From Terriglobia bacterium (GTDB taxonomy: Bacteria; Acidobacteriota; Terriglobia; Terriglobales; Acidobacteriaceae): a stretch of 64,000 nt of DNA. The notes below the pieces were generated by a model that had not been told where the DNA came from, ran no database searches, and was given only the letters and a program-made list of their open reading frames with translations. Where the stretch lies: contig JAVUPY010000025.1 of NCBI GenBank assembly GCA_032252755.1, positions 1-64,000 on the forward strand. The letters run 5' to 3'. Shown piece by piece: positions 1 to 64,000 of the stretch. Every line of letters begins with the position of its first letter. The stretch's first letter is position 1. A program made the translations under genes and the position numbers.

Positions 1-747
1 GACGGCGCCAACATGAACGCGCTGGTCGGCAAGACGCGCCCCGGCGACTTCGGTGTCGACGTGATGCATCTGAACCTGCACAAGACGTTCTCGACGCCTC
101 ATGGCGGCGGTGGTCCGGGGTCCGGTCCTGTCGCGGTCAAAAAGAATCTCGAGCCGTTCCTGCCGGTGCCGGTCATCCAGGAGTTGCAGGACGGAACCCT
201 GCGGCTGGACTATGACCGGAGGCAATCCATTGGACGCGTCCGAATGTTCTTCGGCAACTTCGGCATGCACGTCCGAGCTCTGGCATACATCATGGCCAAC
301 GGGCCGGACGGACTGCGTCAGACGACAGAAGACGCGGTTCTCAACGCGAATTATATTCGCAAGAAGCTCGAGGGCTGCTTCGATCTTCCATACAAGATGC
401 CGTCGATGCACGAGGTTGTCTTCAGCGACAAACTGCAGGCGAAGAACGGCATCAAGACCGGCGACATCGCGAAGAGGCTGATCGACTACGGATTCCATCC
501 GTACACGGTGTCGTTTCCGCTGATCGTGCACGGCGCGTTGATGATCGAACCGACGGAGAGTGAATCGAAGGAAGAACTTGACTCGTTCATCGACGCGATG
601 AAGAAGGTCGCGGACGAGGCGGAGAAGGAGCCCGATCTCATCCGCAACGCGCCTTACCATACTCGCGTTTCGCGACTGGATGAAGTCGCGGCGGCGCGAA
701 AACCGATACTGCGATGGAAACCACAGTCGAAGACGGCAGCGGAGTAG
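1..747 (+). CDS. gcvPB: Glycine dehydrogenase (decarboxylating) subunit 2, 3' part
   Basis: C-terminal half (248 residues) of the P-protein beta subunit of the glycine cleavage system, a PLP enzyme that decarboxylates glycine and passes the aminomethyl group to lipoyl-H protein. The reading frame is open from base 1, so the gene starts outside the window. The PLP-lysine motif HLNLHKTFSTPHGGGGPGSG is near the start of the fragment (Lys about residue 28 of the visible part). The conserved late segment with PTESESKEELDSFIDAM follows. The split (subunit 1/2) form is inferred because the sequence ends as subunit 2 normally does. Confidence 0.93.
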   Translation, partial: DGANMNALVGKTRPGDFGVDVMHLNLHKTFSTPHGGGGPGSGPVAVKKNLEPFLPVPVIQELQDGTLRLDYDRRQSIGRVRMFFGNFGMHVRALAYIMANGPDGLRQTTEDAVLNANYIRKKLEGCFDLPYKMPSMHEVVFSDKLQAKNGIKTGDIAKRLIDYGFHPYTVSFPLIVHGALMIEPTESESKEELDSFIDAMKKVADEAEKEPDLIRNAPYHTRVSRLDEVAAARKPILRWKPQSKTAAE

Positions 748-768
748 AGATCAACGGGACGCAAAGGG

Positions 769-1212
769 CTAGGTGCCAGGTTTCAGGCTTGGTCTGGCGG
801 GCCTTGCATACTTCGCCACCTGCTTGCGCGTCGACTGAACCTCCGTGCTCAGCAGATCGAGGATCTTCATTGCGGCCGCGACGTCATCTCTCATCAACCG
901 CGCCAGATCGTCGCGCGTAAGAAGCGCGAGTTCGGCGTCTTCCGTGACACGGCACGTGAGGCTAAGCGGATTCCCATTTATTGTCGCGGGCAGTCCCACT
1001 ATGCACCCTTCCCCGAGCTCTCTGCCAAGGAGCCGTTTTCCAGACGAACCCTCCATAAAAAGCGCCAGGGTACCGCGCTTTATCAGATAACATCCGCGGG
1101 AGTCTTCGCCCTGACGGAACAAGTACTCGCGCGCGTTGACCTCGACCGTACTGCTCGCGTACTTGAAGAGAGATGCCTGGAGTTCGGCGTCGGCGACCAT
1201 CCTGAAAGCCAT
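769..1212 (-). CDS. Single-domain cyclic-nucleotide-binding protein
   Basis: 147 residues that match one CRP/FNR-type cNMP-binding beta-barrel: FRQGEDSRGCYLIKRGTLALF, then GRELGEGCIVGLPATINGNP and a last helix with LTRDDLARLM. The C-terminal helix-turn-helix of CRP regulators is absent: after about residue 115 only one more helix and a basic tail follow. It is therefore unlikely to bind DNA alone; it may sense a ligand or modulate a partner. The ATG is preceded by AGGAGC at a suitable distance. It faces gcvPB tail to tail. Confidence 0.8.
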   Translation of the reverse strand: MAFRMVADAELQASLFKYASSTVEVNAREYLFRQGEDSRGCYLIKRGTLALFMEGSSGKRLLGRELGEGCIVGLPATINGNPLSLTCRVTEDAELALLTRDDLARLMRDDVAAAMKILDLLSTEVQSTRKQVAKYARPARPSLKPGT

Positions 1213-1337
1213 CCAATGCTCCTTTAGGTTCAGGAGGTTATTGAAACCGCAACCGTATTGACTGTGCTGTACGTCACGAGTATGTGTGAGCGAGGCCTCG
1301 ATCCAACGAAGAGGCGCCCCCCTGAACGAGGCTTTTC

Positions 1338-1964
1338 CTAGACTTTGCCGCGATTTAGCGAGGCGGATAGCGCGAAAGTGACAATGGTTTGAACTGGCTC
1401 ATCTGGGTTGCTTCCGATTCGCCTCAAAATCTTTGACTCGAGACCGTCCGGGTCGACTTGCAACTCACAAGCGGCGATCTCCCTTTCAGAGGCACCCTGA
1501 AAACAGAGTTCACAGATTCCCAAGCCACCTTGAGTATGCACAGGCGGACCAAAGCTTCGGCACGTGAGCGGGCGCGACGAGTAGAGATCGCATAGTCCCG
1601 TGGCAGGGTCCAGCGCGGGGCAGGGTTCATCATTCGCGAAATCTTCGAAACGGGCGAGAGACTCGGCATCGCGACGAAGAACGCCGGTGCCCGGGTCACC
1701 GGGGAAATTGCAGGCAAGCCGGGAGGCACTCTCATCTACGCGTTCACGGACACGTGCGGCGCGGGCCGGGTCGGTACGTTGCAGGTCGGCTAGCCCGTGC
1801 TGGAGCCGCAGGGCATCGAGTTGATTGATGGCGAAGACGCCGATGCAGCATTGCGTACATCCGGGCCGGCATACGAGCCAGTGTCCACTACGACGGGTCG
1901 CGTCGGCGAGTGCCGCATCGACGATCTGCACGAGCCTGCGGTCGGCAGCAGGGAGAGGACGCAT
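1338..1964 (-). CDS. YkgJ family cysteine-cluster protein
   Basis: 208-residue protein with the YkgJ (CxxCxxCC-like) zinc/iron cluster signature. It has CRPGCTQCC (Cys32, 36, 39, 40), then CPALDPATGLCDLYSSRPLT followed by CRSFG, and a late CELC. Members are predicted metal-binding cytoplasmic proteins of unknown reaction. It lies just downstream of the fad operon terminator and so is probably transcribed separately. The start at 1964 is the first ATG of the frame; a few codons either way are possible. Confidence 0.85.
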   Translation of the reverse strand: MRPLPAADRRLVQIVDAALADATRRSGHWLVCRPGCTQCCIGVFAINQLDALRLQHGLADLQRTDPARAARVRERVDESASRLACNFPGDPGTGVLRRDAESLARFEDFANDEPCPALDPATGLCDLYSSRPLTCRSFGPPVHTQGGLGICELCFQGASEREIAACELQVDPDGLESKILRRIGSNPDEPVQTIVTFALSASLNRGKV

Positions 1965-1995
1965 GTGCTAAGGATAATGCAGTTCGCAGCATCGC

Positions 1996-2032
1996 GAAAA
2001 AACCCCACGTCTGTTCATGCAGAAACGTGGGG
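1996..2032 (-). terminator. Rho-independent terminator of the fad operon
   Basis: On the minus strand, arms CCCCACGT / ACGTGGGG (2025-2032 and 2003-2010) enclose a 14-nt loop that can add a 3-bp inner stem. They are followed directly by six T (complement of A 1997-2002). The hairpin starts about 20 nt after the fadE stop codon and separates the operon from the YkgJ gene. Confidence 0.85.
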
Positions 2033-2051
2033 CAGTGATCGTCAGTTTCAC

Positions 2052-3851
2052 CTACGCAATAACGAACTTGCCGGCATCAATGGTCCGCACCGCGACTTGT
2101 TCCTGCAGGGCGATTACATTGGCCGGGTCATTCTTCGTGAGCCGGCGCAGGATGGTCATGTAGGTGCGCAGCTTGTCGCCTTCGGCGACTTCGGCAAAAA
2201 CCTTCTTGGCCGTGGCCGCGATGCGATCCAGCGCATAGTTAATGTATATCTGCGCCATCACAGCCGGCAGCTTTGAGGCGGCTTCGCCTTGGGTAGCAAG
2301 AACCTTTTGCGCACGAACGAGAGCAGAATCCATCGCATAGCACTCGGTGACGAGATCGGCGAGGCCCGCGAGTACCTCCTGGTGATCTTTCAGTCCCATC
2401 ATATATTTCTGTATAGCGACGCCGGCGCAGAACAGAGAGAGCTTCTTCGCGTTCGCAACGGCTTTACGTTCCTCCGCGAGCGCGCCCTCGAATTCGTCGG
2501 TCGATGGTCCACCCATGATCTCGTCGGTGAGTTTCTTGATGGCAGCCATGAGCGGCAGCTTGCCTGACATTGCGTTCCGAGTGAGGCGGTCAACGACGAG
2601 CATGCGGTTGATTTCGTTCGTGCCCTCGAAGATACGGTTAACGCGGGCGTCGCGATACGCACGCTCAGCCGGGTACTCTTCTACGAAGCCGTAGCCGCCG
2701 TAAATCTGCACCTGCTCATCGACGACCATGTCGAGCATCTCGGAACCCCATACTTTCAGCAGGGAGCACTCGACCGCATACTCCTCGATGGCGTCTCGAA
2801 TCAGTTTGGCGGCATTGTCGGCCTTCTTGTCGATCTCACTGAGAGCGTCGTCCATCATGCCGACTGTGCGGTAAACCATAGATTCACCAACGTAGATTCC
2901 GACAGCCATTTGCGCGATCTTCTCGCGAATGAGACCGAAGTCAGCAATGGTCTTGCCGAAGGCTTTGCGATCTTTCGCCCACTTGATGGCTCCTTGCAGT
3001 GCGGTGCGCGCTCCACCCACACAGAACGCCGCAAGCTTGAATCGACCCACGTTGAGGATGTTGAACGCAATGACATGCCCCTTGCCGATCTCTCCAAGTA
3101 GATTTTTCACTGGGACTTGGCAATCGTTGAGGATGAGCGGGGCAGTCGAGGAGCCGCGAATTCCCATCTTGTGTTCTTCAGCGCCAACACTGAAGCCGGG
3201 AAAATCCTTCTCAACGATGAACGCGCTGAACTTTTCGCCGTCGATCTTTGCAAAGAGGATAAACAGATCGGCGAAGTGCGCATTGGTGATCCACATCTTC
3301 TCGCCGTTCAGCACGTAGTGCTTGCCATCGGGCGAGAGCACGGCCTTGGCGCGGCAGTTCAGCGCGTCCGAACCGCTGGAGCTTTCGCTGAGCGCGTAGG
3401 CGCCGACCCATTCGCCGCTGGCAAGCTTCGGCAGATATTTCTTCTTCTGCTCTTCCGTGCCGAAGTAGACGATGGGCAGGGTGCCGATCCCAACGTGTCC
3501 GCCGAAGCTGACCGCGAATGAGCCGGATTTGGAAATGCGGTCGGCAATTATCGCCGAAGTCACCTTATCCATTTCGACGCCGCCGTATTCTTCGGGGATA
3601 TCGACGGAGGTGAGGCCGAGTTCGCTCGCCTTCTTCAGCAACTCGCGAGTGACCGACCAGTCCTTCGATTCGATCTTCTCTTCGGCCGGAGCAATCTCGT
3701 GGGCCGCGAACTCCTCCGTCGTCTGTACGATGAGTTGCTGCTGTTCGCTGAAATCTTCCGGCGTAAAAACCGCTTCGACAACTGCTTCTTCAAGCAGAAA
3801 ACTGCCGCCGGGGATCTTCTTCTTTGGTGCTGCTGGTACTGTCGTTGCCAT
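2052..3851 (-). CDS. fadE: Acyl-CoA dehydrogenase (long form, FadE type)
   Basis: 599 residues; FAD-dependent first step of beta-oxidation. Segments: N-terminal helical domain, middle beta domain with GAYALSESSSGSDALN and MWITNAHFADLF, then the C-terminal helical domain with RKAFGKTIADFGLIREKIAQ and the catalytic-base region RIFEGTNEINRM (Glu in FEGTNE). About 170 extra C-terminal residues make it the long type, similar in size to Bacillus subtilis FadE (YusJ, about 594 residues). It is the last gene of a leftward fadN-fadA-fadE operon; the 136-bp gap to fadA carries a dispersed repeat. Confidence 0.92.
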   Translation of the reverse strand: MATTVPAAPKKKIPGGSFLLEEAVVEAVFTPEDFSEQQQLIVQTTEEFAAHEIAPAEEKIESKDWSVTRELLKKASELGLTSVDIPEEYGGVEMDKVTSAIIADRISKSGSFAVSFGGHVGIGTLPIVYFGTEEQKKKYLPKLASGEWVGAYALSESSSGSDALNCRAKAVLSPDGKHYVLNGEKMWITNAHFADLFILFAKIDGEKFSAFIVEKDFPGFSVGAEEHKMGIRGSSTAPLILNDCQVPVKNLLGEIGKGHVIAFNILNVGRFKLAAFCVGGARTALQGAIKWAKDRKAFGKTIADFGLIREKIAQMAVGIYVGESMVYRTVGMMDDALSEIDKKADNAAKLIRDAIEEYAVECSLLKVWGSEMLDMVVDEQVQIYGGYGFVEEYPAERAYRDARVNRIFEGTNEINRMLVVDRLTRNAMSGKLPLMAAIKKLTDEIMGGPSTDEFEGALAEERKAVANAKKLSLFCAGVAIQKYMMGLKDHQEVLAGLADLVTECYAMDSALVRAQKVLATQGEAASKLPAVMAQIYINYALDRIAATAKKVFAEVAEGDKLRTYMTILRRLTKNDPANVIALQEQVAVRTIDAGKFVIA

Positions 3852-3885
3852 CCTCTTCTCCTTATAACCTGTTCGCAGAACCTAT

Positions 3886-3983
3886 TCACCACAGAGACGC
3901 AGAGCACGCAGAGGTGTGGGATCCACGACCCGTCAATGTTGATTTTGTCTTATGATCAAGTTTCCTCGCTGCCTCTGTGGTTA
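3886..3983. repeat. Dispersed ACCACAGAG inverted repeat between fadA and fadE
   Basis: The gap between thiolase and acyl-CoA dehydrogenase genes has inverted arms ACCACAGAG (3888-3896) and CTCTGTGGT (3973-3981), with CAGAG-rich sequence next to the left arm. Elements of the form CACCACAGAGACxCAGAG occur widely in bacterial genomes. No gene is inside it. It probably forms a hairpin in the operon mRNA; an effect on fadE level is only inferred. Confidence 0.6.
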
Positions 3984-3987
3984 GAAC

Positions 3988-5190
3988 TCACTGAACATTT
4001 TCAAAAATCCCCGCTGCTCCCATGCCACCGCCGACGCACATCGTGACCATGCCGTAGCGCGCTTTGCGACGCTTCAATTCGCGGATGATGGTCGCCGTCA
4101 GCTTGGCCCCGGTACAGCCCAATGGATGACCGAGTGCGATGGCGCCGCCGTTGAGATTGATCTTTGCCGGATCAAGCTCACCGACTTTGATCACCGAGAG
4201 CGATTGTGCCGCGAAGGCTTCGTTCAATTCGATAACGTCGATATCGTCAAGTTTCAGGCCGGCGAGTTTGAGGGCTTTCGGGATTGCATAAACGGGGCCG
4301 ATTCCCATCTCCTCGGGCTGACATCCCGCGGTTGCGAATGATACGAATCGTGCGAGAGGCTTGATGCCGAGAGCCTTCGCGCGGCCAGCGGACATTACAA
4401 CCGCCGCTGCCGCGCCATCCGACATCTGCGACGAGTTTCCGGCGGTGACGGTTCCCTTGGCATGAAACGCGGGTTTTAGCGCAGCGAGCGCTTCGAGTGT
4501 GGTGTCAGCGCGAGGACCTTCATCAACCTTGAATGCGATCTCCTGGGTTGCGAGTTTCACCGCAGTGCCGCCGCGCGTTGCGGTCGCAGCTGGAGCTGTA
4601 AAGTGCACAGTTACTGGCACGATCTCGTCTTCGAAGTTTCCGGTGGCGATCGCCTTCAATGCCTTCTGATGGCTCTGGTAGCTGAACTCGTCGGACATCT
4701 CGCGGGTGATCCCGTACTTCGTCGCAAGCCGCTCGGCAGTAAGTCCCATGGAGAGATACGAACCGGGATTGTTCGCCACCAGCCAAGGATTCGCTGAGAC
4801 CTTGTTCCCACCCATCGGGATCATTGTCATCGACTCGGTTCCGCCCGCGACGATGACCTCGGCGCCACCCGCCATAATGCGTTCGGCCGCTATCGCGATC
4901 GACTGCAGTCCCGACGAGCAAAAGCGGTTGATAGTCATGGCCGAGGTTTCGACGAGCAGGCCGGCGCGCAGGGAGGCAATTCGGGCGACGTTCATGCCTT
5001 GTTCAGCTTCCGGCATGGCACAGCCGAGGATTACGTCTTCGATTTCGCCGACATCGATTTCTGGCACGCGTTCCAGTGCGCCCCTGATCGCGGTTGCTGC
5101 GAGGTCGTCAGGACGCGTATTACGCAACGTTCCTTTATAAGCTTTGCCGACCGGAGTTCGGACGGCGGATGCGATTACAACTTCTCTCAT
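3988..5190 (-). CDS. fadA: Acetyl-CoA acyltransferase (thiolase)
   Basis: 400-residue thiolase that cleaves 3-ketoacyl-CoA with CoA, the last step of beta-oxidation. Catalytic features: nucleophile Cys in [12 protein letters not shown] (about residue 90), [10 protein letters not shown] with the active-site His, and the second Cys in CVGGGMG near the C-terminus. The ATG follows GGGAACTGAT. It is the middle gene of the fad operon and matches FadA (about 391 residues) in the fadNAE order. An acetoacetyl-CoA thiolase role cannot be excluded from sequence. Confidence 0.92.
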
Positions 5191-5191
5191 A

Positions 5192-5230
5192 TCAGTTCCC
5201 AGTCTTCAGTTCTCAGTTTCCAGTTAACAT
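5192..5230. repeat. Short CAGTT(C)TCAGT low-complexity repeat
   Basis: Degenerate tandem units of CAGTTCCCAGT / CAGTTCTCAGT lie in the 75-bp gap between fadN and fadA. Such strings are recurrent intergenic filler in Acidobacteria-like genomes. No coding capacity is seen. Confidence 0.5.
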
Positions 5231-5265
5231 TCGACTGCCCGCATTTGAGTAGCTCGAGCCCATCC

Positions 5266-7716
5266 CTAATTCCTCAATGGCTTCCCGGTTTTCAGAGTGT
5301 GAGCAATCCGCTCCTGAGTCTTCTTCTCGCCGCAGAGCGACTTGAAGTGTTCGCGTTCGAGATCGAGCAAGTACTGTTCGCTCACGGGCGTTCCGGGCGA
5401 GACGGCGCCACCGCAGAGAACCTCCGCGACCTTGTTTCCAATCTTGACTTCGTGATCAGTGATGTACTCGCCCTCGCGCATCAGGTAAACGCCGAGTTTC
5501 AGCGTGGCGAGGATGTTTTCGCCGGGCGCGGGAATATCGGTTCGCATCACAGGCGGCTGATACCCGAGCTTAACCAGTTCGATCGCGCGCGACTTTGCGT
5601 CGCTGAGCAGGCGCTCGCGGTTCATGGTAATTCCGTCGCTCTCGCGCATGTAGCCCAATTTCACGGCTTCCTCCGCGCTGGTCGAGACCTTTGCCATCGC
5701 GACGGTCTCGAACGCTTTCTTCATCGCTTCCATCAATTCCACGGATTCACCGCGACCGTCAGGCCGGATGGTTCGCGCAGAGTCGATTGCGCGCAACGCC
5801 ATTTCCTTGCAACCACCGGCTCCTGGAAGCAAGCCGACTCCGACTTCGACCAGCCCCATGTAGAGCTCTGCATGCGCCTGCCGGAAAGCCGAGTGCAATG
5901 CGACCTCGCAGCCGCCGCCCAGCGCCATGTTGAAGGGCGCACACACGACTGGCTTCTGTGAGAATTTGATAAGTTGCGTCGCCTGCTGGAACTGCCGAAC
6001 CATCATGTCGATTTCGTCCCACTCTTGTTCCTGGATCGACATGAGCAAGAGCATGATGTTGGCGCCTGCCGAGAAATGCGGTCCGTCGTTGGAGATGACG
6101 AATGCGTCGAACTGGTCGCCGGAGCCGCCGTGCTTCAGCACCTGGTGGAGCATCGCTACGGCGTCGCCGCCGAGCGCGTTCATCTTGGAGTGAAACTCAA
6201 TACAGCCGACTCCGTCCCCGAGATCGATCAGCGATGCCCCGGCGTTCTTCTTCATCACGCCATTGGACTTCTTCGCGACGGTTACGCTCCAGACGCCTTC
6301 GGGGACGTGGACGGGCTTATAGTTCAACGATACGAGATCGAAATACCCGCGCGTGCTGCGCGTCGCCGGTTCGTCCGTGTACCACGATGTCTTTCCGGCC
6401 GAGAGAAGCTTCTCTATGCCGCCTGCGACTGGAAGGCCTTCTTTCTTCATGCGCTCGACACTAGGCTTCACGCCGACGGCGTCCCACAGCTCAAATGGAC
6501 CCATCTCCCAGTTAAAGCCGAGTTTCATGGCATGATCGATTTCGACGACGCTGTCGGCGATTTCCGGAATGCGATTCGCCGAATAGGTCCATAGTTCCGT
6601 AAGCGTCGTCCAGAGAAATTGTCCCGCCTTGTCGAGTTTGCCGCCATCCATGCCGGCGAGCATGCGCACGCGTTCCGGCAAGGTCTCAATGTTCTTGGCC
6701 ATCTCCAGTGATTGGAATTTTGCCTTCTGTCGCGGACGATACTCCAGAGTCTTCCAGTCGAGTCCGAAGCGCTGTTCCCCTTCAGCCGACTTTTGCTTCT
6801 TGTAGAAGCCCCCTTTTGTCTTGTCGCCGAGCATCTTCCGTTCGAGCATCTGCTCGTAAAACGCGGGCAACTTGAGGTCGCCGCGCTCGTCGAGTGCTTG
6901 TGTGCTCGTACCCCCGGAGACGCTCGCGGCGGCAGTGGTGGCCTGCATGTTCCTTACGACGTGGCCAAGGATATCGAGGCCAACGAGATCGACAGTTCGG
7001 AACGTCGCGGATTTGGGCAGTCCGATCACGGTGCCAGTCAGCGAGTCGACCTCTTCAATCGTGAGATCCATCTCCTGCATAAGCCGCATCACGTTCAAAA
7101 CATTGAAGGTGCCGATGCGGTTCGCGATGAAGTTTGGAGTGTCCTTCGCATAGACGACGCCCTTGCCGAGACGCGTATCACAGAAGTGCGCGACGGCCGC
7201 CATGGCAGAGCGATCCGTTTCCGCCGTGGGGATGAGTTCCAGCAGTCGCATGTAGCGAGGCGGGTTGAAGAAATGCGTGCCGAACCAGTGGCGACGGAAG
7301 TCTTCCGAGAAACCTTCCGAAATCGAATGAACAGGAAGGCCGCTCGTGTTTGTTGTGACGAACGTCCCAGGCCGGCGAACGTTCTCAACCTTCTTCAGCA
7401 AGGAACGTTTAATGTCGAGGTTCTCGACCACCGCTTCGATAATCCAGTCGCACTCGGCAATTTTTGCGAGGTCGTCTTCAAAATTGCCGATCGTAACGAA
7501 CCGGGCGAGGGAAGGCTCAAAGAAGGCAGCGGGCCTGGATTTCTTCGCACCTTCCAGACCGGCCGCAGCGATCTGGTTTCTACCCTTCGCGTCGGCAGTC
7601 TGTGGAACGATGTCAAGCAGGTAACTGGGAACTCCCGCGTTGGCCAGGTGCGCAGCTATACGCGAGCCCATGGTTCCCGCGCCTAAAACGGCAACTTTCT
7701 CGATCTTACTTTTCAT
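5266..7716 (-). CDS. fadN: 3-hydroxyacyl-CoA dehydrogenase / enoyl-CoA hydratase, fused
   Basis: Bifunctional beta-oxidation enzyme of about 816 residues. The N-terminal NAD-binding Rossmann motif GAGTMGSRIAAHLANAG starts near residue 10. Two 3HCDH C-terminal repeats follow (to about residue 480), with HFFNPPRYM and the TKGGFY region. The crotonase domain is at about 490-750, with ISNDGPHFSAGANI and ALGGGCEVALHS forming the oxyanion and acid-base region. This dehydrogenase-first order is that of FadN, not of proteobacterial FadB. ATG 7716 is chosen because the upstream MSCSVESFAII extension looks non-conserved. It is the first gene of fadNAE. Confidence 0.92.
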   Translation of the reverse strand: MKSKIEKVAVLGAGTMGSRIAAHLANAGVPSYLLDIVPQTADAKGRNQIAAAGLEGAKKSRPAAFFEPSLARFVTIGNFEDDLAKIAECDWIIEAVVENLDIKRSLLKKVENVRRPGTFVTTNTSGLPVHSISEGFSEDFRRHWFGTHFFNPPRYMRLLELIPTAETDRSAMAAVAHFCDTRLGKGVVYAKDTPNFIANRIGTFNVLNVMRLMQEMDLTIEEVDSLTGTVIGLPKSATFRTVDLVGLDILGHVVRNMQATTAAASVSGGTSTQALDERGDLKLPAFYEQMLERKMLGDKTKGGFYKKQKSAEGEQRFGLDWKTLEYRPRQKAKFQSLEMAKNIETLPERVRMLAGMDGGKLDKAGQFLWTTLTELWTYSANRIPEIADSVVEIDHAMKLGFNWEMGPFELWDAVGVKPSVERMKKEGLPVAGGIEKLLSAGKTSWYTDEPATRSTRGYFDLVSLNYKPVHVPEGVWSVTVAKKSNGVMKKNAGASLIDLGDGVGCIEFHSKMNALGGDAVAMLHQVLKHGGSGDQFDAFVISNDGPHFSAGANIMLLLMSIQEQEWDEIDMMVRQFQQATQLIKFSQKPVVCAPFNMALGGGCEVALHSAFRQAHAELYMGLVEVGVGLLPGAGGCKEMALRAIDSARTIRPDGRGESVELMEAMKKAFETVAMAKVSTSAEEAVKLGYMRESDGITMNRERLLSDAKSRAIELVKLGYQPPVMRTDIPAPGENILATLKLGVYLMREGEYITDHEVKIGNKVAEVLCGGAVSPGTPVSEQYLLDLEREHFKSLCGEKKTQERIAHTLKTGKPLRN

Positions 7717-7948
7717 GATGATTGCGAAGCTCTCCACAGAGCAACTCAAGCCCAGAACGACTTCTCACCAGCTACTTGGATGGGATGCAACACACATCCC
7801 GCGTGACATTATCTTCACATCCCCGAGCGTTGGCAGCACGCTATCCGCTTAATCTCACCCCGTTCCCACACCTGCATAAAAGTAAACGGCGCGCGCCGGA
7901 AATGTGGGGTGAGGATGGCAAGGCGCGCGCCCTATTAAGTTGTGAAGA

Positions 7949-7978
7949 GCATACTGAATGATCATTCATTCAGTCAAC
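7949..7978 (-). promoter_or_regulatory. Sigma70-like promoter of the fad operon
   Basis: On the minus strand, TTGACT (7978-7973) and TATGCT (7954-7949) are separated by 18 bp. Transcription would start near 7942 and give a 5' leader of about 225 nt before fadN. The spacer is filled by the FadR-like operator. Confidence 0.7.
7954..7975. promoter_or_regulatory. FadR-type (TetR family) operator
   Basis: Perfect 9-bp inverted repeat ACTGAATGA / TCATTCAGT with a TCAT centre. The 18-bp core TGAATGATCATTCATTCA fits the known Bacillus FadR consensus TGAATGA-N4-TCATTCA. It lies between the -35 and -10 boxes, so a bound repressor would exclude RNA polymerase; long-chain acyl-CoA would be the expected inducer (known for FadR). 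No TetR gene is in the window. Confidence 0.8.
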
Positions 7979-8012
7979 AAAATTTGGATGCAGGGCTGCT
8001 AGTGAAAGTTAC

Positions 8013-8708
8013 TCAGGTTATTAGGCGAGCGATGCCGAAGGCCGCGGCAGCCGCAACCCCCCCAATTACAACAGTTTGCAGAGCACTCTTGATTGGCCAG
8101 ACCCCCGTAAAACGACCCTTCACGTACCCGAAAACGAGCAACGCCAGCAACGTGAAAGCGACTGAGTACCACATGGCGTTTCGCGCCGAGTGTTCCAGAA
8201 AATAGGGGAAGAGTGGCACGAGGCCACCTACAACATACGATCCCGCGATGGTTCCGGCGCTGTTGCGGGCGCGAGATGGATTCGGTCTTTCCAATCCCAG
8301 TTCGAATCGCATCATGAAATCCACCCACTGCTTCGGGCGCAGGCGGAGAGAGTCAACAGTGGATTGGCTCTCTTCTGGTGTGACACCGTACTCCTGGAAG
8401 ATGTCCGTGATTTCATCGGCCTCTGTATCGGGTACCTCGCGAATCTCTTTGAATTCGCGCTCCAGTTCGCTGTTGTAGTGCTCGGCGTCTCCGCGTGCCG
8501 CAAGGTATCCGCCCAGGCCCATGGCAATGGACCCGGCGGCGATTTCCGCGAGTCCGGCGGTAACGACGATTCGGCTGTTGTCGATCGCGCCGGTGAGGCC
8601 AGCGGCGAGTGCAAAGGGAACCGTGAGTCCATCGGACATACCGATCACGATGTCGCGAACGACCTCGCCGGCAGTGAAGTGACGTTCAATATGGGGAGTT
8701 GCAGGCAT
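8013..8708 (-). CDS. VIT1/CCC1 family transporter
   Basis: About 231 residues. The N-terminal signature VRDIVIGMSDGLTVPFALAA is typical of the vacuolar iron/manganese transporter (VIT1/CCC1) family. It continues with the GLAEIAAGSIAMGLGGYLAA membrane segment, a cytoplasmic acidic helical loop rich in Glu (about residues 85-130, the metal-binding region in VIT1) and three more membrane helices. Probable role: Fe2+/Mn2+ export from the cytosol. ATG 8708 is preceded by GAGGA at 5 nt; the frame stays open 43 codons upstream but that part looks unrelated to the family. Confidence 0.85.
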   Translation of the reverse strand: MPATPHIERHFTAGEVVRDIVIGMSDGLTVPFALAAGLTGAIDNSRIVVTAGLAEIAAGSIAMGLGGYLAARGDAEHYNSELEREFKEIREVPDTEADEITDIFQEYGVTPEESQSTVDSLRLRPKQWVDFMMRFELGLERPNPSRARNSAGTIAGSYVVGGLVPLFPYFLEHSARNAMWYSVAFTLLALLVFGYVKGRFTGVWPIKSALQTVVIGGVAAAAAFGIARLIT

Positions 8709-8837
8709 GGAGTCCTCGTGATGGTAGACGCGAAACGTCTTCAGTCGCTGACGGTGCGACACCGGCCCTACGAAACTGTCTTGGAATCTATAACAGGTTG
8801 GGGCGAGCAACGGCCAGAAGAAACCATCTATAACCAT

Positions 8838-9407
8838 CTATAGGTCGCGATGCGCGCGGACGTACTGCTGTGCGAGTTGTATTACCTCGCGCTCGCCCTT
8901 GTAAGTCAGCATCTTGTGAGCCTTTTCCAGCGGCAGCCACATGCAGCGCCGAACCTCGATCCGCATAGCTTCCGTGATGTCCCCGATGCGGCCCCCACGA
9001 TAGCGGAAGAGATAGAAGGTGACGATTTTGAAGACGCGTTCGCGTCCACCCCAGGAGCGCGTATAGACGTAACGTATGTCGGAGAGCTTGGCTATCCGGT
9101 CAGCCTCAAGGCCCGTTTCTTCGTGGATTTCCCGTTCGGCAGCCTCTTCGGCCTTTTCCCCTTTGTCAACCGCACCCTTGGGAAGCGCCAGTACACGCGG
9201 TTTTTCACGCGCGGGAGGTGGCGGATCGTCACCGTCGTGATTGATGGTGTTGGGCTCAATGATCGCGACGTGCCATCTCCCGCGGATGCGACGTAGCACG
9301 ACGCCGCCAGCGGAAATCTCTCGGACCGTTAGTGTCTTGGAGGGCACGCGAGGAAACCCTGGATCAGATTGAAACTCTATGTTCGCAGACTCAGGCCACG
9401 GGTGCAA
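8838..9407 (-). CDS. Nudix hydrolase
   Basis: 189 residues with a complete Nudix box (GAVDKGEKAEEAAEREIHEE followed by TGL), matching Gx5Ex7REUxEExGU. The N-terminal strand SAGGVVLRRIRGRWHVAII is as in ADP-ribose/diadenosine-polyphosphate hydrolases. Substrate cannot be read from the sequence. It is divergent from the deacetylase-like gene; the first 30 residues are weakly conserved in style, so the start is uncertain. Confidence 0.85.
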   Translation of the reverse strand: MHPWPESANIEFQSDPGFPRVPSKTLTVREISAGGVVLRRIRGRWHVAIIEPNTINHDGDDPPPPAREKPRVLALPKGAVDKGEKAEEAAEREIHEETGLEADRIAKLSDIRYVYTRSWGGRERVFKIVTFYLFRYRGGRIGDITEAMRIEVRRCMWLPLEKAHKMLTYKGEREVIQLAQQYVRAHRDL

Positions 9408-9485
9408 CGTTGCGTTGCAGTGGAAAACAAGGAAGAATCGAGATCATCGTGCCATTTCGGATCGGGCCACCTTGCCATTGAAACC

Positions 9486-10496
9486 ATGAGTTACTTCCAT
9501 GGCACGATGGCTCGATCGTCCCGCGGCTACAGTTTCGAGGTTGGCTTGGCGCCCATTCTTTATTTTACTGACCACCACCATTTCCCGCTTCCGGAAGGGC
9601 ATCGCTTTCCAGTCGCAAAATACCACCTTATTCGCGAATTGCTGCAGGCGACGAATCTGTTCGATTTGCGACCAGCCCCTTTGGCGGAGCCTTCGCAGAT
9701 CGAACTCGCTCATGATTCCGAGTACGTGCGCCAGTTTGTTGAAGGCGCGCTGCCGCGGGAAACGATGCGCCGCATTGGTTTTCCTTGGTCCGAAGGGCTT
9801 GTCCGGCGAACCCTGGCGAGCGTGGGCGCAACGCTGGCCGCAAGCGAGCAGGCACTCACGACCGGTTTTGGCGGAACCCTCGCGGGCGGCACGCACCATG
9901 CATTTCGAAAGGAAGGTTCCGGCTACTGTATCTTCAACGACATAGCGATAGCGATCGAGTCATTGCGCAAAGAGAGGAATGCGTCCCGCTTTGCTGTTGT
10001 TGACCTCGATGTTCACCAGGGCGATGGAACTGCGCAGATCTTCGAGAACGATCCCGATGTGCTGACGTTTTCCATGCATGGCGGCAAGAATTTTCCCTTC
10101 CGGAAGCAGCGAAGCAAAATCGACGTGGAACTTGAGGACGAAACTGGGGATGAGATCTACCTGGAGAAGTTGGCATCAGTGCTGCCGCGCGTGCTGGAAT
10201 TTGGGCCGGAATTCTTGTTCTACCAGTCCGGCGTGGATCCACTGGATTCCGATCGACTCGGGCGCTTGGCTGTAACTATGGGTGGTTTACGCGAGCGCGA
10301 CCGTATGGTCTTTGAAGCGGTGCGCTCAATTGGCTGTCCGGTGGTGGTGACCCTCGGCGGCGGCTACAGCGACCCTATCTCCCGGACTGCCGAAGCGCAC
10401 GCTCAAACCTTCCTCGCGGCTGTTGACGCTTTCAATAACATATCGGGAGCAGGGCGCTGGGGCCGAAAGGCTGGCCGCAAGCGACTTAGCAAGTAA
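9486..10496 (+). CDS. Histone deacetylase-like amidohydrolase
   Basis: About 336 residues of the arginase/deacetylase fold (HDAC / acetoin utilisation AcuC-like). Zn and catalytic motifs visible: GGTHHAFRKEGSGYCIFNDI (tandem His and the following Asn/Asp), VVDLDVHQGDGTAQIF (Zn-binding Asp and His), FYQSGVDPLDSDRLG (Zn-binding Asp) and TLGGGYS. Substrate is unknown; bacterial members deacetylate small acylated amines or protein lysines. Start unresolved: ATG 9486 has no good ribosome site and the first residues (HGTMARSS) fall in a dispersed repeat; TTG 9546 has GAGG 5 nt upstream and begins LAPILYFTDHHHF. Confidence 0.85.
   Translation: MSYFHGTMARSSRGYSFEVGLAPILYFTDHHHFPLPEGHRFPVAKYHLIRELLQATNLFDLRPAPLAEPSQIELAHDSEYVRQFVEGALPRETMRRIGFPWSEGLVRRTLASVGATLAASEQALTTGFGGTLAGGTHHAFRKEGSGYCIFNDIAIAIESLRKERNASRFAVVDLDVHQGDGTAQIFENDPDVLTFSMHGGKNFPFRKQRSKIDVELEDETGDEIYLEKLASVLPRVLEFGPEFLFYQSGVDPLDSDRLGRLAVTMGGLRERDRMVFEAVRSIGCPVVVTLGGGYSDPISRTAEAHAQTFLAAVDAFNNISGAGRWGRKAGRKRLSK
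9500..9520. repeat. GATGGCACGATGGC-type repeat copy
   Basis: ATGGCACGATGGCTCGATCG at the 5' end of the deacetylase frame. Related strings occur at 34879-34913 and 40891-40926. See the finding on dispersed repeats. Confidence 0.45.
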
Positions 10497-10616
10497 AAAC
10501 GATTAAAAACGATGATCACACGAGCATGTGACGCAAGTTACATGGCGATGGTGCATCAGGCCTGCTGAACTTAGCATCTTAATGAAGCAGGGATCGGAGG
10601 GTATGCCCCGTCGGTC

Positions 10617-11564
10617 GTGACCAGACTTGAACGTTTAACTCGCTCAATTCGCGTATTTACGCAGGAATTGACTCGCGGCCCCCAAACACAAGTCAACGCC
10701 TCACAACCCTTCGAACGTCCAAAGATCGGACTCGCCCTCGGGGGCGGATTCGCCCGCGGAATCGCTCACATCGGCTCGCTCAAAGTTCTTGAAGAAGAGC
10801 AAATCCCCGTCGACTATATTGCTGGAACCAGCGTGGGCTCGATCATAGGCGCAGCCTATGCCAGCGGTGTTTCAGCAAAGGAGCTTTCCGAAATCGCGCT
10901 GATGGTGCGCTTTAAGCACTTTGCGCGCTGGACTGTGTCCCGTTTCGGCCTTTGTAATAACGACCGAATCGAAACGCTGCTCCGCAAAATGCTGAAGGTA
11001 CACACGTTCGAAGAGATGAAGATTCCGCTGGCCGTCGCTGCCACTGATTTCATCACCGGCGAGCCTGCTGTGTTTACAAAAGGCTCGGTGATTCCGGCAG
11101 TGCGCGCCAGTTGTGCTTATCCTGGAATGTTTCTTCCAGTCGAAATCGACGGAAAAACTTACGTCGACGGGATGTTGGCCTGGCTGGTCCCGACGACTCC
11201 CCTCAAACAACTTGGCGCCGACCGCGTGATAGGCCTCTACCTCAATGCGAACTGGATCAAGGTTCGCGCCCCGCGGCACTTATTCGACGTTATCGGCCAA
11301 TGCTTCTCGATTGCGCAGGAACGGATGAGTGAGTCATGGAAGCGCGACGCGGACCTCGTTATTGAGCCCAACGTTGACGGCTTCGAGTATGACTGCTTCG
11401 ATCGCGCGAAGGAATTGATGAAGGTCGGCGAAGACTCCATGCGCAAATCCCTTCCCCAGATAAATTCCTGGCTCGAATCCGGACAGGTAAAAACAAGCTC
11501 CTCTCAACCCGTCCCGGTTCCCGCCAATCTCGGCGGTGCGGGAGACCCTCAAATATCAGCGTGA
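10617..11564 (+). CDS. Patatin-like phospholipase (RssA-type)
   Basis: 315 residues. Patatin Ser-Asp dyad: oxyanion loop ALGGGFARGIAHIG (about residue 40), nucleophile in GTSVGSIIG (about residue 70) and the Asp in YVDGMLAWLVP (about 185). Predicted serine lipid acyl hydrolase or esterase at the cytoplasmic side; no signal peptide. GTG start; GGAGG lies 16 nt upstream, which is long, so an internal start before the ALGGG motif is possible. Confidence 0.85.
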   Translation: MTRLERLTRSIRVFTQELTRGPQTQVNASQPFERPKIGLALGGGFARGIAHIGSLKVLEEEQIPVDYIAGTSVGSIIGAAYASGVSAKELSEIALMVRFKHFARWTVSRFGLCNNDRIETLLRKMLKVHTFEEMKIPLAVAATDFITGEPAVFTKGSVIPAVRASCAYPGMFLPVEIDGKTYVDGMLAWLVPTTPLKQLGADRVIGLYLNANWIKVRAPRHLFDVIGQCFSIAQERMSESWKRDADLVIEPNVDGFEYDCFDRAKELMKVGEDSMRKSLPQINSWLESGQVKTSSSQPVPVPANLGGAGDPQISA

Positions 11565-11633
11565 TTTGAGTCGTGTAGAATCATCCTCCTGTCTTCAGAC
11601 GTCTAAACTGTTAAGGCACCGTCGAGGGAGAAG

Positions 11634-13709
11634 ATGACAGACACTGCTGCTGAGACTCTCCGTATCAACACCATTCGTATGCTTTCAGCCGACGCGGTCC
11701 AGAATGCCAACTCTGGACACCCGGGTCTGCCAATGGGGGCGGCGGCGCTCGGTTACACCCTCTGGACAGAGTTCCTGAAGTACAACCCCAAGAATCCGTC
11801 GTGGCCGGATCGCGATCGGTTCGTGTTGTCTGCCGGGCATGGTTCGATGTTGCTGTACAGTCTGCTCTATCTCACCGGCTACGATCTGTCACTCGACGAT
11901 ATAAAGCACTTCCGCAAGTTAGAGAGTCGAACCCCGGGACATCCCGAACGCGGAGCTACTCCGGGCGTGGAAGTCTCGACGGGACCGCTCGGCCAGGGGT
12001 TCGCAAACGCGGTTGGAATGGCGATAGCCGAGGCTTGGCTCGCTGCGCGGTACAATCGCGAAAACCTGAAAATCGTCGATCACTATACGTATGTGCTCTG
12101 CAGCGACGGCGATCTCATGGAGGGCATCAGCTACGAGGCCGCGTCGCTGGCCGGCCATCTGCGATTAGGAAAACTGATTGCTATGTATGACCGGAACCAG
12201 GTCACCCTGGCTGGCTCAACCGACCTGACATTCACGGAGGACGTTGCCGCGCGTTTCCAGGCCGCAGGCTGGCACACAACAGAAGTGAAAGATGGAAACG
12301 ATACCAAGGCGATAGCCGCCGCTCTTCGCGAGGCGCAGGCAGTCACGGACAAGCCTTCCATGATCCTTGTGGATACTCACATTGGTTATGGCAGCCCGGA
12401 CAAGCAGGACAGCTTTGCGGCTCACGGTTCTCCGCTAGGAGAGGAGGAGTTGCTCAAGACGAAAAAAGCCCTTGGGTGGCCCTCCACGGAAAAGTTCTAC
12501 ATTCCTGACGAATCTCTCTCATTCTTCCGCCAGGCAGTGCCGAAAGGAGACGAGGCGGAGAACTCTTGGCGCCAGAAGTTCGAGGAGTATCGTCGGGCAT
12601 TCCCGAAGGAGGCGGCGGAATTCGAGATGATTCTCGCCGGCAAACTGCCGGAGGACTGGATGGTGGGTGCGCCACATTGGACTCCGCAGGATAAGGCCAT
12701 TGCAACGCGGGCCGCAGGTGGAAAGGTTTTGAACGCCCTTGCTGCGCGAATTCCGAATATCGTTGGCGGCTCGGCCGATCTGAATCCTTCGACCGACACA
12801 CCTCTGAACGGATACGGCAATTTTCAGCCGATAGAACTGGTCGGCAATTACGCCCAAGGCGGGGTGGCCGGCGGATGGAGCTATGCGGGGCGGAATATCG
12901 CGTTCGGCATCCGCGAACATGCGATGGGTTCGGTCGCGAACGGAATGGCGGCTCATGGGGGGATTCTGCCTTACACGGCGACCTTCTTCACGTTCTACGA
13001 CTATATGAAGCCCTCGGTCCGGCTCGCCGCGATCAGTCACCTCAAAGTGGTTTTTGTATTCACGCACGACAGTATCGCGGTCGGCGAAGATGGGCCCACC
13101 CATGAACCGATCGAGCAGTTAGCTGCTGCACGTTCGACTCCGGAGCTCAGGGTCATCCGCCCCGCAGATCCCACCGAGACGCTTGAGGCGTGGCAATTAG
13201 CGGTCCAACTCGATGGCCCGACCCTCCTCGTACTGAGCCGGCAGGCGGTGCCGCACATGGACCGGTCGGATGCGAAAGAGCCAGGTGTCGCAAGAGGCGC
13301 TTACATATTGTCTGACTCGGCGGGAGAGCCGGATGTGATCCTGATTGGCACAGGTTCTGAAGTCTCTCTCTGTATGCAGGCGAAGGCGACGCTTGAAAAA
13401 GAGCAGCAGTGCGCCGTTCGTGTGGTCAGCATGCCCAGTTGGGACATCTTCGAGGCACAACCCGATTCATACCGCGATTTCGTGCTACCGCCGCAGATCA
13501 GATCGAGGGTCACAGTCGAAGCCGCAGCCTCCCTGGGTTGGACAAAATGGGCTGGCGACATGGGCGAAGTCATTGCGATCGATCGCTTCGGAGCTTCGGG
13601 CCCGGGGCCAGAGGTTCTGGCTCACTTCGGCTTCACCGCCGATCACGTCGTCGCCGCCGCTCAGCGAACGATGGAGCGTACTCGCAAAGCAACTCCGGTC
13701 GAGAGGTGA
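11634..13709 (+). CDS. tkt: Transketolase
   Basis: 691 residues, the usual length. TPP-dependent two-carbon ketol transfer in the non-oxidative pentose phosphate pathway. Motifs: [28 protein letters not shown], the TPP motif from GDLMEG to NQ ([20 protein letters not shown] through [10 protein letters not shown]), [20 protein letters not shown]-like pyrimidine-domain region ([20 protein letters not shown]) and a C-terminal GSEVSL domain. Ribosome site GAGGGAGAAG directly precedes ATG. It stands alone, about 70 bp after the patatin gene. Confidence 0.96.
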
Positions 13710-13744
13710 AGTGACATCACTTCGTGATACGTTGAAGTTCTCCG

Positions 13745-13812
13745 AATGGCAGTACGAGGTGCGAGGTACGGGGACATAATTTGTGTGCTTTGCCTCGGAC
13801 CTCTAACCTCGT
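13745..13812. repeat. GAGGTGCGAGGT repeat with facing arm
   Basis: TACGAGGTGCGAGGTACG and a facing CGGACCTCTAACCTCGTA lie between the convergent transketolase and MFS genes. They can pair into an imperfect hairpin, which may act as a bidirectional transcript end. It lacks a clear T tract. Confidence 0.4.
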
Positions 13813-13814
13813 AG

Positions 13815-15179
13815 CTACTCCAGGCACCGCAAATCCTTACTCTTCATGTAAAGCACTGCGCTCGCAACGAGTGCAACCGCTGCCATGCTGGCGATGGCGT
13901 GCGGCGCGCCGATGGTTCCCGCCAGCGACCCTGCCATCAGCGAGCCGATCGGGGCGAATCCCAGGAAAGCCGTCGCGTAAATGCTCATTACGCGCCCCCG
14001 GTACTTGTCTGTCGAAAGGTGTTGCAGCAGGCTGTTGACGGTTGCGACCATCAGGATCATGCAGTAGCCAATCACAGCCAGCAGAATTGCCGAGAGAAGC
14101 AGGGTTCGCGATAAAGCGAAGAGGATCACAGCCGCGTAAAACGCAAGCGCGGACGAGACGACGAAGCGCCCGCGGCAACGAATGTTCTTTAGCAACGCAA
14201 TGGTTGCGGCACCGAGAAATGCCCCAGCGCCGCTGCACGCCATTAACAGACCGTATCCAGTTTCACCGAGGTGGAGTATCTGTTTCGCGAACAACGGAAC
14301 AAAGGTCGCGTAAGGAATTCCGAGAATGCTGGCGAAGGCTACCAGGATGATCAGCATTAGCATTTCGCGTCGGCTGAACAGGTAATTGAATCCCTCTGAC
14401 ATTGTTTCCCACATGGTCATGTCGCCCGGCGGATAAACCGGCGGATATGTAATTTTCATCAGGGCAATCAGTACGGCCACAAAACTAATTGCGTTCAGCA
14501 GGAAGTTGTTAGCGATTCCGAAGTACGCCATCGCAAGTCCGCCGATAGTCGGTCCGATGACGCGCGACATGTTGAACTGGGCAGAGTTTAGGGCGATAGC
14601 ATTTGTGAGGTCCTCGCGCGGCACCAGCGACGGCACAATGGCTTGATAGGTCGGAGCGTTCAGCGACATTGCCAGGCCATTGCAGAACGCCAGGAAAATC
14701 ATTAATGGCAGCGAGATCCGGTTCGTGACTGTCAGAATCCAGAACGAGAACGCAATTACCATCATGCTGCTCTGCGTCCACATCATTAACTTGCGACGGT
14801 TCACGCGATCGGCGATAACGCCGCCAATCAAAGCGAAGACCATCATTGGAGCGGTCGCCGCGAACCCGAGTACTCCCAGCCAAAAGGCGGAGTTATTGGG
14901 CGCGAGTCGGGTCACCACGAGCCAACTCTCGGCTACGTTCTCAACCCAGGTGCCGACGTTAGAGAGAAAGTTGCCGAACCAGAAATAACGGAAATCCCGA
15001 TGCCGCAGCGCTCGCACTACCTCGGGCATTGCGACCGTGGTGGGCGCGACCTGCACTGCGACGGCCTGATCACCAGCGATCGACGTAAGGGCCGAGTCGT
15101 CCGTTCCGCCGAGTTTCCGGTTGCGGATGCTCGGAGACGGTTCTTCTCCCGGATAAATAATTGGTGGGTCTTCTGCCAT
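13815..15179 (-). CDS. MFS transporter (EntS/MFS_3 type)
   Basis: 454 residues with about 12 membrane helices after a 65-residue polar N-terminus. The MFS motif A loop between helices 2 and 3 appears as GVIADRVNRRKLMM. The sequence from ALRHRDFRYFWFGNFLSNVG onward is typical of MFS_3 exporters (enterobactin exporter EntS-like, and many drug/siderophore exporters). Substrate unknown. Divergent from the M28 peptidase gene. Confidence 0.87.
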   Translation of the reverse strand: MAEDPPIIYPGEEPSPSIRNRKLGGTDDSALTSIAGDQAVAVQVAPTTVAMPEVVRALRHRDFRYFWFGNFLSNVGTWVENVAESWLVVTRLAPNNSAFWLGVLGFAATAPMMVFALIGGVIADRVNRRKLMMWTQSSMMVIAFSFWILTVTNRISLPLMIFLAFCNGLAMSLNAPTYQAIVPSLVPREDLTNAIALNSAQFNMSRVIGPTIGGLAMAYFGIANNFLLNAISFVAVLIALMKITYPPVYPPGDMTMWETMSEGFNYLFSRREMLMLIILVAFASILGIPYATFVPLFAKQILHLGETGYGLLMACSGAGAFLGAATIALLKNIRCRGRFVVSSALAFYAAVILFALSRTLLLSAILLAVIGYCMILMVATVNSLLQHLSTDKYRGRVMSIYATAFLGFAPIGSLMAGSLAGTIGAPHAIASMAAVALVASAVLYMKSKDLRCLE

Positions 15180-15375
15180 GAACTAAATGAATCGCCGCAA
15201 CAGACATTTTATAGATGAAGCGGTCGATTTCTGCCGATTTACGATTGCCGAGTCAGGTGCTCGCAGTTCGACGAGCGATTCCGGACTAAGCCGCTCCTGT
15301 ATGATGCTTTCACGCGCGGGAGTGTATCGAATTGGTCGTATGAACTCTTGCCCGAAAGTCATCTTCGGAGAAATC

Positions 15376-17532
15376 ATGCGGCGGGCCGTCGCCTCGGTTT
15401 TCACACTGGCTCTTCTTTTTGCGCATCTGGCCGTTGCGCAACAGCCGTTAACGGCTTCCCAACTTCCAGGATTTCGCAATGCTACGGAGGAACTTCTGCT
15501 AGAGCAGAAGTTTCTCAAAGTCCCCCAGCCCTATCTCGCGGAGCAGCACCTGAAAATACTGACGGCCGTTCCGCATATGGCCGGGACCCCGGAAGATCGC
15601 AAGACCGCCGAGTACGTTGCCGAGAAGTTTCGGGAAGCCGGGCTCGAAACGCGAATCGACGAATACAAGGTCTGGATGAACTACCCGATCGAGGTGCGCG
15701 TATCCATCACGAGTCCTCCGGGAATTCATCTTCGCGCGCCCAGCCGTGAGCACGTGGCGAAGGATCCTTACCAGGTCGATCCCCGCATCGTGATTCCGTT
15801 CTCAGGAAGTTCACCCTCGGGCGACGTCGACCGCGAAGTCGTCTACGCCAACTATGGTCGCCCGGAAGACTTCGACAAGCTCAAGCAGATGGGCATAGAC
15901 GTGCGAGGTAAGATCGTTCTTGTCCGTTACGGCGAAAACTTCCGTGGAGTGAAATCCTTCATCGCGCAACGCGCAGGTGCTGCCGGGGTCATCATATACT
16001 CTGACCCGATTGACGACGGCTACTTCCGGGGCGATGTCTACCCCAAGGGACCCTACTGTCCGGAAACCGGCGTCCAGCGCGGCTCGATTGAGTACATGTT
16101 CGAATACCCTGGCGACGTCACTACGCCTGGTATCGCTTCCGTTCCGTCGTTGCCGATGTCGCAGCGAGTTCCACCAGACAAGGCCGTCGCGATGCCGAAG
16201 ATCCCGACGACGCCGATTTCCTACGGTGACGCGCGGCCCATCCTTGAGAATCTTGGCGGACCTGAAACCCCGCGCGACTGGCAGGGTGGACTGCCGTTCA
16301 CGTATCACGTCGGCCCCGGTCCGGTGCGCGTGCACATGGTTCTCAAGATGGATTACCAGTACCGCACCATCTGGAACGTAATCGGCACGGTGCGCGGGAG
16401 TGAGGTTCCGGATGAGTGGGTGATGAGCGGAAATCATCGCGATGCATGGGTTTTCGGCGCCGTAGATCCCGGCAGCGGTACCGCTGCAATGCTGGAGACG
16501 GTACATGGAATCGGCAGCCTGTTGAAGTCTGGATGGAAGCCGAAACGGACGTTGGTCTTCGCCAGTTGGGATGGAGAAGAGGAGGGCCTTGTCGGCTCCA
16601 CCGAATACGTCGAGCAGTACGCCAATGATCTCGACAAAGCCGTCGCGTATTTCAACATGGATGCAGCGGTCAGCGGGCCGAATTTCGGAGCATCGGCAGT
16701 CCCAAGCCTGAAGCAATTCGTTCGCGATGTCACGAAGGCCGTTCCCAGTCCAAAAGGCGGCACAGTTTTCGACGATTGGAAAGCGCAAGCCGACGCCGCG
16801 CGGCGCATTGCCGCTCAGAATCCGGACGTCCAGAGCCCGGTCCGCCGAAGGATGCCGGCTGCCGACACCGTTGCCCAGGTGCCCGTCGGAGATCTCGGCA
16901 GCGGCTCGGATTACACAGGGTTCCTGCAGCACGTCGGCGTCCCATCAACCGATATTGCCACCGGCGGCCCATATGGTGTCTACCATTCGGCGTTCGATGA
17001 TTTCGCGTGGTTTAAGAAGTTCGGCGATCCTACGTTTGTGTACGAGCAGGAAATGGCTCGTGTGATGGGACTCCAGGTACTGCGAATGTCGCAGGCGGAC
17101 GTTCTGCCGTTCGATTACGAACAGTACGGAAAAGAGATCGGCAGCTTCCTTGCGGCCGCTCAAAAGCGTGCGGAAGCCGCAGGCTGGAAGAAGGAGGTCG
17201 ATTTCGCTCCGGCGTTCGCGGCTGCGCAGAAACTTCAGGCCGCAGGGCAATCTTTGCAGGCATTCCAGCAGACCGTTCCCGCCAATCCTGCCGCACTCAA
17301 CGCCGGCTTGATGAAAGCGGATCGGGCAATGCTCACGGACGGGCTCCCCGGCCGGCCTTTTTTCCGGCATGCCATTTTCGCTCCGGGAGAGTTCACCGGG
17401 TACTCGGCAGTGGTCATCCCCGGTGTGAACGAGGCCATTGACCAGAAAGACCTTCCACGGCTTCGGGATCAACTGAAAGCTGTCACCGAGGCGGTGCAGC
17501 GCGCCGCGGTGTTGCTTGAGTCGATACGGTAG
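15376..17532 (+). CDS. Secreted M28 family peptidase (glutamate carboxypeptidase II-like)
   Basis: 718 residues. Signal peptide MRRAVASVFTLALLFAHLAV with cleavage after AQ. A PA domain at about 95-270 contains RGKIVLVRYGENFRGVK and AGAAGVIIYSDPIDDGYFRG. The M28 di-zinc peptidase domain follows: His/Asp ligands in SGNHRDAWVFGAVDPGSG, catalytic and Zn Glu in SWDGEEEGLVGS, late Asp and His in SGSDYTGFLQHVG and YGVYHSAFD. A transferrin-receptor-like dimerisation domain forms the C-terminus. ATG 15376 has GGAG at 6 nt; the longer frame from 15187 would put 63 non-signal residues in front. Likely periplasmic/extracellular peptide hydrolysis. Confidence 0.9.
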   Translation: MRRAVASVFTLALLFAHLAVAQQPLTASQLPGFRNATEELLLEQKFLKVPQPYLAEQHLKILTAVPHMAGTPEDRKTAEYVAEKFREAGLETRIDEYKVWMNYPIEVRVSITSPPGIHLRAPSREHVAKDPYQVDPRIVIPFSGSSPSGDVDREVVYANYGRPEDFDKLKQMGIDVRGKIVLVRYGENFRGVKSFIAQRAGAAGVIIYSDPIDDGYFRGDVYPKGPYCPETGVQRGSIEYMFEYPGDVTTPGIASVPSLPMSQRVPPDKAVAMPKIPTTPISYGDARPILENLGGPETPRDWQGGLPFTYHVGPGPVRVHMVLKMDYQYRTIWNVIGTVRGSEVPDEWVMSGNHRDAWVFGAVDPGSGTAAMLETVHGIGSLLKSGWKPKRTLVFASWDGEEEGLVGSTEYVEQYANDLDKAVAYFNMDAAVSGPNFGASAVPSLKQFVRDVTKAVPSPKGGTVFDDWKAQADAARRIAAQNPDVQSPVRRRMPAADTVAQVPVGDLGSGSDYTGFLQHVGVPSTDIATGGPYGVYHSAFDDFAWFKKFGDPTFVYEQEMARVMGLQVLRMSQADVLPFDYEQYGKEIGSFLAAAQKRAEAAGWKKEVDFAPAFAAAQKLQAAGQSLQAFQQTVPANPAALNAGLMKADRAMLTDGLPGRPFFRHAIFAPGEFTGYSAVVIPGVNEAIDQKDLPRLRDQLKAVTEAVQRAAVLLESIR

Positions 17533-17551
17533 CAACGCCGTCCTATTTAGC

Positions 17552-17569
17552 TTCAGGTTAATACCTGAA
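17552..17569. other. Small hairpin downstream of the M28 gene
   Basis: TTCAGGT / ACCTGAA arms with a TAAT loop, 20 nt after the stop codon. No T run follows, so it may be an mRNA 3'-end stabiliser rather than a terminator. Confidence 0.35.
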
Positions 17570-17671
17570 TACATCACGATCACAGTGCAGGGATTGTTGG
17601 GCGGTCGGCGCTCTCTGCCGACTAAGAACTTGGCAGCTAAGGACAAACCACAGAACTAGGGGATTATCCCA

Positions 17672-17911
17672 ATGGTTAACTGGGACCATGGGGAAGAGAA
17701 TGCAGACATGACGGGGTTGATGCAGAGGTTCGTCGAGGCGCACGACCGCTACTTGGCGCTAGACTGTGTTCGGACCGACTGCCGCAATCCCCGTGAACGC
17801 GAAGTGCTCCACATCGAGATCCTGAAAGCCTACCTGGAAGTCCAGCATTATGCGAACGAGATTGCCGGCCAGCAGTACGCTGACGGGATGGATTTCGCCG
17901 ACCAACAATGA
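17672..17911 (+). CDS. Small hypothetical protein
   Basis: 79 residues, helical and acidic (MVNWDHGEENADMTGLMQRF... ), with no signal or membrane segment. AGGGGATTATCCCA precedes the ATG, a reasonable ribosome site. It precedes the next unknown gene by about 100 bp in the same direction. No family recognised; coding status rests on the ribosome site and amino-acid composition. Confidence 0.55.
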   Translation: MVNWDHGEENADMTGLMQRFVEAHDRYLALDCVRTDCRNPREREVLHIEILKAYLEVQHYANEIAGQQYADGMDFADQQ

Positions 17912-18009
17912 ATTGATCCTTCGAAAACTCAACCTATTCTGGCCATCTGTGGCATACTTTGGCGCGTCTAAAATGGGATGTCGAACCCGCCCGGGAACAG
18001 GGGGCCAAC

Positions 18010-19083
18010 ATGCCACTAGCTCGCATTCGGAGTTTTGATCCCGAAGCAATCGCCTTCCTGGCTGCGCAACTAGCGCAGAGTGGTTACACACTTCAATTTG
18101 TCCGACCCGATGAGACTGGTCTTGAACCAGCCGACCTCGAGTTGACCGTCACACGACGCGATCTTGACGAAGCCTTGCGCGTGGCGCAGTCAGAAGCCGA
18201 ACAGCTCGGAGTCGACGTGACCGTCATCCCGGGGGTAATGCCAGCCGTCGAGCCCGTCGTGGCGCCAAAATCCTCGGTTGAGGATGCTGAGATTTCTGTA
18301 CCTGTACCATTTCAAGGTGTCGTCGAGATGCCTCCAAGGGTCGAAGTGCCTGTCGCTGCAGTGCAGGCGACGAGTACTGAAGTTGCAACGCGTCACGTCA
18401 AGATAGCGGAGATTGCGAAGGCATCGTCGGAGAGAACAGCCCATGCACTTGGCCGCGGTCTCGGCAAAGCCGTGGGCGGTTTCGAGGCGGTGACGGAGAC
18501 GATCGGGCGAGGCCTCACTAATGGTAGAGAGAACCTTGTCGAGATCGGTGATTCCACCACAGGCCGCCTGAATCGTTGGAAGGTGCGCTTTCTCACCGCA
18601 CGAGCATTGCGGAGAGAGGCGAAGCACCGCGAGTTGAGGCTCGCCTACGTTCAGAAACTCCCTGCCCGGCCTAGACCGCTGTGGCTGCGCGAACGGATTT
18701 ACAAGGGCGCGGCATTGGCGGCGGTTCTTGCGACGGCCGCACTCGTTGGATGGACCCTGGCCGGATACGCTGGCCCAGCGAATCCCGTTGGCAAAGGAAC
18801 GGGGCTTTCAACGGTGCAGGAACAGGTGCCATTCGGCCCCGCTTCCATCAAAGCTCCGGCCGTTGCAGCAACCCCGGTGCGTGTCTCCGAGAAGAGCGTG
18901 CCAGCATCCAGGCCCAAACCTGCAATCGTTCGCGACACGACGGTGCGCAGGAGTGTTGCGGGCGAAAAGGATTACGGCCCCGAGGTAATTGTCCGCCATT
19001 TTGATCAGAAGCCTGCATCCGTCCAGGCGAAGTCCCGGGAGAGTGAGACCCGAAATGGAGTCAAGATAATCTCGGAAGAGTGA
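18010..19083 (+). CDS. Single-pass membrane protein of unknown function
   Basis: About 357 residues. Residues 1-75 form an alpha/beta segment (LARIRSFDPEAIAFLAAQLA ... ELTVTRRDLDEALRVAQSEA) that looks like a small ferredoxin-like fold. A linker and Ala-rich segment follow. One membrane helix at about 232-255 (GAALAAVLATAALVGWTLAG) precedes a Pro/Lys-rich periplasmic tail. No family is recognised. ATG 18010 (AGGGGGCCAAC upstream) is preferred to the TTG at 17959. A clear terminator follows. Confidence 0.7.
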   Translation: MPLARIRSFDPEAIAFLAAQLAQSGYTLQFVRPDETGLEPADLELTVTRRDLDEALRVAQSEAEQLGVDVTVIPGVMPAVEPVVAPKSSVEDAEISVPVPFQGVVEMPPRVEVPVAAVQATSTEVATRHVKIAEIAKASSERTAHALGRGLGKAVGGFEAVTETIGRGLTNGRENLVEIGDSTTGRLNRWKVRFLTARALRREAKHRELRLAYVQKLPARPRPLWLRERIYKGAALAAVLATAALVGWTLAGYAGPANPVGKGTGLSTVQEQVPFGPASIKAPAVAATPVRVSEKSVPASRPKPAIVRDTTVRRSVAGEKDYGPEVIVRHFDQKPASVQAKSRESETRNGVKIISEE

Positions 19084-19105
19084 TTGACAACTTAGCGGGG
19101 CTTGA

Positions 19106-19131
19106 GGGCAGAGGATATCTGCCCTTTATTT
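19106..19131 (+). terminator. Rho-independent terminator
   Basis: GGGCAGA / TCTGCCC stem (19106-19112, 19118-19124) with a GGATA loop, followed by TTTATTT. Placed 23 bp after the stop of the preceding membrane-protein gene. Confidence 0.8.
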
Positions 19132-19197
19132 GCGCTCACAGGAGACGCCGACGTTTTCCTTGTCTTCAGCCGACCCGCGGCTGGGGGGAACCGTGCG

Positions 19198-19290
19198 TCA
19201 AGTTGGTACACCGAGTTTCGGCAATAGCCACTGCGTTAACAGCACGTATCCGACGATGATCGCCAGGAACATCCACAAGTTATTGCTCAA
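19198..19290 (-). CDS. 30-residue single-helix membrane protein
   Basis: A TTG-started frame of 30 residues: SNNLWMFLAIIVGYVLLTQW followed by LLPKLGVPT. A hydrophobic helix of about 20 residues and a short basic end. AGGAGAGG sits 5 nt before the TTG, a near-ideal ribosome site. Size and topology recall KdpF-like or other accessory micro-proteins, but no kdp genes are nearby. It lies about 95 bp after the activase operon on the same strand and may belong to that transcript. Confidence 0.6.
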   Translation of the reverse strand: MSNNLWMFLAIIVGYVLLTQWLLPKLGVPT

Positions 19291-19384
19291 GAGGACCTCT
19301 CCTGTGGAATAGATTCAATTGGCCGCGGAACGTTACAGCCAAAAGTAGTATCTCACGACGGTGCGAGTGACCATAGGTCCGGCT

Positions 19385-19669
19385 TCAGGTCATGTACGGC
19401 TTCAGCCGGTCCGCGATCTCGGTGGCTGTCAGCGACTCTCCGCGATTAAGACGATCCAGTAATCCCTCGATCAACTCCTTTGCCTCCTGGCGTTGCCGGT
19501 GCAGGATGAAGCCGTCGAAGACATGTTCGCCGCGCATGGCGCTTGCAATTTCTTCTTCTTTTTCGTGCTCGCCAAGTTCCGTGAAGTAGACGACGCGGTA
19601 GCCGCGCTCCAGGTTGGGGTCGCGATAGATTTCGAACATCAACTTCTTTGAGTCGATGGCACAGGTCAT
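19385..19669 (-). CDS. Hypothetical protein, last gene of the activase operon
   Basis: 94 residues, soluble, probably alpha+beta (MFEIYRDPNLERGYRVVYFT ... LDRLNRGESLTATEIADRLK). It starts 5 bp after the stop of the large activase gene, so the two are co-transcribed and probably translationally linked. No family recognised. Its constant partner may be a handle on the role of the operon. Confidence 0.75.
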   Translation of the reverse strand: MTCAIDSKKLMFEIYRDPNLERGYRVVYFTELGEHEKEEEIASAMRGEHVFDGFILHRQRQEAKELIEGLLDRLNRGESLTATEIADRLKPYMT

Positions 19670-19674
19670 AGTCT

Positions 19675-22600
19675 TCAGTCCCCGACCGCCACTTTACGGT
19701 CTTCCGTTTTCGCGCCGACCGGTACGTCATAATGCGGCCGTTGCGCGAGCCTCGCGCGCAGCATCTGCTCATATTCCGCCATGCGTTTCTTGAGTTCGTT
19801 GGAAGCCCCAGCCTTCCGCACCAGGTCCTCGCGATAGCGCTTCAGGAAGTAGTCAATAGTCTCGACGCGAATCTTGATGGAGCCGGTCGGCTTGTTCTCG
19901 TCGAGGTCCTTGAAAGAGAAGTAAGGCGTCCCCGAATTTTCGATGATGCCTTCTACCACGTTGTAGATTGGCGCGTCGTGTCCGCACTTGAAACTGGAGA
20001 GCTCGAGCGCGACGAGGTTTGGATGCCGCGCGGTGAACTTTGCCGCCCATATCTTCTGATTCGTGCTCGCCGAATATGCGTTCTTCCAGACATCGGTGAT
20101 ATCAAGGGGGCTGCTGATCACACCGGCACGCACCTCCTCACCGAACAGGCGCTCGAGCAGATCGTCGTCAATCGGCAGATAGCTCTGCGAGAACACCGGG
20201 TATCCGAGCTTCTGGAATTCATCGAGGATCTCGTGGTTAACGCCGGGGTCGTGATGGTAGACGCGCCCGAGCATCACGATTCCGATGCGGTTCTCCTGCT
20301 CCAGCTTGTCAAGAGTTTCGCGCGCGCGCTTTTGCAGACCGGCCTCAAAAGCTTCCTGTGCTTTGAAAGCCTCGTCGATAGCGCGTTCGTTTTCGTCTTC
20401 CGAGAGGCCGAGCACCGGTTCCCAGGCCCGGAACATCTGTAATCCGAACAGTCGTCGATCTGCGAGGTTGAGGATCGCGTCGATATAAGCGATCCCGTTC
20501 TCTTTGAAGAGATCGCTTTCCTTGGTGAACGCGGCTTTGACCGCGTTCGGTGTTGCCGTGACGGTTGGGCAGGCGTTCGTGCCCGTGCATTTCTGGAGCT
20601 TCGTCGTGAGCACGTCGATCATCGGGAAGAAAATCGCATCGAGCGGCTTCTTCGCATGCTTGGTGAACATCAGGTTATAGACGTGCGGGATGCCGATCTT
20701 GGACGGGAAGCACGGATCAATGGCGCCGCGCCCCGCCCCTGCCTTGTACATTTCGTGGCTGGTGTAGTCGGAATAGATGATGTTTTCTCCCGGCACTCCC
20801 AATGCCTGCAAGTAAGAGCTGAACATCGGGGAGTACAGATACATGTTCAGCACCTTGGGCATGCCAACGCGCAGGCTGGCGCGCTTACTGATCAGTTCCG
20901 CACGTTTCTTTGCCGCCGAAGACCACCGGTTGGTTGGTGCTGAATCGGCTACGAGCGGTACCTGCCGCGCCTTGAACGCCTCGCGCGAAGCGATCTCGAC
21001 ATAATTGGGGTTTGCGGCCTTCACTGCATCGAGTCCGGCCTTGATTCCGCGCATTGCGTTCACGTCCTCCACCAGTCCTTTTTCGCAAGTAGAGATGATG
21101 AGACGCTGCTCGCCCGCCTGCAGCGGTACTTTTGATTTGAAGACCGGCAGCTGCGACTTCACCTCGCCGACGTTGACGTCGATGAACGTTCGCAGGCAGT
21201 TGTTCTTGCAGAAATAGCAGCGCGTGTCTTCGTTCCGGGTGGTACGGTAAGTTATCTTCTGGACGGCGTCGAGACCAATGAACGAAGTTCTCTGACCGTT
21301 TTTGTACAGCCGAATGGCCTCGACGCCGGCACCAATAGCGCCCGACTCGCCGCAGTGTTCGTGTACCGTCACACTCGGCTCAGTTGCCCCGTCGTGAAAA
21401 TGCGAATTGATGAAATCGACCTCGGCTTTCACCGCCGCGAGATTTTTCTGCGTGCCACCCTGCAGGATGAACTTCGAGCCCAGCTTAGCCAAGTTAGGAA
21501 TGCCGGCGACATACAGAAAGATGTTCTTCGGCAGAACAGCCGCAAGCCCGGCGAGGATTTCCTGTGACTTCCACCCTTGCCGCTGGAAGTTGACAATATC
21601 CGACTGCATGAAAACAGCGCAGCCGTAGCCAAATATGGGCATCGTTTCCGCGGAAAAGGCAATATCAGCGTATTCCTCGACCTTAACGCCGAGCGACTCG
21701 GCAGTGCCTTGCAGGAAGTAGCCATTTCCGGCCGAACACTGCGTGTTCAGCTTGAAATCTTTGACCCTGCCATCTTTCAGAACGATGAGCTTGATGTCCT
21801 GCCCACCGACGTCGACGATCACATCGGGATCTTTGTAGAAGCGAATCGCTGACTCTGTATGCGCGACGGTTTCCACCAGCGCGACGTCGGCCTTAAGCAC
21901 GTCTTTCAAAATGTCCTTGGCGTAGCCAGTGGTACCGATCCCGAGAACCTCGAGTTTCGCTCCCTGCTCCTCAACCTGACGGCGGAGAGAAGTAAACATG
22001 TCGATGGTGTCCTGCATGGGGTTACCATTGGAAAGTTGATACGCCTTGCAGAGCACCTCGCCGGATTCGGACAGGAGCACGGCTTTCGTCGAAGTGGACC
22101 CGCCGTCGATTCCGACGAATCCGGCGACAACCGTACCGGGCTGGAACTTGGCGCCAACGAACCTTTTTACCGTGTACTGCTTCTTGAATCCCGCCAGTTC
22201 TTCTTCTGAGTTACTTAATCCCTGACCGCCGGATTTCTCCTTCTCTTTTTTTCGGCCATACAGGATATAGTCTTCGAGGCATTCGGTCCCGTGATACACG
22301 CCGACGGCTTTGTCCTCGTCCTTGCCGAACTCGATTGCGCCGATTGCAGCAAAGTACTGCGCATTGCCCGGGACTTTGATCAGCTCTTCCGGCGTCGCTC
22401 CCTCGGGCAACTCGACCTTACGCTCCGCCCAGGTCTTCGGGATGTTCTGCTGCCAGGCTTCGCGCATTCCTCGAATGAAGCTGTTGGGGCCGCCGAGAAG
22501 CAGCACGTGCGGTCGCAGTGTGTGGCCTCGGGTCAACACCGTCAGGTTCTGCATCACGATGGCGTCGAAGAGCGACGCCATCAGTTGATCCGGTGGGATC

Positions 22601-23301
22601 CCCTGCTTCTGCAAGCCGTTGATGTCTGTCTCGGCGAATACGCCGCACTTACCGGCCACGGGGTGCAGCTTGATGCCCGTGTATCCCTGCTTGCCGAGTT
22701 CATCTACCGGGATCTTCAGCTTCGCATTGATCTTATCGATGACGGCACCCGTGCCGCCCGCGCACTTGTCGTTCATCGACGGGATCTTCTTCTTGCGCCC
22801 CGTCGATTCGTCCTCTTTGAAGACGATAATCTTGGCGTCCTGCCCGCCGAGTTCGATGACCGAGTTCACTTCCGGGTGCAGCTTTTCGACTGCCAGCGCG
22901 ACGGCAGTGACCTCCTGCACGAACTTTGCGCCGATCAGGTTCGCCAGGTTCCCGCCACCTGAGCCGGTGATGAAGACTCGCGAGTTCCCCGGCGCGACTG
23001 CGACTTCATTCTCCATCCGCTTCAGAAACTCGAGCGTTTTCTCCGGTTGCTTCGTCTCGTGACGCTGGTAGTCCTGCCAGAAAATTTCATCGCTACCGGC
23101 ATTGACCACCACAGCTTTCACGGTCGTAGAGCCGACATCCATGCCGATGATGTAGGCGATATTCAAATCACCTTCGGGCGCGGGATTGGCGAGCATTCGC
23201 GCCGGCAACTCCTGCGTCGCAGGCTTTTTCGTCAGGTCGTCGAGCCGAACGTCGACCCGCGAGTCGTGGGTGCTGCAACCGGAAGTGTGAGAACCAGACA
23301 C
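19675..23301 (-). CDS. Double BcrAD/BadFG ATPase fused to a HgdB-like (DUF2229) region
   Basis: 1208 residues. Two ASKHA-fold activase domains: about 48-330 (IGMDVGSTTVKAVVVN, ELGGQDAKIIVFK, NDKCAGGTGAVIDKI) and about 395-690 (VGIDGGSTSTKAVLLS, VDVGGQDIKLIVL, NTQCSAGNGYFLQG). The cluster-ligand Cys of such activases is present in both. A CYFCKNNC motif (about 725) suggests an Fe-S site. The C-terminal half (MPKVLNMYLYSPMFSSYLQA, FPMIDVLTTKLQKCTGTNAC) resembles DUF2229/2-hydroxyacyl-CoA dehydratase subunits. Such ATPases drive single electrons to very low potential. GTG start overlaps the radical SAM stop (TAGTG), with AGGAG upstream. The natural electron acceptor is unknown. Confidence 0.88.
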   Translation of the reverse strand: MSGSHTSGCSTHDSRVDVRLDDLTKKPATQELPARMLANPAPEGDLNIAYIIGMDVGSTTVKAVVVNAGSDEIFWQDYQRHETKQPEKTLEFLKRMENEVAVAPGNSRVFITGSGGGNLANLIGAKFVQEVTAVALAVEKLHPEVNSVIELGGQDAKIIVFKEDESTGRKKKIPSMNDKCAGGTGAVIDKINAKLKIPVDELGKQGYTGIKLHPVAGKCGVFAETDINGLQKQGIPPDQLMASLFDAIVMQNLTVLTRGHTLRPHVLLLGGPNSFIRGMREAWQQNIPKTWAERKVELPEGATPEELIKVPGNAQYFAAIGAIEFGKDEDKAVGVYHGTECLEDYILYGRKKEKEKSGGQGLSNSEEELAGFKKQYTVKRFVGAKFQPGTVVAGFVGIDGGSTSTKAVLLSESGEVLCKAYQLSNGNPMQDTIDMFTSLRRQVEEQGAKLEVLGIGTTGYAKDILKDVLKADVALVETVAHTESAIRFYKDPDVIVDVGGQDIKLIVLKDGRVKDFKLNTQCSAGNGYFLQGTAESLGVKVEEYADIAFSAETMPIFGYGCAVFMQSDIVNFQRQGWKSQEILAGLAAVLPKNIFLYVAGIPNLAKLGSKFILQGGTQKNLAAVKAEVDFINSHFHDGATEPSVTVHEHCGESGAIGAGVEAIRLYKNGQRTSFIGLDAVQKITYRTTRNEDTRCYFCKNNCLRTFIDVNVGEVKSQLPVFKSKVPLQAGEQRLIISTCEKGLVEDVNAMRGIKAGLDAVKAANPNYVEIASREAFKARQVPLVADSAPTNRWSSAAKKRAELISKRASLRVGMPKVLNMYLYSPMFSSYLQALGVPGENIIYSDYTSHEMYKAGAGRGAIDPCFPSKIGIPHVYNLMFTKHAKKPLDAIFFPMIDVLTTKLQKCTGTNACPTVTATPNAVKAAFTKESDLFKENGIAYIDAILNLADRRLFGLQMFRAWEPVLGLSEDENERAIDEAFKAQEAFEAGLQKRARETLDKLEQENRIGIVMLGRVYHHDPGVNHEILDEFQKLGYPVFSQSYLPIDDDLLERLFGEEVRAGVISSPLDITDVWKNAYSASTNQKIWAAKFTARHPNLVALELSSFKCGHDAPIYNVVEGIIENSGTPYFSFKDLDENKPTGSIKIRVETIDYFLKRYREDLVRKAGASNELKKRMAEYEQMLRARLAQRPHYDVPVGAKTEDRKVAVGD

Positions 23302-24614
23302 TAGACAGCTCCTTGAGCCTTGGACGGCATGTTGCCGGTTACCCCCTGGAAGCCGTGCTTCGCCTGCTCAAATAACCAATGCAGCACGCGGCCGTCGTTG
23401 TAGCAAAACGCCAGGATGTGGTTCAGGGTTGAGAAGCAATCTCTCTGGCAACTGTGTTTCATATTCCTCAGTTGCTGCTCCTCGAGTTTGTGATTCTCAA
23501 TCGTGCCCCAGTCATACGAAGCGGAATACATGGGGAAGCACGGCGCGAGGGTGCCGTCGACTCGAACTATGAGCGAGTTCTGGCCGGCGCGGCACTTCCA
23601 ATCGTCGAGTTCGCCGTGGATGAAGTCCTTCATCTGCAGCAGCCGTTCGACTGAGTTGACCATCTTGTAGCCACTGCGCTGCTTCTCGACAAGCCAATCG
23701 ATCAGCTCACATACGGCCGGCATATCCTCTTCGCGGATGAATGTCTTGTTCTCTTCGAGATGCTTGAAGTGCGGCTGTTCGGTCATCGGCGACTCGCAAA
23801 CGTGATAATCGGTCGCAATGCCGTTATCGCGTGCGAGTTCCGTCAGTTGCACAACATCCTCTGGATTATTCCGGCAGATGTTGATGTTCAGGAACACGCT
23901 GTATCCGTACTTGTACTGTTTGCGAACGAGGTAATCGAAGAACGAGCGGATCGGTACCATCGCCTTCGGCAATCCCGGCTTGATGTCCCATGCGTCGACC
24001 GCGAGGTTCACTGTTCCTAGTCCAGCATCAGCAAGACGATCGATCACCGCGGGCCGCATCAGCCGCCCATTCGTCGGCAGATACACCCAAAAGTCCTTCT
24101 TAGCAGCGTAATAGATAATCTTGTGCACAACGTCCGGCCGCAGTAATGGTTCGCCGCCCATCAACGCGAGCACGCGGCAACCCGTATCGTGCAGCCAGTC
24201 AATCGAGCGCTTCGCAATATCCTCGGTCATTCCCTTAACGCTGTTGTCAAAGGCCCAGCAGTAGTGGCAATCCAGGTTGCATTTCCACTCGTTGAATAGA
24301 TAGGCAATGATCGGGTGGAACTCGCCGGGAAGCAGCCGAGATTTGAAATAAGGGAACATCCATCCCTTCATGCTGCGATAGATATCTTTCGGCTCCCAAT
24401 GTCGTCTGCCATTCTTAGGAAAGTAATTCTCATCCGGCGCCTCAAACAGCTTCTTGTATTGCGGGAATGCTGGCGTTGGCAACTCTTGCGGAACTCCGCC
24501 CGGCGGGGGCGGAACGGCCGAACGCTCCTGCGGTTTCGTCAGCAGATCGTGCAACGAAACATCCAGCCGAAATGGTGGTGTCGTTGATGGAGTCTGATTG
24601 TGTTGCGCTTCCAT
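23301..24614 (-). CDS. Radical SAM protein with SPASM-like C-terminus
   Basis: About 437 residues. The [4Fe-4S]/SAM motif is in NEWKCNLDCHYCWAFD (Cx3Cx2C, about residue 120), followed by LALMGGEPLLRPDVV (GGE motif) and a TIM-barrel. The C-terminal third has further Cys (CRAGQNSLIVRVDGTLAPCF, then CQRDC) as in SPASM/twitch auxiliary-cluster enzymes. The N-terminal 80 residues include a MFPYFKSRLLPGEFHPIIAY segment typical of HpnH/MoaA-like relatives. Reaction unknown. ATG 24614 has GAGGAGAAA directly upstream. Sandwiched between activase genes in one operon. Confidence 0.87.
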   Translation of the reverse strand: MEAQHNQTPSTTPPFRLDVSLHDLLTKPQERSAVPPPPGGVPQELPTPAFPQYKKLFEAPDENYFPKNGRRHWEPKDIYRSMKGWMFPYFKSRLLPGEFHPIIAYLFNEWKCNLDCHYCWAFDNSVKGMTEDIAKRSIDWLHDTGCRVLALMGGEPLLRPDVVHKIIYYAAKKDFWVYLPTNGRLMRPAVIDRLADAGLGTVNLAVDAWDIKPGLPKAMVPIRSFFDYLVRKQYKYGYSVFLNINICRNNPEDVVQLTELARDNGIATDYHVCESPMTEQPHFKHLEENKTFIREEDMPAVCELIDWLVEKQRSGYKMVNSVERLLQMKDFIHGELDDWKCRAGQNSLIVRVDGTLAPCFPMYSASYDWGTIENHKLEEQQLRNMKHSCQRDCFSTLNHILAFCYNDGRVLHWLFEQAKHGFQGVTGNMPSKAQGAV

Positions 24615-24678
24615 TTTCTCCTCGGGCCCATGACCTTCCGCCCGCATAGCGAGCCGGAAAGTCCGAATGGCTGTCGGG

Positions 24679-26490
24679 CTAAGCGGTTGCCAGTGCGTTC
24701 TCCGGTTCCGGCACGTGCCGGATACGCGATTTCCCGTTCATCAGGTCATTGACGTGCAGGACGAAATTGGCTGCAACGCCGGTTACGCCCTTTCGTTCTG
24801 GAACGGGATAAAACAGCCTGCGCAGCTCGGCATGCTCGGCGACGTAGCCGCGGATATCATCAACCGACTTACCGGTCGACTTCAGTACGTCTTCGAATTC
24901 CATGCGGGCCTTGACCTTCGCTTCCCCGAGCGCCATTTGTACCCTGCTATGCGCGTTGATCTCGCCCTCGCCGGAAGTTTCGATCGGCAAGAAAATCATC
25001 TCTTTGAAGTGATTTGCGACGCCCGACTGAACTCCGTCGGACTGCGATGACGGCATGCATCCGAAGGGCTTCAGCGCCAGCACCATGTGAGCCAGTCTGT
25101 TCTGGGTGTAGTAGACGTTCTTGCCGACCTCGAGGTGTCCTTCGCCGCCGCGCGCGAACTGGTTGTAGAAAGGATGTGCCAGCTTGGCGAGTTCCTTCTG
25201 CGACACAAGGTGATGCGCAATGTTGCCCAGCGCCTCCACCGTGCGGCTGTACTGACGCTCATAGAACATTTCGCCAAAGGTGAACGACAGCCATTTCTTC
25301 CGGAATGCCATCTCGTTTGCCAGTCGCTGGTTGAACTGGTACCACTCAACGTTTTTATGCGGAGCGTCGAGTTTCTTGCGGAACGCGGCCTTCTCTTTCA
25401 CCTGGTACAGCATGTACATCACCCAGGTGCCGATCGGCTCGACGAGCACCTGAGCACCCTCGCGCTCCAGGAAGTCGAACATATGGAAGTTGCCGTCCCC
25501 CTCGGTAATCTGCGCCCAGAACTCGCCGATGATCTTCACCACCGGCTTCACTTTCAGACGATCGACCTCGATTTCGCCGAGGATGTCATGTGCTCGCCGA
25601 TACGCCTGTTTCGACTGAGGCCCATATAGGTGATCCCAAACTTTCCCGAGCGAGTTCGCGACGATGTAGCCCTTCGACTTCTTATTCGGTAATCGATTCG
25701 CAATGAACCTCGGCGTCCGGTCCGAGAATTCATAGGGCGTGCGCTTGCTCAGCAGCCGGCAGATCTCGTCCATTGCTTCGGTGAATTTCTCGTTCGCCTG
25801 GCCGGGGTTCGCCTCATACGGACGCACGCGATACGCCATTTCGTTCATGATGTCGCCGAGGTTCAGCGCATTGAACATCCCCATGCCGAAGTCGACAGTG
25901 AACTTCAATCCGGCCTCTCCGGAGGCGGCCTTCAGGCCGTCGTTCTGCTGGAAGAGCAGCACGCGGAACCCGTCGTAGCCGGCATTCTGCAAGGCGAGGC
26001 GATACTCGGACTCATACATTCCGAACCGGCAAGGACCACACGATCCGGCGGTGAAGAACACGTAATTGTCGATGATCTCCTGCCTCGACACACCGCGCGC
26101 CTCGAGCCCTTGCAGGTACTGCACCAGGTTGCCGACCGTGAAATATGTCGGATTGCACTGGCCGTTATTGCCGTATTCCTTGCCCAACTGGAACGCTGCG
26201 ACATTCGCTGTCGGCAGAATCTCGCAGCGATAACCGCAGCCCTCGAATACCGCGTGAATCACTTTTTCGTGCTTCAGCGAAAGTCCACCAAACAGGATTG
26301 TGATCTTGCCGCGCTCCTCGGCCGTGAACGGACGTTCTACGGGACGATGAAAATGTCTCGGGGCTTGCGATCCCAGTCCTAACTCTTTTTCGAGGCGAAG
26401 GCGCTCGGCCTCAACTAGTTTCTGGATATCGGCTTCAGATTGCGCCGGTTGTAATCCCTCGATTGGGAAGTCGATTCGAGTGACAGCCAT
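24679..26490 (-). CDS. 2-hydroxyacyl-CoA dehydratase D-component-like protein
   Basis: 603 residues, HgdB/BcrB/C-like fold (2-hydroxyglutaryl-CoA dehydratase D-component family). ILFGGLSLKHEKVIHAVFEG, then Cys-containing NNGQCNPTYFTVGNLVQYLQ and FFTAGSCGPCRFGMYESEYR, probable [4Fe-4S] ligands; GCMPSSQSDGVQSGVANHFK late in the protein. First gene of the operon (AAAGGAAG before ATG). No classical dehydratase A-subunit gene or acyl-CoA substrate gene is adjacent, so a true dehydratase role is uncertain. Confidence 0.85.
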   Translation of the reverse strand: MAVTRIDFPIEGLQPAQSEADIQKLVEAERLRLEKELGLGSQAPRHFHRPVERPFTAEERGKITILFGGLSLKHEKVIHAVFEGCGYRCEILPTANVAAFQLGKEYGNNGQCNPTYFTVGNLVQYLQGLEARGVSRQEIIDNYVFFTAGSCGPCRFGMYESEYRLALQNAGYDGFRVLLFQQNDGLKAASGEAGLKFTVDFGMGMFNALNLGDIMNEMAYRVRPYEANPGQANEKFTEAMDEICRLLSKRTPYEFSDRTPRFIANRLPNKKSKGYIVANSLGKVWDHLYGPQSKQAYRRAHDILGEIEVDRLKVKPVVKIIGEFWAQITEGDGNFHMFDFLEREGAQVLVEPIGTWVMYMLYQVKEKAAFRKKLDAPHKNVEWYQFNQRLANEMAFRKKWLSFTFGEMFYERQYSRTVEALGNIAHHLVSQKELAKLAHPFYNQFARGGEGHLEVGKNVYYTQNRLAHMVLALKPFGCMPSSQSDGVQSGVANHFKEMIFLPIETSGEGEINAHSRVQMALGEAKVKARMEFEDVLKSTGKSVDDIRGYVAEHAELRRLFYPVPERKGVTGVAANFVLHVNDLMNGKSRIRHVPEPENALATA

Positions 26491-27054
26491 CTCGTGCTTC
26501 CTTTCGCAAAAATCGTTTTAACTTTGAAAGTGGGACAAGGAAGTGAATCGAAATTGCTTCCAAACTGCAAGAGGACCCGAATGCAAAACGAGGTGACGCT
26601 GCTTCGGGAACGGTGGAGGACGATCCGAGACCTCTCGAGCGATGAGACTGGCTGCTATTAAGTTGCGGTCTCGGCATAACGGGACAAACAGAGTAGGAGG
26701 GAGACAGGTGTTGTGTTGAGCGGAACCGAATGCAGTGCTTACCGCCACACCTCACAACGAAATTGCACTTCAGGAAATTCACGAAAACAAAACGCACGCG
26801 CCCAGGCGCGGGGATTGTTTGTGATTCTTACCCATGCCACCACAACCCGGCATGGAACTCATAAAGATTCAAGCACAACTCGCCGGAATCGGCAATCCCA
26901 TGCGTAGTGGAAAACGGCGACTCACGGGGGCTTTCAGACTACCCGAAACATCTTGCCAATGTAGCCATCGATGCCTTATGGAGGACAAAGTTGCCAAAGA
27001 GACCCTCAACCTTATCCATCGACAGACTCCCATTGTGCGCCATACCACTGGAAA
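26491..27054. other. 564-bp gap upstream of the activase operon
   Basis: No convincing gene, hairpin or terminator seen. Short open frames exist on both strands but lack ribosome sites and conserved composition. The leftward operon promoter must lie at the left edge, but no clear -35/-10 pair was identified. Confidence 0.5.
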
Positions 27055-27645
27055 CTAATTCGCCCGTAGATCGCTACGTATCTCGTCGATGGTTTTGTTT
27101 TTCCAATGCTGCGCATAGTTGTCGGTGGTCATGAAAGTGCGGCTCAGCATTCGGTCAACGTAGAGCATTCCCTGGAGATGGTCAATTTCGTGCTGGAGGA
27201 TACGGGCATACCAACCGGAAGCCTCTATGATGCGCGGTTCGCCCCGTTCGTTCAGGCACTCCACTCGCACCTGGCGCCAGCGGGGAACCACGGCGACGAA
27301 ACCCGCCACGCTCAGGCAGCCCTCCTGGAACTCTGCCCGGGTATCGATCGCCGGCGTTATTGTCGGATTGACGATGACATGAAAGGGAACCGGCCTGCGC
27401 TCCCGTTCCGCAATCTGTTCGGGACGCGAGTCCCTCTGGTATTCCTCACGGTCTTCAATGACGGCAAGTTGCAGCGGGATGCCCACTTGTGGTGCTGCGA
27501 GTCCCACGCCTGGTGCATCTCGCATCGTGTCCCGCATGTCGGCGATTAGTCGCTGGATTTCATCGCCGAGGATCTCTTCTTTCGTCAATGGCCGCGCAGT
27601 TTCGCGCAGTACTTTCTCACCTGCCTGTACGATTGTTAGGCGCAT
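27055..27645 (-). CDS. def: Peptide deformylase
   Basis: 196 residues. Removes the formyl group from nascent-chain N-termini; Fe2+/Zn2+ metallo-hydrolase. All three motifs present: GVGLAAPQVG (motif 1), EGCLSV (motif 2, metal Cys) and HEIDHLQGMLY (motif 3, metal His pair and catalytic Glu). Starts directly at the stop of the DoxX gene (adjacent codons), so the two are coupled. No fmt gene beside it. Confidence 0.95.
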   Translation of the reverse strand: MRLTIVQAGEKVLRETARPLTKEEILGDEIQRLIADMRDTMRDAPGVGLAAPQVGIPLQLAVIEDREEYQRDSRPEQIAERERRPVPFHVIVNPTITPAIDTRAEFQEGCLSVAGFVAVVPRWRQVRVECLNERGEPRIIEASGWYARILQHEIDHLQGMLYVDRMLSRTFMTTDNYAQHWKNKTIDEIRSDLRAN

Positions 27646-28116
27646 TTATCGTCCACTCGTTGCACTTCTTCTATCAATTCCAGAGCTGCCGTTTGAGAGT
27701 TTTGCGTCCATCGACAGAGGCCCTGCGCCGACCGCAATCAGGAAAATCGCTCCTAAGAACATGCAGATATCTGTGCGCGCCTCGTGCATGGCTGCCCAGA
27801 ACGCGCTTCTGATCAGCATAGGCACTTTCGTCGTCGCAAGCGCCACCGAGATGGTAGCCAGCAGCGGAATCGCCGCAAGCCTCGTCAGCAGCCCCACAAT
27901 GACGAGCACTCCACAGACACATTCCACTCCCCCCACAAACGGTGCCGAGTATTGCGGAAAGGGAATACCGATCTTTGCAAATCGCCCCACGCCTAGTGTC
28001 GCCGGATAAAGGAACTTCTGGATGCCTTCTGAAAGAAACACCACGCCGACCAACAAGCGAACGAGCAAAACAGCCTTGGGCGCACTCGAATCGAACAGCC
28101 ACGTTTTCCAGTTCAC
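27646..28116 (-). CDS. DoxX family membrane protein
   Basis: About 156 residues with four membrane helices: LVRLLVGVVFLSEGIQKFLY (typical DoxX N-terminus), RFAKIGIPFPQYSAPFVGGV, then CGVLVIVGLLTRLAAIPLLA and a last helix. The family is linked to quinone/thiol redox and terminal-oxidase associated functions, but the reaction is not established. GTG 28116 with AGGAGAAG at 4 nt is chosen over the upstream ATG at 28149. Confidence 0.82.
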   Translation of the reverse strand: MNWKTWLFDSSAPKAVLLVRLLVGVVFLSEGIQKFLYPATLGVGRFAKIGIPFPQYSAPFVGGVECVCGVLVIVGLLTRLAAIPLLATISVALATTKVPMLIRSAFWAAMHEARTDICMFLGAIFLIAVGAGPLSMDAKLSNGSSGIDRRSATSGR

Positions 28117-28359
28117 GGAACTTCTCCTGATGTGCAGGGCATGAGACATTTGGCGTTTGGCATTGTAATAGCGCGCAGCGACCCAGGGGCAACTCTGATC
28201 TCTGCGGTGCGGTGTTGACTACCAATGCCCGCCGATAACCATTCCAACGGACTGAAAATTCAGGAGTTCTGAGCTTAAGCGAGAACCTCCTCGCCCGGGA
28301 CAACACGGCTCAACGCGAACCCATCTCAAGACGAGCGGCTCACTTCGCAGCAGGTGAAA

Positions 28360-29745
28360 ATGAGAACACTCAGGCTCTGTTTGGCAATAGCTTTGCTTGC
28401 TGTTTTGACCGCCTGCGGGGGCAATACCACAACCAGCAACAACTCCGGAGGCGGGAACACCGGCGGCAATGGCGGCGGGACTAATACTCCCCCCGGTAAC
28501 GGTAGCATCACGGAAATCAAGCACATCGTCTGGATGCTCCAGGAGAATCGCTCTTTTGATAATTATTTCGGAAAGCTGAACGACTACCGTCAGGCTCATG
28601 GACTTGGAGCCGATGTCGACGGGATCCCGGCGGACGCGAGCAATCCCAGCTATGACGGAACCACCCAGGTTCAACCGTACCATTTCAACACGGTCTGCGT
28701 CGAAAGCCTGACCCCGGCGTGGAACGCCAGTCGCCGGGACGTAAATCGCTACAACCCGCTCTCAAAGACCGGCCCCATGGACGGCTTCGTCTACTCCGCC
28801 GCTAACTATGCGATCGATCAGAACCAGGCGGGTTACAGCTATTCGGATACTGCCGGGCTTCGTGCCATCGGCTACTACACCAATCGTGAGCTGCCGTATT
28901 ACTACTTTATGGCGACGCAGTTTGCGACATCGGATCGATGGTTCTCGCCAATCCTTTCGCGCACTCCGGCAAACCGGATCGCTAATCTTGCCGGGTCCGC
29001 TCTCGGCGTCGTCAATGATGTGCCGTCGGGGATGACGTTCTCGGAACCCACCATCTTCAGCCTCCTGCAGGATGCGGGGAAGTCCTGGAAGATTTACGAG
29101 ACTTCCGGCAACACGTATCTCGGGTTCTTCAGTCCGTTCTATGGCGAGCACAAGGACCACATTGCATCCATCGACCAGTACTACACGGATGTTGCCAACA
29201 ATAGTCTGCCCGACGTCGCCTTCATCGAAACCGGCGTAGAGACGAATGACACCGGCGGGACCAGTTCGCTTGATGAGCATCCCAACTCGAATATCCAGAA
29301 GGGCGCTGCCTATGTAGCCAAGATCATCAATTCGTTGATGAACAGCTCATCGTGGAGCAGTTCGGCCTTCATACTCACGTATGACGAAGGGGGTGGCAAC
29401 TACGATCACGTTCCACCGCAGTCGGCCGTCAATCCCGATTCGATCCGACCGATGCTCTCCCCCACGGATGATGTCGACGATTATTCGCGGACAGGTTTCC
29501 GGGTCCCTCTGATTGTCGTTTCGCCATTCGCGAAGAAGGGCTACGTCTCGCACACCGTCATGGATTACACGGCGATCCTGAAGTTCATTGAGAAGCGCTT
29601 CAATCTCCCAAACCTGACCGCACGTGATGCGGCGCAACCGGACATGTCGGAGTTCTTCGACTTCACCAACTTGCCCAATCAGAGTGCGCCCACGCCACCG
29701 GCACAGCCGACCGATGCGCCCTGTACTTTCCACAGCCTACCTTGA
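28360..29745 (+). CDS. Phosphoesterase family lipoprotein (phospholipase C/acid phosphatase type)
   Basis: About 461 residues. Lipoprotein signal peptide MRTLRLCLAIALLAVLTACG with lipobox LTAC, then a Gly/Asn linker. The phosphoesterase (PF04185-type) domain begins IKHIVWMLQENRSFDNYFGK, with the metal/nucleophile region Glu-Asn-Arg-Ser-Phe-Asp, continues with SDRWFSPILSRTPANR, DVAFIETG, FILTYDEGGGNYDHVPPQ and RVPLIVVSPFAKKGYVSHT. Predicted secreted phospholipase C or acid phosphatase anchored in the envelope. A GTG two codons upstream is the alternative start. Confidence 0.88.
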   Translation: MRTLRLCLAIALLAVLTACGGNTTTSNNSGGGNTGGNGGGTNTPPGNGSITEIKHIVWMLQENRSFDNYFGKLNDYRQAHGLGADVDGIPADASNPSYDGTTQVQPYHFNTVCVESLTPAWNASRRDVNRYNPLSKTGPMDGFVYSAANYAIDQNQAGYSYSDTAGLRAIGYYTNRELPYYYFMATQFATSDRWFSPILSRTPANRIANLAGSALGVVNDVPSGMTFSEPTIFSLLQDAGKSWKIYETSGNTYLGFFSPFYGEHKDHIASIDQYYTDVANNSLPDVAFIETGVETNDTGGTSSLDEHPNSNIQKGAAYVAKIINSLMNSSSWSSSAFILTYDEGGGNYDHVPPQSAVNPDSIRPMLSPTDDVDDYSRTGFRVPLIVVSPFAKKGYVSHTVMDYTAILKFIEKRFNLPNLTARDAAQPDMSEFFDFTNLPNQSAPTPPAQPTDAPCTFHSLP

Positions 29746-29752
29746 TGAGAGA

Positions 29753-29789
29753 CAAAAAAGCCGCCTCTGACATGGCGTTCAGAGGCGGC
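29753..29789 (-). terminator. Strong terminator, minus-strand oriented
   Basis: Eleven-base-pair stem GCCGCCTCTGA / TCAGAGGCGGC (29760-29770, 29779-29789) with an 8-nt loop; on the minus strand it is followed by six T (complement of A 29754-29759). It ends the receiver/hypothetical pair and may also stop readthrough from the phosphoesterase gene. Confidence 0.82.
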
Positions 29790-29879
29790 GAAAGTCTTGG
29801 GAAAGACTCCCAAGAGGTAGGACTTTTCATTTTTCGTTAACTACGCAAGCTTTCCGATTGTCAGTTCCGCAGGCGCTTC

Positions 29880-30170
29880 TCAACTCGCATTCCGAACTGC
29901 CATCTCCATCCGCGAAACCGTGAAGTAGCTCATAAAATGTGTATCCAGCCGATGCGCATGGAATTCCGCCAGGGCATCCGTCAACCGGACTTCGACTGCA
30001 TTCATTTGAATCGCGCCGGTCTCCAGTCCGTGAGCGTACAGGTTCGTACTCGATAGCAGATACTGCATCAATGCCGCCTTCAATTCTTCATGAAGCTCGT
30101 GGCACGCATGGCAGTGTCCCGGCGTGAACGACAACAATTCCTGGATCGCGGATGACACAACGTTACGCAC
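29880..30170 (-). CDS. Hypothetical helical protein paired with a receiver domain
   Basis: 96 residues, mostly helical, with HCHACHELHEELK (three His and two Cys within 9 residues, a possible metal site) and no membrane segment. Starts 8 bp inside the end of the receiver gene, so the two are translationally coupled. No family recognised. Confidence 0.7.
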   Translation of the reverse strand: MRNVVSSAIQELLSFTPGHCHACHELHEELKAALMQYLLSSTNLYAHGLETGAIQMNAVEVRLTDALAEFHAHRLDTHFMSYFTVSRMEMAVRNAS

Positions 30171-30555
30171 AATCAGACTCCTGTTCTACACGCAGCGGCC
30201 ACTGCGCCAGCATTCGCCGGACGTGAGCGATGAACCCCTCCGGGTTCCATGGACTTTTCGGCACAAGAAGGTCGGCTACCGGCTTTTCCTCGCGACTCTC
30301 GGCCTCGTCGGCGACCGCAATTACCCCGACCTTGGGAAATCGCCGCCGCACAAACGGCAGGAACTCGAACCCGGAGAGCCGAGACAGCGCAGCATCGCTG
30401 ACGATTACCCGGGGCCGTACATGGTAGATCTGCCGCAGTGCATCGATCCCATCGGCCGCCGGATACGACTCCAGCCCGTGGTCCTCGATCAACTTCGCGA
30501 GCTCTTCCCGAAACGTCGGCTGCTCACAAACCACCATCACGCGCTTCCCAGACAT
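30163..30555 (-). CDS. Degenerate response-regulator receiver protein
   Basis: 130 residues, a stand-alone receiver (CheY-like) fold: KRVMVVCEQPTFREELAKLI, phospho-acceptor-position Asp in VIVSDAALSRLSGFE (about residue 55), and the Lys in LLVPKSPWNPEGF. The acidic pair after strand 1 is replaced by Glu-Gln and the usual Thr/Ser after strand 4 by Ala, so normal phosphorylation is doubtful. Probably a phosphorylation-independent or pseudo-receiver. No kinase gene nearby. Confidence 0.8.
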   Translation of the reverse strand: MSGKRVMVVCEQPTFREELAKLIEDHGLESYPAADGIDALRQIYHVRPRVIVSDAALSRLSGFEFLPFVRRRFPKVGVIAVADEAESREEKPVADLLVPKSPWNPEGFIAHVRRMLAQWPLRVEQESDCA

Positions 30556-30630
30556 TGCTCCCCCTGACTCGGACTCGGATGAACGCTGGTTAGTGAAGTG
30601 GAAGGGGAAAGCGTTTCAAAAACAGGAAAT

Positions 30631-30695
30631 GTGGCTGGTGACTTGTGATTGGTGGCTGGTGAAGCCGGACTACCAGCTACCGCTGACCAGTCACT
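30631..30695. repeat. GTGGCTGGTGACT-type dispersed repeat
   Basis: Units GTGGCTGGTGA, GGTGGCTGGTGA and facing ACCAGCTACC / GACCAGTCAC; can fold back. A related block in the opposite orientation is at 47834-47873. It lies upstream of the sigma factor gene. Confidence 0.45.
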
Positions 30696-30764
30696 GTAGT
30701 TCTACTTTGGCCGGAAAGCCTTTCCAGTTATACTTTTACGAACCTCAATCGCGGGAGAGCGCTC

Positions 30765-31334
30765 TTGGAGCTGTACACATTCGACAACGATTATGTGCAG
30801 CGGCTGCGTGAGGGCGATCCTCCCACCCAGCAGCATTTCATTGCTTATTTCTCCGAGCTGCTGGCGATCAAATTGCGTGCGCGATTTTTCCCGCCGCATG
30901 TCATCGACGACATTCGCCAGGAGACTTTCGTCCGCGTCCTGGCCACACTGCAGAAGGACAGTGGACTTCGCCAGTCCGAGCGCCTCGGAGCGTTTGTTAA
31001 CTCCGTCTGCAACAACGTCATCATGGAGCAATACCGCTCCTCGATCCGCGCCTCGGGCTTCGAAGAAGGTTTCGATCCGCCAGACAAGAACATCGACATG
31101 GACCGCTCGCTGGTCTCGGAAGAGGCCAAAAAGCAGGTCAACAGAGTAATGGCTAAGATGCCGGATCGTGACCGCCGGCTCCTGAAAGCCACTTTTCTAG
31201 ACGAGTTGGACAAAGACCAGGTCTGCCGCGAGTTTGGGGTCGATCGCGACTACCTGAGAGTTCTGTTACACCGGGCCAAGTTACAGTTCCGGGCTCTATA
31301 TGAGCAGAACAAACACCGGGCCCGCGCCCGGTAA
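30765..31334 (+). CDS. ECF-type RNA polymerase sigma factor
   Basis: 189 residues. Region 2 (HVIDDIRQETFVRVLATLQK, core and -10 recognition) and region 4 HTH (DRDRRLLKATFLDELDKDQV ... FGVDRDYLRVLLHRAKLQFR) are present; region 3 is missing, as in ECF factors. TTG start with GGGAGAG at 5 nt. It heads a same-strand series with an anti-sigma-like protein, a beta-rich protein and a TPR-CHAT protein, which are its likely targets or partners. Confidence 0.88.
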   Translation: MELYTFDNDYVQRLREGDPPTQQHFIAYFSELLAIKLRARFFPPHVIDDIRQETFVRVLATLQKDSGLRQSERLGAFVNSVCNNVIMEQYRSSIRASGFEEGFDPPDKNIDMDRSLVSEEAKKQVNRVMAKMPDRDRRLLKATFLDELDKDQVCREFGVDRDYLRVLLHRAKLQFRALYEQNKHRARAR

Positions 31335-31477
31335 TCCAGGCCGGATTATGAAGATTCAACGAAACGTTGGGCCGCCTGGTGTCACAACCCAACGTGGAAT
31401 GAGCTGAATTGAAGCGCCCGAGGTGCCCCGTCGCGAGGTAATCGCGGATGCCACAGGGCGGAAGTCATGGAAGACGT

Positions 31478-32152
31478 ATGGATCATATTGAAGCGGTGAA
31501 GACCCACGCGGCTGAGAAGTATTTCCTGGGAGAGCTGGCAGGGACCGAGCGCGACGCCTTCGAGGAGCACTTTTTCGATTGTGAAGAGTGCGCGGCCGAC
31601 GTGAAAGCCACCGCCATCCTCGTCGACAACGTCCGCGAAGCCCTGCGCACGGCTCCGGACCAGAAGAAGTCGCCGGCTCGCGAGACGGCTGGGTTTCTGA
31701 ACTGGTGGCGCCCTGCCTATTCCCTTGCAGCCATTGCACTGTTGCTTGCCACCGTTGGCTACCAGAATTTCGTGCAGATCCCGCAACTGCACAATCAGGC
31801 TCTCACCAAGGCGGAGGCCCTGCCATCGTTCTCTTTGGTTGCGGCCGGATCGCGCGGCGCCGCGGGCGCGCTGGAAGTCACGGTTCCGGCCAACACTCCC
31901 TTTGGACTTTACGTCGATATTCCAAGCGACTCCAGCTTCACCCGATACAGCGCCGACATCCTCAGCCAGTCCGGCGCCCTGAAATTCTCCGTACCGATTT
32001 CCACCGCGCAGACGCAGAACACCGTGCAGTTGCTCATTCCCGGTGCCCTGCTCAACGAGGGCCAGTACGACCTGGTGATCCGGGGCCACAAGGCCGATTC
32101 CAGCGGCGCACAAGAAATCGCTCGACATCCCTTCGTGTTGCGTAGAAAGTAA
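31478..32152 (+). CDS. Zinc-finger anti-sigma-like membrane protein
   Basis: About 224 residues. N-terminal zf-HC2-like motif EEHFFDCEECAADV (His-x3-Cys-x2-Cys, about residues 30-38), typical of ZAS anti-sigma domains that hold an ECF factor. One membrane helix at about 78-95 (RPAYSLAAIALLLATVGYQN), then a C-terminal beta-rich extracytoplasmic domain of about 120 residues (LEVTVPANTPFGLYVDIPSD). Function as the anti-sigma of the preceding gene is inferred from domain and position. Confidence 0.8.
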   Translation: MDHIEAVKTHAAEKYFLGELAGTERDAFEEHFFDCEECAADVKATAILVDNVREALRTAPDQKKSPARETAGFLNWWRPAYSLAAIALLLATVGYQNFVQIPQLHNQALTKAEALPSFSLVAAGSRGAAGALEVTVPANTPFGLYVDIPSDSSFTRYSADILSQSGALKFSVPISTAQTQNTVQLLIPGALLNEGQYDLVIRGHKADSSGAQEIARHPFVLRRK

Positions 32153-32174
32153 GTTCGTTTCGAGAACAGGTTTT

Positions 32175-32211
32175 GGGTGCCCCATCCTAGCCCTCCTTTG
32201 GCCAGGGTGGG
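32175..32211. repeat. GGGTGCCCCATCCTGGCC palindromic repeat, copy 1
   Basis: GGGTGCCCCATCCTAGCC ... GGCCAGGGTGGG, imperfect inverted repeat. Related copies at 48642-48679 and 54968-55001. Sits in the gap before the beta-rich protein gene. Confidence 0.6.
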
Positions 32212-32262
32212 TAGCTCTTCGGGACACATCCATTCTTTCAATTCTGAGGTTCTGGGGGAGAG

Positions 32263-33003
32263 ATGCAATCCATGCAACCTACATTCCTTTATCACGCACA
32301 AGCAAGCATATTGGGTGGGTTCATCACACGGCCCGAGCAGAGAGTGGTTGAAACCGTCGCGGGCGTGTCGTTGCCACTCACTGGTGGTCACCACCGCGCG
32401 CAGGTCAATGGATACTGTTATGATCTGCCGCGCATCACCATCGCCAGTGCTGTCGCGGAAGTTTCCGGCAGTAAGGATGGGAATGGCGTCTATAATACGA
32501 AAATCTCGACCAGCATCAACGGCCTGATCATCCAGGATGAAGTCACCGGTGAGACCATTATTACCGCCGATGGCCTCGAGATGAGCATCACGACACGCCA
32601 CACCGGCGCTGCCTGCGAAGCCACGGTTCAGATCGACAGCAGCTTCAAAAATCTTGTAATCAAGGGCGCGCCGGTAAACATTGTTCTGGACACATGCCTG
32701 AACGATGCGCAAACCTACGCAGAGTTCGATAAGAAGTACGGAAACAGCCCGAACGTCAGGAAATCCGTCCGGCCAGGGAAGATGCGGTGTTCGCTGATCA
32801 AGAAGCTCACACACCCGAACGCAAAACCTGCGACAGATCAGCAGAGCCTCTATGTCCCCGGATTCGGCACTATCTATCTCGGGGAAGTCTACCTGGCGGA
32901 CTCCACCAGACAGGTCAGGATGATGCGCCTCGAACTCGGATCACCCGTGGCAGGAACACTGGACCTCGGCGGCGGCTCGGGAAACGGAACACAATTTCCG
33001 TAA
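32263..33003 (+). CDS. Beta-rich hypothetical protein of the sigma/CHAT cassette
   Basis: 246 residues without signal peptide or membrane helix. Alternating strand pattern with many Thr/Ser/Val (ITIASAVAEVSGS, TSINGLIIQDEVTGETIITA, NLVIKGAPVNIVLD, VPGFGTIYLGEVYLADSTRQ, GTLDLGGGSGN). The order of strands vaguely recalls 'choice-of-anchor P' surface proteins, but this is a weak by-eye resemblance and no sorting signal is seen. Four Cys. It overlaps or abuts the CHAT gene and may be its substrate or toxin-like effector; this is inference. Confidence 0.65.
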   Translation: MQSMQPTFLYHAQASILGGFITRPEQRVVETVAGVSLPLTGGHHRAQVNGYCYDLPRITIASAVAEVSGSKDGNGVYNTKISTSINGLIIQDEVTGETIITADGLEMSITTRHTGAACEATVQIDSSFKNLVIKGAPVNIVLDTCLNDAQTYAEFDKKYGNSPNVRKSVRPGKMRCSLIKKLTHPNAKPATDQQSLYVPGFGTIYLGEVYLADSTRQVRMMRLELGSPVAGTLDLGGGSGNGTQFP

Positions 33004-35510
33004 TAGCACTAGCAATTTCTCTGTTTTTGACCCTGGTGGGCTGTACCCGCCAGGGTTCTTTATTAGAGCGAGATGAGTTCGAGAAAGCTCGCCTCCAGCT
33101 TGAACGCGGGGAATTGGTCCAGGCGCTCGGGGCCGCGCAATCCGGTGCCGCAAAGTATTCGAAGAGCCAACCTGACTGGTCGGAACGCTTCCGTGTTCTG
33201 GAAGCAGAAGTACTTATCTGGCAGGGCAGGTCAAAAGATGTTCTCGCGCTACTGAAAGATCCCGCGCCTGGGTCGGATAACCTCGAAGACGTAATCATTC
33301 GCCGCAAGATATTTCGCGCAATGGCCAACTATCGCCTCCAGAACTTTACTGAGTCGGCGGCAGAGCTGGCCGACGCCGAGCAGTTGGCAAAAGCAAAACG
33401 ACCGGACCTCATGGGAGAGGTTGCGATGGCCCAAGGTTCATTGGCCTCTTTACTGGGAAAATATCAAGACGCGATCAACTTGTATGGCATCGCATTGAAA
33501 TCAGCACGGCAGCAGAAGAGGCGTTTTCAGGAAATAAGTGCCCTTGGGAACCTCGGCTTTGTCGCCCTCCATCAGCAGAAATGGGGGGAGGCTATCGATT
33601 GGTTTTCGTTAGCTCAAGCCGGCGCGAATGAGTTGCACAACGAAATGATTGTGGGTAAGACCTTGGGCAACCTTGGGTGGTGCTATTACAGCCTCGGCGA
33701 TTTTGATCGCGCTTTGGACGACTACACACAGGCTGAAGCTGTCTCCGCAAAGCTCGGTGCCGTTTCCGACCGTTTTCGATGGCTCAATAATATTGGTCTC
33801 ATTTACGCGGAACAGCACGATTATGCGCGCGCATCCGCATACTATCGGCAGTCGCTCGACTTGGCTCGCTCTCTAGGAGATAGGACTGGTGCTAAAGATG
33901 CTCTTAGTAATATCGCGCTTGTGGAGCTGGAAACCGGGGATCTCGATTCTTCCGAAAAGCACAACCAGGAAGCAATTCGACTGCAACACGAAATCGGCAA
34001 CGAATCCGACCACTGGCCCGTTCTGAACTCTGCCCGCATCGCCTTCGGTCGCAAGCAGTATCCCGAGGCGACTAGACTCTTTCGAAAAGTTATCTCCGGT
34101 TCCGGGGGCGATCTCTGGCTTCGATGGGAAGCAGAATCGTATTTAGCCGCACTTTATGCTACTGAGGGCAGGGATTCCGTCGCATACCTCCAGTATAGGA
34201 AGGGGCTGGAGACGATCGACAAAGCGCGTTCCGCGATTACGAGTGACGAACAGCGTCTTTCATTCCTCAACACTGCAACCCAGTTCTACAACGACTACAT
34301 CGATTTCCTCATCAGCCATCATCGCGAGCGCGAGGCGCTGGCCGTCGCCGAGCACAGTCGCGCGCGAACTCTCGCCGATGGCCTCAAAATACCCGTCCAG
34401 CTTCGCGAATCGGCCTTCCACCCCGAGGAGAATGCCCGCCGTCTGAACTCGGTGGTGCTATCGTATTGGCTCAAACCCGAGCGCTCGTACCTGTGGGTGG
34501 TCACGCCTACGCGCGTCCAGCTCTTTCCTCTGCCGCCGCAGAAGGAGATCGACGCCGCCGTCGACGAATACCGCAAAGCCCTGCTCGGCCCCAGCCAGGC
34601 CCGCGACTCCGGCGCCGGCGAAAAGCTCTACCAGATGCTCGTCGCGCCCGCCGAAAAACTAATTACTGGTATGAATCGTCATCCCGAGCGGAGCGGCCGG
34701 CAGGCCGCGGAGTCGAGGGACCTGCATTCCCCTCGCGTCATCGTCATCCCCGACGGAAGCCTCGTAAACCTCAACTTCGAAACCCTGATGGTCCCGACCC
34801 CGCAACCCCACTACTGGATCGAAGACGCGACAATCTCCAGCGCCAGTTCCATCGCCCTGCTCAGCGCCTCGACCCACAATGGCACGATGGCCCATTCGCA
34901 CGATGGCACGATGCTTCTCATCGGAGCCCCCAATTACGCCGGCACCGATTTCCCCGAGCTCTCGCAAGCCAAAGCCGAGGTCCAGAAGGTCGAAAACTAC
35001 TTTCCCGCGAATGAAAGAACGGTGATCGAGGGCAAAGCCGCCGTCCCCTCGGCCTACGACGCGGCAAAACCAGGCGAATTCACATATATCCATTTCGTAG
35101 CCCACGCCACCGCCAGCCGCCTCAGCCCGCTCGACTCGTCCATTATCCTTTCCAAGCAGGGCGACGCCTACAAACTCTACGCCCGCGACATCATGCAGCA
35201 GCCGCTCAAGGCCGAGCTGGTAACCATTTCGGCATGTTACGGGGCGGGGAACCGGTCTTACTCGGGCGAGGGCCTCGTCGGGCTGTCCTGGGCTTTCCTG
35301 CGCGCCGGGGCCCACAACGTGATCGCCGCCCTCTGGGAGGTGAACGATGCGTCAACACCGCAGCTAATGGACAATCTTTACAGGAATATCGGTAATGGCG
35401 AGGATCCCGCCACCGCTCTGCGGCACGCCAAACTCGACATGCTGCACTCCCAGTCCGTCTACCGCCGCCCCTTTTACTGGGGCGCCTTCCAGCTTTACGT
35501 CGGGTCGTGA
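32994..35510 (+). CDS. TPR-CHAT protease, predicted lipoprotein
   Basis: About 838 residues. N-terminus VIALAISLFLTLVGC is a lipoprotein signal with lipobox LVGC. About ten TPR units follow (residues 40-460, e.g. GNLGWCYYSLGDFDRALDDY, NNIGLIYAEQHDYARASAYY), then a linker and a C-terminal CHAT (caspase-like) domain. The His (HFVAHATAS, about 703) and Cys (ISACYGAGN, about 747) dyad is intact. No ATG/GTG/TTG fits the signal peptide; ATT 32994 or TTG 33027 are possible, ATG 32787 would overlap the previous gene by 217 bp. Two dispersed repeats are read through in frame (34679-34733, 34879-34913). Start confidence is low, family call is high. Confidence 0.87.
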   Translation: MSVIALAISLFLTLVGCTRQGSLLERDEFEKARLQLERGELVQALGAAQSGAAKYSKSQPDWSERFRVLEAEVLIWQGRSKDVLALLKDPAPGSDNLEDVIIRRKIFRAMANYRLQNFTESAAELADAEQLAKAKRPDLMGEVAMAQGSLASLLGKYQDAINLYGIALKSARQQKRRFQEISALGNLGFVALHQQKWGEAIDWFSLAQAGANELHNEMIVGKTLGNLGWCYYSLGDFDRALDDYTQAEAVSAKLGAVSDRFRWLNNIGLIYAEQHDYARASAYYRQSLDLARSLGDRTGAKDALSNIALVELETGDLDSSEKHNQEAIRLQHEIGNESDHWPVLNSARIAFGRKQYPEATRLFRKVISGSGGDLWLRWEAESYLAALYATEGRDSVAYLQYRKGLETIDKARSAITSDEQRLSFLNTATQFYNDYIDFLISHHREREALAVAEHSRARTLADGLKIPVQLRESAFHPEENARRLNSVVLSYWLKPERSYLWVVTPTRVQLFPLPPQKEIDAAVDEYRKALLGPSQARDSGAGEKLYQMLVAPAEKLITGMNRHPERSGRQAAESRDLHSPRVIVIPDGSLVNLNFETLMVPTPQPHYWIEDATISSASSIALLSASTHNGTMAHSHDGTMLLIGAPNYAGTDFPELSQAKAEVQKVENYFPANERTVIEGKAAVPSAYDAAKPGEFTYIHFVAHATASRLSPLDSSIILSKQGDAYKLYARDIMQQPLKAELVTISACYGAGNRSYSGEGLVGLSWAFLRAGAHNVIAALWEVNDASTPQLMDNLYRNIGNGEDPATALRHAKLDMLHSQSVYRRPFYWGAFQLYVGS
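34679..34733. repeat. GTCATCCCGAGCGGAGC repeat inside the CHAT ORF
   Basis: TCATCCCGAGCGGAGCGGCC ... GCCGCGGAGTCGAGGGACCT, a dispersed palindromic element, here translated as HPERSGRQAAESRDL between two CHAT-domain strands. Shorter relatives at 45711-45738 and 59255-59287. Confidence 0.65.
34879..34913. repeat. GATGGCACGATGGC repeat inside the CHAT ORF
   Basis: ATGGCACGATGGCCCATTCG followed by CACGATGGCACGATG, translated as NGTMAHSHDGTM. Related to copies at 9500 and 40891. Confidence 0.5.
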
Positions 35511-35550
35511 ACGGAGTGTGGAAAAACACAACAGAAATATTCACAAATAT

Positions 35551-35580
35551 TTGAAACGTATCCACAGCTTTTCGCACTAT
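35551..35580 (+). promoter_or_regulatory. Possible promoter of the structured RNA
   Basis: TTGAAA (35551-35556), 18-bp spacer, CACTAT (35575-35580), within an A/T-rich segment. It would start transcription at about 35586, the first base of the RNA closing stem. The -10 match is weak (3 of 6). Confidence 0.35.
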
Positions 35581-35585
35581 CATGT

Positions 35586-35772
35586 GTGAGTCGGTGCTGG
35601 CGTAGTAAGGGAGTGGGCAACCGCACCCGTTACGCTATGCCAGGCAAATGGGATCGACGACGCTACTTTCGGGGGAGGGTGGCGTCGGCGGTCCCTTTTC
35701 GCGAGCACTGCCTCACTTCCAATACACGAAGCAAGCGGGCACGAAGTTGGGAAGCTTCGTGCCTTTGTTTTT
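35586..35772 (+). ncRNA. Candidate structured non-coding RNA (three-way junction plus terminator)
   Basis: No gene fits here. Three nested helices can be drawn. P1: 35586-35598 with 35704-35716 (12 of 13 pairs). P2: arms GGCGTAG / CTATGCC (35599-35605, 35635-35641), continuing inward with TAA/TTA, GGG/CCC and GTGG/CCGC to a GCAA tetraloop. P3: 35650-35666 with 35679-35695 (16 of 17 pairs counting G-U). A rho-independent terminator follows. About 185 nt in total. Length recalls 6S RNA, but the fold is a three-way junction. It follows the CHAT gene on the same strand. Identity unknown. Confidence 0.65.
35738..35772 (+). terminator. Rho-independent terminator
   Basis: GGCACGAAG / CTTCGTGCC stem (35738-35746, 35755-35763), 8-nt loop, then TTTGTTTTT. 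Ends the candidate RNA and any readthrough from the CHAT gene. Confidence 0.88.
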
Positions 35773-35801
35773 ACGCTGCGTCCTTCCGCTGTGATCACGA
35801 G

Positions 35802-36344
35802 CTAAGCGAGATATCTGCTTCTCAGTGACAAAACCCCCCCATACGTACCGACCCCTTGCCGCGGCAGGTCCCGCGGATGGCGTCTCGGGAGCCACTTGCC
35901 ATTGCGGTGAATCTTCGCGGGTAGTTCGATCAGCTTCACCGAATGCGCAACGCCTTTTTCATCTGTAATCGTTGAATTGAACAGCGCCGGCGGCCCTACG
36001 ATTCCTTTTTTTAAACTTCCGACGGCAACCATCACGTCCACCGTTCGTCCGTCTTCGGTGTCGAAATTTGCCTCTACACAGATCGGAATCTCGGAACCGC
36101 GATCCGCGGGGTTGCCGGTCTGCTCACCGCAATCGTTAACTTCCCATGCGATCTTCGCGCCGTCGCTCTCGCTCTCGAGAAAGAACTTGAGGCTGACTCT
36201 CGGCAGGCTCTTGTCGAACGTCGAGACTAGGACGTTCTGCCCCTTTTCAAGAGCGGCTCTCTCCTGCTGCGACTCGGGCGTGCTCTGGGCAGCAAGAACC
36301 GCTGGTACCAGCACGAGAACTGCGAGTTTCAACGTTCTCATCAT
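35802..36344 (-). CDS. Secreted hypothetical protein
   Basis: About 180 residues. Signal peptide MMRTLKLAVLVLVPAVLAAQ. Mature part is a probable beta-domain (LPRVSLKFFLESESDGAKIA, two Cys in NDCGEQ and IPICVEANF that may pair). The last 25 residues (RRHPRDLPRQGVGTYGGVLS) are of different composition, encoded by GC-palindromic sequence, and may be a repeat-derived tail. GTG 36353 is an alternative start; ATG 36344 has TGGTGGGG upstream. No family recognised. Confidence 0.65.
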   Translation of the reverse strand: MMRTLKLAVLVLVPAVLAAQSTPESQQERAALEKGQNVLVSTFDKSLPRVSLKFFLESESDGAKIAWEVNDCGEQTGNPADRGSEIPICVEANFDTEDGRTVDVMVAVGSLKKGIVGPPALFNSTITDEKGVAHSVKLIELPAKIHRNGKWLPRRHPRDLPRQGVGTYGGVLSLRSRYLA

Positions 36345-36558
36345 CGCGATCACCCCACCAGTTTAGTCCCGCTCCGGTCATCTTGCGAAAACCTGTAAGT
36401 ATCTGAGTGCCAATAGGTTGCATCCTTTGGCGGATGCCTTCCCCGGCCAACAGCGGCGTCCGCAATCTCATCCAAACACAAGACGCAAGAAAATAACTTT
36501 TCCAGCGCTGCCGGACTGGCCACGGCACGATGCTGATTTAACCCGTGTGGGAGGATAC

Positions 36559-37344
36559 ATGAATCTCAGAAACCTTCTTCTTGGCGGAGCGCTCGCGATG
36601 ATGACCTTCGCGACGAGTGCCGTAGCGCAGAACCAGGAATATCCAACACCGAGCTATCCGCAGAACAACAATCCCAATGCGCAGTATCCGCAGAACAACA
36701 ACGGATATCCGCAGAATGATAATGATAATGATCAGAACGCGCAGTACCCGAATTCGCAGTATCCGAATTCGGAGTATCCCAATGCGCAAACCAGCTCCAC
36801 AAATGGATATCCGCAGTACGAGAACGGCGGCCTGGTGCTTCCCGCCGGTACGCAGTTGTCAATTCGTGCCGACCAGAACATCCAGGCGCAGAACGCAACT
36901 GCCGGCACAACCTACCAGGCGGAAATCGCCAGTGACGTGATGGGGCCTAACGGGCAGGTCATGATCCCGCGCGGCGCTCCGGCGCAGTTGATCATCGTGG
37001 ATACGAATCCGAATAACAACAACAACAAGGACCTTGCGCTTGCGTTGAACTCCGTTGACGTGAACGGTCACAACTACTACGTGCAGAGCAACACCGTCAA
37101 CGGGCAGAGCAACAACGGTGGCATCGGCGTGAACAAGCGCACCGGAAAATACGTTGGCGGCGGCGCATTGGCAGGCGCAGTGATTGGCGCTCTAGCCGGC
37201 GGCGGTAAGGGTGCGGCCATCGGCGCAGTGCTTGGCGGCGCGGGCGGCGCGGGCGCGCAGGTGCTAACCCGCGGGCACGAGATCAACGTCCCCGCAGAAA
37301 CCGTGCTGAACTTTAAGCTGGATCAGCCGGTTTACCTGCAATGA
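36559..37344 (+). CDS. Secreted Asn/Pro/Tyr-repeat protein with glycine-zipper domain
   Basis: 261 residues. Signal peptide MNLRNLLLGGALAMMTFATS to AVAQ. Residues 25-80 are short repeats around YPQNNN, PNAQYPQ and YPNSQYPNSEYPNAQ. A beta-domain follows (LPAGTQLSIRADQNIQAQNA, VMIPRGAPAQLIIVDTN), then a glycine-zipper stretch GGGALAGAVIGALAGGGKGA at about 200-235, able to insert in or pack against membranes. Likely an outer-envelope or periplasmic structural protein; function unknown. GGGAGGA precedes the ATG. Confidence 0.8.
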   Translation: MNLRNLLLGGALAMMTFATSAVAQNQEYPTPSYPQNNNPNAQYPQNNNGYPQNDNDNDQNAQYPNSQYPNSEYPNAQTSSTNGYPQYENGGLVLPAGTQLSIRADQNIQAQNATAGTTYQAEIASDVMGPNGQVMIPRGAPAQLIIVDTNPNNNNNKDLALALNSVDVNGHNYYVQSNTVNGQSNNGGIGVNKRTGKYVGGGALAGAVIGALAGGGKGAAIGAVLGGAGGAGAQVLTRGHEINVPAETVLNFKLDQPVYLQ

Positions 37345-37378
37345 ATTGAAAGCTAGCGCCGGCATAAGGCCGGCGGTG

Positions 37379-37410
37379 ACGGGAGCCTTCGCGCTCCCGT
37401 TATTTTTTGT
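37379..37410 (+). terminator. Rho-independent terminator
   Basis: ACGGGAGC / GCTCCCGT stem (37379-37386, 37393-37400), loop CTTCGC, then TATTTTTT. A second GCCGGC-rich hairpin lies just before it. Ends the repeat-protein transcript. Confidence 0.85.
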
Positions 37411-37455
37411 TCTAATCTGAGCGAGTTCGTGTCTTCGTGGTGGATTCGGAACCCG

Positions 37456-37995
37456 CTATTTCACCCGATGCTGTTCTCCATCCAGCATCGTCGTCCAATG
37501 GGCACCGCCGTCCTGCGAATACTCCACCTGAAACTTTTCCCGATCGCCTTCAAATGTATTCGTCGTCCGAATCTTGGTGGTAACTCCGTCCCGAGTGTGC
37601 TCGCCGGAAAACGTCCACGCATTGCCATGAATTGAAACTACGCCGGAAGTCGGAGCGGCCGCACCATTGAGTGTGGCGTAACGGACCTCGTCAGGCTTCT
37701 CCATGGGTGCGAAGACTGTGAGCTGACCGTGCGTTCCACCAGGATCCTCTATTATTGTTTGCTCGCAAATCATGTAACCCCGCTGTGGAGACCACTCGCA
37801 GTCGCCCTTCGACTTCACCGTGCCGGCCTTGCTGAGCTTCGTGTCGTAAAAGGTCCCGCGCCCCTCCCAATGTCCAAGAAATACTGCGATCGCACTGGTG
37901 GATGGTTTCGGCGGTTGCTCTTCAACCGTGGCAGACAGGACGGCGGAGGTTGCGGTAGCAATCAGGACGATGGCGCAGATTGGCGAGAATCTCAT
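37456..37995 (-). CDS. Secreted hypothetical protein (lipocalin-like/DUF1579-type)
   Basis: About 179 residues. Signal peptide MRFSPICAIVLIATATSAVL. Mature part has FLGHWEGRGTFYDTKLSKAG, CEWSPQRGYMICEQTI and WTFSGEHTRDGVTTKIRTTN, the spaced strand pattern of DUF1579-like beta-barrels (THAP4/lipocalin-type ligand carriers). The match is by eye. The 30 residues upstream in frame are not signal-like. Confidence 0.7.
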   Translation of the reverse strand: MRFSPICAIVLIATATSAVLSATVEEQPPKPSTSAIAVFLGHWEGRGTFYDTKLSKAGTVKSKGDCEWSPQRGYMICEQTIIEDPGGTHGQLTVFAPMEKPDEVRYATLNGAAAPTSGVVSIHGNAWTFSGEHTRDGVTTKIRTTNTFEGDREKFQVEYSQDGGAHWTTMLDGEQHRVK

Positions 37996-38106
37996 GGCGG
38001 GCCAGTGTACTCGAATCGTGTAGCAGGCGTCACGCAGGCCTGTGATGATGTAAACTTTTTCGTTCCCGGAGTTTCTCGCGGCCACGAGCAGTTAAGCTAA
38101 GTATAG

Positions 38107-38481
38107 ATGCGACGTTCCACCGCCATCTCGCAAGTCCTCCTGCTGCTCGCGTTTTACGCAGTCCCGCTTCTGGCGAGTTCTAACGTTGCGCTACCCGCGT
38201 GCTGCCGCCGGAGTGGCGCCCACCACTGCGCAATAATGGGTTCGGCCGACGGCCAAAATACTGGCGTCGCCCAAACAGCTTTCCATAATCCGGTCTATTG
38301 CCCTTTTCGGTTCCCGACCTCCATCCTGACGCACACAATCAAGCTCTTCATGGCACCCGCATCAGCGGCTGGAAACCAATTCCTCCCGCAGCAACCCGCG
38401 GTAGCGAACGACTCCGGTAGCGCCCTCTCACAGTCCGCAACTGCGCTCGACAATCGCGGGCCCCCGGCATTCGCCCTTTAG
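38107..38481 (+). CDS. Small exported Cys/His protein upstream of the TonB receptor
   Basis: 124 residues. Signal peptide (ISQVLLLLAFYAVPLLASSN), then LPACCRRSGAHHCAIM, a Cys-Cys and His-His-Cys cluster suited to Cu/Zn binding. A low-complexity C-terminal half follows. It lies 105 bp before the receptor gene in the same direction. A role in metal handling with the receptor is inferred. Confidence 0.65.
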   Translation: MRRSTAISQVLLLLAFYAVPLLASSNVALPACCRRSGAHHCAIMGSADGQNTGVAQTAFHNPVYCPFRFPTSILTHTIKLFMAPASAAGNQFLPQQPAVANDSGSALSQSATALDNRGPPAFAL

Positions 38482-38585
38482 CTCGAATCCAGCTATTCAT
38501 CTTCGTGTTTCCTTCGCGCTCCTCACGGTTTGTCTTTCACGAGGAACGAAGGACCACGAATGAAGAACGTCTCCGTGGGGTGAGA

Positions 38586-40790
38586 ATGCTTCGCAGATAT
38601 CTTGTTGTGCTCGTTTTCCTGATGTATTCCGTCGCGGCCTACGCCAGTCTGTTCGGTACGGTGCGGGCCATCGTGCATGATCCGCAACATCGCGGAATCG
38701 CCGACGCCCAGGTCAAGCTCCAGAGCGAAAATTCCGCCTGGTTCACCACCGCGAAGACAAATTCAGATGGCGTCGTCCAGTTTCTCGCTGTCCCCATCGG
38801 TCGATATCGGCTCGAGATTTCCGCTCCGGGCTTTGCTCCGGCCGAGGTCTTCGTGGCGTCAATTTCCGACCGCATCCAGGAAGTGCACGTGCCAATGGAA
38901 CTTCCGTCGGTTCAGGAGTCGGTAAGTGTTTTCGCCGCGCCGCCGCAGATCGATCCGACCTCGTCCACATCTCAGACGAACATTCCGCAAGCCATCATCA
39001 ATCGTCTTCCTGGCGCCGATCGCACCAATAGCCTGGCATTTGTCACCGACACCGTTCCCGGCGCCGTTATGGTTCACGACCAGCTTCACATCCGCGGCGG
39101 ACATCAGGTCACGTGGGCTATCGACGGCGTACCCGTGCCGAATACCAACATCGCCAGCAACGTCGGCCCTCAATTCGATCCCAAAGACGTCGATCTCGTC
39201 GAAATCCAGCGCGGCGGCATGATGGCCGACTACGGGGACCGCACCTATGGCGTCTTCAATGTCGCTCCACGTTCCGGCTTCGAGCGAAACAATGAAGCCG
39301 AGTTGCTGATGAGCTACGGCAACTTTAACCAAACCGACGACCAGTTCAGCATTGGCAGCCACACTGACCAGTTCGCTTACTACGCCAGCATTAACGCCAA
39401 CCGCACCGATCATGCGCTTGAAACGCCTACACCCAAAAACGTTCACGACCAGGGCGCTGGTGGCGGCGCCTTCACCTCTCTGACGTACAACACGCATTCC
39501 GGTGACCAGTGGCGCCTGGTCGGATCGGTTCGCTCTGATTTCTTCCAGGTTCCATACGATCCCGGCCAACCTGATCTGCGCGACGGCCGCGATCGCGAAC
39601 AGGACGCGCTCGGCATTCTTACTTATCTCCATCCGTTCGGATCGTCAGTCATCTTCACTATCTCGCCTTTCTTTCATTTCAATCGCGCGGCTTTCGAAGG
39701 CGGTCCCAATGATATCCCCAGCGCGACCGACAATCGCGCCTCAACCTATGCTGGCGGCCAGATGTCGCTTGGTTACATCAAGGGCCGAAACAACGCCAAG
39801 ACAGGGCTCTACGCATTTGGGCAGCATGACAACCAGTTGTTTGGAGTTGTGGCGAATGATGGTACCGGCAACATATTTCGCCAGCGCAATGTTTCTGGCG
39901 GCAACCTCGAAGCTCTTTTTATGGAAGATCAGTTCAAGGCTTTCAACTGGCTGACACTCAACGGAGGCGTTCGTCTTACGCACTTCGCAGGGGCAATCAG
40001 CGAAAACGCGGCGAGCCCTCGACTCGGCGCTGCGCTGCGAATTCCGAAACTTTCGTGGGTACTGCGCGCCTCCTATAGCCGCTTCTACCAGCCGCCGCCG
40101 CTTACGACCATTGCCGGTCCGCTGCTTGAACTTGTGGCCGAGCAGGGCGCAGGCTTTCTTATGCTGCGAGGCGAGCGCGACGAGCAGCACGAGTTCGGTA
40201 TCACCATTCCTGTCCGCGGATGGACACTGGATGCGGACACCTTCCGCACCGGCGCTCGAAACTTCTTCGACCACGATGCCTTGGGCAACTCCAACATCTT
40301 CTTCCCCCTCGCGATTGATCGCGTGCGCATTCGAGGCGAGGAGGTGACGTTGCACTCGCCAACGATCGCAGGCCATGCCAATTTTCACCTCGCCTATTCG
40401 CATCAATCCGTCGAAGGGTACGGAGCCATAACCGGCGGCCTCACCGATTTCTCGCCGCCGGAACAAAGCTTTTTCTACCTCGACCACGATCAACGTGACA
40501 CCCTCACCATCGGCGCCGATGTCAACCTCTCACGCACCGCCTGGCTCTCGTCGAATTACAGCTACGGGTCGGGATTCCTCAATGGAGATGGGCCGAGCCA
40601 CCTGCCGCCTCACAATACGGTCGATCTGGCGATAGGTAAGTCTTTCGGGGAGAGTTGGTCGGCGAAGTTCAGCATGACGAACCTGGCCGATTCGCGCTAC
40701 TTCATCGACCTCAGCAACGCCTTCGGCGGCTCACACGTCGCTGACCCGCGCCAGATCAGCGTCCAGATCCGTTACAAGTTCCACTATTGA
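38586..40790 (+). CDS. TonB-dependent outer-membrane receptor with carboxypeptidase-like N-domain
   Basis: About 734 residues. Signal peptide MLRRYLVVLVFLMYSVAAYA. A carboxypeptidase regulatory-like beta-domain follows (GTVRAIVHDPQHRGIADAQV, about 25-105). The plug domain has LHIRGGHQVTWAIDGVPVPN, and the beta-barrel ends in Tyr-Lys-Phe-His-Tyr with a C-terminal aromatic (QIRYKFHY). Much shorter than the about 1100-residue Oar-like proteins of the phylum, so probably a true nutrient receptor. Substrate unknown; metal is suggested by the preceding Cys/His protein. GGGGTGAGA precedes the ATG. Confidence 0.87.
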   Translation: MLRRYLVVLVFLMYSVAAYASLFGTVRAIVHDPQHRGIADAQVKLQSENSAWFTTAKTNSDGVVQFLAVPIGRYRLEISAPGFAPAEVFVASISDRIQEVHVPMELPSVQESVSVFAAPPQIDPTSSTSQTNIPQAIINRLPGADRTNSLAFVTDTVPGAVMVHDQLHIRGGHQVTWAIDGVPVPNTNIASNVGPQFDPKDVDLVEIQRGGMMADYGDRTYGVFNVAPRSGFERNNEAELLMSYGNFNQTDDQFSIGSHTDQFAYYASINANRTDHALETPTPKNVHDQGAGGGAFTSLTYNTHSGDQWRLVGSVRSDFFQVPYDPGQPDLRDGRDREQDALGILTYLHPFGSSVIFTISPFFHFNRAAFEGGPNDIPSATDNRASTYAGGQMSLGYIKGRNNAKTGLYAFGQHDNQLFGVVANDGTGNIFRQRNVSGGNLEALFMEDQFKAFNWLTLNGGVRLTHFAGAISENAASPRLGAALRIPKLSWVLRASYSRFYQPPPLTTIAGPLLELVAEQGAGFLMLRGERDEQHEFGITIPVRGWTLDADTFRTGARNFFDHDALGNSNIFFPLAIDRVRIRGEEVTLHSPTIAGHANFHLAYSHQSVEGYGAITGGLTDFSPPEQSFFYLDHDQRDTLTIGADVNLSRTAWLSSNYSYGSGFLNGDGPSHLPPHNTVDLAIGKSFGESWSAKFSMTNLADSRYFIDLSNAFGGSHVADPRQISVQIRYKFHY

Positions 40791-40890
40791 GTGCCTGTTC
40801 AATCGGGCGATCGTGTCATTGGGACCTGAGAAGTGGAGTCCCTTGTAACCGATGGGCGCTTCCACAGAAGAATTGAGGCAATCTGCTTCC

Positions 40891-40926
40891 GATGGCTCGA
40901 TGGCACGATCGCCCGATGGCGCGATT
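40891..40926. repeat. GATGGCACGAT repeat copy
   Basis: GATGGCTCGATGGCACGATC followed by GCCCGATGGCGCGATTC, between the convergent TonB receptor and the membrane protein gene. Same family as 9500 and 34879. Confidence 0.5.
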
Positions 40927-40928
40927 CT

Positions 40929-41435
40929 TCACACCCCGGTTCCCGCCGCTGGTGGGGCTGGCGGTGCCGGCGGAGCATACCCCACAGCTGGTCGCATCTC
41001 GAACGCAGCTTTCACATGCGGCTGGATCAGGTACCAAATGATCACGGCATTCATCGCCAGGAACACCAGGTGCCACACCAGCGCAAAAAACCGAATATGC
41101 GTCAGCGCGACCAGGGCGAATAGCGCTTGAAAGCATGCGCCGATACCGGCGAAGACGATCTGCAGGATTCGCGCCCATTCTTTCAGCGACAACATACCCC
41201 AGCCCAGCAGTGCCGCGATTCCGCCGCCAATCAGCGCGAAGATTCCAAGCACCACGCCAACGGCTGCTCCAACCCCGGCTCCTATCGCTCCCTTGCCAGA
41301 TGCCGAGGCCATTTGGGAAATGAACGCCCCAAGTACCGTCGCACCCACAAAGCCGCCAATTGCGAGCAGCAGCCAGAACGCGGCTCCGATGAAGTCCAGG
41401 ACAGCGAGGACCGTTACTCCTGTCGGTCTTTGCAC
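40929..41435 (-). CDS. Multi-pass membrane protein, hypothetical
   Basis: 168 residues, four predicted helices (VTVLAVLDFIGAAFWLLLAI, GAGVGAAVGVVLGIFALIGG, ILQIVFAGIGACFQALFALV, FFALVWHLVFLAMNAVIIWY) with a Pro/Ala tail (PPAPPAPPAAG). No catalytic motif. Divergent from trpC. Confidence 0.7.
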   Translation of the reverse strand: MQRPTGVTVLAVLDFIGAAFWLLLAIGGFVGATVLGAFISQMASASGKGAIGAGVGAAVGVVLGIFALIGGGIAALLGWGMLSLKEWARILQIVFAGIGACFQALFALVALTHIRFFALVWHLVFLAMNAVIIWYLIQPHVKAAFEMRPAVGYAPPAPPAPPAAGTGV

Positions 41436-41610
41436 AACGCACCTCTTGTAAGCGGGATTCCCAGCGCCCCGAAGCTAGTCCAATCATGTGCAGAGGTCAA
41501 GAAGAAACCGGGCCCATGCCGATCCGCGACAAACCATTTCTCTCCATGCTATCCCTTGTTCTCCCGTTACATGCGCAACCGGCAACACCCGATTTATACT
41601 GACTGTTCCG

Positions 41611-42429
41611 ATGGCCGCCAATCTGGAACTCCTGATGGCCGAAGCTCGTCGCCGGGCCGTGCAGTCTCGCGCCACCGCCGACCTGCGCCTGCTGGAGCAG
41701 CGGGCCGTCACGCATTCGCCCCGCGGTTTCCGGCGCCGGCTCCAGGCGGTCAGCGCGACCGGGCCGGCAGTCATTGCCGAGTTGAAGAAGGCCTCGCCTT
41801 CAAAAGGCATCATTCGTTCTGCGTTCCACGTTGGCGCGCTCGCTTTTCAACTTGCCTCGGCCGGTGCCGCGGCCCTCTCCGTGCTTACCGAAGAGGACCA
41901 TTTTCTAGGTTCCCTCAGCAATCTCCTCGAGACCTCGGCCGCCACCGAACTGCCCTGTCTGCGCAAGGACTTCATTGTCGATCCTTTCCAACTGCTCGAG
42001 GCTCGCGCCCACCGCGCCGACGCGGTTCTGCTGATCGTTGCCGGGCTGAGCCAGCCGGAGCTGCGATTCCTCTATTCGAAAGCCAAGGATCACGAACTCG
42101 ACGTTCTCGTGGAAGTACACGACGAGGAGGAACTCGACCGCGCCATGGAAATCGGTGCTGAGACCATCGGCGTCAACAGCCGCAACCTCAAGACCTTCGA
42201 AGTCGATCTTCAGACTTCAATTCGCCTGTCCGAGCGATTGCCGGCAAATGTCCTGAAGGTCGCGGAAAGCGGCATTCACACGCCCCAGGACATCGCGATG
42301 TTGCGCGCCGCCGGCTTCCAGGCGTTCCTTGTCGGCGAATCGCTCATGCGCGCCGATTATCCCGGCAAAGCCCTCCGCGAACTTCTCGATGCGGTCGCCG
42401 TCGCCGAAAGCAGTGGAGCTGTCAGCTGA
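41611..42429 (+). CDS. trpC: Indole-3-glycerol phosphate synthase
   Basis: 272 residues, the usual size. Ring closure step of tryptophan synthesis. Visible: AELKKASPSKGIIR (substrate-binding Lys-Ala-Ser-Pro-Ser), LSVLTEEDHFLGSL, LPCLRKDFIVDPFQLLEARA (catalytic Lys), GVNSRNLKTFEVDL and AESGIHTPQDI. A TATACT box ends 10 nt before the ATG, hinting at a nearly leaderless mRNA, but without a good -35. First gene of the aromatic cluster; its stop overlaps the trpF start (TGATG). Confidence 0.94.
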   Translation: MAANLELLMAEARRRAVQSRATADLRLLEQRAVTHSPRGFRRRLQAVSATGPAVIAELKKASPSKGIIRSAFHVGALAFQLASAGAAALSVLTEEDHFLGSLSNLLETSAATELPCLRKDFIVDPFQLLEARAHRADAVLLIVAGLSQPELRFLYSKAKDHELDVLVEVHDEEELDRAMEIGAETIGVNSRNLKTFEVDLQTSIRLSERLPANVLKVAESGIHTPQDIAMLRAAGFQAFLVGESLMRADYPGKALRELLDAVAVAESSGAVS

Positions 42430-43076
42430 TGTGGGTAAAGATCTGTGGAAACACGAACCTGGAAGATGCGCGGTTAGTTGTCGACGCCGGCGCCGATGCC
42501 GTCGGCTTCGTTTTCGGGCCCAGCCGCCGCCAAGTCACCCCTGAGGAGGTCGCGGAGATTACGCCGCACCTGCCCGACAAAATTGAAAAGGTCGGAGTGT
42601 TCGTCGACGAAACTCACGAACGCATCGCCGAAATCGTCCGCACCGCGGGACTCACTGCGATCCAGTTGCAAGGCGACGAAACGCCCGAGACCGTCGCAGA
42701 GCTCCGAAATCTGAACCTCCGGATGGTGGTAAAGGTCGTCTGGGCCAGCGCCGGAATCGGCACCATACCGCAAAGAATCGCTGCCCATCGGCCGAACGTA
42801 GATAGTATCCTGCTGGATTCAGGCAGCGTTGCCGTGCGCGGCGGCACCGGAACGCGGTTCGATTGGACCGAGGTTGCAGCACAACTTCGGCGCGTTCAGA
42901 ATGGCACGCGCATCATCGTTGCAGGTGGGTTGAACCCATCGAATGTCGCGACCGCCATCGCAACGTTGCATCCATGGGGCGTTGACGTGGCTACCGGAGT
43001 CGAGCGCGAGCCCGGCAAGAAAGACCCGGAGAAGGTTCGCGCCTTTGTCGCCGCCGCACGCAAGGCAGGGAATTAG
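42429..43076 (+). CDS. trpF: Phosphoribosylanthranilate isomerase
   Basis: 215 residues. [20 protein letters not shown] begins with the catalytic Cys (KICG), later [44 protein letters not shown] and the phosphate-binding [14 protein letters not shown]. Complete (beta/alpha)8 isomerase. Its start overlaps the trpC stop by one base. Confidence 0.95.
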
Positions 43077-43083
43077 GAGAAGT

Positions 43084-44319
43084 ATGGCTTCCAAGAACGC
43101 AACCGCAATCGCCGAGCCCAAAGCATCCGTCAAAAAGCCGGCTCGCTCTGTCGAAGGCCGCTTCGGATCGTACGGCGGGCGCTATGTCCCTGAGACCCTG
43201 ATGGCGCCGCTCCAGGAACTCGAAGCCGCATTCGAAGAGGCCCGCCGGGATAAGAAGTTCCAGCAGGAACTGGAACAACTCCTGCGCGATTACGCTGGCC
43301 GCCCAACGCCCCTATTCTATGCCGAGCGTCTCACTGAGCAACTTGGCGGCGCCAGGATTTACCTCAAGCGCGAGGACCTGCTCCACACCGGCGCGCACAA
43401 GATCAACAATTGCCTCGGCCAGGCACTGCTCGCAAAACGTATGGGCAAGCGCCGCATCATCGCCGAAACCGGCGCCGGGCAGCACGGCGTCGCCACCGCA
43501 ACCGTCTGCGCGCTATTCGGCTTCGACTGCACCGTCTACATGGGCACCGAGGACATGCGCCGACAGGAACTCAACGTTTTCCGGATGCGCCTGCTGGGTG
43601 CGGAAGTTCGCGGAGTCGATGCCGGCTCACGCACATTGAAGGACGCAATTAATGAAGCCATGCGCGACTGGGTCACCAACGTTCGCACCACGCACTACCT
43701 GCTCGGCAGCGTGCTTGGCGCGCACCCGTACCCGGTCATGGTGCGCGAGTTCCATCGCTGCATCGGACGCGAAGCCAAGGCGCAGATCATGAAAAAGGAG
43801 GGCAAGCTTCCGACCATGATCATCGCCTGTGTTGGTGGTGGCTCCAACGCGATCGGTATCTTTTTCGAGTTCATCCCCGACGAAAAAGTTCAGCTCGTCG
43901 GCGTTGAGGCCGGCGGTCGGGGGCGCAATCTCGGCGATCACGCCGCCCGGTTCCGTGGCGGTTCGCCGGGCGTTCTTCAAGGCACTTACAGTTACGTCCT
44001 GCAGGACAACGATGGCCAGATATGCCCGACGCACTCTGTGAGTGCCGGTCTTGATTATCCGGCGATCGGTCCCGAACACGCCATGCTCGCCGAAAGCGGT
44101 CGTGCGGAATACGTCGCCGCCAGCGACCAGGAAGCGCTTGCCGCTACCAGTCTACTGGCGCGCACCGAGGGAATCATTCCAGCGCTTGAGTCTTCGCACG
44201 CGATTGCCGAATGCGTGAAGCGCGCGCCGAAAATGAAGAAATCCGATGTCATCATTGTCAACGTCTCCGGACGTGGCGACAAAGATATCGGCATCATGCG
44301 GGAGAATTTGTCGTTCTGA
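43084..44319 (+). CDS. trpB: Tryptophan synthase beta chain
   Basis: 411 residues. PLP Lys in [37 protein letters not shown], the phosphate loop [12 protein letters not shown], and [17 protein letters not shown] 43084 has AGGAG at 4 nt; an N-terminal 20-residue Lys/Ala-rich extension precedes the core. Starts 7 bp after trpF. Confidence 0.96.
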
Positions 44320-44330
44320 AACGGATCAGG

Positions 44331-44362
44331 CATCGGGTACCCACTACCAGGTACCCGGAACC
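44331..44362. repeat. GGGTACCC-type repeat, copy 1
   Basis: CATCGGGTACCCACTACCAG followed by GTACCCGGAACC between trpB and the lipoprotein gene. A longer relative is at 63066-63122. Confidence 0.5.
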
Positions 44363-44372
44363 GAATAAGCAT

Positions 44373-44885
44373 ATGCGCCGACTACTAATTCTGATTGTCG
44401 CCACCGTACTACTCCTGGGTATCTCCTCCTGCCGCAAGAAGAACTTCGAGCCCAGTAAATTCGCCGGCGACCTTTACAGCTACCAGAGTCTGGAAACTGT
44501 CGAGCGGAAGCTCGACCTCAAGCCCGACGATTGGGATGTTCTAGAAAATCGCAAGCCGCTCAGCACCGACACGCGACCCATGTTCCGCATCTTCACGTTT
44601 TCCAAGAAGGATTTTCCCCTGCTCAACACTCCCGGTCAGAATCTCATCATGACCTTCTACAACGACCGGCTCATGACCGTACAGTTCTATCCTTACAACA
44701 TGAGCGCGTTCAAATCCGCGTTAGCCGCCGATGGCACCACGCTGAGCTCCGATGGTGATTCCGACATTCCGCCGTCCACTCGCGTCTGGGTCGGCAAAGA
44801 TGCGCAGGGAAAACTTTACGTCGGCTTTATGGATAAGAAACTAGAGGCCGAACACGACGCGTGGATGGCTAGATATTCCCAATAG
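44373..44885 (+). CDS. Lipoprotein of unknown function within the trp operon
   Basis: About 170 residues. Signal MRRLLILIVATVLLLGISSC with lipobox ending at Cys20, so an envelope lipoprotein. Mature part has YQSLETVERKLDLKPDDWDV, MFRIFTFSKKDFPLLNTPGQ and LYVGFMDKKLEAEHDAWMAR, a probable alpha+beta domain resembling small lipoproteins that measure nothing recognisable here. It is placed between trpB and trpA in the same direction, 21 bp before trpA, so co-expressed. No link to tryptophan synthesis is known. Confidence 0.75.
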   Translation: MRRLLILIVATVLLLGISSCRKKNFEPSKFAGDLYSYQSLETVERKLDLKPDDWDVLENRKPLSTDTRPMFRIFTFSKKDFPLLNTPGQNLIMTFYNDRLMTVQFYPYNMSAFKSALAADGTTLSSDGDSDIPPSTRVWVGKDAQGKLYVGFMDKKLEAEHDAWMARYSQ

Positions 44886-44906
44886 CTGATTTCCTGGACA
44901 GACAAG

Positions 44907-45692
44907 ATGGCGATTCAATTCGCGGAAAAACCCGGCCTTGTAATCTATCTAACCTGCGGCGATCCTTCGCCCGAAACAACGCGCGACTGCGCACTCGCCG
45001 CAATCGGCGCGGGTGCCGACGTCATTGAACTTGGTGTGCCTTTCAGCGACCCGGTCGCCGATGGTCCCATCATCCAGCGCTCCAGCGAGCGCGCCCTGAA
45101 GAACCGTACCGGCGTCACCGAAGTTCTCAGGATCGCGCGCGAGATCCGCGCCCGCTCCGATGCCGGTCTCGTCGTCTTCACGTATCTCAATCCGATTCTT
45201 CGCTACGGGTTGAAGGATTTCAGCAAAGACGCCGCCGAAGCAGGCGCCGACGGGGTTCTCGTCACCGATCTCCCAGTCGAAGAAGCGGGCGATTATCTGC
45301 CGGACATGAAGTCACGCGGCCTCGACACGGTCTTTCTCGCCGCTCCCACCAGCACAGATGAGCGCCTCGCCCAGATTGCCAAGGTCAGCACCGGATTCAT
45401 CTACGCGGTTGCTCGCATGGGCGTCACCGGAACCCAGAAAACCATCTCTGCCGACGCACAGGACCTGGTGAAGCGCATCCGCAAGCACACCAAGTTGCCC
45501 ATCGCCGCCGGCTTCGGCGTGTCGACGCCCGAGCTACTCACGCAGATGGGCCGCTTCGCCGATGCCGTTGTAGTTGGCAGCGCTGTAATGGAACTCGTCG
45601 AGCGCAATCCCGCGAAAGCCCCGGAAGTCGTCGGCCAGTTCGTGCGCAAGCTGCTCGCCAACCGCCGCGCCCAATACGGTCGCGAACTGTAG
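44907..45692 (+). CDS. trpA: Tryptophan synthase alpha chain
   Basis: 261 residues. Catalytic Glu in GADVIELGVPFSDPVADGPI, and the catalytic Asp region LVTDLPVEEAGDYLPDM, IYAVARMGVTGTQ, and phosphate-binding GFGVSTPELL with VVGSAVMELV. Complete. Forms the alpha-beta complex with TrpB despite the intervening lipoprotein gene. Confidence 0.95.
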   Translation: MAIQFAEKPGLVIYLTCGDPSPETTRDCALAAIGAGADVIELGVPFSDPVADGPIIQRSSERALKNRTGVTEVLRIAREIRARSDAGLVVFTYLNPILRYGLKDFSKDAAEAGADGVLVTDLPVEEAGDYLPDMKSRGLDTVFLAAPTSTDERLAQIAKVSTGFIYAVARMGVTGTQKTISADAQDLVKRIRKHTKLPIAAGFGVSTPELLTQMGRFADAVVVGSAVMELVERNPAKAPEVVGQFVRKLLANRRAQYGREL

Positions 45693-45710
45693 TATCGGTC
45701 TTGGAGGTTT

Positions 45711-45738
45711 GTCATTTCGAGCGCAGTGAGCAAACTGC
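45711..45738. repeat. GTCATTTCGAGCGCAGTGAG repeat
   Basis: GTCATTTCGAGCGCAGTGAG in the trpA-chorismate mutase gap, a copy of the GTCATxxCGAGCGxAGCGAG family. Confidence 0.55.
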
Positions 45739-45769
45739 TTACGGGCCGGAAGTCTAACAAAGATCAGTC

Positions 45770-46057
45770 ATGACCATCGCCGAACTCCGCATCCGCATCG
45801 ACGACCTTGACCGCCAATTGGTCGAACTACTCAATGAGCGTGCCCGCGCCGCGCAATCCATCGGACGGCTCAAGCGCCACACCTCCATGCCGATTTACGA
45901 ACCCGACCGCGAACGCACTGTCTTCGAGAACATCGCGAGGCACAATCGCGGACCTCTGCGCGAACAGGACCTCGAAGTCATCTACCAGGCCATCATCGCC
46001 GTCATGCGCGAAATCCAGAGCCACGAAATCCTCGACGCAACTGCAAATGACGAATGA
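45770..46057 (+). CDS. Chorismate mutase (AroQ class)
   Basis: 95 residues, all-helical. RIRIDDLDRQLVELLNERAR, QSIGRLKRHTSMPIYEPDRE, then a C-terminal helix ending LEVIYQAIIAVMREIQ: the AroQ fold with catalytic Arg/Lys/Glu residues in order. Converts chorismate to prephenate, feeding the next gene (prephenate dehydrogenase). Confidence 0.9.
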   Translation: MTIAELRIRIDDLDRQLVELLNERARAAQSIGRLKRHTSMPIYEPDRERTVFENIARHNRGPLREQDLEVIYQAIIAVMREIQSHEILDATANDE

Positions 46058-46065
46058 CGAAATGT

Positions 46066-46139
46066 CGAAATTACGAATTGACCAATGCACACCCCTGACA
46101 TGGTGCTTTCAATTCGCAATTGTGTGATTCGTAATTTCG
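46066..46139. repeat. Inverted repeat between aroQ and tyrA
   Basis: Perfect 13-bp arms CGAAATTACGAAT (46066-46078) and ATTCGTAATTTCG (46127-46139) around a 48-nt loop, preceded by GACGAATGACGAAATG. Repeat element rather than terminator (no T run). Confidence 0.6.
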
Positions 46140-46166
46140 GCATTCTCCCAGATAGAATGTCTCCGC

Positions 46167-47087
46167 ATGATCCGTCAGATCACCATTATCGGCACCGGTC
46201 TCATTGGCGGCTCGCTCGGGCTGGCCCTGAAGGAGAGAGGCTTTGCCGGCCGTATCGTCGGCTGCGACCGCCCGGAAGTGCTGGAGCGCGCAAAAGAGCG
46301 CGGAATCATCGATGCAGCCGATAACACTGCTGAAACGGCAGTCGAGGGGAGTGACATAATTGTTCTCGCGACTCCCGTCTCCTCCATCATCGATCACATC
46401 GCTCGCCTCGGTCCCCTCCTTCCGCCGAACGCGCTTCTCACGGATACCGGCAGCACAAAAGCAGAAATTGTTCGCCAGGCACAACGAATTTTCGGCGATA
46501 GTGCCGCGCTGCGTTTCCTCGCGGGACACCCGATGGCAGGCAAAGAGCGAGGCGGTATCGGCCGTGCTGAAGCCAATCTCTTCTCCGGCGCCACCTGGAT
46601 TCTGACTCCGTCCAGCGGCACTCTGAGCATCGTCTCACCTGAATTTATCCGGGGCCGCCATGGCGAATGGATCGAACTTCTCGAGTCCATCGGCGCCCGC
46701 ATCGTCGTTCTGCATCCCGAACGCCACGACAAGCTGTGCACTTACACAAGCCATCTGCCGCAGTTGATTTCCACCGCCCTCGCATCAACCGTTGTCGAGG
46801 CCACTGAAAACGATGCAGCCGTTTCCGCCGTTGCCGGCGGCGGAATCCGTGGTATGGTACGTCTCTCGAGAGACGATTACCCGATGTGGCGCGACGTCGC
46901 CCTGACAAACACAAAAAATCTGCACGACGCCCTTCTCCAGATGGAGCAAAAACTCGCGCACATCCGCGAGAACTTGAAGACGCGCCAATTACAGGAAGAA
47001 TTCGATCGCGCTCACGAATTAGATTTGGATACTCCGCCGGAAGGGCGTCAAACCGAGGACGATACCGATCCCCCAAGATTCTTGTAG
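46167..47087 (+). CDS. tyrA: Prephenate dehydrogenase
   Basis: 306 residues. NAD-binding IIGTGLIGGSLGLALKERGF at the N-terminus, GCDRPEVLERAKERG, DTGSTKAEIVRQAQ, and the active-site GHPMAGKERGGIGRAEANLF. Oxidative decarboxylation of prephenate to 4-hydroxyphenylpyruvate. Acidic C-terminal tail after about residue 280. Two aromatic branches (Trp, Tyr) are therefore next to each other. Confidence 0.93.
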   Translation: MIRQITIIGTGLIGGSLGLALKERGFAGRIVGCDRPEVLERAKERGIIDAADNTAETAVEGSDIIVLATPVSSIIDHIARLGPLLPPNALLTDTGSTKAEIVRQAQRIFGDSAALRFLAGHPMAGKERGGIGRAEANLFSGATWILTPSSGTLSIVSPEFIRGRHGEWIELLESIGARIVVLHPERHDKLCTYTSHLPQLISTALASTVVEATENDAAVSAVAGGGIRGMVRLSRDDYPMWRDVALTNTKNLHDALLQMEQKLAHIRENLKTRQLQEEFDRAHELDLDTPPEGRQTEDDTDPPRFL

Positions 47088-47099
47088 CCGGAGCCGAGC

Positions 47100-47816
47100 A
47101 TGAGCACAGCACCGCAGCCGTCGCCCGAAAAGAAGTGGAATCCCCGCATCCTCATCGTCATTAATGCCACATATTTCTTGCTCTTCCTCGTCGTCACTCT
47201 TCTCATCATGCGCAAGTGGGCTTCGCCCGATCCGTGGTCTGCGCTCGACGCCAATGTCATCACCATTCTCGTGTTCAGCCTCGTTTACTGTTTCCAGCAA
47301 CTCATCCTTTATCCCAGCGTCTTCAAAACGCGCGAAAGCATGAATCTCTTCGTCGGCAAAGCCTTTGACCCAAAGATGTCAGGGATCCTGGGCATCCTGG
47401 GCACCATCGAACTTCTCGCCTTCGCCGACTACGCACATTGGCATCTCGTCGCCGCGCTGCGCACGCCGTTGCTGCAGATTCCCGGCCTCGTCGTCATGTT
47501 TACTGGGCTCACTTGGCTGTTTTATGTTGATCGCTACATGGGCGCGCACTTTCTCGAAGCTTGGACAACGCACAAACTCATGACGGGCGGCCCCTATCGC
47601 TATATGCGCCATCCGCGCTATCTCGCGCTTCTGCTGTCGCGCGTCGGGTTCGCCCTCGCGATTTCAAGCATCATCGCGTTGCTCATCTTGCCCGGATGGT
47701 TCGCCGCCGTCTGGTTGCGAATGAAGCGCGAAGAGCAATATCTGCTCGGCGAATTCAACGGCGAGTACGAAGAAGTCATGCGGCAGCATGCGCGTCTGTT
47801 GCCGGGCGTGTACTAG
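47100..47816 (+). CDS. Isoprenylcysteine carboxyl methyltransferase-family membrane protein
   Basis: 238 residues, about 5-6 membrane helices. C-terminal signature MTGGPYRYMRHPRYLALLLS and LRMKREEQYLLGEFNGEYEE is that of ICMT/PEMT-like SAM-dependent methyltransferases. Substrate in bacteria unknown (lipid or small molecule). It starts 12 bp after tyrA, but is probably only fortuitously joined to the aromatic cluster. Confidence 0.82.
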   Translation: MSTAPQPSPEKKWNPRILIVINATYFLLFLVVTLLIMRKWASPDPWSALDANVITILVFSLVYCFQQLILYPSVFKTRESMNLFVGKAFDPKMSGILGILGTIELLAFADYAHWHLVAALRTPLLQIPGLVVMFTGLTWLFYVDRYMGAHFLEAWTTHKLMTGGPYRYMRHPRYLALLLSRVGFALAISSIIALLILPGWFAAVWLRMKREEQYLLGEFNGEYEEVMRQHARLLPGVY

Positions 47817-47833
47817 CGCATCAACATCAGATC

Positions 47834-47873
47834 AACCAGCGGAACCAGCAACCAATCACCAGCCACTAGCCAC
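47834..47873. repeat. ACCAGCCACTAGCCAC-type repeat
   Basis: ACCAGCGGAACCAGCAACCA followed by ATCACCAGCCACTAGCCAC; reverse orientation of the 30631-30695 block. Lies upstream of scoA. Confidence 0.45.
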
Positions 47874-47942
47874 GCGGTTTGTTACAATCTCCAGTCGCCA
47901 TTCCTTCGTTGCGGCGCGACCTACTACCCTGGGGCAAGATTC

Positions 47943-48638
47943 ATGAACAAAGTGTTCGCCAACGCAGATGAGGCCATCTTCGATATCCAGGATGGCGCGA
48001 CCATCATGGTGGGCGGCTTCGGTCTCTGCGGCATTCCTGAAAACCTCATTGCCGCAATCGCCCGCAAAGGCGTCCAGAATCTCAACACCATCAGCAACAA
48101 CATGGGTGTTGACGAGTTCGGTCTCGGCGTCCTCCTGTACAAAGGCCAGATCAAAAGCCACAAAGGGAGCTACGTCGGTGAGAATCGCCATTTCGAAGAA
48201 TTGGTACTTGCTGGCAAACTCGACCTCGAACTCATACCGCAGGGAACCTTCGCCGAACGCATTCGCGCCGGAGGCGCCGGAATCCCCGCCTTCTTCACGC
48301 CGACCGGCGTCGGCACCATCGTCGCCGACGGCAAAGAAGTGCGCGAGTTCGACGGTCGCCGGTACGTGATGGAGCGATGGCTCAGAGCCGACTTCGCGCT
48401 CGTCAAAGCCTGGAAAGGCGACAAGTGGGGCAATCTCATTTATCGAAAGACGGCGCGCAACTTCAACCCCATGATGGCGACCGCCGCGAAAGTTACGATC
48501 GCTGAGGTCGAGGAACTGGTCGAGGTCGGTCAACTTCCGCCAGACCAGATCCACACGCCAAGTGTATACGTGCAACGCATCTTCCAGGCGAGCGGACACG
48601 AAAAGCGCATCGAGCGCCACACCGTCCGCAAAAAATAA
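47943..48638 (+). CDS. scoA: 3-oxoacid CoA-transferase subunit A
   Basis: 231 residues. [20 protein letters not shown] and GFGVGxLL-like regions with [20 protein letters not shown]; later [20 protein letters not shown]. Subunit A of succinyl-CoA (or acetyl-CoA):acetoacetate transferase, linking ketone bodies/acetoacetate to acetoacetyl-CoA. Starts a two-gene operon with scoB. Confidence 0.92.
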
Positions 48639-48641
48639 AGC

Positions 48642-48679
48642 GGGTGCCCCATCCTGGCCCTCTTTTGGCCACGGTGGGG
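48642..48679. repeat. GGGTGCCCCATCCTGGCC repeat, copy 2
   Basis: GGGTGCCCCATCCTGGCCCT and facing GGCCACGGTGGGG, in the 68-bp gap between scoA and scoB. Confidence 0.6.
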
Positions 48680-48706
48680 CGGTTCCGGAATATAGCAGGA
48701 GCTTAC

Positions 48707-49399
48707 ATGGCTGATACTCCCAAACCCGGCAAAGCAGGTATGGATCCTGCCAAGCGCGACCGCATTGTGCGTCGCGTGGCGAAAGAATTGAAAGACGGTT
48801 TCTACGTGAACCTCGGCATCGGCATGCCGACTCTCGTCGCGAACTGCGTTCCCGAAGGCGTCGAGGTTGTGCTGCAAAGTGAAAACGGAATGCTCGGCGT
48901 AGGCCCGTACCCATGGGAGGGCGAAGAAGACGCCGACCTCATCAACGCCGGCAAGGAGACCGTCACCGAAATTCCCGGTACCGCCTACTTTTCCAGCGCC
49001 GAGTCCTTTGCCATGATTCGCGGGGGCCACATCGATCTCAGCGTCCTCGGCGCCATGGAGGTCGATGAGGAAGGGAACCTCGCCAACTGGATGATCCCGG
49101 GCAAAATGGTGAAGGGAATGGGCGGCGCCATGGACCTCGTCGCCGCTGCCCGTCGCGTCATCATCGCCATGGAGCACACGACCCGCACTGGACAGCCGAA
49201 AATCCTGAACAAATGCACTCTGCCGCTCACCGGCAAAAAAGTCGTGGATACCATCGTCACCGAAATGGCTTACATCAAAGTGACGCCCAATGGCCTCGTT
49301 CTCGAAGAAATGGCCCCCGGCCTGACTGTCGAACAAGTCCAGGCCGCCACGCAACCGAAACTGATCGTCAGCCCGAACTTGAAGCAGATGGTGGTCTAG
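48707..49399 (+). CDS. scoB: 3-oxoacid CoA-transferase subunit B
   Basis: 230 residues. Catalytic Glu in [56 protein letters not shown] and [20 protein letters not shown] as in SCOT B subunits. ATG 48707 has GCAGGAG at 7 nt; the upstream in-frame residues come from the repeat. Confidence 0.92.
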
Positions 49400-49509
49400 A
49401 GCAGCGCAGGCATCTACCGACAGTGGCGCGGGCGTCCCCCCACGGTTGGCGGCGGCATCTTGCCGCTGGTGTTGCCGCATGTAGCCAGGAACCTACCACC
49501 GGCGGCCAG

Positions 49510-49908
49510 TCACGGTTGTTCCACGAACCTCTTCAACCTCGCCAGCCTTTCATCCCACTGCCGCGAAACCATCTCCAGATACTCCTTCAACTCAACAAGT
49601 GGCTTCGGGTCGAAGTCGAACACGATCTCACGCCCCTTGCGGATGCTGTGCACGATCCCCGCACCTTCCAGCACCCGCAAATGTTTCGTGATCGCCTGCC
49701 GTGTCAATGGCGAACCCGAGGTCAGCCGAGAAATCGAGTACGGCCCTCCCGAACTAAGTTTCGCCACCAGTGCCAGTCGTGTACCATCGCCAAGTGCGGC
49801 AAACACACGTTCACGGTCCCCCACATCTGCCGCCGTCAGCAGATGTGGGTCTCTTCGCAATGTGCGCTGCCCTTTCCGTTTGCTCTTGCTAAGTCTTCTT
49901 CGTGACAT
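49510..49908 (-). CDS. ArsR family transcriptional regulator
   Basis: 132 residues, winged HTH: VFAALGDGTRLALVAKLSSG, SISRLTSGSPLTRQAITKHL (recognition helix) and a wing in GIVHSIRKGREIVFDFD. No metal-binding Cys motif. The first 30 residues (after MSRRRLSKSKRKG, the segment RDPHLLTAADVGDRERVFA) are encoded by a dispersed CCCACATCTGC repeat read in frame. Start overlaps the SRPBCC gene stop by 20 bp (coupled). Predicted to repress its own operon through the two palindromes upstream. Confidence 0.87.
   Translation of the reverse strand: MSRRRLSKSKRKGQRTLRRDPHLLTAADVGDRERVFAALGDGTRLALVAKLSSGGPYSISRLTSGSPLTRQAITKHLRVLEGAGIVHSIRKGREIVFDFDPKPLVELKEYLEMVSRQWDERLARLKRFVEQP
49820..49849. repeat. CCCACATCTGC palindrome inside arsR
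   Basis: Perfect 11-bp arms CCCACATCTGC (49820-49830) and GCAGATGTGGG (49839-49849), with the flanking TCTCTTCG-like end. Copies at 56533-56562 and about 59334-59363, and a sequence variant at 54915-54952. Confidence 0.7.
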
Positions 49909-50341
49909 ACTCTTCGACGTTCTTCAACTGCTGCGCCCATCCACCATCGTTCATGCGGAACGCCTCGGCACGCCGGTGCGCCGGAATGTTCTCAAACCCT
50001 GACTCCCTTATGACCAGTAACGTCCCGTTAGCAGTCTTTTCGAGTCTAAATTCCACCAGCGTCGGCGGTTCCTTCGAGTAGTCCACCTTCGGATCGACAG
50101 CATAAGGGTGCCACGTGAAAGAGAAATAGTGCTCGGGTTCCATCTTCTGCACCACCGCTTCCCACTTCAGGTGCTCGTATCCGGGATAAGTGATATGCCC
50201 CGTCGAAACCTGCCCTGGCACAAACGGCCCATCCAACTTCACCCTAAACCACTCGCCGAACTCCCGGTAATCCGTGATCGCTCGCCACACCCGCGAAATC
50301 GGCGCCTTCAATTCAATCCGCTTCTCAATCCGATCGTTCAT
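49889..50341 (-). CDS. SRPBCC (AHSA1-type) protein
   Basis: About 150 residues. IEKRIELKAPISRVWRAITD, then FGEWFRVKLDGPFVPGQVST, WEAVVQKMEPEHYFSFTWHP and GWAQQLKNVEEYVTKK, the START/Bet v1-like AHSA1 domain that binds hydrophobic ligands. Commonly encoded with ArsR-type regulators; here it precedes the regulator. GGAGG lies 11 nt before the ATG. Ligand unknown. Confidence 0.85.
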   Translation of the reverse strand: MNDRIEKRIELKAPISRVWRAITDYREFGEWFRVKLDGPFVPGQVSTGHITYPGYEHLKWEAVVQKMEPEHYFSFTWHPYAVDPKVDYSKEPPTLVEFRLEKTANGTLLVIRESGFENIPAHRRAEAFRMNDGGWAQQLKNVEEYVTKKT

Positions 50342-50349
50342 ACCTTGCA

Positions 50350-50363
50350 CAACCTCCAGGTTG
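50350..50363. promoter_or_regulatory. ArsR operator site 1
   Basis: CAACCTCCAGGTTG, a perfect palindrome around the likely transcription start of the SRPBCC-ArsR operon. Shares the CAACC...GGTTG core with site 2. Confidence 0.6.
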
Positions 50364-50364
50364 C

Positions 50365-50393
50365 ATATTAAGACAAGCAAACTAAATACGCAA
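50365..50393 (-). promoter_or_regulatory. Promoter of the SRPBCC-arsR operon
   Basis: Minus strand TTGCGT (50393-50388), 17-bp spacer, TAATAT (50370-50365). The -35 lies in operator site 2 and the start point in site 1. Confidence 0.65.
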
Positions 50394-50409
50394 CCTAACG
50401 GTTGCGTAT
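50386..50409. promoter_or_regulatory. ArsR operator site 2
   Basis: Perfect inverted repeat ATACGCAACC / GGTTGCGTAT with a TAAC centre. Its centre is 41 bp, about four helical turns, from that of site 1. Confidence 0.65.
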
Positions 50410-50459
50410 CACTAGCAAGTGCTATGGAGCTTACGAGTTTTGCTGAGCAGCTGAGTAGC

Positions 50460-52895
50460 TTACTCCGTCCGCAATGCCGTCATCGGCTCAGTCGAGGCCG
50501 CTCTCCGCGCCGGAACCAGTGCGGCCGCGCATGCCGTCAGGACGATTAGCAGTAAAGCGAACCCCGTGCTCGCGGGATCGAAAGTCGAAACGCCGAACAG
50601 CATCGACTTGAGGACGCGAACAGCGAAGAATGTTCCAAGCGTCCCAATCACCAGCCCGCCAAGAACGATCTGCAGTCCTGATCGCATCACGAGGCCCAGC
50701 ACTTGCGAGCGTTCTGCTCCCAGTGCCATCCGCAACGCAAACTCTCGGTTGCGCTCCGAAACCGAATACGCCATCGTCGCATAAACGCCCAGCAGCGCCA
50801 CCAGCAGGCAGCATAGACCGTACACCGCAATCATCTGCGCCGGAACCTTTTGGCCGGAGTATGAAACCTGGATGTGATCATTGAGCGAATCAACGTCGGT
50901 GATCGGCAACGTGCTGTCCAGCGAGTTCACCGCCGCCTGAAGCGTGGGTAGCACGTTGTAAGCCGATGTCCGGCTGCGCATCACGATGCCAAACCACCCC
51001 TGGTAATCCTGCAGAATCGGCAAGTAGAGCACCGGATCGCCGCTTTCCCCAACCACATTCCTGTAGACGTAGTTGTGCACGATCCCGACAACCGTACAGT
51101 CCTTCTTGCTCACTGTGACGCGCCCGCCAAGCGCGTTTCCCTTTGGCCAGTATTTCTTTGCCATGCCGTCGTTCACCATCGCCACGCACGGCGCACCCGC
51201 AACATCCTGGCCGGTAAACTCGCGTCCTTGCATCACCGGGATGCGCATGGCGTGGAAGAACTCCGGGCCTTCGGAATCCGTCACCACACTCATGCTCTCG
51301 TTCTTCGCCGGTTCGTATCCCTCAACGGCCACCTCGCGAACATTGCCGCCGCCCGAAGCCCCCATCGGCACATAACTCGTGATGCTCGCACTCTTAATTT
51401 CTGGACTGCTCTGCAGTTTCTCGAGAAGTGCCCGCTGGAACGCGAGTCCCTTTTCCTGCGTATATCCCGCGCGCGTAAGATCGACGTAGGCGACCAGGGT
51501 ATTCCGCGTATCGAAGCCCGGATCGCGATTCACCACGTTCCACAAGGTTCGCACCAGCAACCCGCAGGCGATGAGCAGAACAAAACAAATTCCCAACTGC
51601 ACGCTGACCAGTGCCCGCTTGGCGAATCCCCCGCGCGAACCGAGCACCGAGATAGAACCCGAATGAAGAGTCTCCGCCTGCGACATCCGCAGTACTTGTT
51701 GCGCCGGAAGCAGCCCGCACGCAATGACAACCACGACCATCATGCCGACTGCGAAAAGAAGAATCCGCCAGTCCGTCCCTAGGTTGAACGCGAAAGAGAC
51801 GCCGAACTTCGGCAGCAGCGCGTAGAGCGATCGCGACAGAGCGAGGCTGAACAGCCAACCCGCCACTCCCCCAGCCACCGTCAGGAGTGTAGTCTCGATC
51901 AGCAACTGTCGAATGAGCTGTCGTCGCGTTGCCCCCAGCGCTGTCCGTATTGCAACTTCCCGTGCGCGCCGTGTGCTGCGCTGAATGAGCAAGCCGGCAA
52001 CGTTGGCGCAAATCAGTATGAGCAGCAGAGCAGCCGCTCCTGCCTGGAATGGCATCTGTTCGCCGATGTTGTCGTAGATTCCGCGGCTCATGTGCGCGCT
52101 GTCGTTGAGCACAAGATCCCACTGGTTGTAATAGGTCGAGTTCTGCTCCTTCGCAAATTGCTGCGCCAGGGTGTGCAATTCCGCCCCAGCCTGCGCGTCG
52201 CTTACTCCCGGCCGCAGGCGGACCGCCATCTGCAACCCGAAATTTCCCGCGACCAGCGGATCCGGTCTTCCAGTCAAGTCCGCAAGCTCCGACAGCGGTA
52301 CCCATAACGATTGTGCCAGCCCGCCATAGATCCCGACGAATCCTCGTGGCGCGATGCCAACAATGGTCAGCGAATGACGGTCCACCTGGATGGTCTTGCC
52401 GAGAATGCTCGCATCTCCATGGAACCGCGAGTGCCATAGGTCGTAACCGATCACCACCTCGGGCGCACTCCCGTATGCGCGATCGTCGTGCGGCGTGAAC
52501 CCGCGCCCCAGTACCGGCTGAACCCCCAGAAACTGAAAATAATTGCTCGCGACAACGCCTCCCCAGTAGCGCTCGGGTGTCGCGCCGCTCCCAGCAAGGT
52601 CCACCGGCGCAAGTTCGTTTGCGGTCAGGTCGGAGAAGCTGCGCGTGTTTTGCCGCAAATACTCGAGCTGGTTGTAGTGCTGGCTGTACCCGCTGCCGCC
52701 GTTCACGACTGCACTCACAAAGCGCAATTGCCGCGCATCTCGAACTTGCGGCCAGGGGTTGAACATCACCGCGTTTGCCCAGGTCACAACCGTCGTTACC
52801 GAACCGATCCCAACCGCTAGCGTTAGGATCACAACCAGGGCAAACCCCGGCGACTTCCGCAATTGCCGCAAAGAATACCGAAGGTCCTGAAGCAT
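50460..52895 (-). CDS. ADOP-type ABC transporter permease (MacB-like)
   Basis: 811 residues. N-terminus MLQDLRYSLRQLRKSPGFAL is diagnostic of the 'acidobacterial duplicated orphan permease' family. Two repeats each with a MacB-type periplasmic domain and FtsX core: helices at about 20-45, 285-400 (QRSTRRAREVAIRTALGATR), then a second set with 690-800 (SERNREFALRMALGAERSQV). No ATPase gene is adjacent, as usual for the family. Substrate unknown. AAGAGG lies 9 nt before the ATG. Confidence 0.9.
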   Translation of the reverse strand: MLQDLRYSLRQLRKSPGFALVVILTLAVGIGSVTTVVTWANAVMFNPWPQVRDARQLRFVSAVVNGGSGYSQHYNQLEYLRQNTRSFSDLTANELAPVDLAGSGATPERYWGGVVASNYFQFLGVQPVLGRGFTPHDDRAYGSAPEVVIGYDLWHSRFHGDASILGKTIQVDRHSLTIVGIAPRGFVGIYGGLAQSLWVPLSELADLTGRPDPLVAGNFGLQMAVRLRPGVSDAQAGAELHTLAQQFAKEQNSTYYNQWDLVLNDSAHMSRGIYDNIGEQMPFQAGAAALLLILICANVAGLLIQRSTRRAREVAIRTALGATRRQLIRQLLIETTLLTVAGGVAGWLFSLALSRSLYALLPKFGVSFAFNLGTDWRILLFAVGMMVVVVIACGLLPAQQVLRMSQAETLHSGSISVLGSRGGFAKRALVSVQLGICFVLLIACGLLVRTLWNVVNRDPGFDTRNTLVAYVDLTRAGYTQEKGLAFQRALLEKLQSSPEIKSASITSYVPMGASGGGNVREVAVEGYEPAKNESMSVVTDSEGPEFFHAMRIPVMQGREFTGQDVAGAPCVAMVNDGMAKKYWPKGNALGGRVTVSKKDCTVVGIVHNYVYRNVVGESGDPVLYLPILQDYQGWFGIVMRSRTSAYNVLPTLQAAVNSLDSTLPITDVDSLNDHIQVSYSGQKVPAQMIAVYGLCCLLVALLGVYATMAYSVSERNREFALRMALGAERSQVLGLVMRSGLQIVLGGLVIGTLGTFFAVRVLKSMLFGVSTFDPASTGFALLLIVLTACAAALVPARRAASTEPMTALRTE

Positions 52896-52965
52896 CGATT
52901 GAAACCTCTTAAGGTGGTGTCAGGGCCGAATGCCGTTCAGACGAGCGCCGGGGCGGACGTACTCT

Positions 52966-53163
52966 CTAAGCCCTTGCTCCGCCGAGCACCCGTGCCGGCA
53001 GGAAAATAATCGCCTTCACCAGCGCCAGCACGCCCTCAACCGCGAAGCCCAGGAGCCGGAAGGGAATCAGCAGCAGCCAGATAAGCGGATATAGCACCAG
53101 CGCCAGCAACGCCAGCGGCCAGCAGACGAACAGAAGAAAGAGCCACAGGAGAAATGTGAACAT
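52966..53163 (-). CDS. Small hydrophobic membrane protein
   Basis: About 65 residues; MFTFLLWLFLLFVCWPLALL and VLYPLIWLLLIPFRLLGFAV form two helices with a short C-terminal amphipathic part (ALVKAIIFLPARVLGG). ATG 53163 follows GAGGGGG at 7 nt; the longer frame from 53277 overlaps the hydrolase gene. Hypothetical. Confidence 0.65.
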   Translation of the reverse strand: MFTFLLWLFLLFVCWPLALLALVLYPLIWLLLIPFRLLGFAVEGVLALVKAIIFLPARVLGGARA

Positions 53164-53273
53164 CGCACACCCCCTCGCCTGATGATACGGGCGCCCGGTT
53201 AACAAAGTTCCGTGATTTTGTAATTTCCTCGCACGTCGTCGGTTTAGCTTTTCACGGAGAACGGAGAACCGTC

Positions 53274-53918
53274 TCACTCGCCCAAATGCTTCTTCAAGAA
53301 GAAGTACGTCCTCTTCGCCGCGTCCATCATGTCGAGCGTTCCGAACCCGTGCCCGCCATTCTTATAGACCTTCATTTCGTACGGAAGCTTTCGCTCGTCC
53401 ATGACTGTGGCGATCTTGTGCGCCTCGCTGACCGGGACCTTCTGATCCTGCTCCCCGTGTAGAATCAGCACCGGCGGCATCCCGTTAAGCCGCTCGACGA
53501 AGTAATCCGGCATTCCACCAAAGAAATCAACCACGGCCTTGATTCGCTTATCTTCTACCCCGAGCGAGAGGGCCAGGTAAGCCCCCAGCGAGAACCCGAT
53601 CAGCCCAACGCGCTCCGGATCAGCCGCCTCATGCTGTGTCGCATAGCTCGTCGCCTCATAAATGATCCGCATCCAGTTGGGAAACTCGCGCTGAATGGTC
53701 GCATCCGACGCCCAACTGGTCCCGCTCGGCTCAAAGTAATGCGGCACGAACACAGCGAATCCCTGGTTCGCCAGCAACTGCGCGAATTGCAGGTGACCCT
53801 CGCTGCTCATACCAGCAGAACCGTGCAGTGCCAGCACGACCGGGTATCGCCCCGGCTTGCCCGGCGTGAACTCGTCGATCGTTACAGGTGTGTTGTGAAA
53901 CTCGAAGCTTGCGCGCAC
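53274..53918 (-). CDS. Dienelactone hydrolase family protein
   Basis: 214 residues, alpha/beta hydrolase. LALHGSAGMSSEGHLQFAQL, nucleophile in GLIGFSLGAYLALSLG (Ser in GFSLG rather than the Cys of true DLH), Asp in ILHGEQDQKVPVSEAH and His in NGGHGFGTLDMMDAA. Cytoplasmic esterase/hydrolase of unknown substrate. Confidence 0.85.
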   Translation of the reverse strand: MRASFEFHNTPVTIDEFTPGKPGRYPVVLALHGSAGMSSEGHLQFAQLLANQGFAVFVPHYFEPSGTSWASDATIQREFPNWMRIIYEATSYATQHEAADPERVGLIGFSLGAYLALSLGVEDKRIKAVVDFFGGMPDYFVERLNGMPPVLILHGEQDQKVPVSEAHKIATVMDERKLPYEMKVYKNGGHGFGTLDMMDAAKRTYFFLKKHLGE

Positions 53919-53963
53919 GTAGATTCGATGCGGCAGGATAACAAAAGTGAACAGGGAAGTGCA

Positions 53964-54101
53964 CTACGCGTTAACGTAGGAACGCACGCCGTCCAGCATC
54001 TCCATGGCCAGCACAGCCACTGCTCCCGTGAACCCCAGGTTGATCCACGGCAGTAGGATTTTGCCGATCGTGTTCTCGAAGATTTGGCGTCCCAGCGTCA
54101 T
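53964..54101 (-). CDS. Possible 45-residue membrane-associated protein
   Basis: ATG frame of 45 residues: MTLGRQIFENTIGKILLPWI then NLGFTGAVAVLAMEMLDGVR. Amphipathic start and one hydrophobic stretch. GAAGTGGC precedes the ATG, a weak ribosome site. No overlapping gene. Could be chance. Confidence 0.4.
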   Translation of the reverse strand: MTLGRQIFENTIGKILLPWINLGFTGAVAVLAMEMLDGVRSYVNA

Positions 54102-54230
54102 GCCACTTCAAACCCGCGCCCCGAGGGCATGTTGCTGTTAAGAATTGTGAAATGCCAATCCGCTGAAAACGCAGGCCCGACCCGCCCATCGGGCCCATGA
54201 CTCCACCCTCGGACGACTGAATGCTGAGTG

Positions 54231-54893
54231 TTATCCCACCTTCGACTTCAGCTCCGTCAGCATCCGTTCGATCTCATCCTCCTTCTCCATCGCCGCGAAC
54301 CGGTCGTCGATGCTGGTTGTCTCGCCCAGCATTTCGGTCTTCGCCTCGGCGATCGCCTCGTTACGCAACACCTTGTCCTTCATCCGGTCGAAGCCCTCCG
54401 CCGCCGGAGCATCCGCCATCTGCGTCCCAATCTCGGCTGCGCGCCCGTTCGCCCGCGAGCGCCGATGTCGCGCCAGCAGCATGTCGCTCTTGTTGCGAGC
54501 CTCCTCGAGCTTCTGTTCCAGTTTGCGAAGTGCCGTCTTCAACTTCTCCACTTCGTTCTTCTGGTCCTGTACCTGCTCGGCGAAGCTTGTCGCAATCTGC
54601 TTATAGCTGCGGTGACGCTCCAGCGCCGCCCTCGCCAGTTCGTCATCCTTCTTCGCGACTGCCATCTCCGCCTTCTTCATCCACTCGTTCGAGTTGGTTT
54701 CATTCTCCTGGCGCTTCTTGTCGAGCAGCTTCTCGTCGGCGATCGTGATCGCAACCTGGGTCTTTACCTGGAGCAACTGGTTCTGCATGTCGAGCACAAT
54801 CTGCTTGATCACCTTTTCCGGATCCTCGGCCTTATCGATCAGGTCATTGAGGTTCGCTCGAATCAGTGTCGATACCCGTTCTAAAAGTCCCAT
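54231..54893 (-). CDS. pspA: PspA/IM30 family protein
   Basis: 220 residues, almost all coiled coil. MGLLERVSTLIRANLNDLID is the amphipathic membrane-binding helix and motif of PspA/Vipp1, followed by KVIKQIVLDMQNQLLQVKTQ and long helices to about 210. Binds stressed membranes and forms ESCRT-III-like scaffolds. Last gene of the XRE-NfeD-flotillin operon. Confidence 0.93.
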   Translation of the reverse strand: MGLLERVSTLIRANLNDLIDKAEDPEKVIKQIVLDMQNQLLQVKTQVAITIADEKLLDKKRQENETNSNEWMKKAEMAVAKKDDELARAALERHRSYKQIATSFAEQVQDQKNEVEKLKTALRKLEQKLEEARNKSDMLLARHRRSRANGRAAEIGTQMADAPAAEGFDRMKDKVLRNEAIAEAKTEMLGETTSIDDRFAAMEKEDEIERMLTELKSKVG

Positions 54894-54914
54894 CGCTTAC
54901 CTCCTCTTTGGTGC

Positions 54915-54952
54915 CCCAGGTTGGTCGACCTTTGTTAGTCGACTAACCTGGG
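54915..54952. repeat. Variant GTGCCCC palindrome
   Basis: Arms CCCAGGTTGGTCGAC (54915-54929) and GTCGACTAACCTGGG (54938-54952), 15 bp with one G-U. Flanked by GTGCCCC and TCTGTTC exactly as the CCCACATCTGC copies. In the pspA-flotillin gap. Confidence 0.65.
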
Positions 54953-54967
54953 TCTGTTCTTCGCCCT

Positions 54968-55001
54968 GGGTGCCCTGTCCTGGCTCCGCCAGGGCGGGGT
55001 A
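54968..55001. repeat. GGGTGCCCTGTCCTGGC repeat, copy 3
   Basis: GGGTGCCCTGTCCTGGCTCC and facing GCCAGGGCGGGG, next to the variant palindrome in the pspA-flotillin gap. Confidence 0.6.
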
Positions 55002-55018
55002 GTCCCTGGAGTCAATTG

Positions 55019-56488
55019 TTACTTTCCCGCTCCGGCGCCCTTGGCCTTATCGTCACCGCCACTCGGCGGTAGTACGTCCGGCTTCGGAGCCTTCTCTCCG
55101 ATCGTCCGCACCTTCCCGAACAACTCGGCAACGCTCATCCCGCTCAGTGCTTCGAACAGCGCGGGAACCTGCGCGGCCATCTTCGCCATGTCGTTCGTGA
55201 TCTTGTTCACGCCGGCGGCATCGCCCCCGGTGGAAACAATCGTGATCTTGTCGACCTGGCTCAACGGTGCCGACATCGCGCGCACCACCTCCGGCAGACC
55301 CGTGATCAGTTTGTCGACCACGGCCGCCTGGTTGTACTCCTGGTACGCCTCCGCCTTCACGTTCATCGCCTTGGCCTCCGCTTCACCTTTCTTGAAGATG
55401 ATGTCGGCCTCGGCTTCACCCTGCTGGCGAATGCTCGCCGCTTTACCTTCTGCCTCAACTGTCAGCCGCGCTTTCTCCGCAGCCGCCAGCGTTTCAATCC
55501 TCTGGCGCTCGATCTCGGCCTGCTTCAGTACCGTCGCGATCAACTCCTTCTCGCGGCGATTGATCTCGGCTTCCTGCACCTTGACCTGCTGCTCGGTCTC
55601 AACCTGTTTTACTTTCACCGATTCGGCGATTACCTGCTGTTGCATGATGTTGGTTTGGATGTCGTAGGCTTTGTCGGCCTGCGCCTGCTGACGCTTTACA
55701 AGTTCCGTATACTGCGCCCGCTTTACATCAAGATCCCGTTGCGACTCCGCCTGTTTTGCCAGCGAAGCCGTCTCTGCGATCACGCGCTCCTGGTCCGCCT
55801 GCGCGCGAGCTACCGCCGCCTCTCGCGCAGCCAGCGCCTGCCGGATCGCCGTATCGCGCTCCGCTTCTGCGGCGGCGACGTCGGCGTCGCGCTTGATTCG
55901 CGCAACGTCCGGACGGCCCATGTTCGTGATGTACTCGTTCTTGTCGCGAACTTCTTTAATCGTGAACGACACGACTTCGAGTCCCATCTTGTTCATGTCA
56001 TCTGCACAAGTGGAGCGAACGCGGTCGCCAACCATCTCCGGCTCTTTCACAATCTGCTCGACCGTCAACTGGCCGATGATGCCGCGCAGATGACCTTCCA
56101 TCACCAACCGGATCAGCGCCTGCCGCTCGGCGTCGGTCTTGTTGAGGAATTGCTCCGCAGCGGTGGTTACCGACACGTTGTCGCTCTTTACCTTGATCTG
56201 GGCCACCGCTTCCACCGTCACCGCGACGCCCTGGTTGGTGTAGAGATCCTGCACCGGAGCCACGTCGAATGACATCAACTCCAGCGACAGCTGCCGCGCC
56301 GTTTCAATCAGAGGTAGAACGATCGTCCCGCCGCCTTTGATAATCCGCAGCCCGCGCATGCCGGTTACGATAAAAGCCTCGTTCGGCCCGGCAATCCGAT
56401 ACATACGTGTAATGGTGATCACAATGAAGAGGACCGCCATGACAGCCAGTCCCGCAATCACCCAGACTTGAGTTGAAATTTCTGGCAT
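55019..56488 (-). CDS. Flotillin family protein
   Basis: 489 residues. N-terminal membrane helix (QVWVIAGLAVMAVLFIVITI), SPFH/band-7 domain (RMYRIAGPNEAFIVTGMRGL ... VEAVAQIKVKS), then a long Glu/Ala coiled-coil (about 190-400, repeated EAEA/AQAD units) and C-terminal EVVRAMSAPLSQVDKITIVS. Typical FloT/FloA-like membrane microdomain scaffold. GGAGGG at 8 nt before the ATG. Operon with NfeD-like and PspA, as in known flotillin clusters. Confidence 0.93.
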   Translation of the reverse strand: MPEISTQVWVIAGLAVMAVLFIVITITRMYRIAGPNEAFIVTGMRGLRIIKGGGTIVLPLIETARQLSLELMSFDVAPVQDLYTNQGVAVTVEAVAQIKVKSDNVSVTTAAEQFLNKTDAERQALIRLVMEGHLRGIIGQLTVEQIVKEPEMVGDRVRSTCADDMNKMGLEVVSFTIKEVRDKNEYITNMGRPDVARIKRDADVAAAEAERDTAIRQALAAREAAVARAQADQERVIAETASLAKQAESQRDLDVKRAQYTELVKRQQAQADKAYDIQTNIMQQQVIAESVKVKQVETEQQVKVQEAEINRREKELIATVLKQAEIERQRIETLAAAEKARLTVEAEGKAASIRQQGEAEADIIFKKGEAEAKAMNVKAEAYQEYNQAAVVDKLITGLPEVVRAMSAPLSQVDKITIVSTGGDAAGVNKITNDMAKMAAQVPALFEALSGMSVAELFGKVRTIGEKAPKPDVLPPSGGDDKAKGAGAGK

Positions 56489-56532
56489 AAACCATTCCCT
56501 CCGGGAAACCGTGAAGATTTCTCTTTCGGTGC

Positions 56533-56562
56533 CCCACATCTGCCCTAGTCAGCAGATGTGGG
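56533..56562. repeat. CCCACATCTGC palindrome in the flotillin-NfeD gap
   Basis: Arms CCCACATCTGC (56533-56543) and GCAGATGTGGG (56552-56562), flanked by GGTG and TCTGTT. Same family as in arsR. Confidence 0.75.
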
Positions 56563-56566
56563 TCTG

Positions 56567-57235
56567 TTACCCTCGCGACTCCGGCGCGCTTTCGCCGGCC
56601 AGTTCTTCCCATGGCCGCACGTAAGCAATGCCGCGTTCAAACGAGATAACCGCTACTTCCGTACCTTTCGGAATCGCGCTTCCGTCCTCCGATCGTGCCG
56701 CAGCCGTCTTGCGCGCTCCCCCTTGCACATAAACCAATTCCCCCGTACCGCCTTCACGAATGCCCAGCGTCAGCATTCCCACCGCCCCCACAATGCGGAA
56801 CTCGGTCGGATCCATCGGCTGCTCACTCGCCACCATCACCTTCACAAAGAACCAGAACACGATGCTGGCGCCCACCAGTCCCGCAATGCTGGCAAACAGC
56901 AGCGCTGTCAGGTACCACATGCCATAGACACTCGTCAGCAGGTACCCCGTCCCGCCAAACCAGGCGAGGAACGCCATGATCGTCGGGAAATTGATCGGAG
57001 AAATCTCCGCAGTCGTGCCTGCTTGCGCGTGCGCCCCGCCATCCACGTGAATGTGCCCGTGCGCCACGTCAGCGTGCGTGTGCGGAACATGCACATGAAA
57101 AACGTGTCCCAGGTGTCCCGGCAAGTGAAGCTCCAGCAGCCCTGACATCACCGAGAGCAGCGCCAGCGCAAAGCCCACGATGAAGCACACCAGGAACACG
57201 TTCGGCCAGTTAATCGCGAATAATGCGAGCTCCAT
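56567..57235 (-). CDS. NfeD-like membrane protein with a His-rich loop
   Basis: 222 residues. Membrane helix at about 13-35, then an unusually His-rich stretch at 37-69 with 11 His in 33 residues (LGHVFHVHVPHTHADVAHGH within it). Two more helices follow (FLAWFGGTGYLLTSVYGMWY, ALLFASIAGLVGASIVFWFF), then an OB-fold NfeD-type C-domain (VGAVGMLTLGIREGGTGELV, GTEVAVISFERGIAYVRPWE). NfeD proteins partner with flotillins. ATG 57235 follows GGGAGCAG. Confidence 0.8.
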   Translation of the reverse strand: MELALFAINWPNVFLVCFIVGFALALLSVMSGLLELHLPGHLGHVFHVHVPHTHADVAHGHIHVDGGAHAQAGTTAEISPINFPTIMAFLAWFGGTGYLLTSVYGMWYLTALLFASIAGLVGASIVFWFFVKVMVASEQPMDPTEFRIVGAVGMLTLGIREGGTGELVYVQGGARKTAAARSEDGSAIPKGTEVAVISFERGIAYVRPWEELAGESAPESRG

Positions 57236-57407
57236 ATTCTCTGCTCCCGTCTTCGCCTTCGTAGCGCCGGGCATTGCCCGGCATCTGCCGTCCCTTCCCG
57301 CGTGCCAGCGCAGGACGCAGCACGCCCACGTAGCCGACCACCAGCGACGGCAGCGCGCATGTGGCGGCAATTATCAGAAATAACTGGGCCCAGTTCGTCG
57401 CGTACAT
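57210..57407 (-). CDS. Small membrane protein between XRE regulator and NfeD
   Basis: 65 residues: MYATNWAQLFLIIAATCALP and SLVVGYVGVLRPALARGKGR, one helix then a basic tail. ATG 57407 lies 2 bp after the XRE stop with GGGAG at 9 nt; the end overlaps the NfeD-like start by 26 bp. The C-terminal 25 residues are encoded by a CCGGGC-palindromic repeat. Probably real because of the tight spacing. Confidence 0.6.
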   Translation of the reverse strand: MYATNWAQLFLIIAATCALPSLVVGYVGVLRPALARGKGRQMPGNARRYEGEDGSREYGARIIRD

Positions 57408-57408
57408 T

Positions 57409-57918
57409 TCATTTGCTCCCACTCGAACTCAACGGCGACCTATCGCGCGCCATGTCGGGGCGGAGTACACTCATCAGCCGATCCGCCAATTCCGGCGTTT
57501 CAAGAATCTCTCCCAGCAGCACCAGGGCCTTGCGCGAGTCGTCATGCCGGCTAATGGCCAGCAACGCTTTCGCCACCTCCGGGTCGGAACGGAAACTCTC
57601 CGCTCCCGCGACTAGCCACAAATCCAGCCGATCCTCCGTTGGGCCCAGGTCAGACACCAACTCGGTGTGAAATCCCTCCGGGTCATCCACCAGGTACCCC
57701 GGATGCACCTTGAAAAACTTCGCCAACAACTGCCGCGTGGTGTTCGTCAGGTGCGGCCTCACGCCGCGCTCAATCTGCGACAGATAGGCCTGGCTGATCT
57801 TTCCACCCAGCTCCGCCTTCACCGCGCTCACAACTTCCTGCTGCGTCATGTCGCGCCCCAGGTTACGAAGCGTGCCTTCCATCGACCGCAAATACCGAAG
57901 CTTTTCACCTAGTGTCAT
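57409..57918 (-). CDS. XRE family transcriptional regulator
   Basis: 169 residues. N-terminal HTH (LGEKLRYLRSMEGTLRNLGR, MTQQEVVSAVKAELGGKISQ, AYLSQIERGVRPHL) at residues 3-60, then a C-terminal helical domain (FKVHPGYLVDDPEGFHTELV ... LVLLGEILETPELADRLMSV). First gene of the membrane-integrity operon. The upstream TATTGCAA palindrome overlaps the start point, suggesting autorepression. Confidence 0.88.
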   Translation of the reverse strand: MTLGEKLRYLRSMEGTLRNLGRDMTQQEVVSAVKAELGGKISQAYLSQIERGVRPHLTNTTRQLLAKFFKVHPGYLVDDPEGFHTELVSDLGPTEDRLDLWLVAGAESFRSDPEVAKALLAISRHDDSRKALVLLGEILETPELADRLMSVLRPDMARDRSPLSSSGSK

Positions 57919-57925
57919 AGTCGTC

Positions 57926-57942
57926 TATTGCAAATTGCAATA
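57926..57942. promoter_or_regulatory. Palindromic operator of the XRE-flotillin operon
   Basis: TATTGCAAATTGCAATA, perfect 8-bp arms around one A. A third half-site (TTGCTATA on the minus strand) lies in the promoter spacer. Confidence 0.6.
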
Positions 57943-57970
57943 ATAATATAGCAATTAGTTATATTGTCAA
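57943..57970 (-). promoter_or_regulatory. Sigma70 promoter of the XRE-flotillin operon
   Basis: Minus strand TTGACA (57970-57965), 16-bp spacer, TATTAT (57948-57943), within a very A/T-rich stretch that stands out from the GC-rich surroundings. Start predicted within the palindrome. Confidence 0.75.
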
Positions 57971-58201
57971 GAAAAATAATCGCCCTATTTTCATACGTTT
58001 ATGAGCCTTATGTGGACCTTGAGCTATTTTCGAGGTGCCTGAATCGGCCGCGCCACAGATCTGCAAGGACCTGCCCCTGCCGGCCCGCCAGCTTCAGTGG
58101 TCGGTAGCCCTCATAGCGGCCAGGGCGAAAGATGGACAACGCAAGGGCGGCGTTTGCATTCGCGCGAAATCAGCGCGAACATTTACTCGTGACGGGTTCT
58201 T
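57971..58201. other. Gap between divergent XRE and IPT lipoprotein genes
   Basis: No gene seen. Contains short GC-rich inverted runs (GCGCGAAATCAGCGCG near 58161-58176) and GCCGGCCCGCC. No clear plus-strand promoter identified. Confidence 0.4.
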
Positions 58202-58633
58202 ATGAACCACCGTGATCTCCACTTCAACGCTTCCTCTGTGTCCGCTATTCTTCTCGTCGGCTGCGCTTCTTTTCTTTTTTGTGGCTGTGACTCCGTTTTC
58301 ATAGGTGGCTGCACTCTCTCAACTCCAGTTCCCAAAGTCGATTCCGTAACTCCGTCCCAGATCGACTCCCAAAATCTTCCAGTGACCATAACGGTCATTG
58401 GCAGCGACTTCCAAACCTGGTCAAAGATTCAATGGGGTTCAACTTCACTTCCGACCACCTTTGTCGACTCCCGTCATCTCTCTGTCCTCCTCACTCCTGA
58501 GATCCTGAACTCGGTCACCATCAACAACGGCACCGGGTCGATCTTTGTGTTCACGGCAGGCCAAACCACAAACACCAACTTCAGTTGCGCCGACGGCGGA
58601 TCCTCCTCAACCTTCTTCATCTTTATTAACTAG
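58202..58633 (+). CDS. Secreted IPT/TIG-domain protein
   Basis: 143 residues. Hydrophobic signal region SVSAILLVGCASFLFCGCDS contains a lipobox-like LVGC/LFCGC. One IPT/TIG beta-sandwich follows: VDSVTPSQIDSQNLPVTITV, GSDFQTWSKIQWGSTSLPTT, VDSRHLSVLLTPEILNSVTI. Envelope protein of unknown partner. Confidence 0.75.
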   Translation: MNHRDLHFNASSVSAILLVGCASFLFCGCDSVFIGGCTLSTPVPKVDSVTPSQIDSQNLPVTITVIGSDFQTWSKIQWGSTSLPTTFVDSRHLSVLLTPEILNSVTINNGTGSIFVFTAGQTTNTNFSCADGGSSSTFFIFIN

Positions 58634-58736
58634 AGCTCGGCCTGCATTTGCACGCATTCCTGCGGGTTGCGGATGGCGATCGCTTTTGCTAATGGCTAAT
58701 TCTGCCGGCACCCGCCTCCTTGTTATCCTATTTCCT

Positions 58737-59234
58737 ATGTCCGCCATCGACGACGTCCTCTCCGCCAACTCGCGCGCCGCCCTCTCCTACGAACCCAACA
58801 AGGTTTCGCCACGTCCCGGCAAGCACCTCGCGATCCTCACCTGCATGGACACGCGCATCACCCAGGCCGCTCTCGGTCTGCAACCCCAGGACGCGCACAT
58901 GATCCGCAACGCCGGCGGCATCGTCACCGACGACGCCCTGCGCTCGCTCCTCGTTTCTCATTACATGCTGGGAACAAACGAAGTGATGGTGATCAATCAC
59001 ACCGACTGCGGCATGATGAAAGCTTCCGAAGAAGAAATGCACGCCAAGATCGAACGCGAAGCCGGACTCCCTCCCAGTTCACCCGTGCGCTTCTACGCCT
59101 TCCAGGACGTCGAAGCCAACGTCCGCGAGCAGGTCAAGAAACTCGAATCCCACTCCTGGGTTCGCCACGACCTCACCATCCGCGGCTTCGTCTTCGACGT
59201 CTCCACCGGCAAACTCAGAGAAGTTCACCGATAA
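58737..59234 (+). CDS. Beta-class carbonic anhydrase
   Basis: 165 residues. Zn ligands: LAILTCMDTRI (Cys and Asp/Arg dyad), and MVINHTDCGMMKA (His and Cys). GGIVTDDALRSLLVSHYMLG between them. Short type II-like beta-CA related to Rv1284-type small enzymes. Catalyses CO2/bicarbonate interconversion. ATG 58737 begins MSAIDDVLSANSRAALSYEP; the longer frame overlaps the IPT gene. Confidence 0.9.
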   Translation: MSAIDDVLSANSRAALSYEPNKVSPRPGKHLAILTCMDTRITQAALGLQPQDAHMIRNAGGIVTDDALRSLLVSHYMLGTNEVMVINHTDCGMMKASEEEMHAKIEREAGLPPSSPVRFYAFQDVEANVREQVKKLESHSWVRHDLTIRGFVFDVSTGKLREVHR

Positions 59235-59254
59235 ACACGCCATCCACTTCTTTT

Positions 59255-59287
59255 TGTCATGCTGAAGAGCGCAGCGACGAAGCATCC
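59255..59287. repeat. GTCATGCTGAAGAGCGCAGC repeat
   Basis: TGTCATGCTGAAGAGCGCAG then CGACGAAGCATC, relative of the 34679 and 45711 elements. Confidence 0.55.
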
Positions 59288-59333
59288 CTTTAAGTACGAG
59301 GGACTCGTGTTCCATGCAGGCGCCTTGCGTACC

Positions 59334-59363
59334 CCACAGCTGCCGCAGTTAGCAGATGTGGGC
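59334..59363. repeat. CCCACA(G)CTGC palindrome, imperfect copy
   Basis: CCCACAGCTGC (59334-59344) with GCAGATGTGGG (59353-59363); one arm diverged. Same family as 49820 and 56533. Confidence 0.55.
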
Positions 59364-59437
59364 ACCTCGCAGTTCAAGTCCTTGCGCAAAATTCGAAGCC
59401 AAGCGCCCACCACTAAGTCAGCCTTACTTTAGGGGCA

Positions 59438-60001
59438 TCAATTGTTTGTCCCTCGCGAAGTCTTGGCCAATCCTTCTACACGTGTCTGCTCTGCCTCTTG
59501 TCGACGGGACTGTTCGAGTTCTCCGCTTCCCCAAAATAGCAAGCGCAATCCGAGTACGACGAGATTGATTCCCACGATTGTCGGCCAGATTCTTTCTCCG
59601 CCGGCGAGCCAGTCATACCAGAACAGCGGAATGGCAACCATTGGTGCCAAAACTCCGCCCAGAAGCAGCAATCTAGCTCCTTTTCTGGTGATGGTCCGGT
59701 GTTCGTGCTTCTTGTTTACGATTGTGTAGAGAGGTTCAATCGCTTTACCCCGCTCGTCATAAATCTCACAGCGGACGTGCTCAATCCTCTGAACTAGTTC
59801 CCGGCAGAACTGTTTGGCCTCATCAAGGCTCTCGAAGATGTAGCAGCTTTGCTCGGCAGGTTGCGGAACCGGCAGGCCCTCACAATTCACATTCACCGAC
59901 GTCCTAACGTCCAACAGCAGCACCGCGAATTGTCCTGCGTGGAGCAACTCTACCCAGTGCTTCGGGCAGCGCCGGGGATCGTAAAGAGTAACGTTCTTCA
60001 T
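59438..60001 (-). CDS. Hypothetical protein with two membrane helices
   Basis: 187 residues. N-terminal soluble half with four Cys (DPRRCPKHWVELL, NVNCEGLPV, QSCYIFESLDEAKQFCRELV), then helices GARLLLLGGVLAPMVAIPLF and WPTIVGINLVVLGLRLLFWG and a basic C-tail. No family recognised. Lies upstream of the antiporter gene's end in convergent order with the carbonic anhydrase. Confidence 0.65.
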   Translation of the reverse strand: MKNVTLYDPRRCPKHWVELLHAGQFAVLLLDVRTSVNVNCEGLPVPQPAEQSCYIFESLDEAKQFCRELVQRIEHVRCEIYDERGKAIEPLYTIVNKKHEHRTITRKGARLLLLGGVLAPMVAIPLFWYDWLAGGERIWPTIVGINLVVLGLRLLFWGSGELEQSRRQEAEQTRVEGLAKTSRGTNN

Positions 60002-60108
60002 CGTCTCGTGCGGATAAGGATGCGGTTTTGTCCAGCTTACGCTAAAGACGAGTTGCCGGTGAACTGAACAAAGGCTTGTGAACCCCGCAATCAGTGCAGA
60101 GACGGTGA

Positions 60109-61527
60109 TCAGGCTGGGATAGTCTCGCTCCTCTCGACGAGTTCCAGTTCGCGTACCGGAGTCACGGCGTGAAGAATCGGCGTTGTTGCCAGCGTAGTCA
60201 CCACTGCCATTATTACAAGCATACCGAATAGGGTTGGGGAAATGACTCCCAGATCCAATCCGACGTTAAGGACAATCAGCTCCATCAGACCGCGGGTGTT
60301 CATCAGGATTCCCAACGCCGTCGACTCACGCCAGTCCAGCCCCGTCAATCGCGATGCAAAGAAAGCGCCGCCGAACTTGCCGAGCGACGCCACCGCGATA
60401 ATCACTCCGCACATCGTCCATTCACCCCACCCATGCACCAGCCCGATCTGGGTTCTCATGCCGGTAAAGGCGAAAAAGACAGGAACGAAAAGCACTACCA
60501 CGAGGTCCTCGAACTTGCGAACAATGTCGTGCGCCAGTTGTGAATCGTGCGGGATGGTCGTTCCGATGAGGAAGGCTCCGAACAGTGCGTGAATGCCGAT
60601 GCGGTCTGTCGCGAGCGCAGCCAGCAGCAATGCTGCACAAACCACTACAACGGTGTCCTTCGTCGTGCTCAAACGCTTCTGTTCCTGGCGGCGAATGAAC
60701 CATTGTGCGGCTGGTCGTACCACCAACAGAACCGAGGCAATAAATGCGCCCGTCAACGCCAGCGTTACCAGCACCTGTCCTGACTTTGCATGTGCCACGC
60801 TGACAACAAAGGCAAACAGGCACCATGCTGTCACATCGTCCACCGCTGCGCAGCCCAGCGCAATTGTGCCCATTCGCGTCTGGTGCATCCCCCAGTCCGT
60901 GAGAATTCTGGCTAGGACAGGGAACGCCGTGATCGACATTGCGACGCCAATGAACAAAGCGAAGACGGTAAACGGGACATCCTGCGTTGCGAGCCGTGGA
61001 TACAGCCACAGCGCGAGCACGCCTCCGAGTAGGAAGGGGGCAATGATGCTGGCATGTGAGATCGCGACTGATGCATGGCTGCGGCTACGCAACAGGTTTG
61101 TGTCCAGTTCCACGCCCACCAGGAACATGTACAAAATGACCCCAATTTGCGCCAAAACTGACAAATACGGTGCCACTGCATTCGGCAGCAGGTGGCCGGC
61201 AGCTCCCGGGGCAATCCGGCCCAGCAGGGAAGGTCCCAGCATGATGCCCGCAATCATTTCGCCTATCACCTGTGGTTGATGGAATCTCTGGAAGATTGCA
61301 CCCAGGACGCGAGCCGAGATAATGATCACGACGAGCGCCAGTAAGACGTGCATCAGTACTCCGGCGCCTTGCCGTGATGCCGCGCTGCCAAACCGCGCAG
61401 TCGCAGCCGGAGCAGCCGCCGATAACGATCGGCCTGCGGACCTGATCAATTCAAAGACGCCGATAGCTGCGCATATCAGTACTGAATAGGCGAGAAGACT
61501 TTTCTTTTCGAAATGCATTTCCCTCAC
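60109..61527 (-). CDS. CPA2-family cation:proton antiporter
   Basis: 472 residues, about 12-13 membrane helices. HQPQVIGEMIAGIMLGPSLL is typical of Na+/H+ or K+/H+ exchangers of the CPA2 (KefB/NapA-like) group; IGVILYMFLVGVELDTNLLR, MSITAFPVLARILTDWGMHQ and ALGCAAVDDVTAW (Asp-Asp of the ion site) follow. No RCK/TrkA-N domain. Start GTG 61527 or ATG 61518. The mRNA leader carries a strong structured element (61560-61625). Confidence 0.9.
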   Translation of the reverse strand: MREMHFEKKSLLAYSVLICAAIGVFELIRSAGRSLSAAAPAATARFGSAASRQGAGVLMHVLLALVVIIISARVLGAIFQRFHQPQVIGEMIAGIMLGPSLLGRIAPGAAGHLLPNAVAPYLSVLAQIGVILYMFLVGVELDTNLLRSRSHASVAISHASIIAPFLLGGVLALWLYPRLATQDVPFTVFALFIGVAMSITAFPVLARILTDWGMHQTRMGTIALGCAAVDDVTAWCLFAFVVSVAHAKSGQVLVTLALTGAFIASVLLVVRPAAQWFIRRQEQKRLSTTKDTVVVVCAALLLAALATDRIGIHALFGAFLIGTTIPHDSQLAHDIVRKFEDLVVVLFVPVFFAFTGMRTQIGLVHGWGEWTMCGVIIAVASLGKFGGAFFASRLTGLDWRESTALGILMNTRGLMELIVLNVGLDLGVISPTLFGMLVIMAVVTTLATTPILHAVTPVRELELVERSETIPA

Positions 61528-61559
61528 TTATCTCATCGAGAGAGCTGACTGAGAGTGGT

Positions 61560-61625
61560 GTGGACTCCAATACGTGTGCGGTTACAAGGCAAACCCAGCT
61601 CCAAACTTACCGCTTTGGAGTCCAC
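61560..61625 (-). promoter_or_regulatory. Structured 5' leader of the antiporter gene (riboswitch candidate)
   Basis: Minus strand. Outer stem P1: perfect 11-bp arms GTGGACTCCAA (61625-61615) and TTGGAGTCCAC (61570-61560). Inner P2: GCGGT / ACCGC (61613-61609 with the arm at about 61582-61578). The loop holds AAGTTTGGAGCTGGGTTTGC with a repeated GTTTG. The element ends 33 nt before the start codon. Cation-sensing riboswitches are known before antiporter genes (Na+ and Li+ classes), but the consensus could not be checked. Confidence 0.5.
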
Positions 61626-61690
61626 CTTTCCCACGAAGCTTCAGCGATCTTAAGCTGGAGAATTTTGATGCCTGGTGCACGGCGAGCGCC

Positions 61691-61708
61691 ATACTGTCCT
61701 GACAGTAT
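61691..61708. promoter_or_regulatory. 18-bp palindrome between antiporter and TauE genes
   Basis: ATACTGTC / GACAGTAT with a CT centre, perfect. It overlaps a possible plus-strand -35 (CTGACA 61699-61704, 17 bp, TAGGGT). A repressor or MerR/SOS-like site is possible; identity unknown. Confidence 0.5.
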
Positions 61709-61809
61709 TTTGTCGGGAAAATAGGGTGACCCACCCGGTTCTGTTACGCCATGTTACGCTTTGAACGGGGTTCCTTGGAAAATTGTTGTAGTGCACAAAG
61801 AGCGAGAGA

Positions 61810-62637
61810 ATGGTCCCTTTCTACGTTTTGTTTCCCGTGTCGCTGCTGGCCGGTTTTGTAGGTGCGATGAGTGGCATGGGTGGCGGAATTATCTTGATTC
61901 CTGCCCTGACACTGCTGGGCGTTGACATTAAACACGCAATCGCGATCAGCATTCTTTCCGTTATTGCAACCTCCAGCGGTTCAGCCTCTGCCTACGTTCG
62001 CGATCACATTACGAATCTCAAAGTGGGCATGTTTCTCGAGATGTTCACAATCGTCGGTGCCCTGGCTGGTGCAGCTATTACTCTCCGGGCATCACCCCGC
62101 CCTCTGTACATCGCCTTTGGATGTGTGCTGCTGGGTTCCTGGCTTGCACTCTTGATTGCGGGGCATGAATCCTGGCATGAGGGACCGCAGGACGCTATCT
62201 CGAAGTGGCTGGAACTCGAAGGCAGTTACTACGACCAGGCGCACGGTGAAACGATTCGTTACCGGGCGCGGCGGGCTTACCTCGGGGCGCCGCTGATGTT
62301 CGGGGCAGGGATGATCGCGGGCCTGCTGGGAATAGGCGCCGGAGCCGTCAAGGTGCTGATCCACGACCTCGTAATGGGTCTCCCGCCGAAAGTTTCCACC
62401 ACGACGAGCAATTTGATCATCGGCGTTACTGCGCTCGCCGGAACCAGCGTGTATCTGGCCGCGGGCATGATCAATCCCGGATTGGTCGCGCCTGTCGTTA
62501 TTGGAGTTGTCTCGGGAGCATTTCTCGGCACCAGGCTTCTGGTGCGATTGTCCAACAAATCCATCCGCTACTTCTTTCTGGTTGTTCTTATCGTACTTGC
62601 GGTCGAGATGATTGTCCGCGGTATTCGGGGGGTCTAG
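61810..62637 (+). CDS. Sulfite exporter TauE/SafE family protein
   Basis: 275 residues, about 7-8 membrane helices. LLAGFVGAMSGMGGGIILIP and the second GAGMIAGLLGIGAGAVKVLI repeat are the two TauE/SafE motifs. Transports anions such as sulfite or sulfonates in characterised members. Overlaps the next gene by one base (TAGTG). Confidence 0.88.
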   Translation: MVPFYVLFPVSLLAGFVGAMSGMGGGIILIPALTLLGVDIKHAIAISILSVIATSSGSASAYVRDHITNLKVGMFLEMFTIVGALAGAAITLRASPRPLYIAFGCVLLGSWLALLIAGHESWHEGPQDAISKWLELEGSYYDQAHGETIRYRARRAYLGAPLMFGAGMIAGLLGIGAGAVKVLIHDLVMGLPPKVSTTTSNLIIGVTALAGTSVYLAAGMINPGLVAPVVIGVVSGAFLGTRLLVRLSNKSIRYFFLVVLIVLAVEMIVRGIRGV

Positions 62638-63053
62638 TGGAACAGCAATCGACCATCAGCGTGCGTCGCGAGTCTCGGCTTTCGGCGGATGCTCAACGAA
62701 GAATGGATGTGCTGCTGGGCTACGTCCTGCTGGTTGGTGTCGGCGTTAGCATGGCCTTAATCGTCGTCGGACTGCTTTGGCATTTTGTCCGAAGCGGCAA
62801 TCTCATACTTGACCACCAGTTGGCCGGAATGAATCTCTTTCAGTTCCTGACAGAAGAAATTCACGTCGCGCTGCGTGAGCACATTCGACCGCGAACCCTG
62901 GTGGATTTCGGGGTCGTTGTATTGATGTTCACGCCGTATCTCCGTGTTCTCGCCTCGATGATTTATTTCATGGCGGTCCAGAAGAACTGGAAGTACTCCG
63001 TTTTCACCGCCATCGTTCTCGGTGTGCTCACGTTCAGCCTCTTTCTCCGCTGA
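62637..63053 (+). CDS. DUF1634 membrane protein
   Basis: 138 residues. Helices VLLGYVLLVGVGVSMALIVV, LVDFGVVVLMFTPYLRVLAS and YSVFTAIVLGVLTFSLFLR; matches the DUF1634 pattern, which is commonly paired with TauE/SafE proteins. GTG start overlaps the TauE stop. Probably an accessory subunit. Confidence 0.82.
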   Translation: MEQQSTISVRRESRLSADAQRRMDVLLGYVLLVGVGVSMALIVVGLLWHFVRSGNLILDHQLAGMNLFQFLTEEIHVALREHIRPRTLVDFGVVVLMFTPYLRVLASMIYFMAVQKNWKYSVFTAIVLGVLTFSLFLR

Positions 63054-63065
63054 CACGGGTGTGTG

Positions 63066-63122
63066 GCATCGGGTCGGGTACCCGTCCAAGTCCTTGCACC
63101 CGGTACCCGGCACCCGGTACCC
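63066..63122. repeat. GGGTACCCG repeat, copy 2
   Basis: GCATCGGGTCGGGTACCCGT, then CACCCGGTACCCGGCACCCG and GTACCC. Several nested palindromes; relative at 44331-44362. Between DUF1634 and merR genes. Confidence 0.55.
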
Positions 63123-63172
63123 TTTCCTCTTGACCCGTCTAAAACTATAGGGTTCATCCTGACTCTAGTCTG

Positions 63173-63697
63173 ATGATGACCGTCACCAAACTCGCGCGTC
63201 TCTGCGGACTCAGCCGCACCACGGTTCTGTACTACGAATCCGAAGGCCTGCTCTCGCCTTCCATTCGCACCGACGCCAATTACCGCGTCTACGGCGAAAG
63301 GGAAGTCGAGACTCTTCGACAGATTCGTCTTTACCGGGGCGTCGGCATGAGCGTCCGCGACATCCGTTCCATCCTCTCCGGCCCGAAGAACGATGTAGCT
63401 TCGGCGCTCAAGCGGCGGCTGGCGGACATCGATAAAGAGATCCGAATCTTGCGCGGGCATCAGCAGGCAATTCTGAAATTGCTTCAGATCAAATCTCTAC
63501 GAAAGAGCACCAAGAAAATGACGAAAGATAAATGGGTCGCAGTCATGAAAGCCGCCGGCTTTTCCGAAGCCGACATGCACCGCTGGCATAAGGAGTTCGA
63601 GCGCTCCGCCCCAACCGACCACCAAGAATTCCTGGAATTCCTCCACATCCCCGAAAAAGAAATCGCCTCCATCCGCGAATGGAGCCGCAAGTCATAA
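63173..63697 (+). CDS. MerR family transcriptional regulator
   Basis: 174 residues. N-terminal winged HTH MTVTKLARLCGLSRTTVLYY followed by ESEGLLSPSIRTDANYRVYG, then a dimerisation coiled coil (about 75-110) and a C-terminal helical domain (KDKWVAVMKAAGFSEADMHR) resembling short TipAS-type ligand domains. Ligand unknown. A weak ACCC...GGGT dyad around 63133-63153 might be its operator. Confidence 0.88.
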   Translation: MMTVTKLARLCGLSRTTVLYYESEGLLSPSIRTDANYRVYGEREVETLRQIRLYRGVGMSVRDIRSILSGPKNDVASALKRRLADIDKEIRILRGHQQAILKLLQIKSLRKSTKKMTKDKWVAVMKAAGFSEADMHRWHKEFERSAPTDHQEFLEFLHIPEKEIASIREWSRKS

Positions 63698-63724
63698 CAA
63701 AGTGCGCAATCGAAGGCTCAACGA

Positions 63725-63811
63725 GTGCGCGTAAGCGCACGTTAGAAAGTAGCCCCGGGCGTAAGCCCGGGGTATTTCTGCCGCTAAAGGGAGGAGTCGG
63801 CTTTAGCCGAC
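63725..63811. repeat. Three hairpins in the merR-S9 peptidase gap
   Basis: GTGCGC GTAA GCGCAC (63725-63740), CCCCGGGC GTAA GCCCGGGG (63753-63772, then TATTTCT) and GTCGGCT TT AGCCGAC (63796-63811). The GTAA-loop hairpins look like dispersed elements; the middle one may help end convergent transcripts. Confidence 0.6.
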
Positions 63812-63828
63812 GGCTCTCACCGCCGGTA

Positions 63829-64000
63829 CTATTTCCCCAACAAATACTTCTCCACAAACATTACCGTCGCATAGAACTGAAAGTCCGCATTCTGCTTCTT
63901 CGAAAACCCGTGGCCCTCATTCTTCCCGACGAGGTACCACACCGGGGTGTTCTGCGCCTTCAGCGCCGCGACGATCTGGTCCGCTTCGCTCTTCGGCACA
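63829..64000 (-). CDS. S9 (prolyl oligopeptidase-type) peptidase, 3' end
   Basis: C-terminal 56 residues of a gene entering from the right edge: VPKSEADQIVAALKAQNTPV, then WYLVGKNEGHGFSKKQNADF and FVEKYLLGK. The NEGHGF segment carries the catalytic His of S9 alpha/beta-hydrolase domains. Stop TAG at 63829-63831. 5' part is outside the window. Confidence 0.85.
   Translation of the reverse strand, partial: VPKSEADQIVAALKAQNTPVWYLVGKNEGHGFSKKQNADFQFYATVMFVEKYLLGK

Follow-up and report, generated by a model that had tools for sequence, protein, structure and literature searches.

A structured non-coding RNA with its own terminator is supported at positions 35586-35772 of a 64,000-nucleotide stretch of DNA from a Terriglobia bacterium (the window), and it rather likely constitutes the non-coding arm of the local ECF-sigma/CHAT regulon, made by the ECF sigma factor and acting via its loops. 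We read this segment as a structured RNA because computation establishes a significant fold, an intrinsic terminator, an ECF-type promoter motif, conservation of the locus and compensatory changes in a homologue from a relative (genome G030), and because the RNA is present in a single copy. The sequence features suggest that it is expressed. The candidate status and the terminator proposed in the earlier note are thereby borne out; it did not mention an ECF regulon or related RNAs, both described below. Coordinates are collected in Table 1.

Table 1. Predicted features of the RNA and its locus (positions in the window)
Feature	Position	Strand	Basis or remark
Response-regulator receiver protein	30163..30555	-	Response_reg 36.5 bits; GGGGGAG in ribosome-binding region
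ECF-type site before response-regulator gene	30590..30618	-	one mismatch; 27.7 bits (30621), rank 1; rank 2 with unselected matrix
ECF sigma factor gene	30765..31334	+	TIGR02937 sigma70-ECF 47.9 bits (cut-off 42.9); Sigma70_r4_2 under Pfam cut-off
Weaker ECF-type site before anti-sigma gene	31360..31388	+	two mismatches; 18.1 bits (31357), rank 3
Zinc-finger anti-sigma gene	31478..32152	+	zf-HC2 23.5 bits (cut-off 22.2); longer frame 31448-32152
Gene X	32263..33003	+	choice-of-anchor-P-like just under cut-off; GGGGGAG in ribosome-binding region
TPR-CHAT protein	32787..35510	+	CHAT 166.3 bits; frame opens 32787
RNA promoter, ECF-sigma-type	35552..35580	+	TGAAACG-N16-CACTAT; sole perfect genome match; same elements and spacing in G030
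Small RNA gene	35586..35772	+	predicted start ~35586, end in U run; fold, terminator, promoter, G030 homologue
P1 5' arm	35586..35598	+	12/13 pairs
P2 hairpin	35599..35641	+	15 pairs; GCAA tetraloop 35617-35620
P3 long hairpin	35644..35702	+	25 pairs; G-rich apex
P1 3' arm	35704..35716	+	pairs with 35586-35598
Intrinsic terminator	35737..35772	+	helix 35737-35764, 12 pairs, then TTGTTTTT at 35765-35772

The minimum free energy of the + strand is -103.1 kcal/mol, compared with a mean of -67.0 (sd 4.2) for dinucleotide-shuffled sequences, corresponding to z -8.52, and 0/200 shuffles match the native value. When 2,554 further 187-nt stretches were sampled from the window in 50-nt steps on both strands, none reached this energy, the best being -90.2, and the reverse strand folds to just -68.8; the impression that such dense pairing exceeds chance expectation was thus correct. 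Along the RNA, P1 closes a junction of P2 and P3, followed by a short linker and then the terminator. The earlier note had described three nested helices, of which P1 holds as counted, with 12 of 13 pairs, while P3 has more pairs than had been given; the GCAA tetraloop it reported caps P2, and the classical terminator it placed at the end is present, with its helix and U run. The apical loop of P3 is GGGG within CGGGGGAGGG (35670-35679), and the loop region of the terminator, TTGGGAAG, is G-rich too. This terminator is the sole one in the terminator scan of the + strand between 35000 and 36500. As had been stated, the RNA lies in a non-coding gap after the CHAT gene, between its stop (35510) and an opposite-strand reading frame (35802-36353). 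An 80-aa GTG frame passes through the RNA stretch, and no sign of gene status was noticed for it.

The gene cluster beside the RNA is of a stress-signalling kind, and its ECF sigma factor gene lies 4.8 kb upstream of the RNA. The anti-sigma protein also matches NF052375, under the cut-off. The true start of the CHAT protein is probably further inside the frame, before a lipobox-like LVGC, and the protein is probably a lipoprotein; His773 and Cys817, which we take to be the CHAT dyad, are kept in G030. A trpC gene (IGPS) follows the CHAT/RNA locus both in the window (41488-42429) and in G030, at differing distances.

The earlier note had suggested a promoter starting at the first base of P1, which proved wrong: the sigma-70 promoter scan of 35000-36500 gave none, and an ECF-type site lies upstream, with P1 starting 6 nt past its -10 element. 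This site is the one perfect match to TGAAACG-N16-CACTAT in the whole 5.4-Mb genome. With one mismatch allowed, 13 sites were found genome-wide versus 10 for a reversed control, and the motif is therefore at background outside the locus. G030 has two perfect sites, one before its RNA and the other before a response regulator (Response_reg 37.3 bits). The pattern first noticed as common to the window and G030 RNAs was TGAAACGT-N14-GCACTA, and a scan of CHAT loci with it revealed many more sites. Allowing one mismatch or less, TGAAACG-N16-CACTA occurs at 52 sites across 74 CHAT loci, among them those of the window and G030, compared with 1 site for the reversed form.

Seventy-two upstream regions, none from the window genome (G000) or G030, supplied 37 sites for a motif matrix. 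It gave the RNA promoter 26.2 bits at 35549 (+), rank 2 of 127,924 positions, with 12.2 bits for the next position after the three sites of Table 1, values that are partly circular in that the sites had been collected with a pattern from the window and G030 promoters. We therefore consider alongside it a check matrix taken at a fixed offset from 34 non-seed RNAs of the family described below, free of motif selection, in which the RNA site ranks first of 127,926 positions (15.6 bits), by a small margin over the response-regulator site (15.4) and the next position (14.3). With this unselected matrix the anti-sigma site falls outside the first eight in the window and the G030 site outside the first three of its locus, and when cut to its most informative columns the matrix fails to pick out the sites. 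Overall, the sequence indicates a putative ECF-type promoter directly before the RNA. Autoregulation is usual for ECF sigma loci, and for this reason we infer that the promoters of the RNA, the response regulator and the anti-sigma gene are recognised by the sigma factor of the locus.

The RNA is present in one copy in the 5.4-Mb genome, the six other matches spanning just 15-20 nt. It is therefore no dispersed repeat; the earlier note had stated that its claim would be refuted if the segment were a dispersed transposable repeat without transcripts. A MITE-like element would show several genomic copies. The Rfam comparison it proposed (6S, Acido-1 and others) yielded, with Rfam 15, no family at 35586-35772 that reached its gathering threshold; relaxing the limit to E <= 10 added only weak matches, far under their gathering scores, and the 6S model gave no match at either setting. 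Blastn-type homologue searches of 60 relatives, plasmids and phages returned matches of 16-41 nt or nothing. A single-sequence model, R1, gave three foreign matches in 200 genomes of the taxonomic family (L049, L050 and L051), which we took as chance; L049 and L050 sit in long reading frames. Its best score over 44 CHAT loci of named relatives was <= 13.9 bits. These 44 loci all belong to Acidobacteria or subgroups, mostly as MAGs, and many are from Acidobacteriaceae or Candidatus Sulfotelmatobacter. The downstream 183-aa protein, tried as a synteny anchor, has relatives in 9/100 genomes, the window's own counted, and R1 detected no RNA next to those from other genomes (L038-L047). The combined promoter/RNA pattern, with up to three mismatches, was found in 24/398 genomes of the taxonomic family. 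Among the matches listed, the only further site behind a CHAT gene was in G137 (L228 / L094, contig C63), where an ECF-type site ~200 nt behind CHAT is followed by different hairpins and then an ORF; it was rejected.

A CHAT match at E <= 1e-60 occurs in 139/398 genomes of the taxonomic family, and 30 of these loci, the window's own among them, were taken for an R1 search. The other 29 gave two matches, L054 in G030 (14.9 bits) and L069 (14.4 bits). L054 lies behind the closest CHAT orthologue, which has 52% identity. The R1 score alone proves nothing here; we accept homology because place, promoter and fold agree, making G030 the sole sequence homologue of the window RNA known. G030 is the single representative of its genus among the genomes analysed, and the searches turned up no second member of the genus to which the window belongs. 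Its promoter elements are the same as those of the window, as is TGCTGGCG within the RNA, and the spacing agrees too, with 0 mismatches at 22 positions of a pattern composed from the window and G030 themselves, and the G030 RNA, folded independently, has z -4.5.

The search for compensatory changes that the earlier note called for was possible at this locus. The two RNAs were aligned by hand, since MAFFT misaligned the 3' half of P3. Of 36 comparable pairs, 14 are identical, 7 differ on one side and 10 on both sides, and 5 are broken. Pairing is thus kept at 31/36 alignable pairs, compared with 12-19 in controls slid by 1-3 columns, with the reservation that the alignment was made partly outward from the P3 loop, which favours pairing, and that 16 further pairs were unalignable; 29 of the 36 pairs are present in both independent folds. 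Conservation is strongest in P3 (18/19 alignable pairs kept, 6 via both-side changes, with the letters GGGGGAG retained) and in P1 (9/10, 2 via both-side changes), and P2 is weakly kept (4/7, 2 via both-side changes). By eye, the G030 RNA has no U-run terminator. The next gene after it is trpC (IGPS 268.7 bits; L231 7639-8448).

Within the 180 nt behind the ECF-type promoters of relatives, further structured RNAs were found. A covariance model, R2, was built from seven homologous RNAs located before the sigma gene. At E <= 0.1 it matches in 72/398 genomes of one taxonomic family, and at E <= 1e-7 it gives 42 matches in 39/398 genomes, where matches above 1e-7, many of them the last hairpin alone, are excluded and a partial match in G315 is counted. 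For 35 of the 42 RNAs (28/35 without seeds), a CHAT match follows 0.1-4.1 kb downstream, on the same contig and in the same orientation. The promoter motif, with one mismatch or less, is found upstream of 40/41 aligned members (33/34 without the seven seeds), 33-37 nt ahead of the RNA in 36 members. This association is non-circular, because the motif came from the window-type RNA and the family RNAs from the model. In an alignment of 41 rows (A9), 24/33 pairs have both-side changes versus 14.6 in shuffles, amounting to 99 cells versus 27.1, and 90.7% of cells pair versus 37-44% when slid; fitting this alignment to the model favours pairing, and two matches of a further model, R3 (L224, L225), were left out. 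The last hairpin of the R2-type RNAs carries an almost invariant loop, GGGGAAG, followed in several members by U runs, as judged by eye. An Rfam search of sixteen R2-type loci gave no match. R3 matched in 13 of 200 genomes of the order, all from the same taxonomic family, and in 1 of 199 genomes of the phylum, from that family again.

The R2 covariance model has no match in the window, and R3 scores the window RNA at 5.6 bits. The window RNA and the R2/R3 family have in common the promoter motif, locus, strand, G-rich loops and terminator, but they differ in place, the former lying behind CHAT and the latter before sigma, on the other side of the operon. Where the last hairpin of the family shows GGGGAAG, the window RNA has TTGGGAAGC in the terminator loop region and CGGGGGAGGG at the P3 apex. 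We keep the window RNA outside the family because its place differs and the covariance models do not connect the two.

Several arrangements of these elements were seen in relatives. Tandem pairs of R2-type RNAs occur at L215 (G150) and L221 (G292), with an ECF-type site before each copy, that of the second copy in L221 having two mismatches. In G028, a second R2-type RNA with an ECF-type promoter (L218, G028:C10:617615-617728) lies 1.2 Mb from that genome's CHAT match. At L109 (- 4868) and L116 (- 7938), ECF-type sites are followed by GGGGGA-loop hairpins that give no strong R2 match. ECF-promoted anti-sigma leaders in G101 (L155 / L233) and G015 (L158 / L234) contain hairpins with G-rich loops, TTCTGGGGAGGA and GAAATGGGGGAGTA. 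In the same two genomes (L229 / L153 in G015, L230 / L175 in G101), a convergent ECF-type site behind CHAT, perfect in G015 and with one mismatch in G101, precedes a small frame, and the two small frames look alike by eye.

In 24/30 family loci, a start codon near the front of the sigma frame comes right after CUUCCCA- or CCUCCCA-like letters, which are complementary, counting G-U pairs, to the GGGGAAG or GGGGGGAA loop. The script rule passes 26/30 loci versus 9.0 expected at random positions, and two loci (L188, L211) were dropped as their start codon is far inside; the start codon actually used is an assumption throughout, and the loop and sigma-start letters of the relatives are confounded by descent. 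All four frames tested (4/4) score as ECF sigma factors, exceeding the cut-off of TIGR02937. This complementarity suggests that the family RNA may brake translation of its own sigma factor. The sigma start of the window genome (G000) has no complement to the RNA loops. Among 24 duplex tests in the window there was one outlier, P3 with the anti-sigma start region (0/100 shuffles).

These results are brought together in the following mechanism. The RNA would be a stand-alone gene: the ECF sigma factor, whose own gene lies 4.8 kb upstream, would begin its transcription, and the intrinsic terminator would end it. The RNA would represent the non-coding output of a local regulon comprising the response regulator, the anti-sigma/X/CHAT operon and the RNA. 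When the anti-sigma factor lets the sigma factor go, the RNA would be made. Its rigid three-way-junction body would display G-rich loops, CGGGGGAGGG of P3 and TTGGGAAG of the terminator. These would target mRNAs where translation starts, and the most likely effect would be a brake on the response; in relatives, the equivalent loop is complementary to the sigma mRNA around its own translation start. Production of the RNA, its action in trans and its action by loop pairing are what we infer.

The main rival is a decoy, or sponge, in which the loops mimic the GGGGGAG of ribosome-binding regions, soak up a protein or RNA binder and so relieve repression, with no pairing to mRNAs. We give it this rank because both gene X and the response-regulator gene carry GGGGGAG where ribosomes would bind, and still regard it as unlikely. 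Of the nine GGGGGAG occurrences in the window, one belongs to gene X, one to the response-regulator gene and one to the P3 loop; each of six RNAs from relatives (L216, L217, L219, L220, L222 and L223) contains two GGGGA motifs; and GGGGA stands in a hairpin loop at 6/41 ECF sites outside R2-type loci versus 3/300 random stretches, or at 4/39 without the window and G030. Against this, nine occurrences compare with a shuffle mean of 7.9, and nine or more were reached in 38/100 shuffles; the frequency of GGGGGAG is therefore not above chance. Alternatively, the RNA may be the 3'-UTR and terminator of the CHAT operon, protecting the mRNA end, with the ECF-type site incidental. Its position 75 nt after CHAT on the same strand, and the lack of any other + strand terminator in the region scanned, would fit, but the one perfect motif site of the genome stands directly before P1, promoter spacing and RNA start are kept in G030, and in relatives the RNAs precede CHAT instead of following it, leaving this explanation improbable.

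We see little prospect that the RNA is a cis-regulatory leader whose downstream gene was lost in the window. The anti-sigma leaders of G101 and G015, with their ECF-promoted G-rich-loop hairpins, offer a precedent, and two of them (L155, L158) end, by eye, at MNH/MDH-type anti-sigma starts; the window, however, has a terminator and then an opposite-strand frame, with no + strand gene directly after the RNA. A further reading, for which we hold equally slender expectations, is that the RNA, bound to the TPR-CHAT protein or to partners of it, adjusts anti-sigma cleavage. The module would then be a layout cousin of CASP with an RNA slot, in which unrelated-looking RNAs with the same G-rich loop would occupy places before sigma, before anti-sigma or behind CHAT. 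Least probable is the remnant of a MITE-like mobile repeat or a chance palindrome: the long inverted repeats with no evident coding function speak for it, but the RNA is single-copy, its counterpart in G030 holds the same place with compensatory changes, and the promoter is kept.

The RNAs nearest in function to the regulon RNA that we favour would be MicA and RybB, the RpoE-dependent sRNAs of E. coli (PMC8103513), and FoxI and FoxJ, sigma-E small RNAs of Fusobacterium reported to lower rpoE itself (PMC11005410). In the accessible parts of these sources, they are likewise short RNAs from an ECF promoter that form the non-coding arm of a sigma regulon, and the suggested sigma brake in relatives parallels the lowering of rpoE by FoxI and FoxJ (PMC11005410). 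The window RNA differs in lying inside the sigma/anti-sigma locus and in being strongly structured, sequence having been compared via Rfam alone. Judging from the same accessible parts, Proteobacteria and Fusobacteriota have ECF sigma regulons with a small-RNA arm (PMC8103513, PMC11005410), and we found none for Acidobacteriota in the literature searched. Nor is the window RNA reported in the literature on ECF sigma/CHAT and on small or structured RNAs of Acidobacteria, in a search that lay mostly outside the subscription literature. If the preferred reading is true, Acidobacteriota would have an ECF small-RNA arm whose promoter motif is defined, accompanied by a family of covarying RNAs in 39/398 genomes of one taxonomic family, and an RNA would be tied to the TPR-CHAT/ECF layout known from CRISPR type III-E.

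In that system, CASP, the consulted part of the source describes Csx29 TPR-CHAT, Csx30 and CASP-sigma, with sigma-binding motifs inside the locus (PMC10028731). The likeness consists in a TPR-CHAT protease, a sigma inhibitor and an ECF sigma factor in one locus, whereas the window has a zf-HC2 anti-sigma instead of Csx30, and its CHAT protein, by eye, is probably a lipoprotein. The 40 PDB matches of the CHAT protein all cover query residues 194-403, the TPR part, and none is named Csx29; PADLOC, run on six proteins of the region, matched CHAT alone, with a generic TPR model. From these comparisons the protein does not appear to be a Csx29-type TPR-CHAT. ECF54 sigma factors also adjoin a CHAT-domain protein and are named among factors without an anti-sigma (PMC8999054); the resemblance is one of gene context, an anti-sigma is present in the window, and the description of ECF54, as far as the text was available, mentions no RNA (PMC8999054).

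6S RNA is one long bulged hairpin. The length of ~185 nt likens the window RNA to it and the three-way junction sets it apart, in agreement with the earlier remark on a 6S-like length in another shape and with the absence of an Rfam match. Acido-Lenti-1 (RF01687) and Acido-1 are described, in the part of the source available, as structured RNAs of Acidobacteria (PMC2864571), and neither matches at the window RNA. Acido-Lenti-1 does occur elsewhere in the window, at 63724-63772 (-), with 41.8 bits versus a gathering score of 37.
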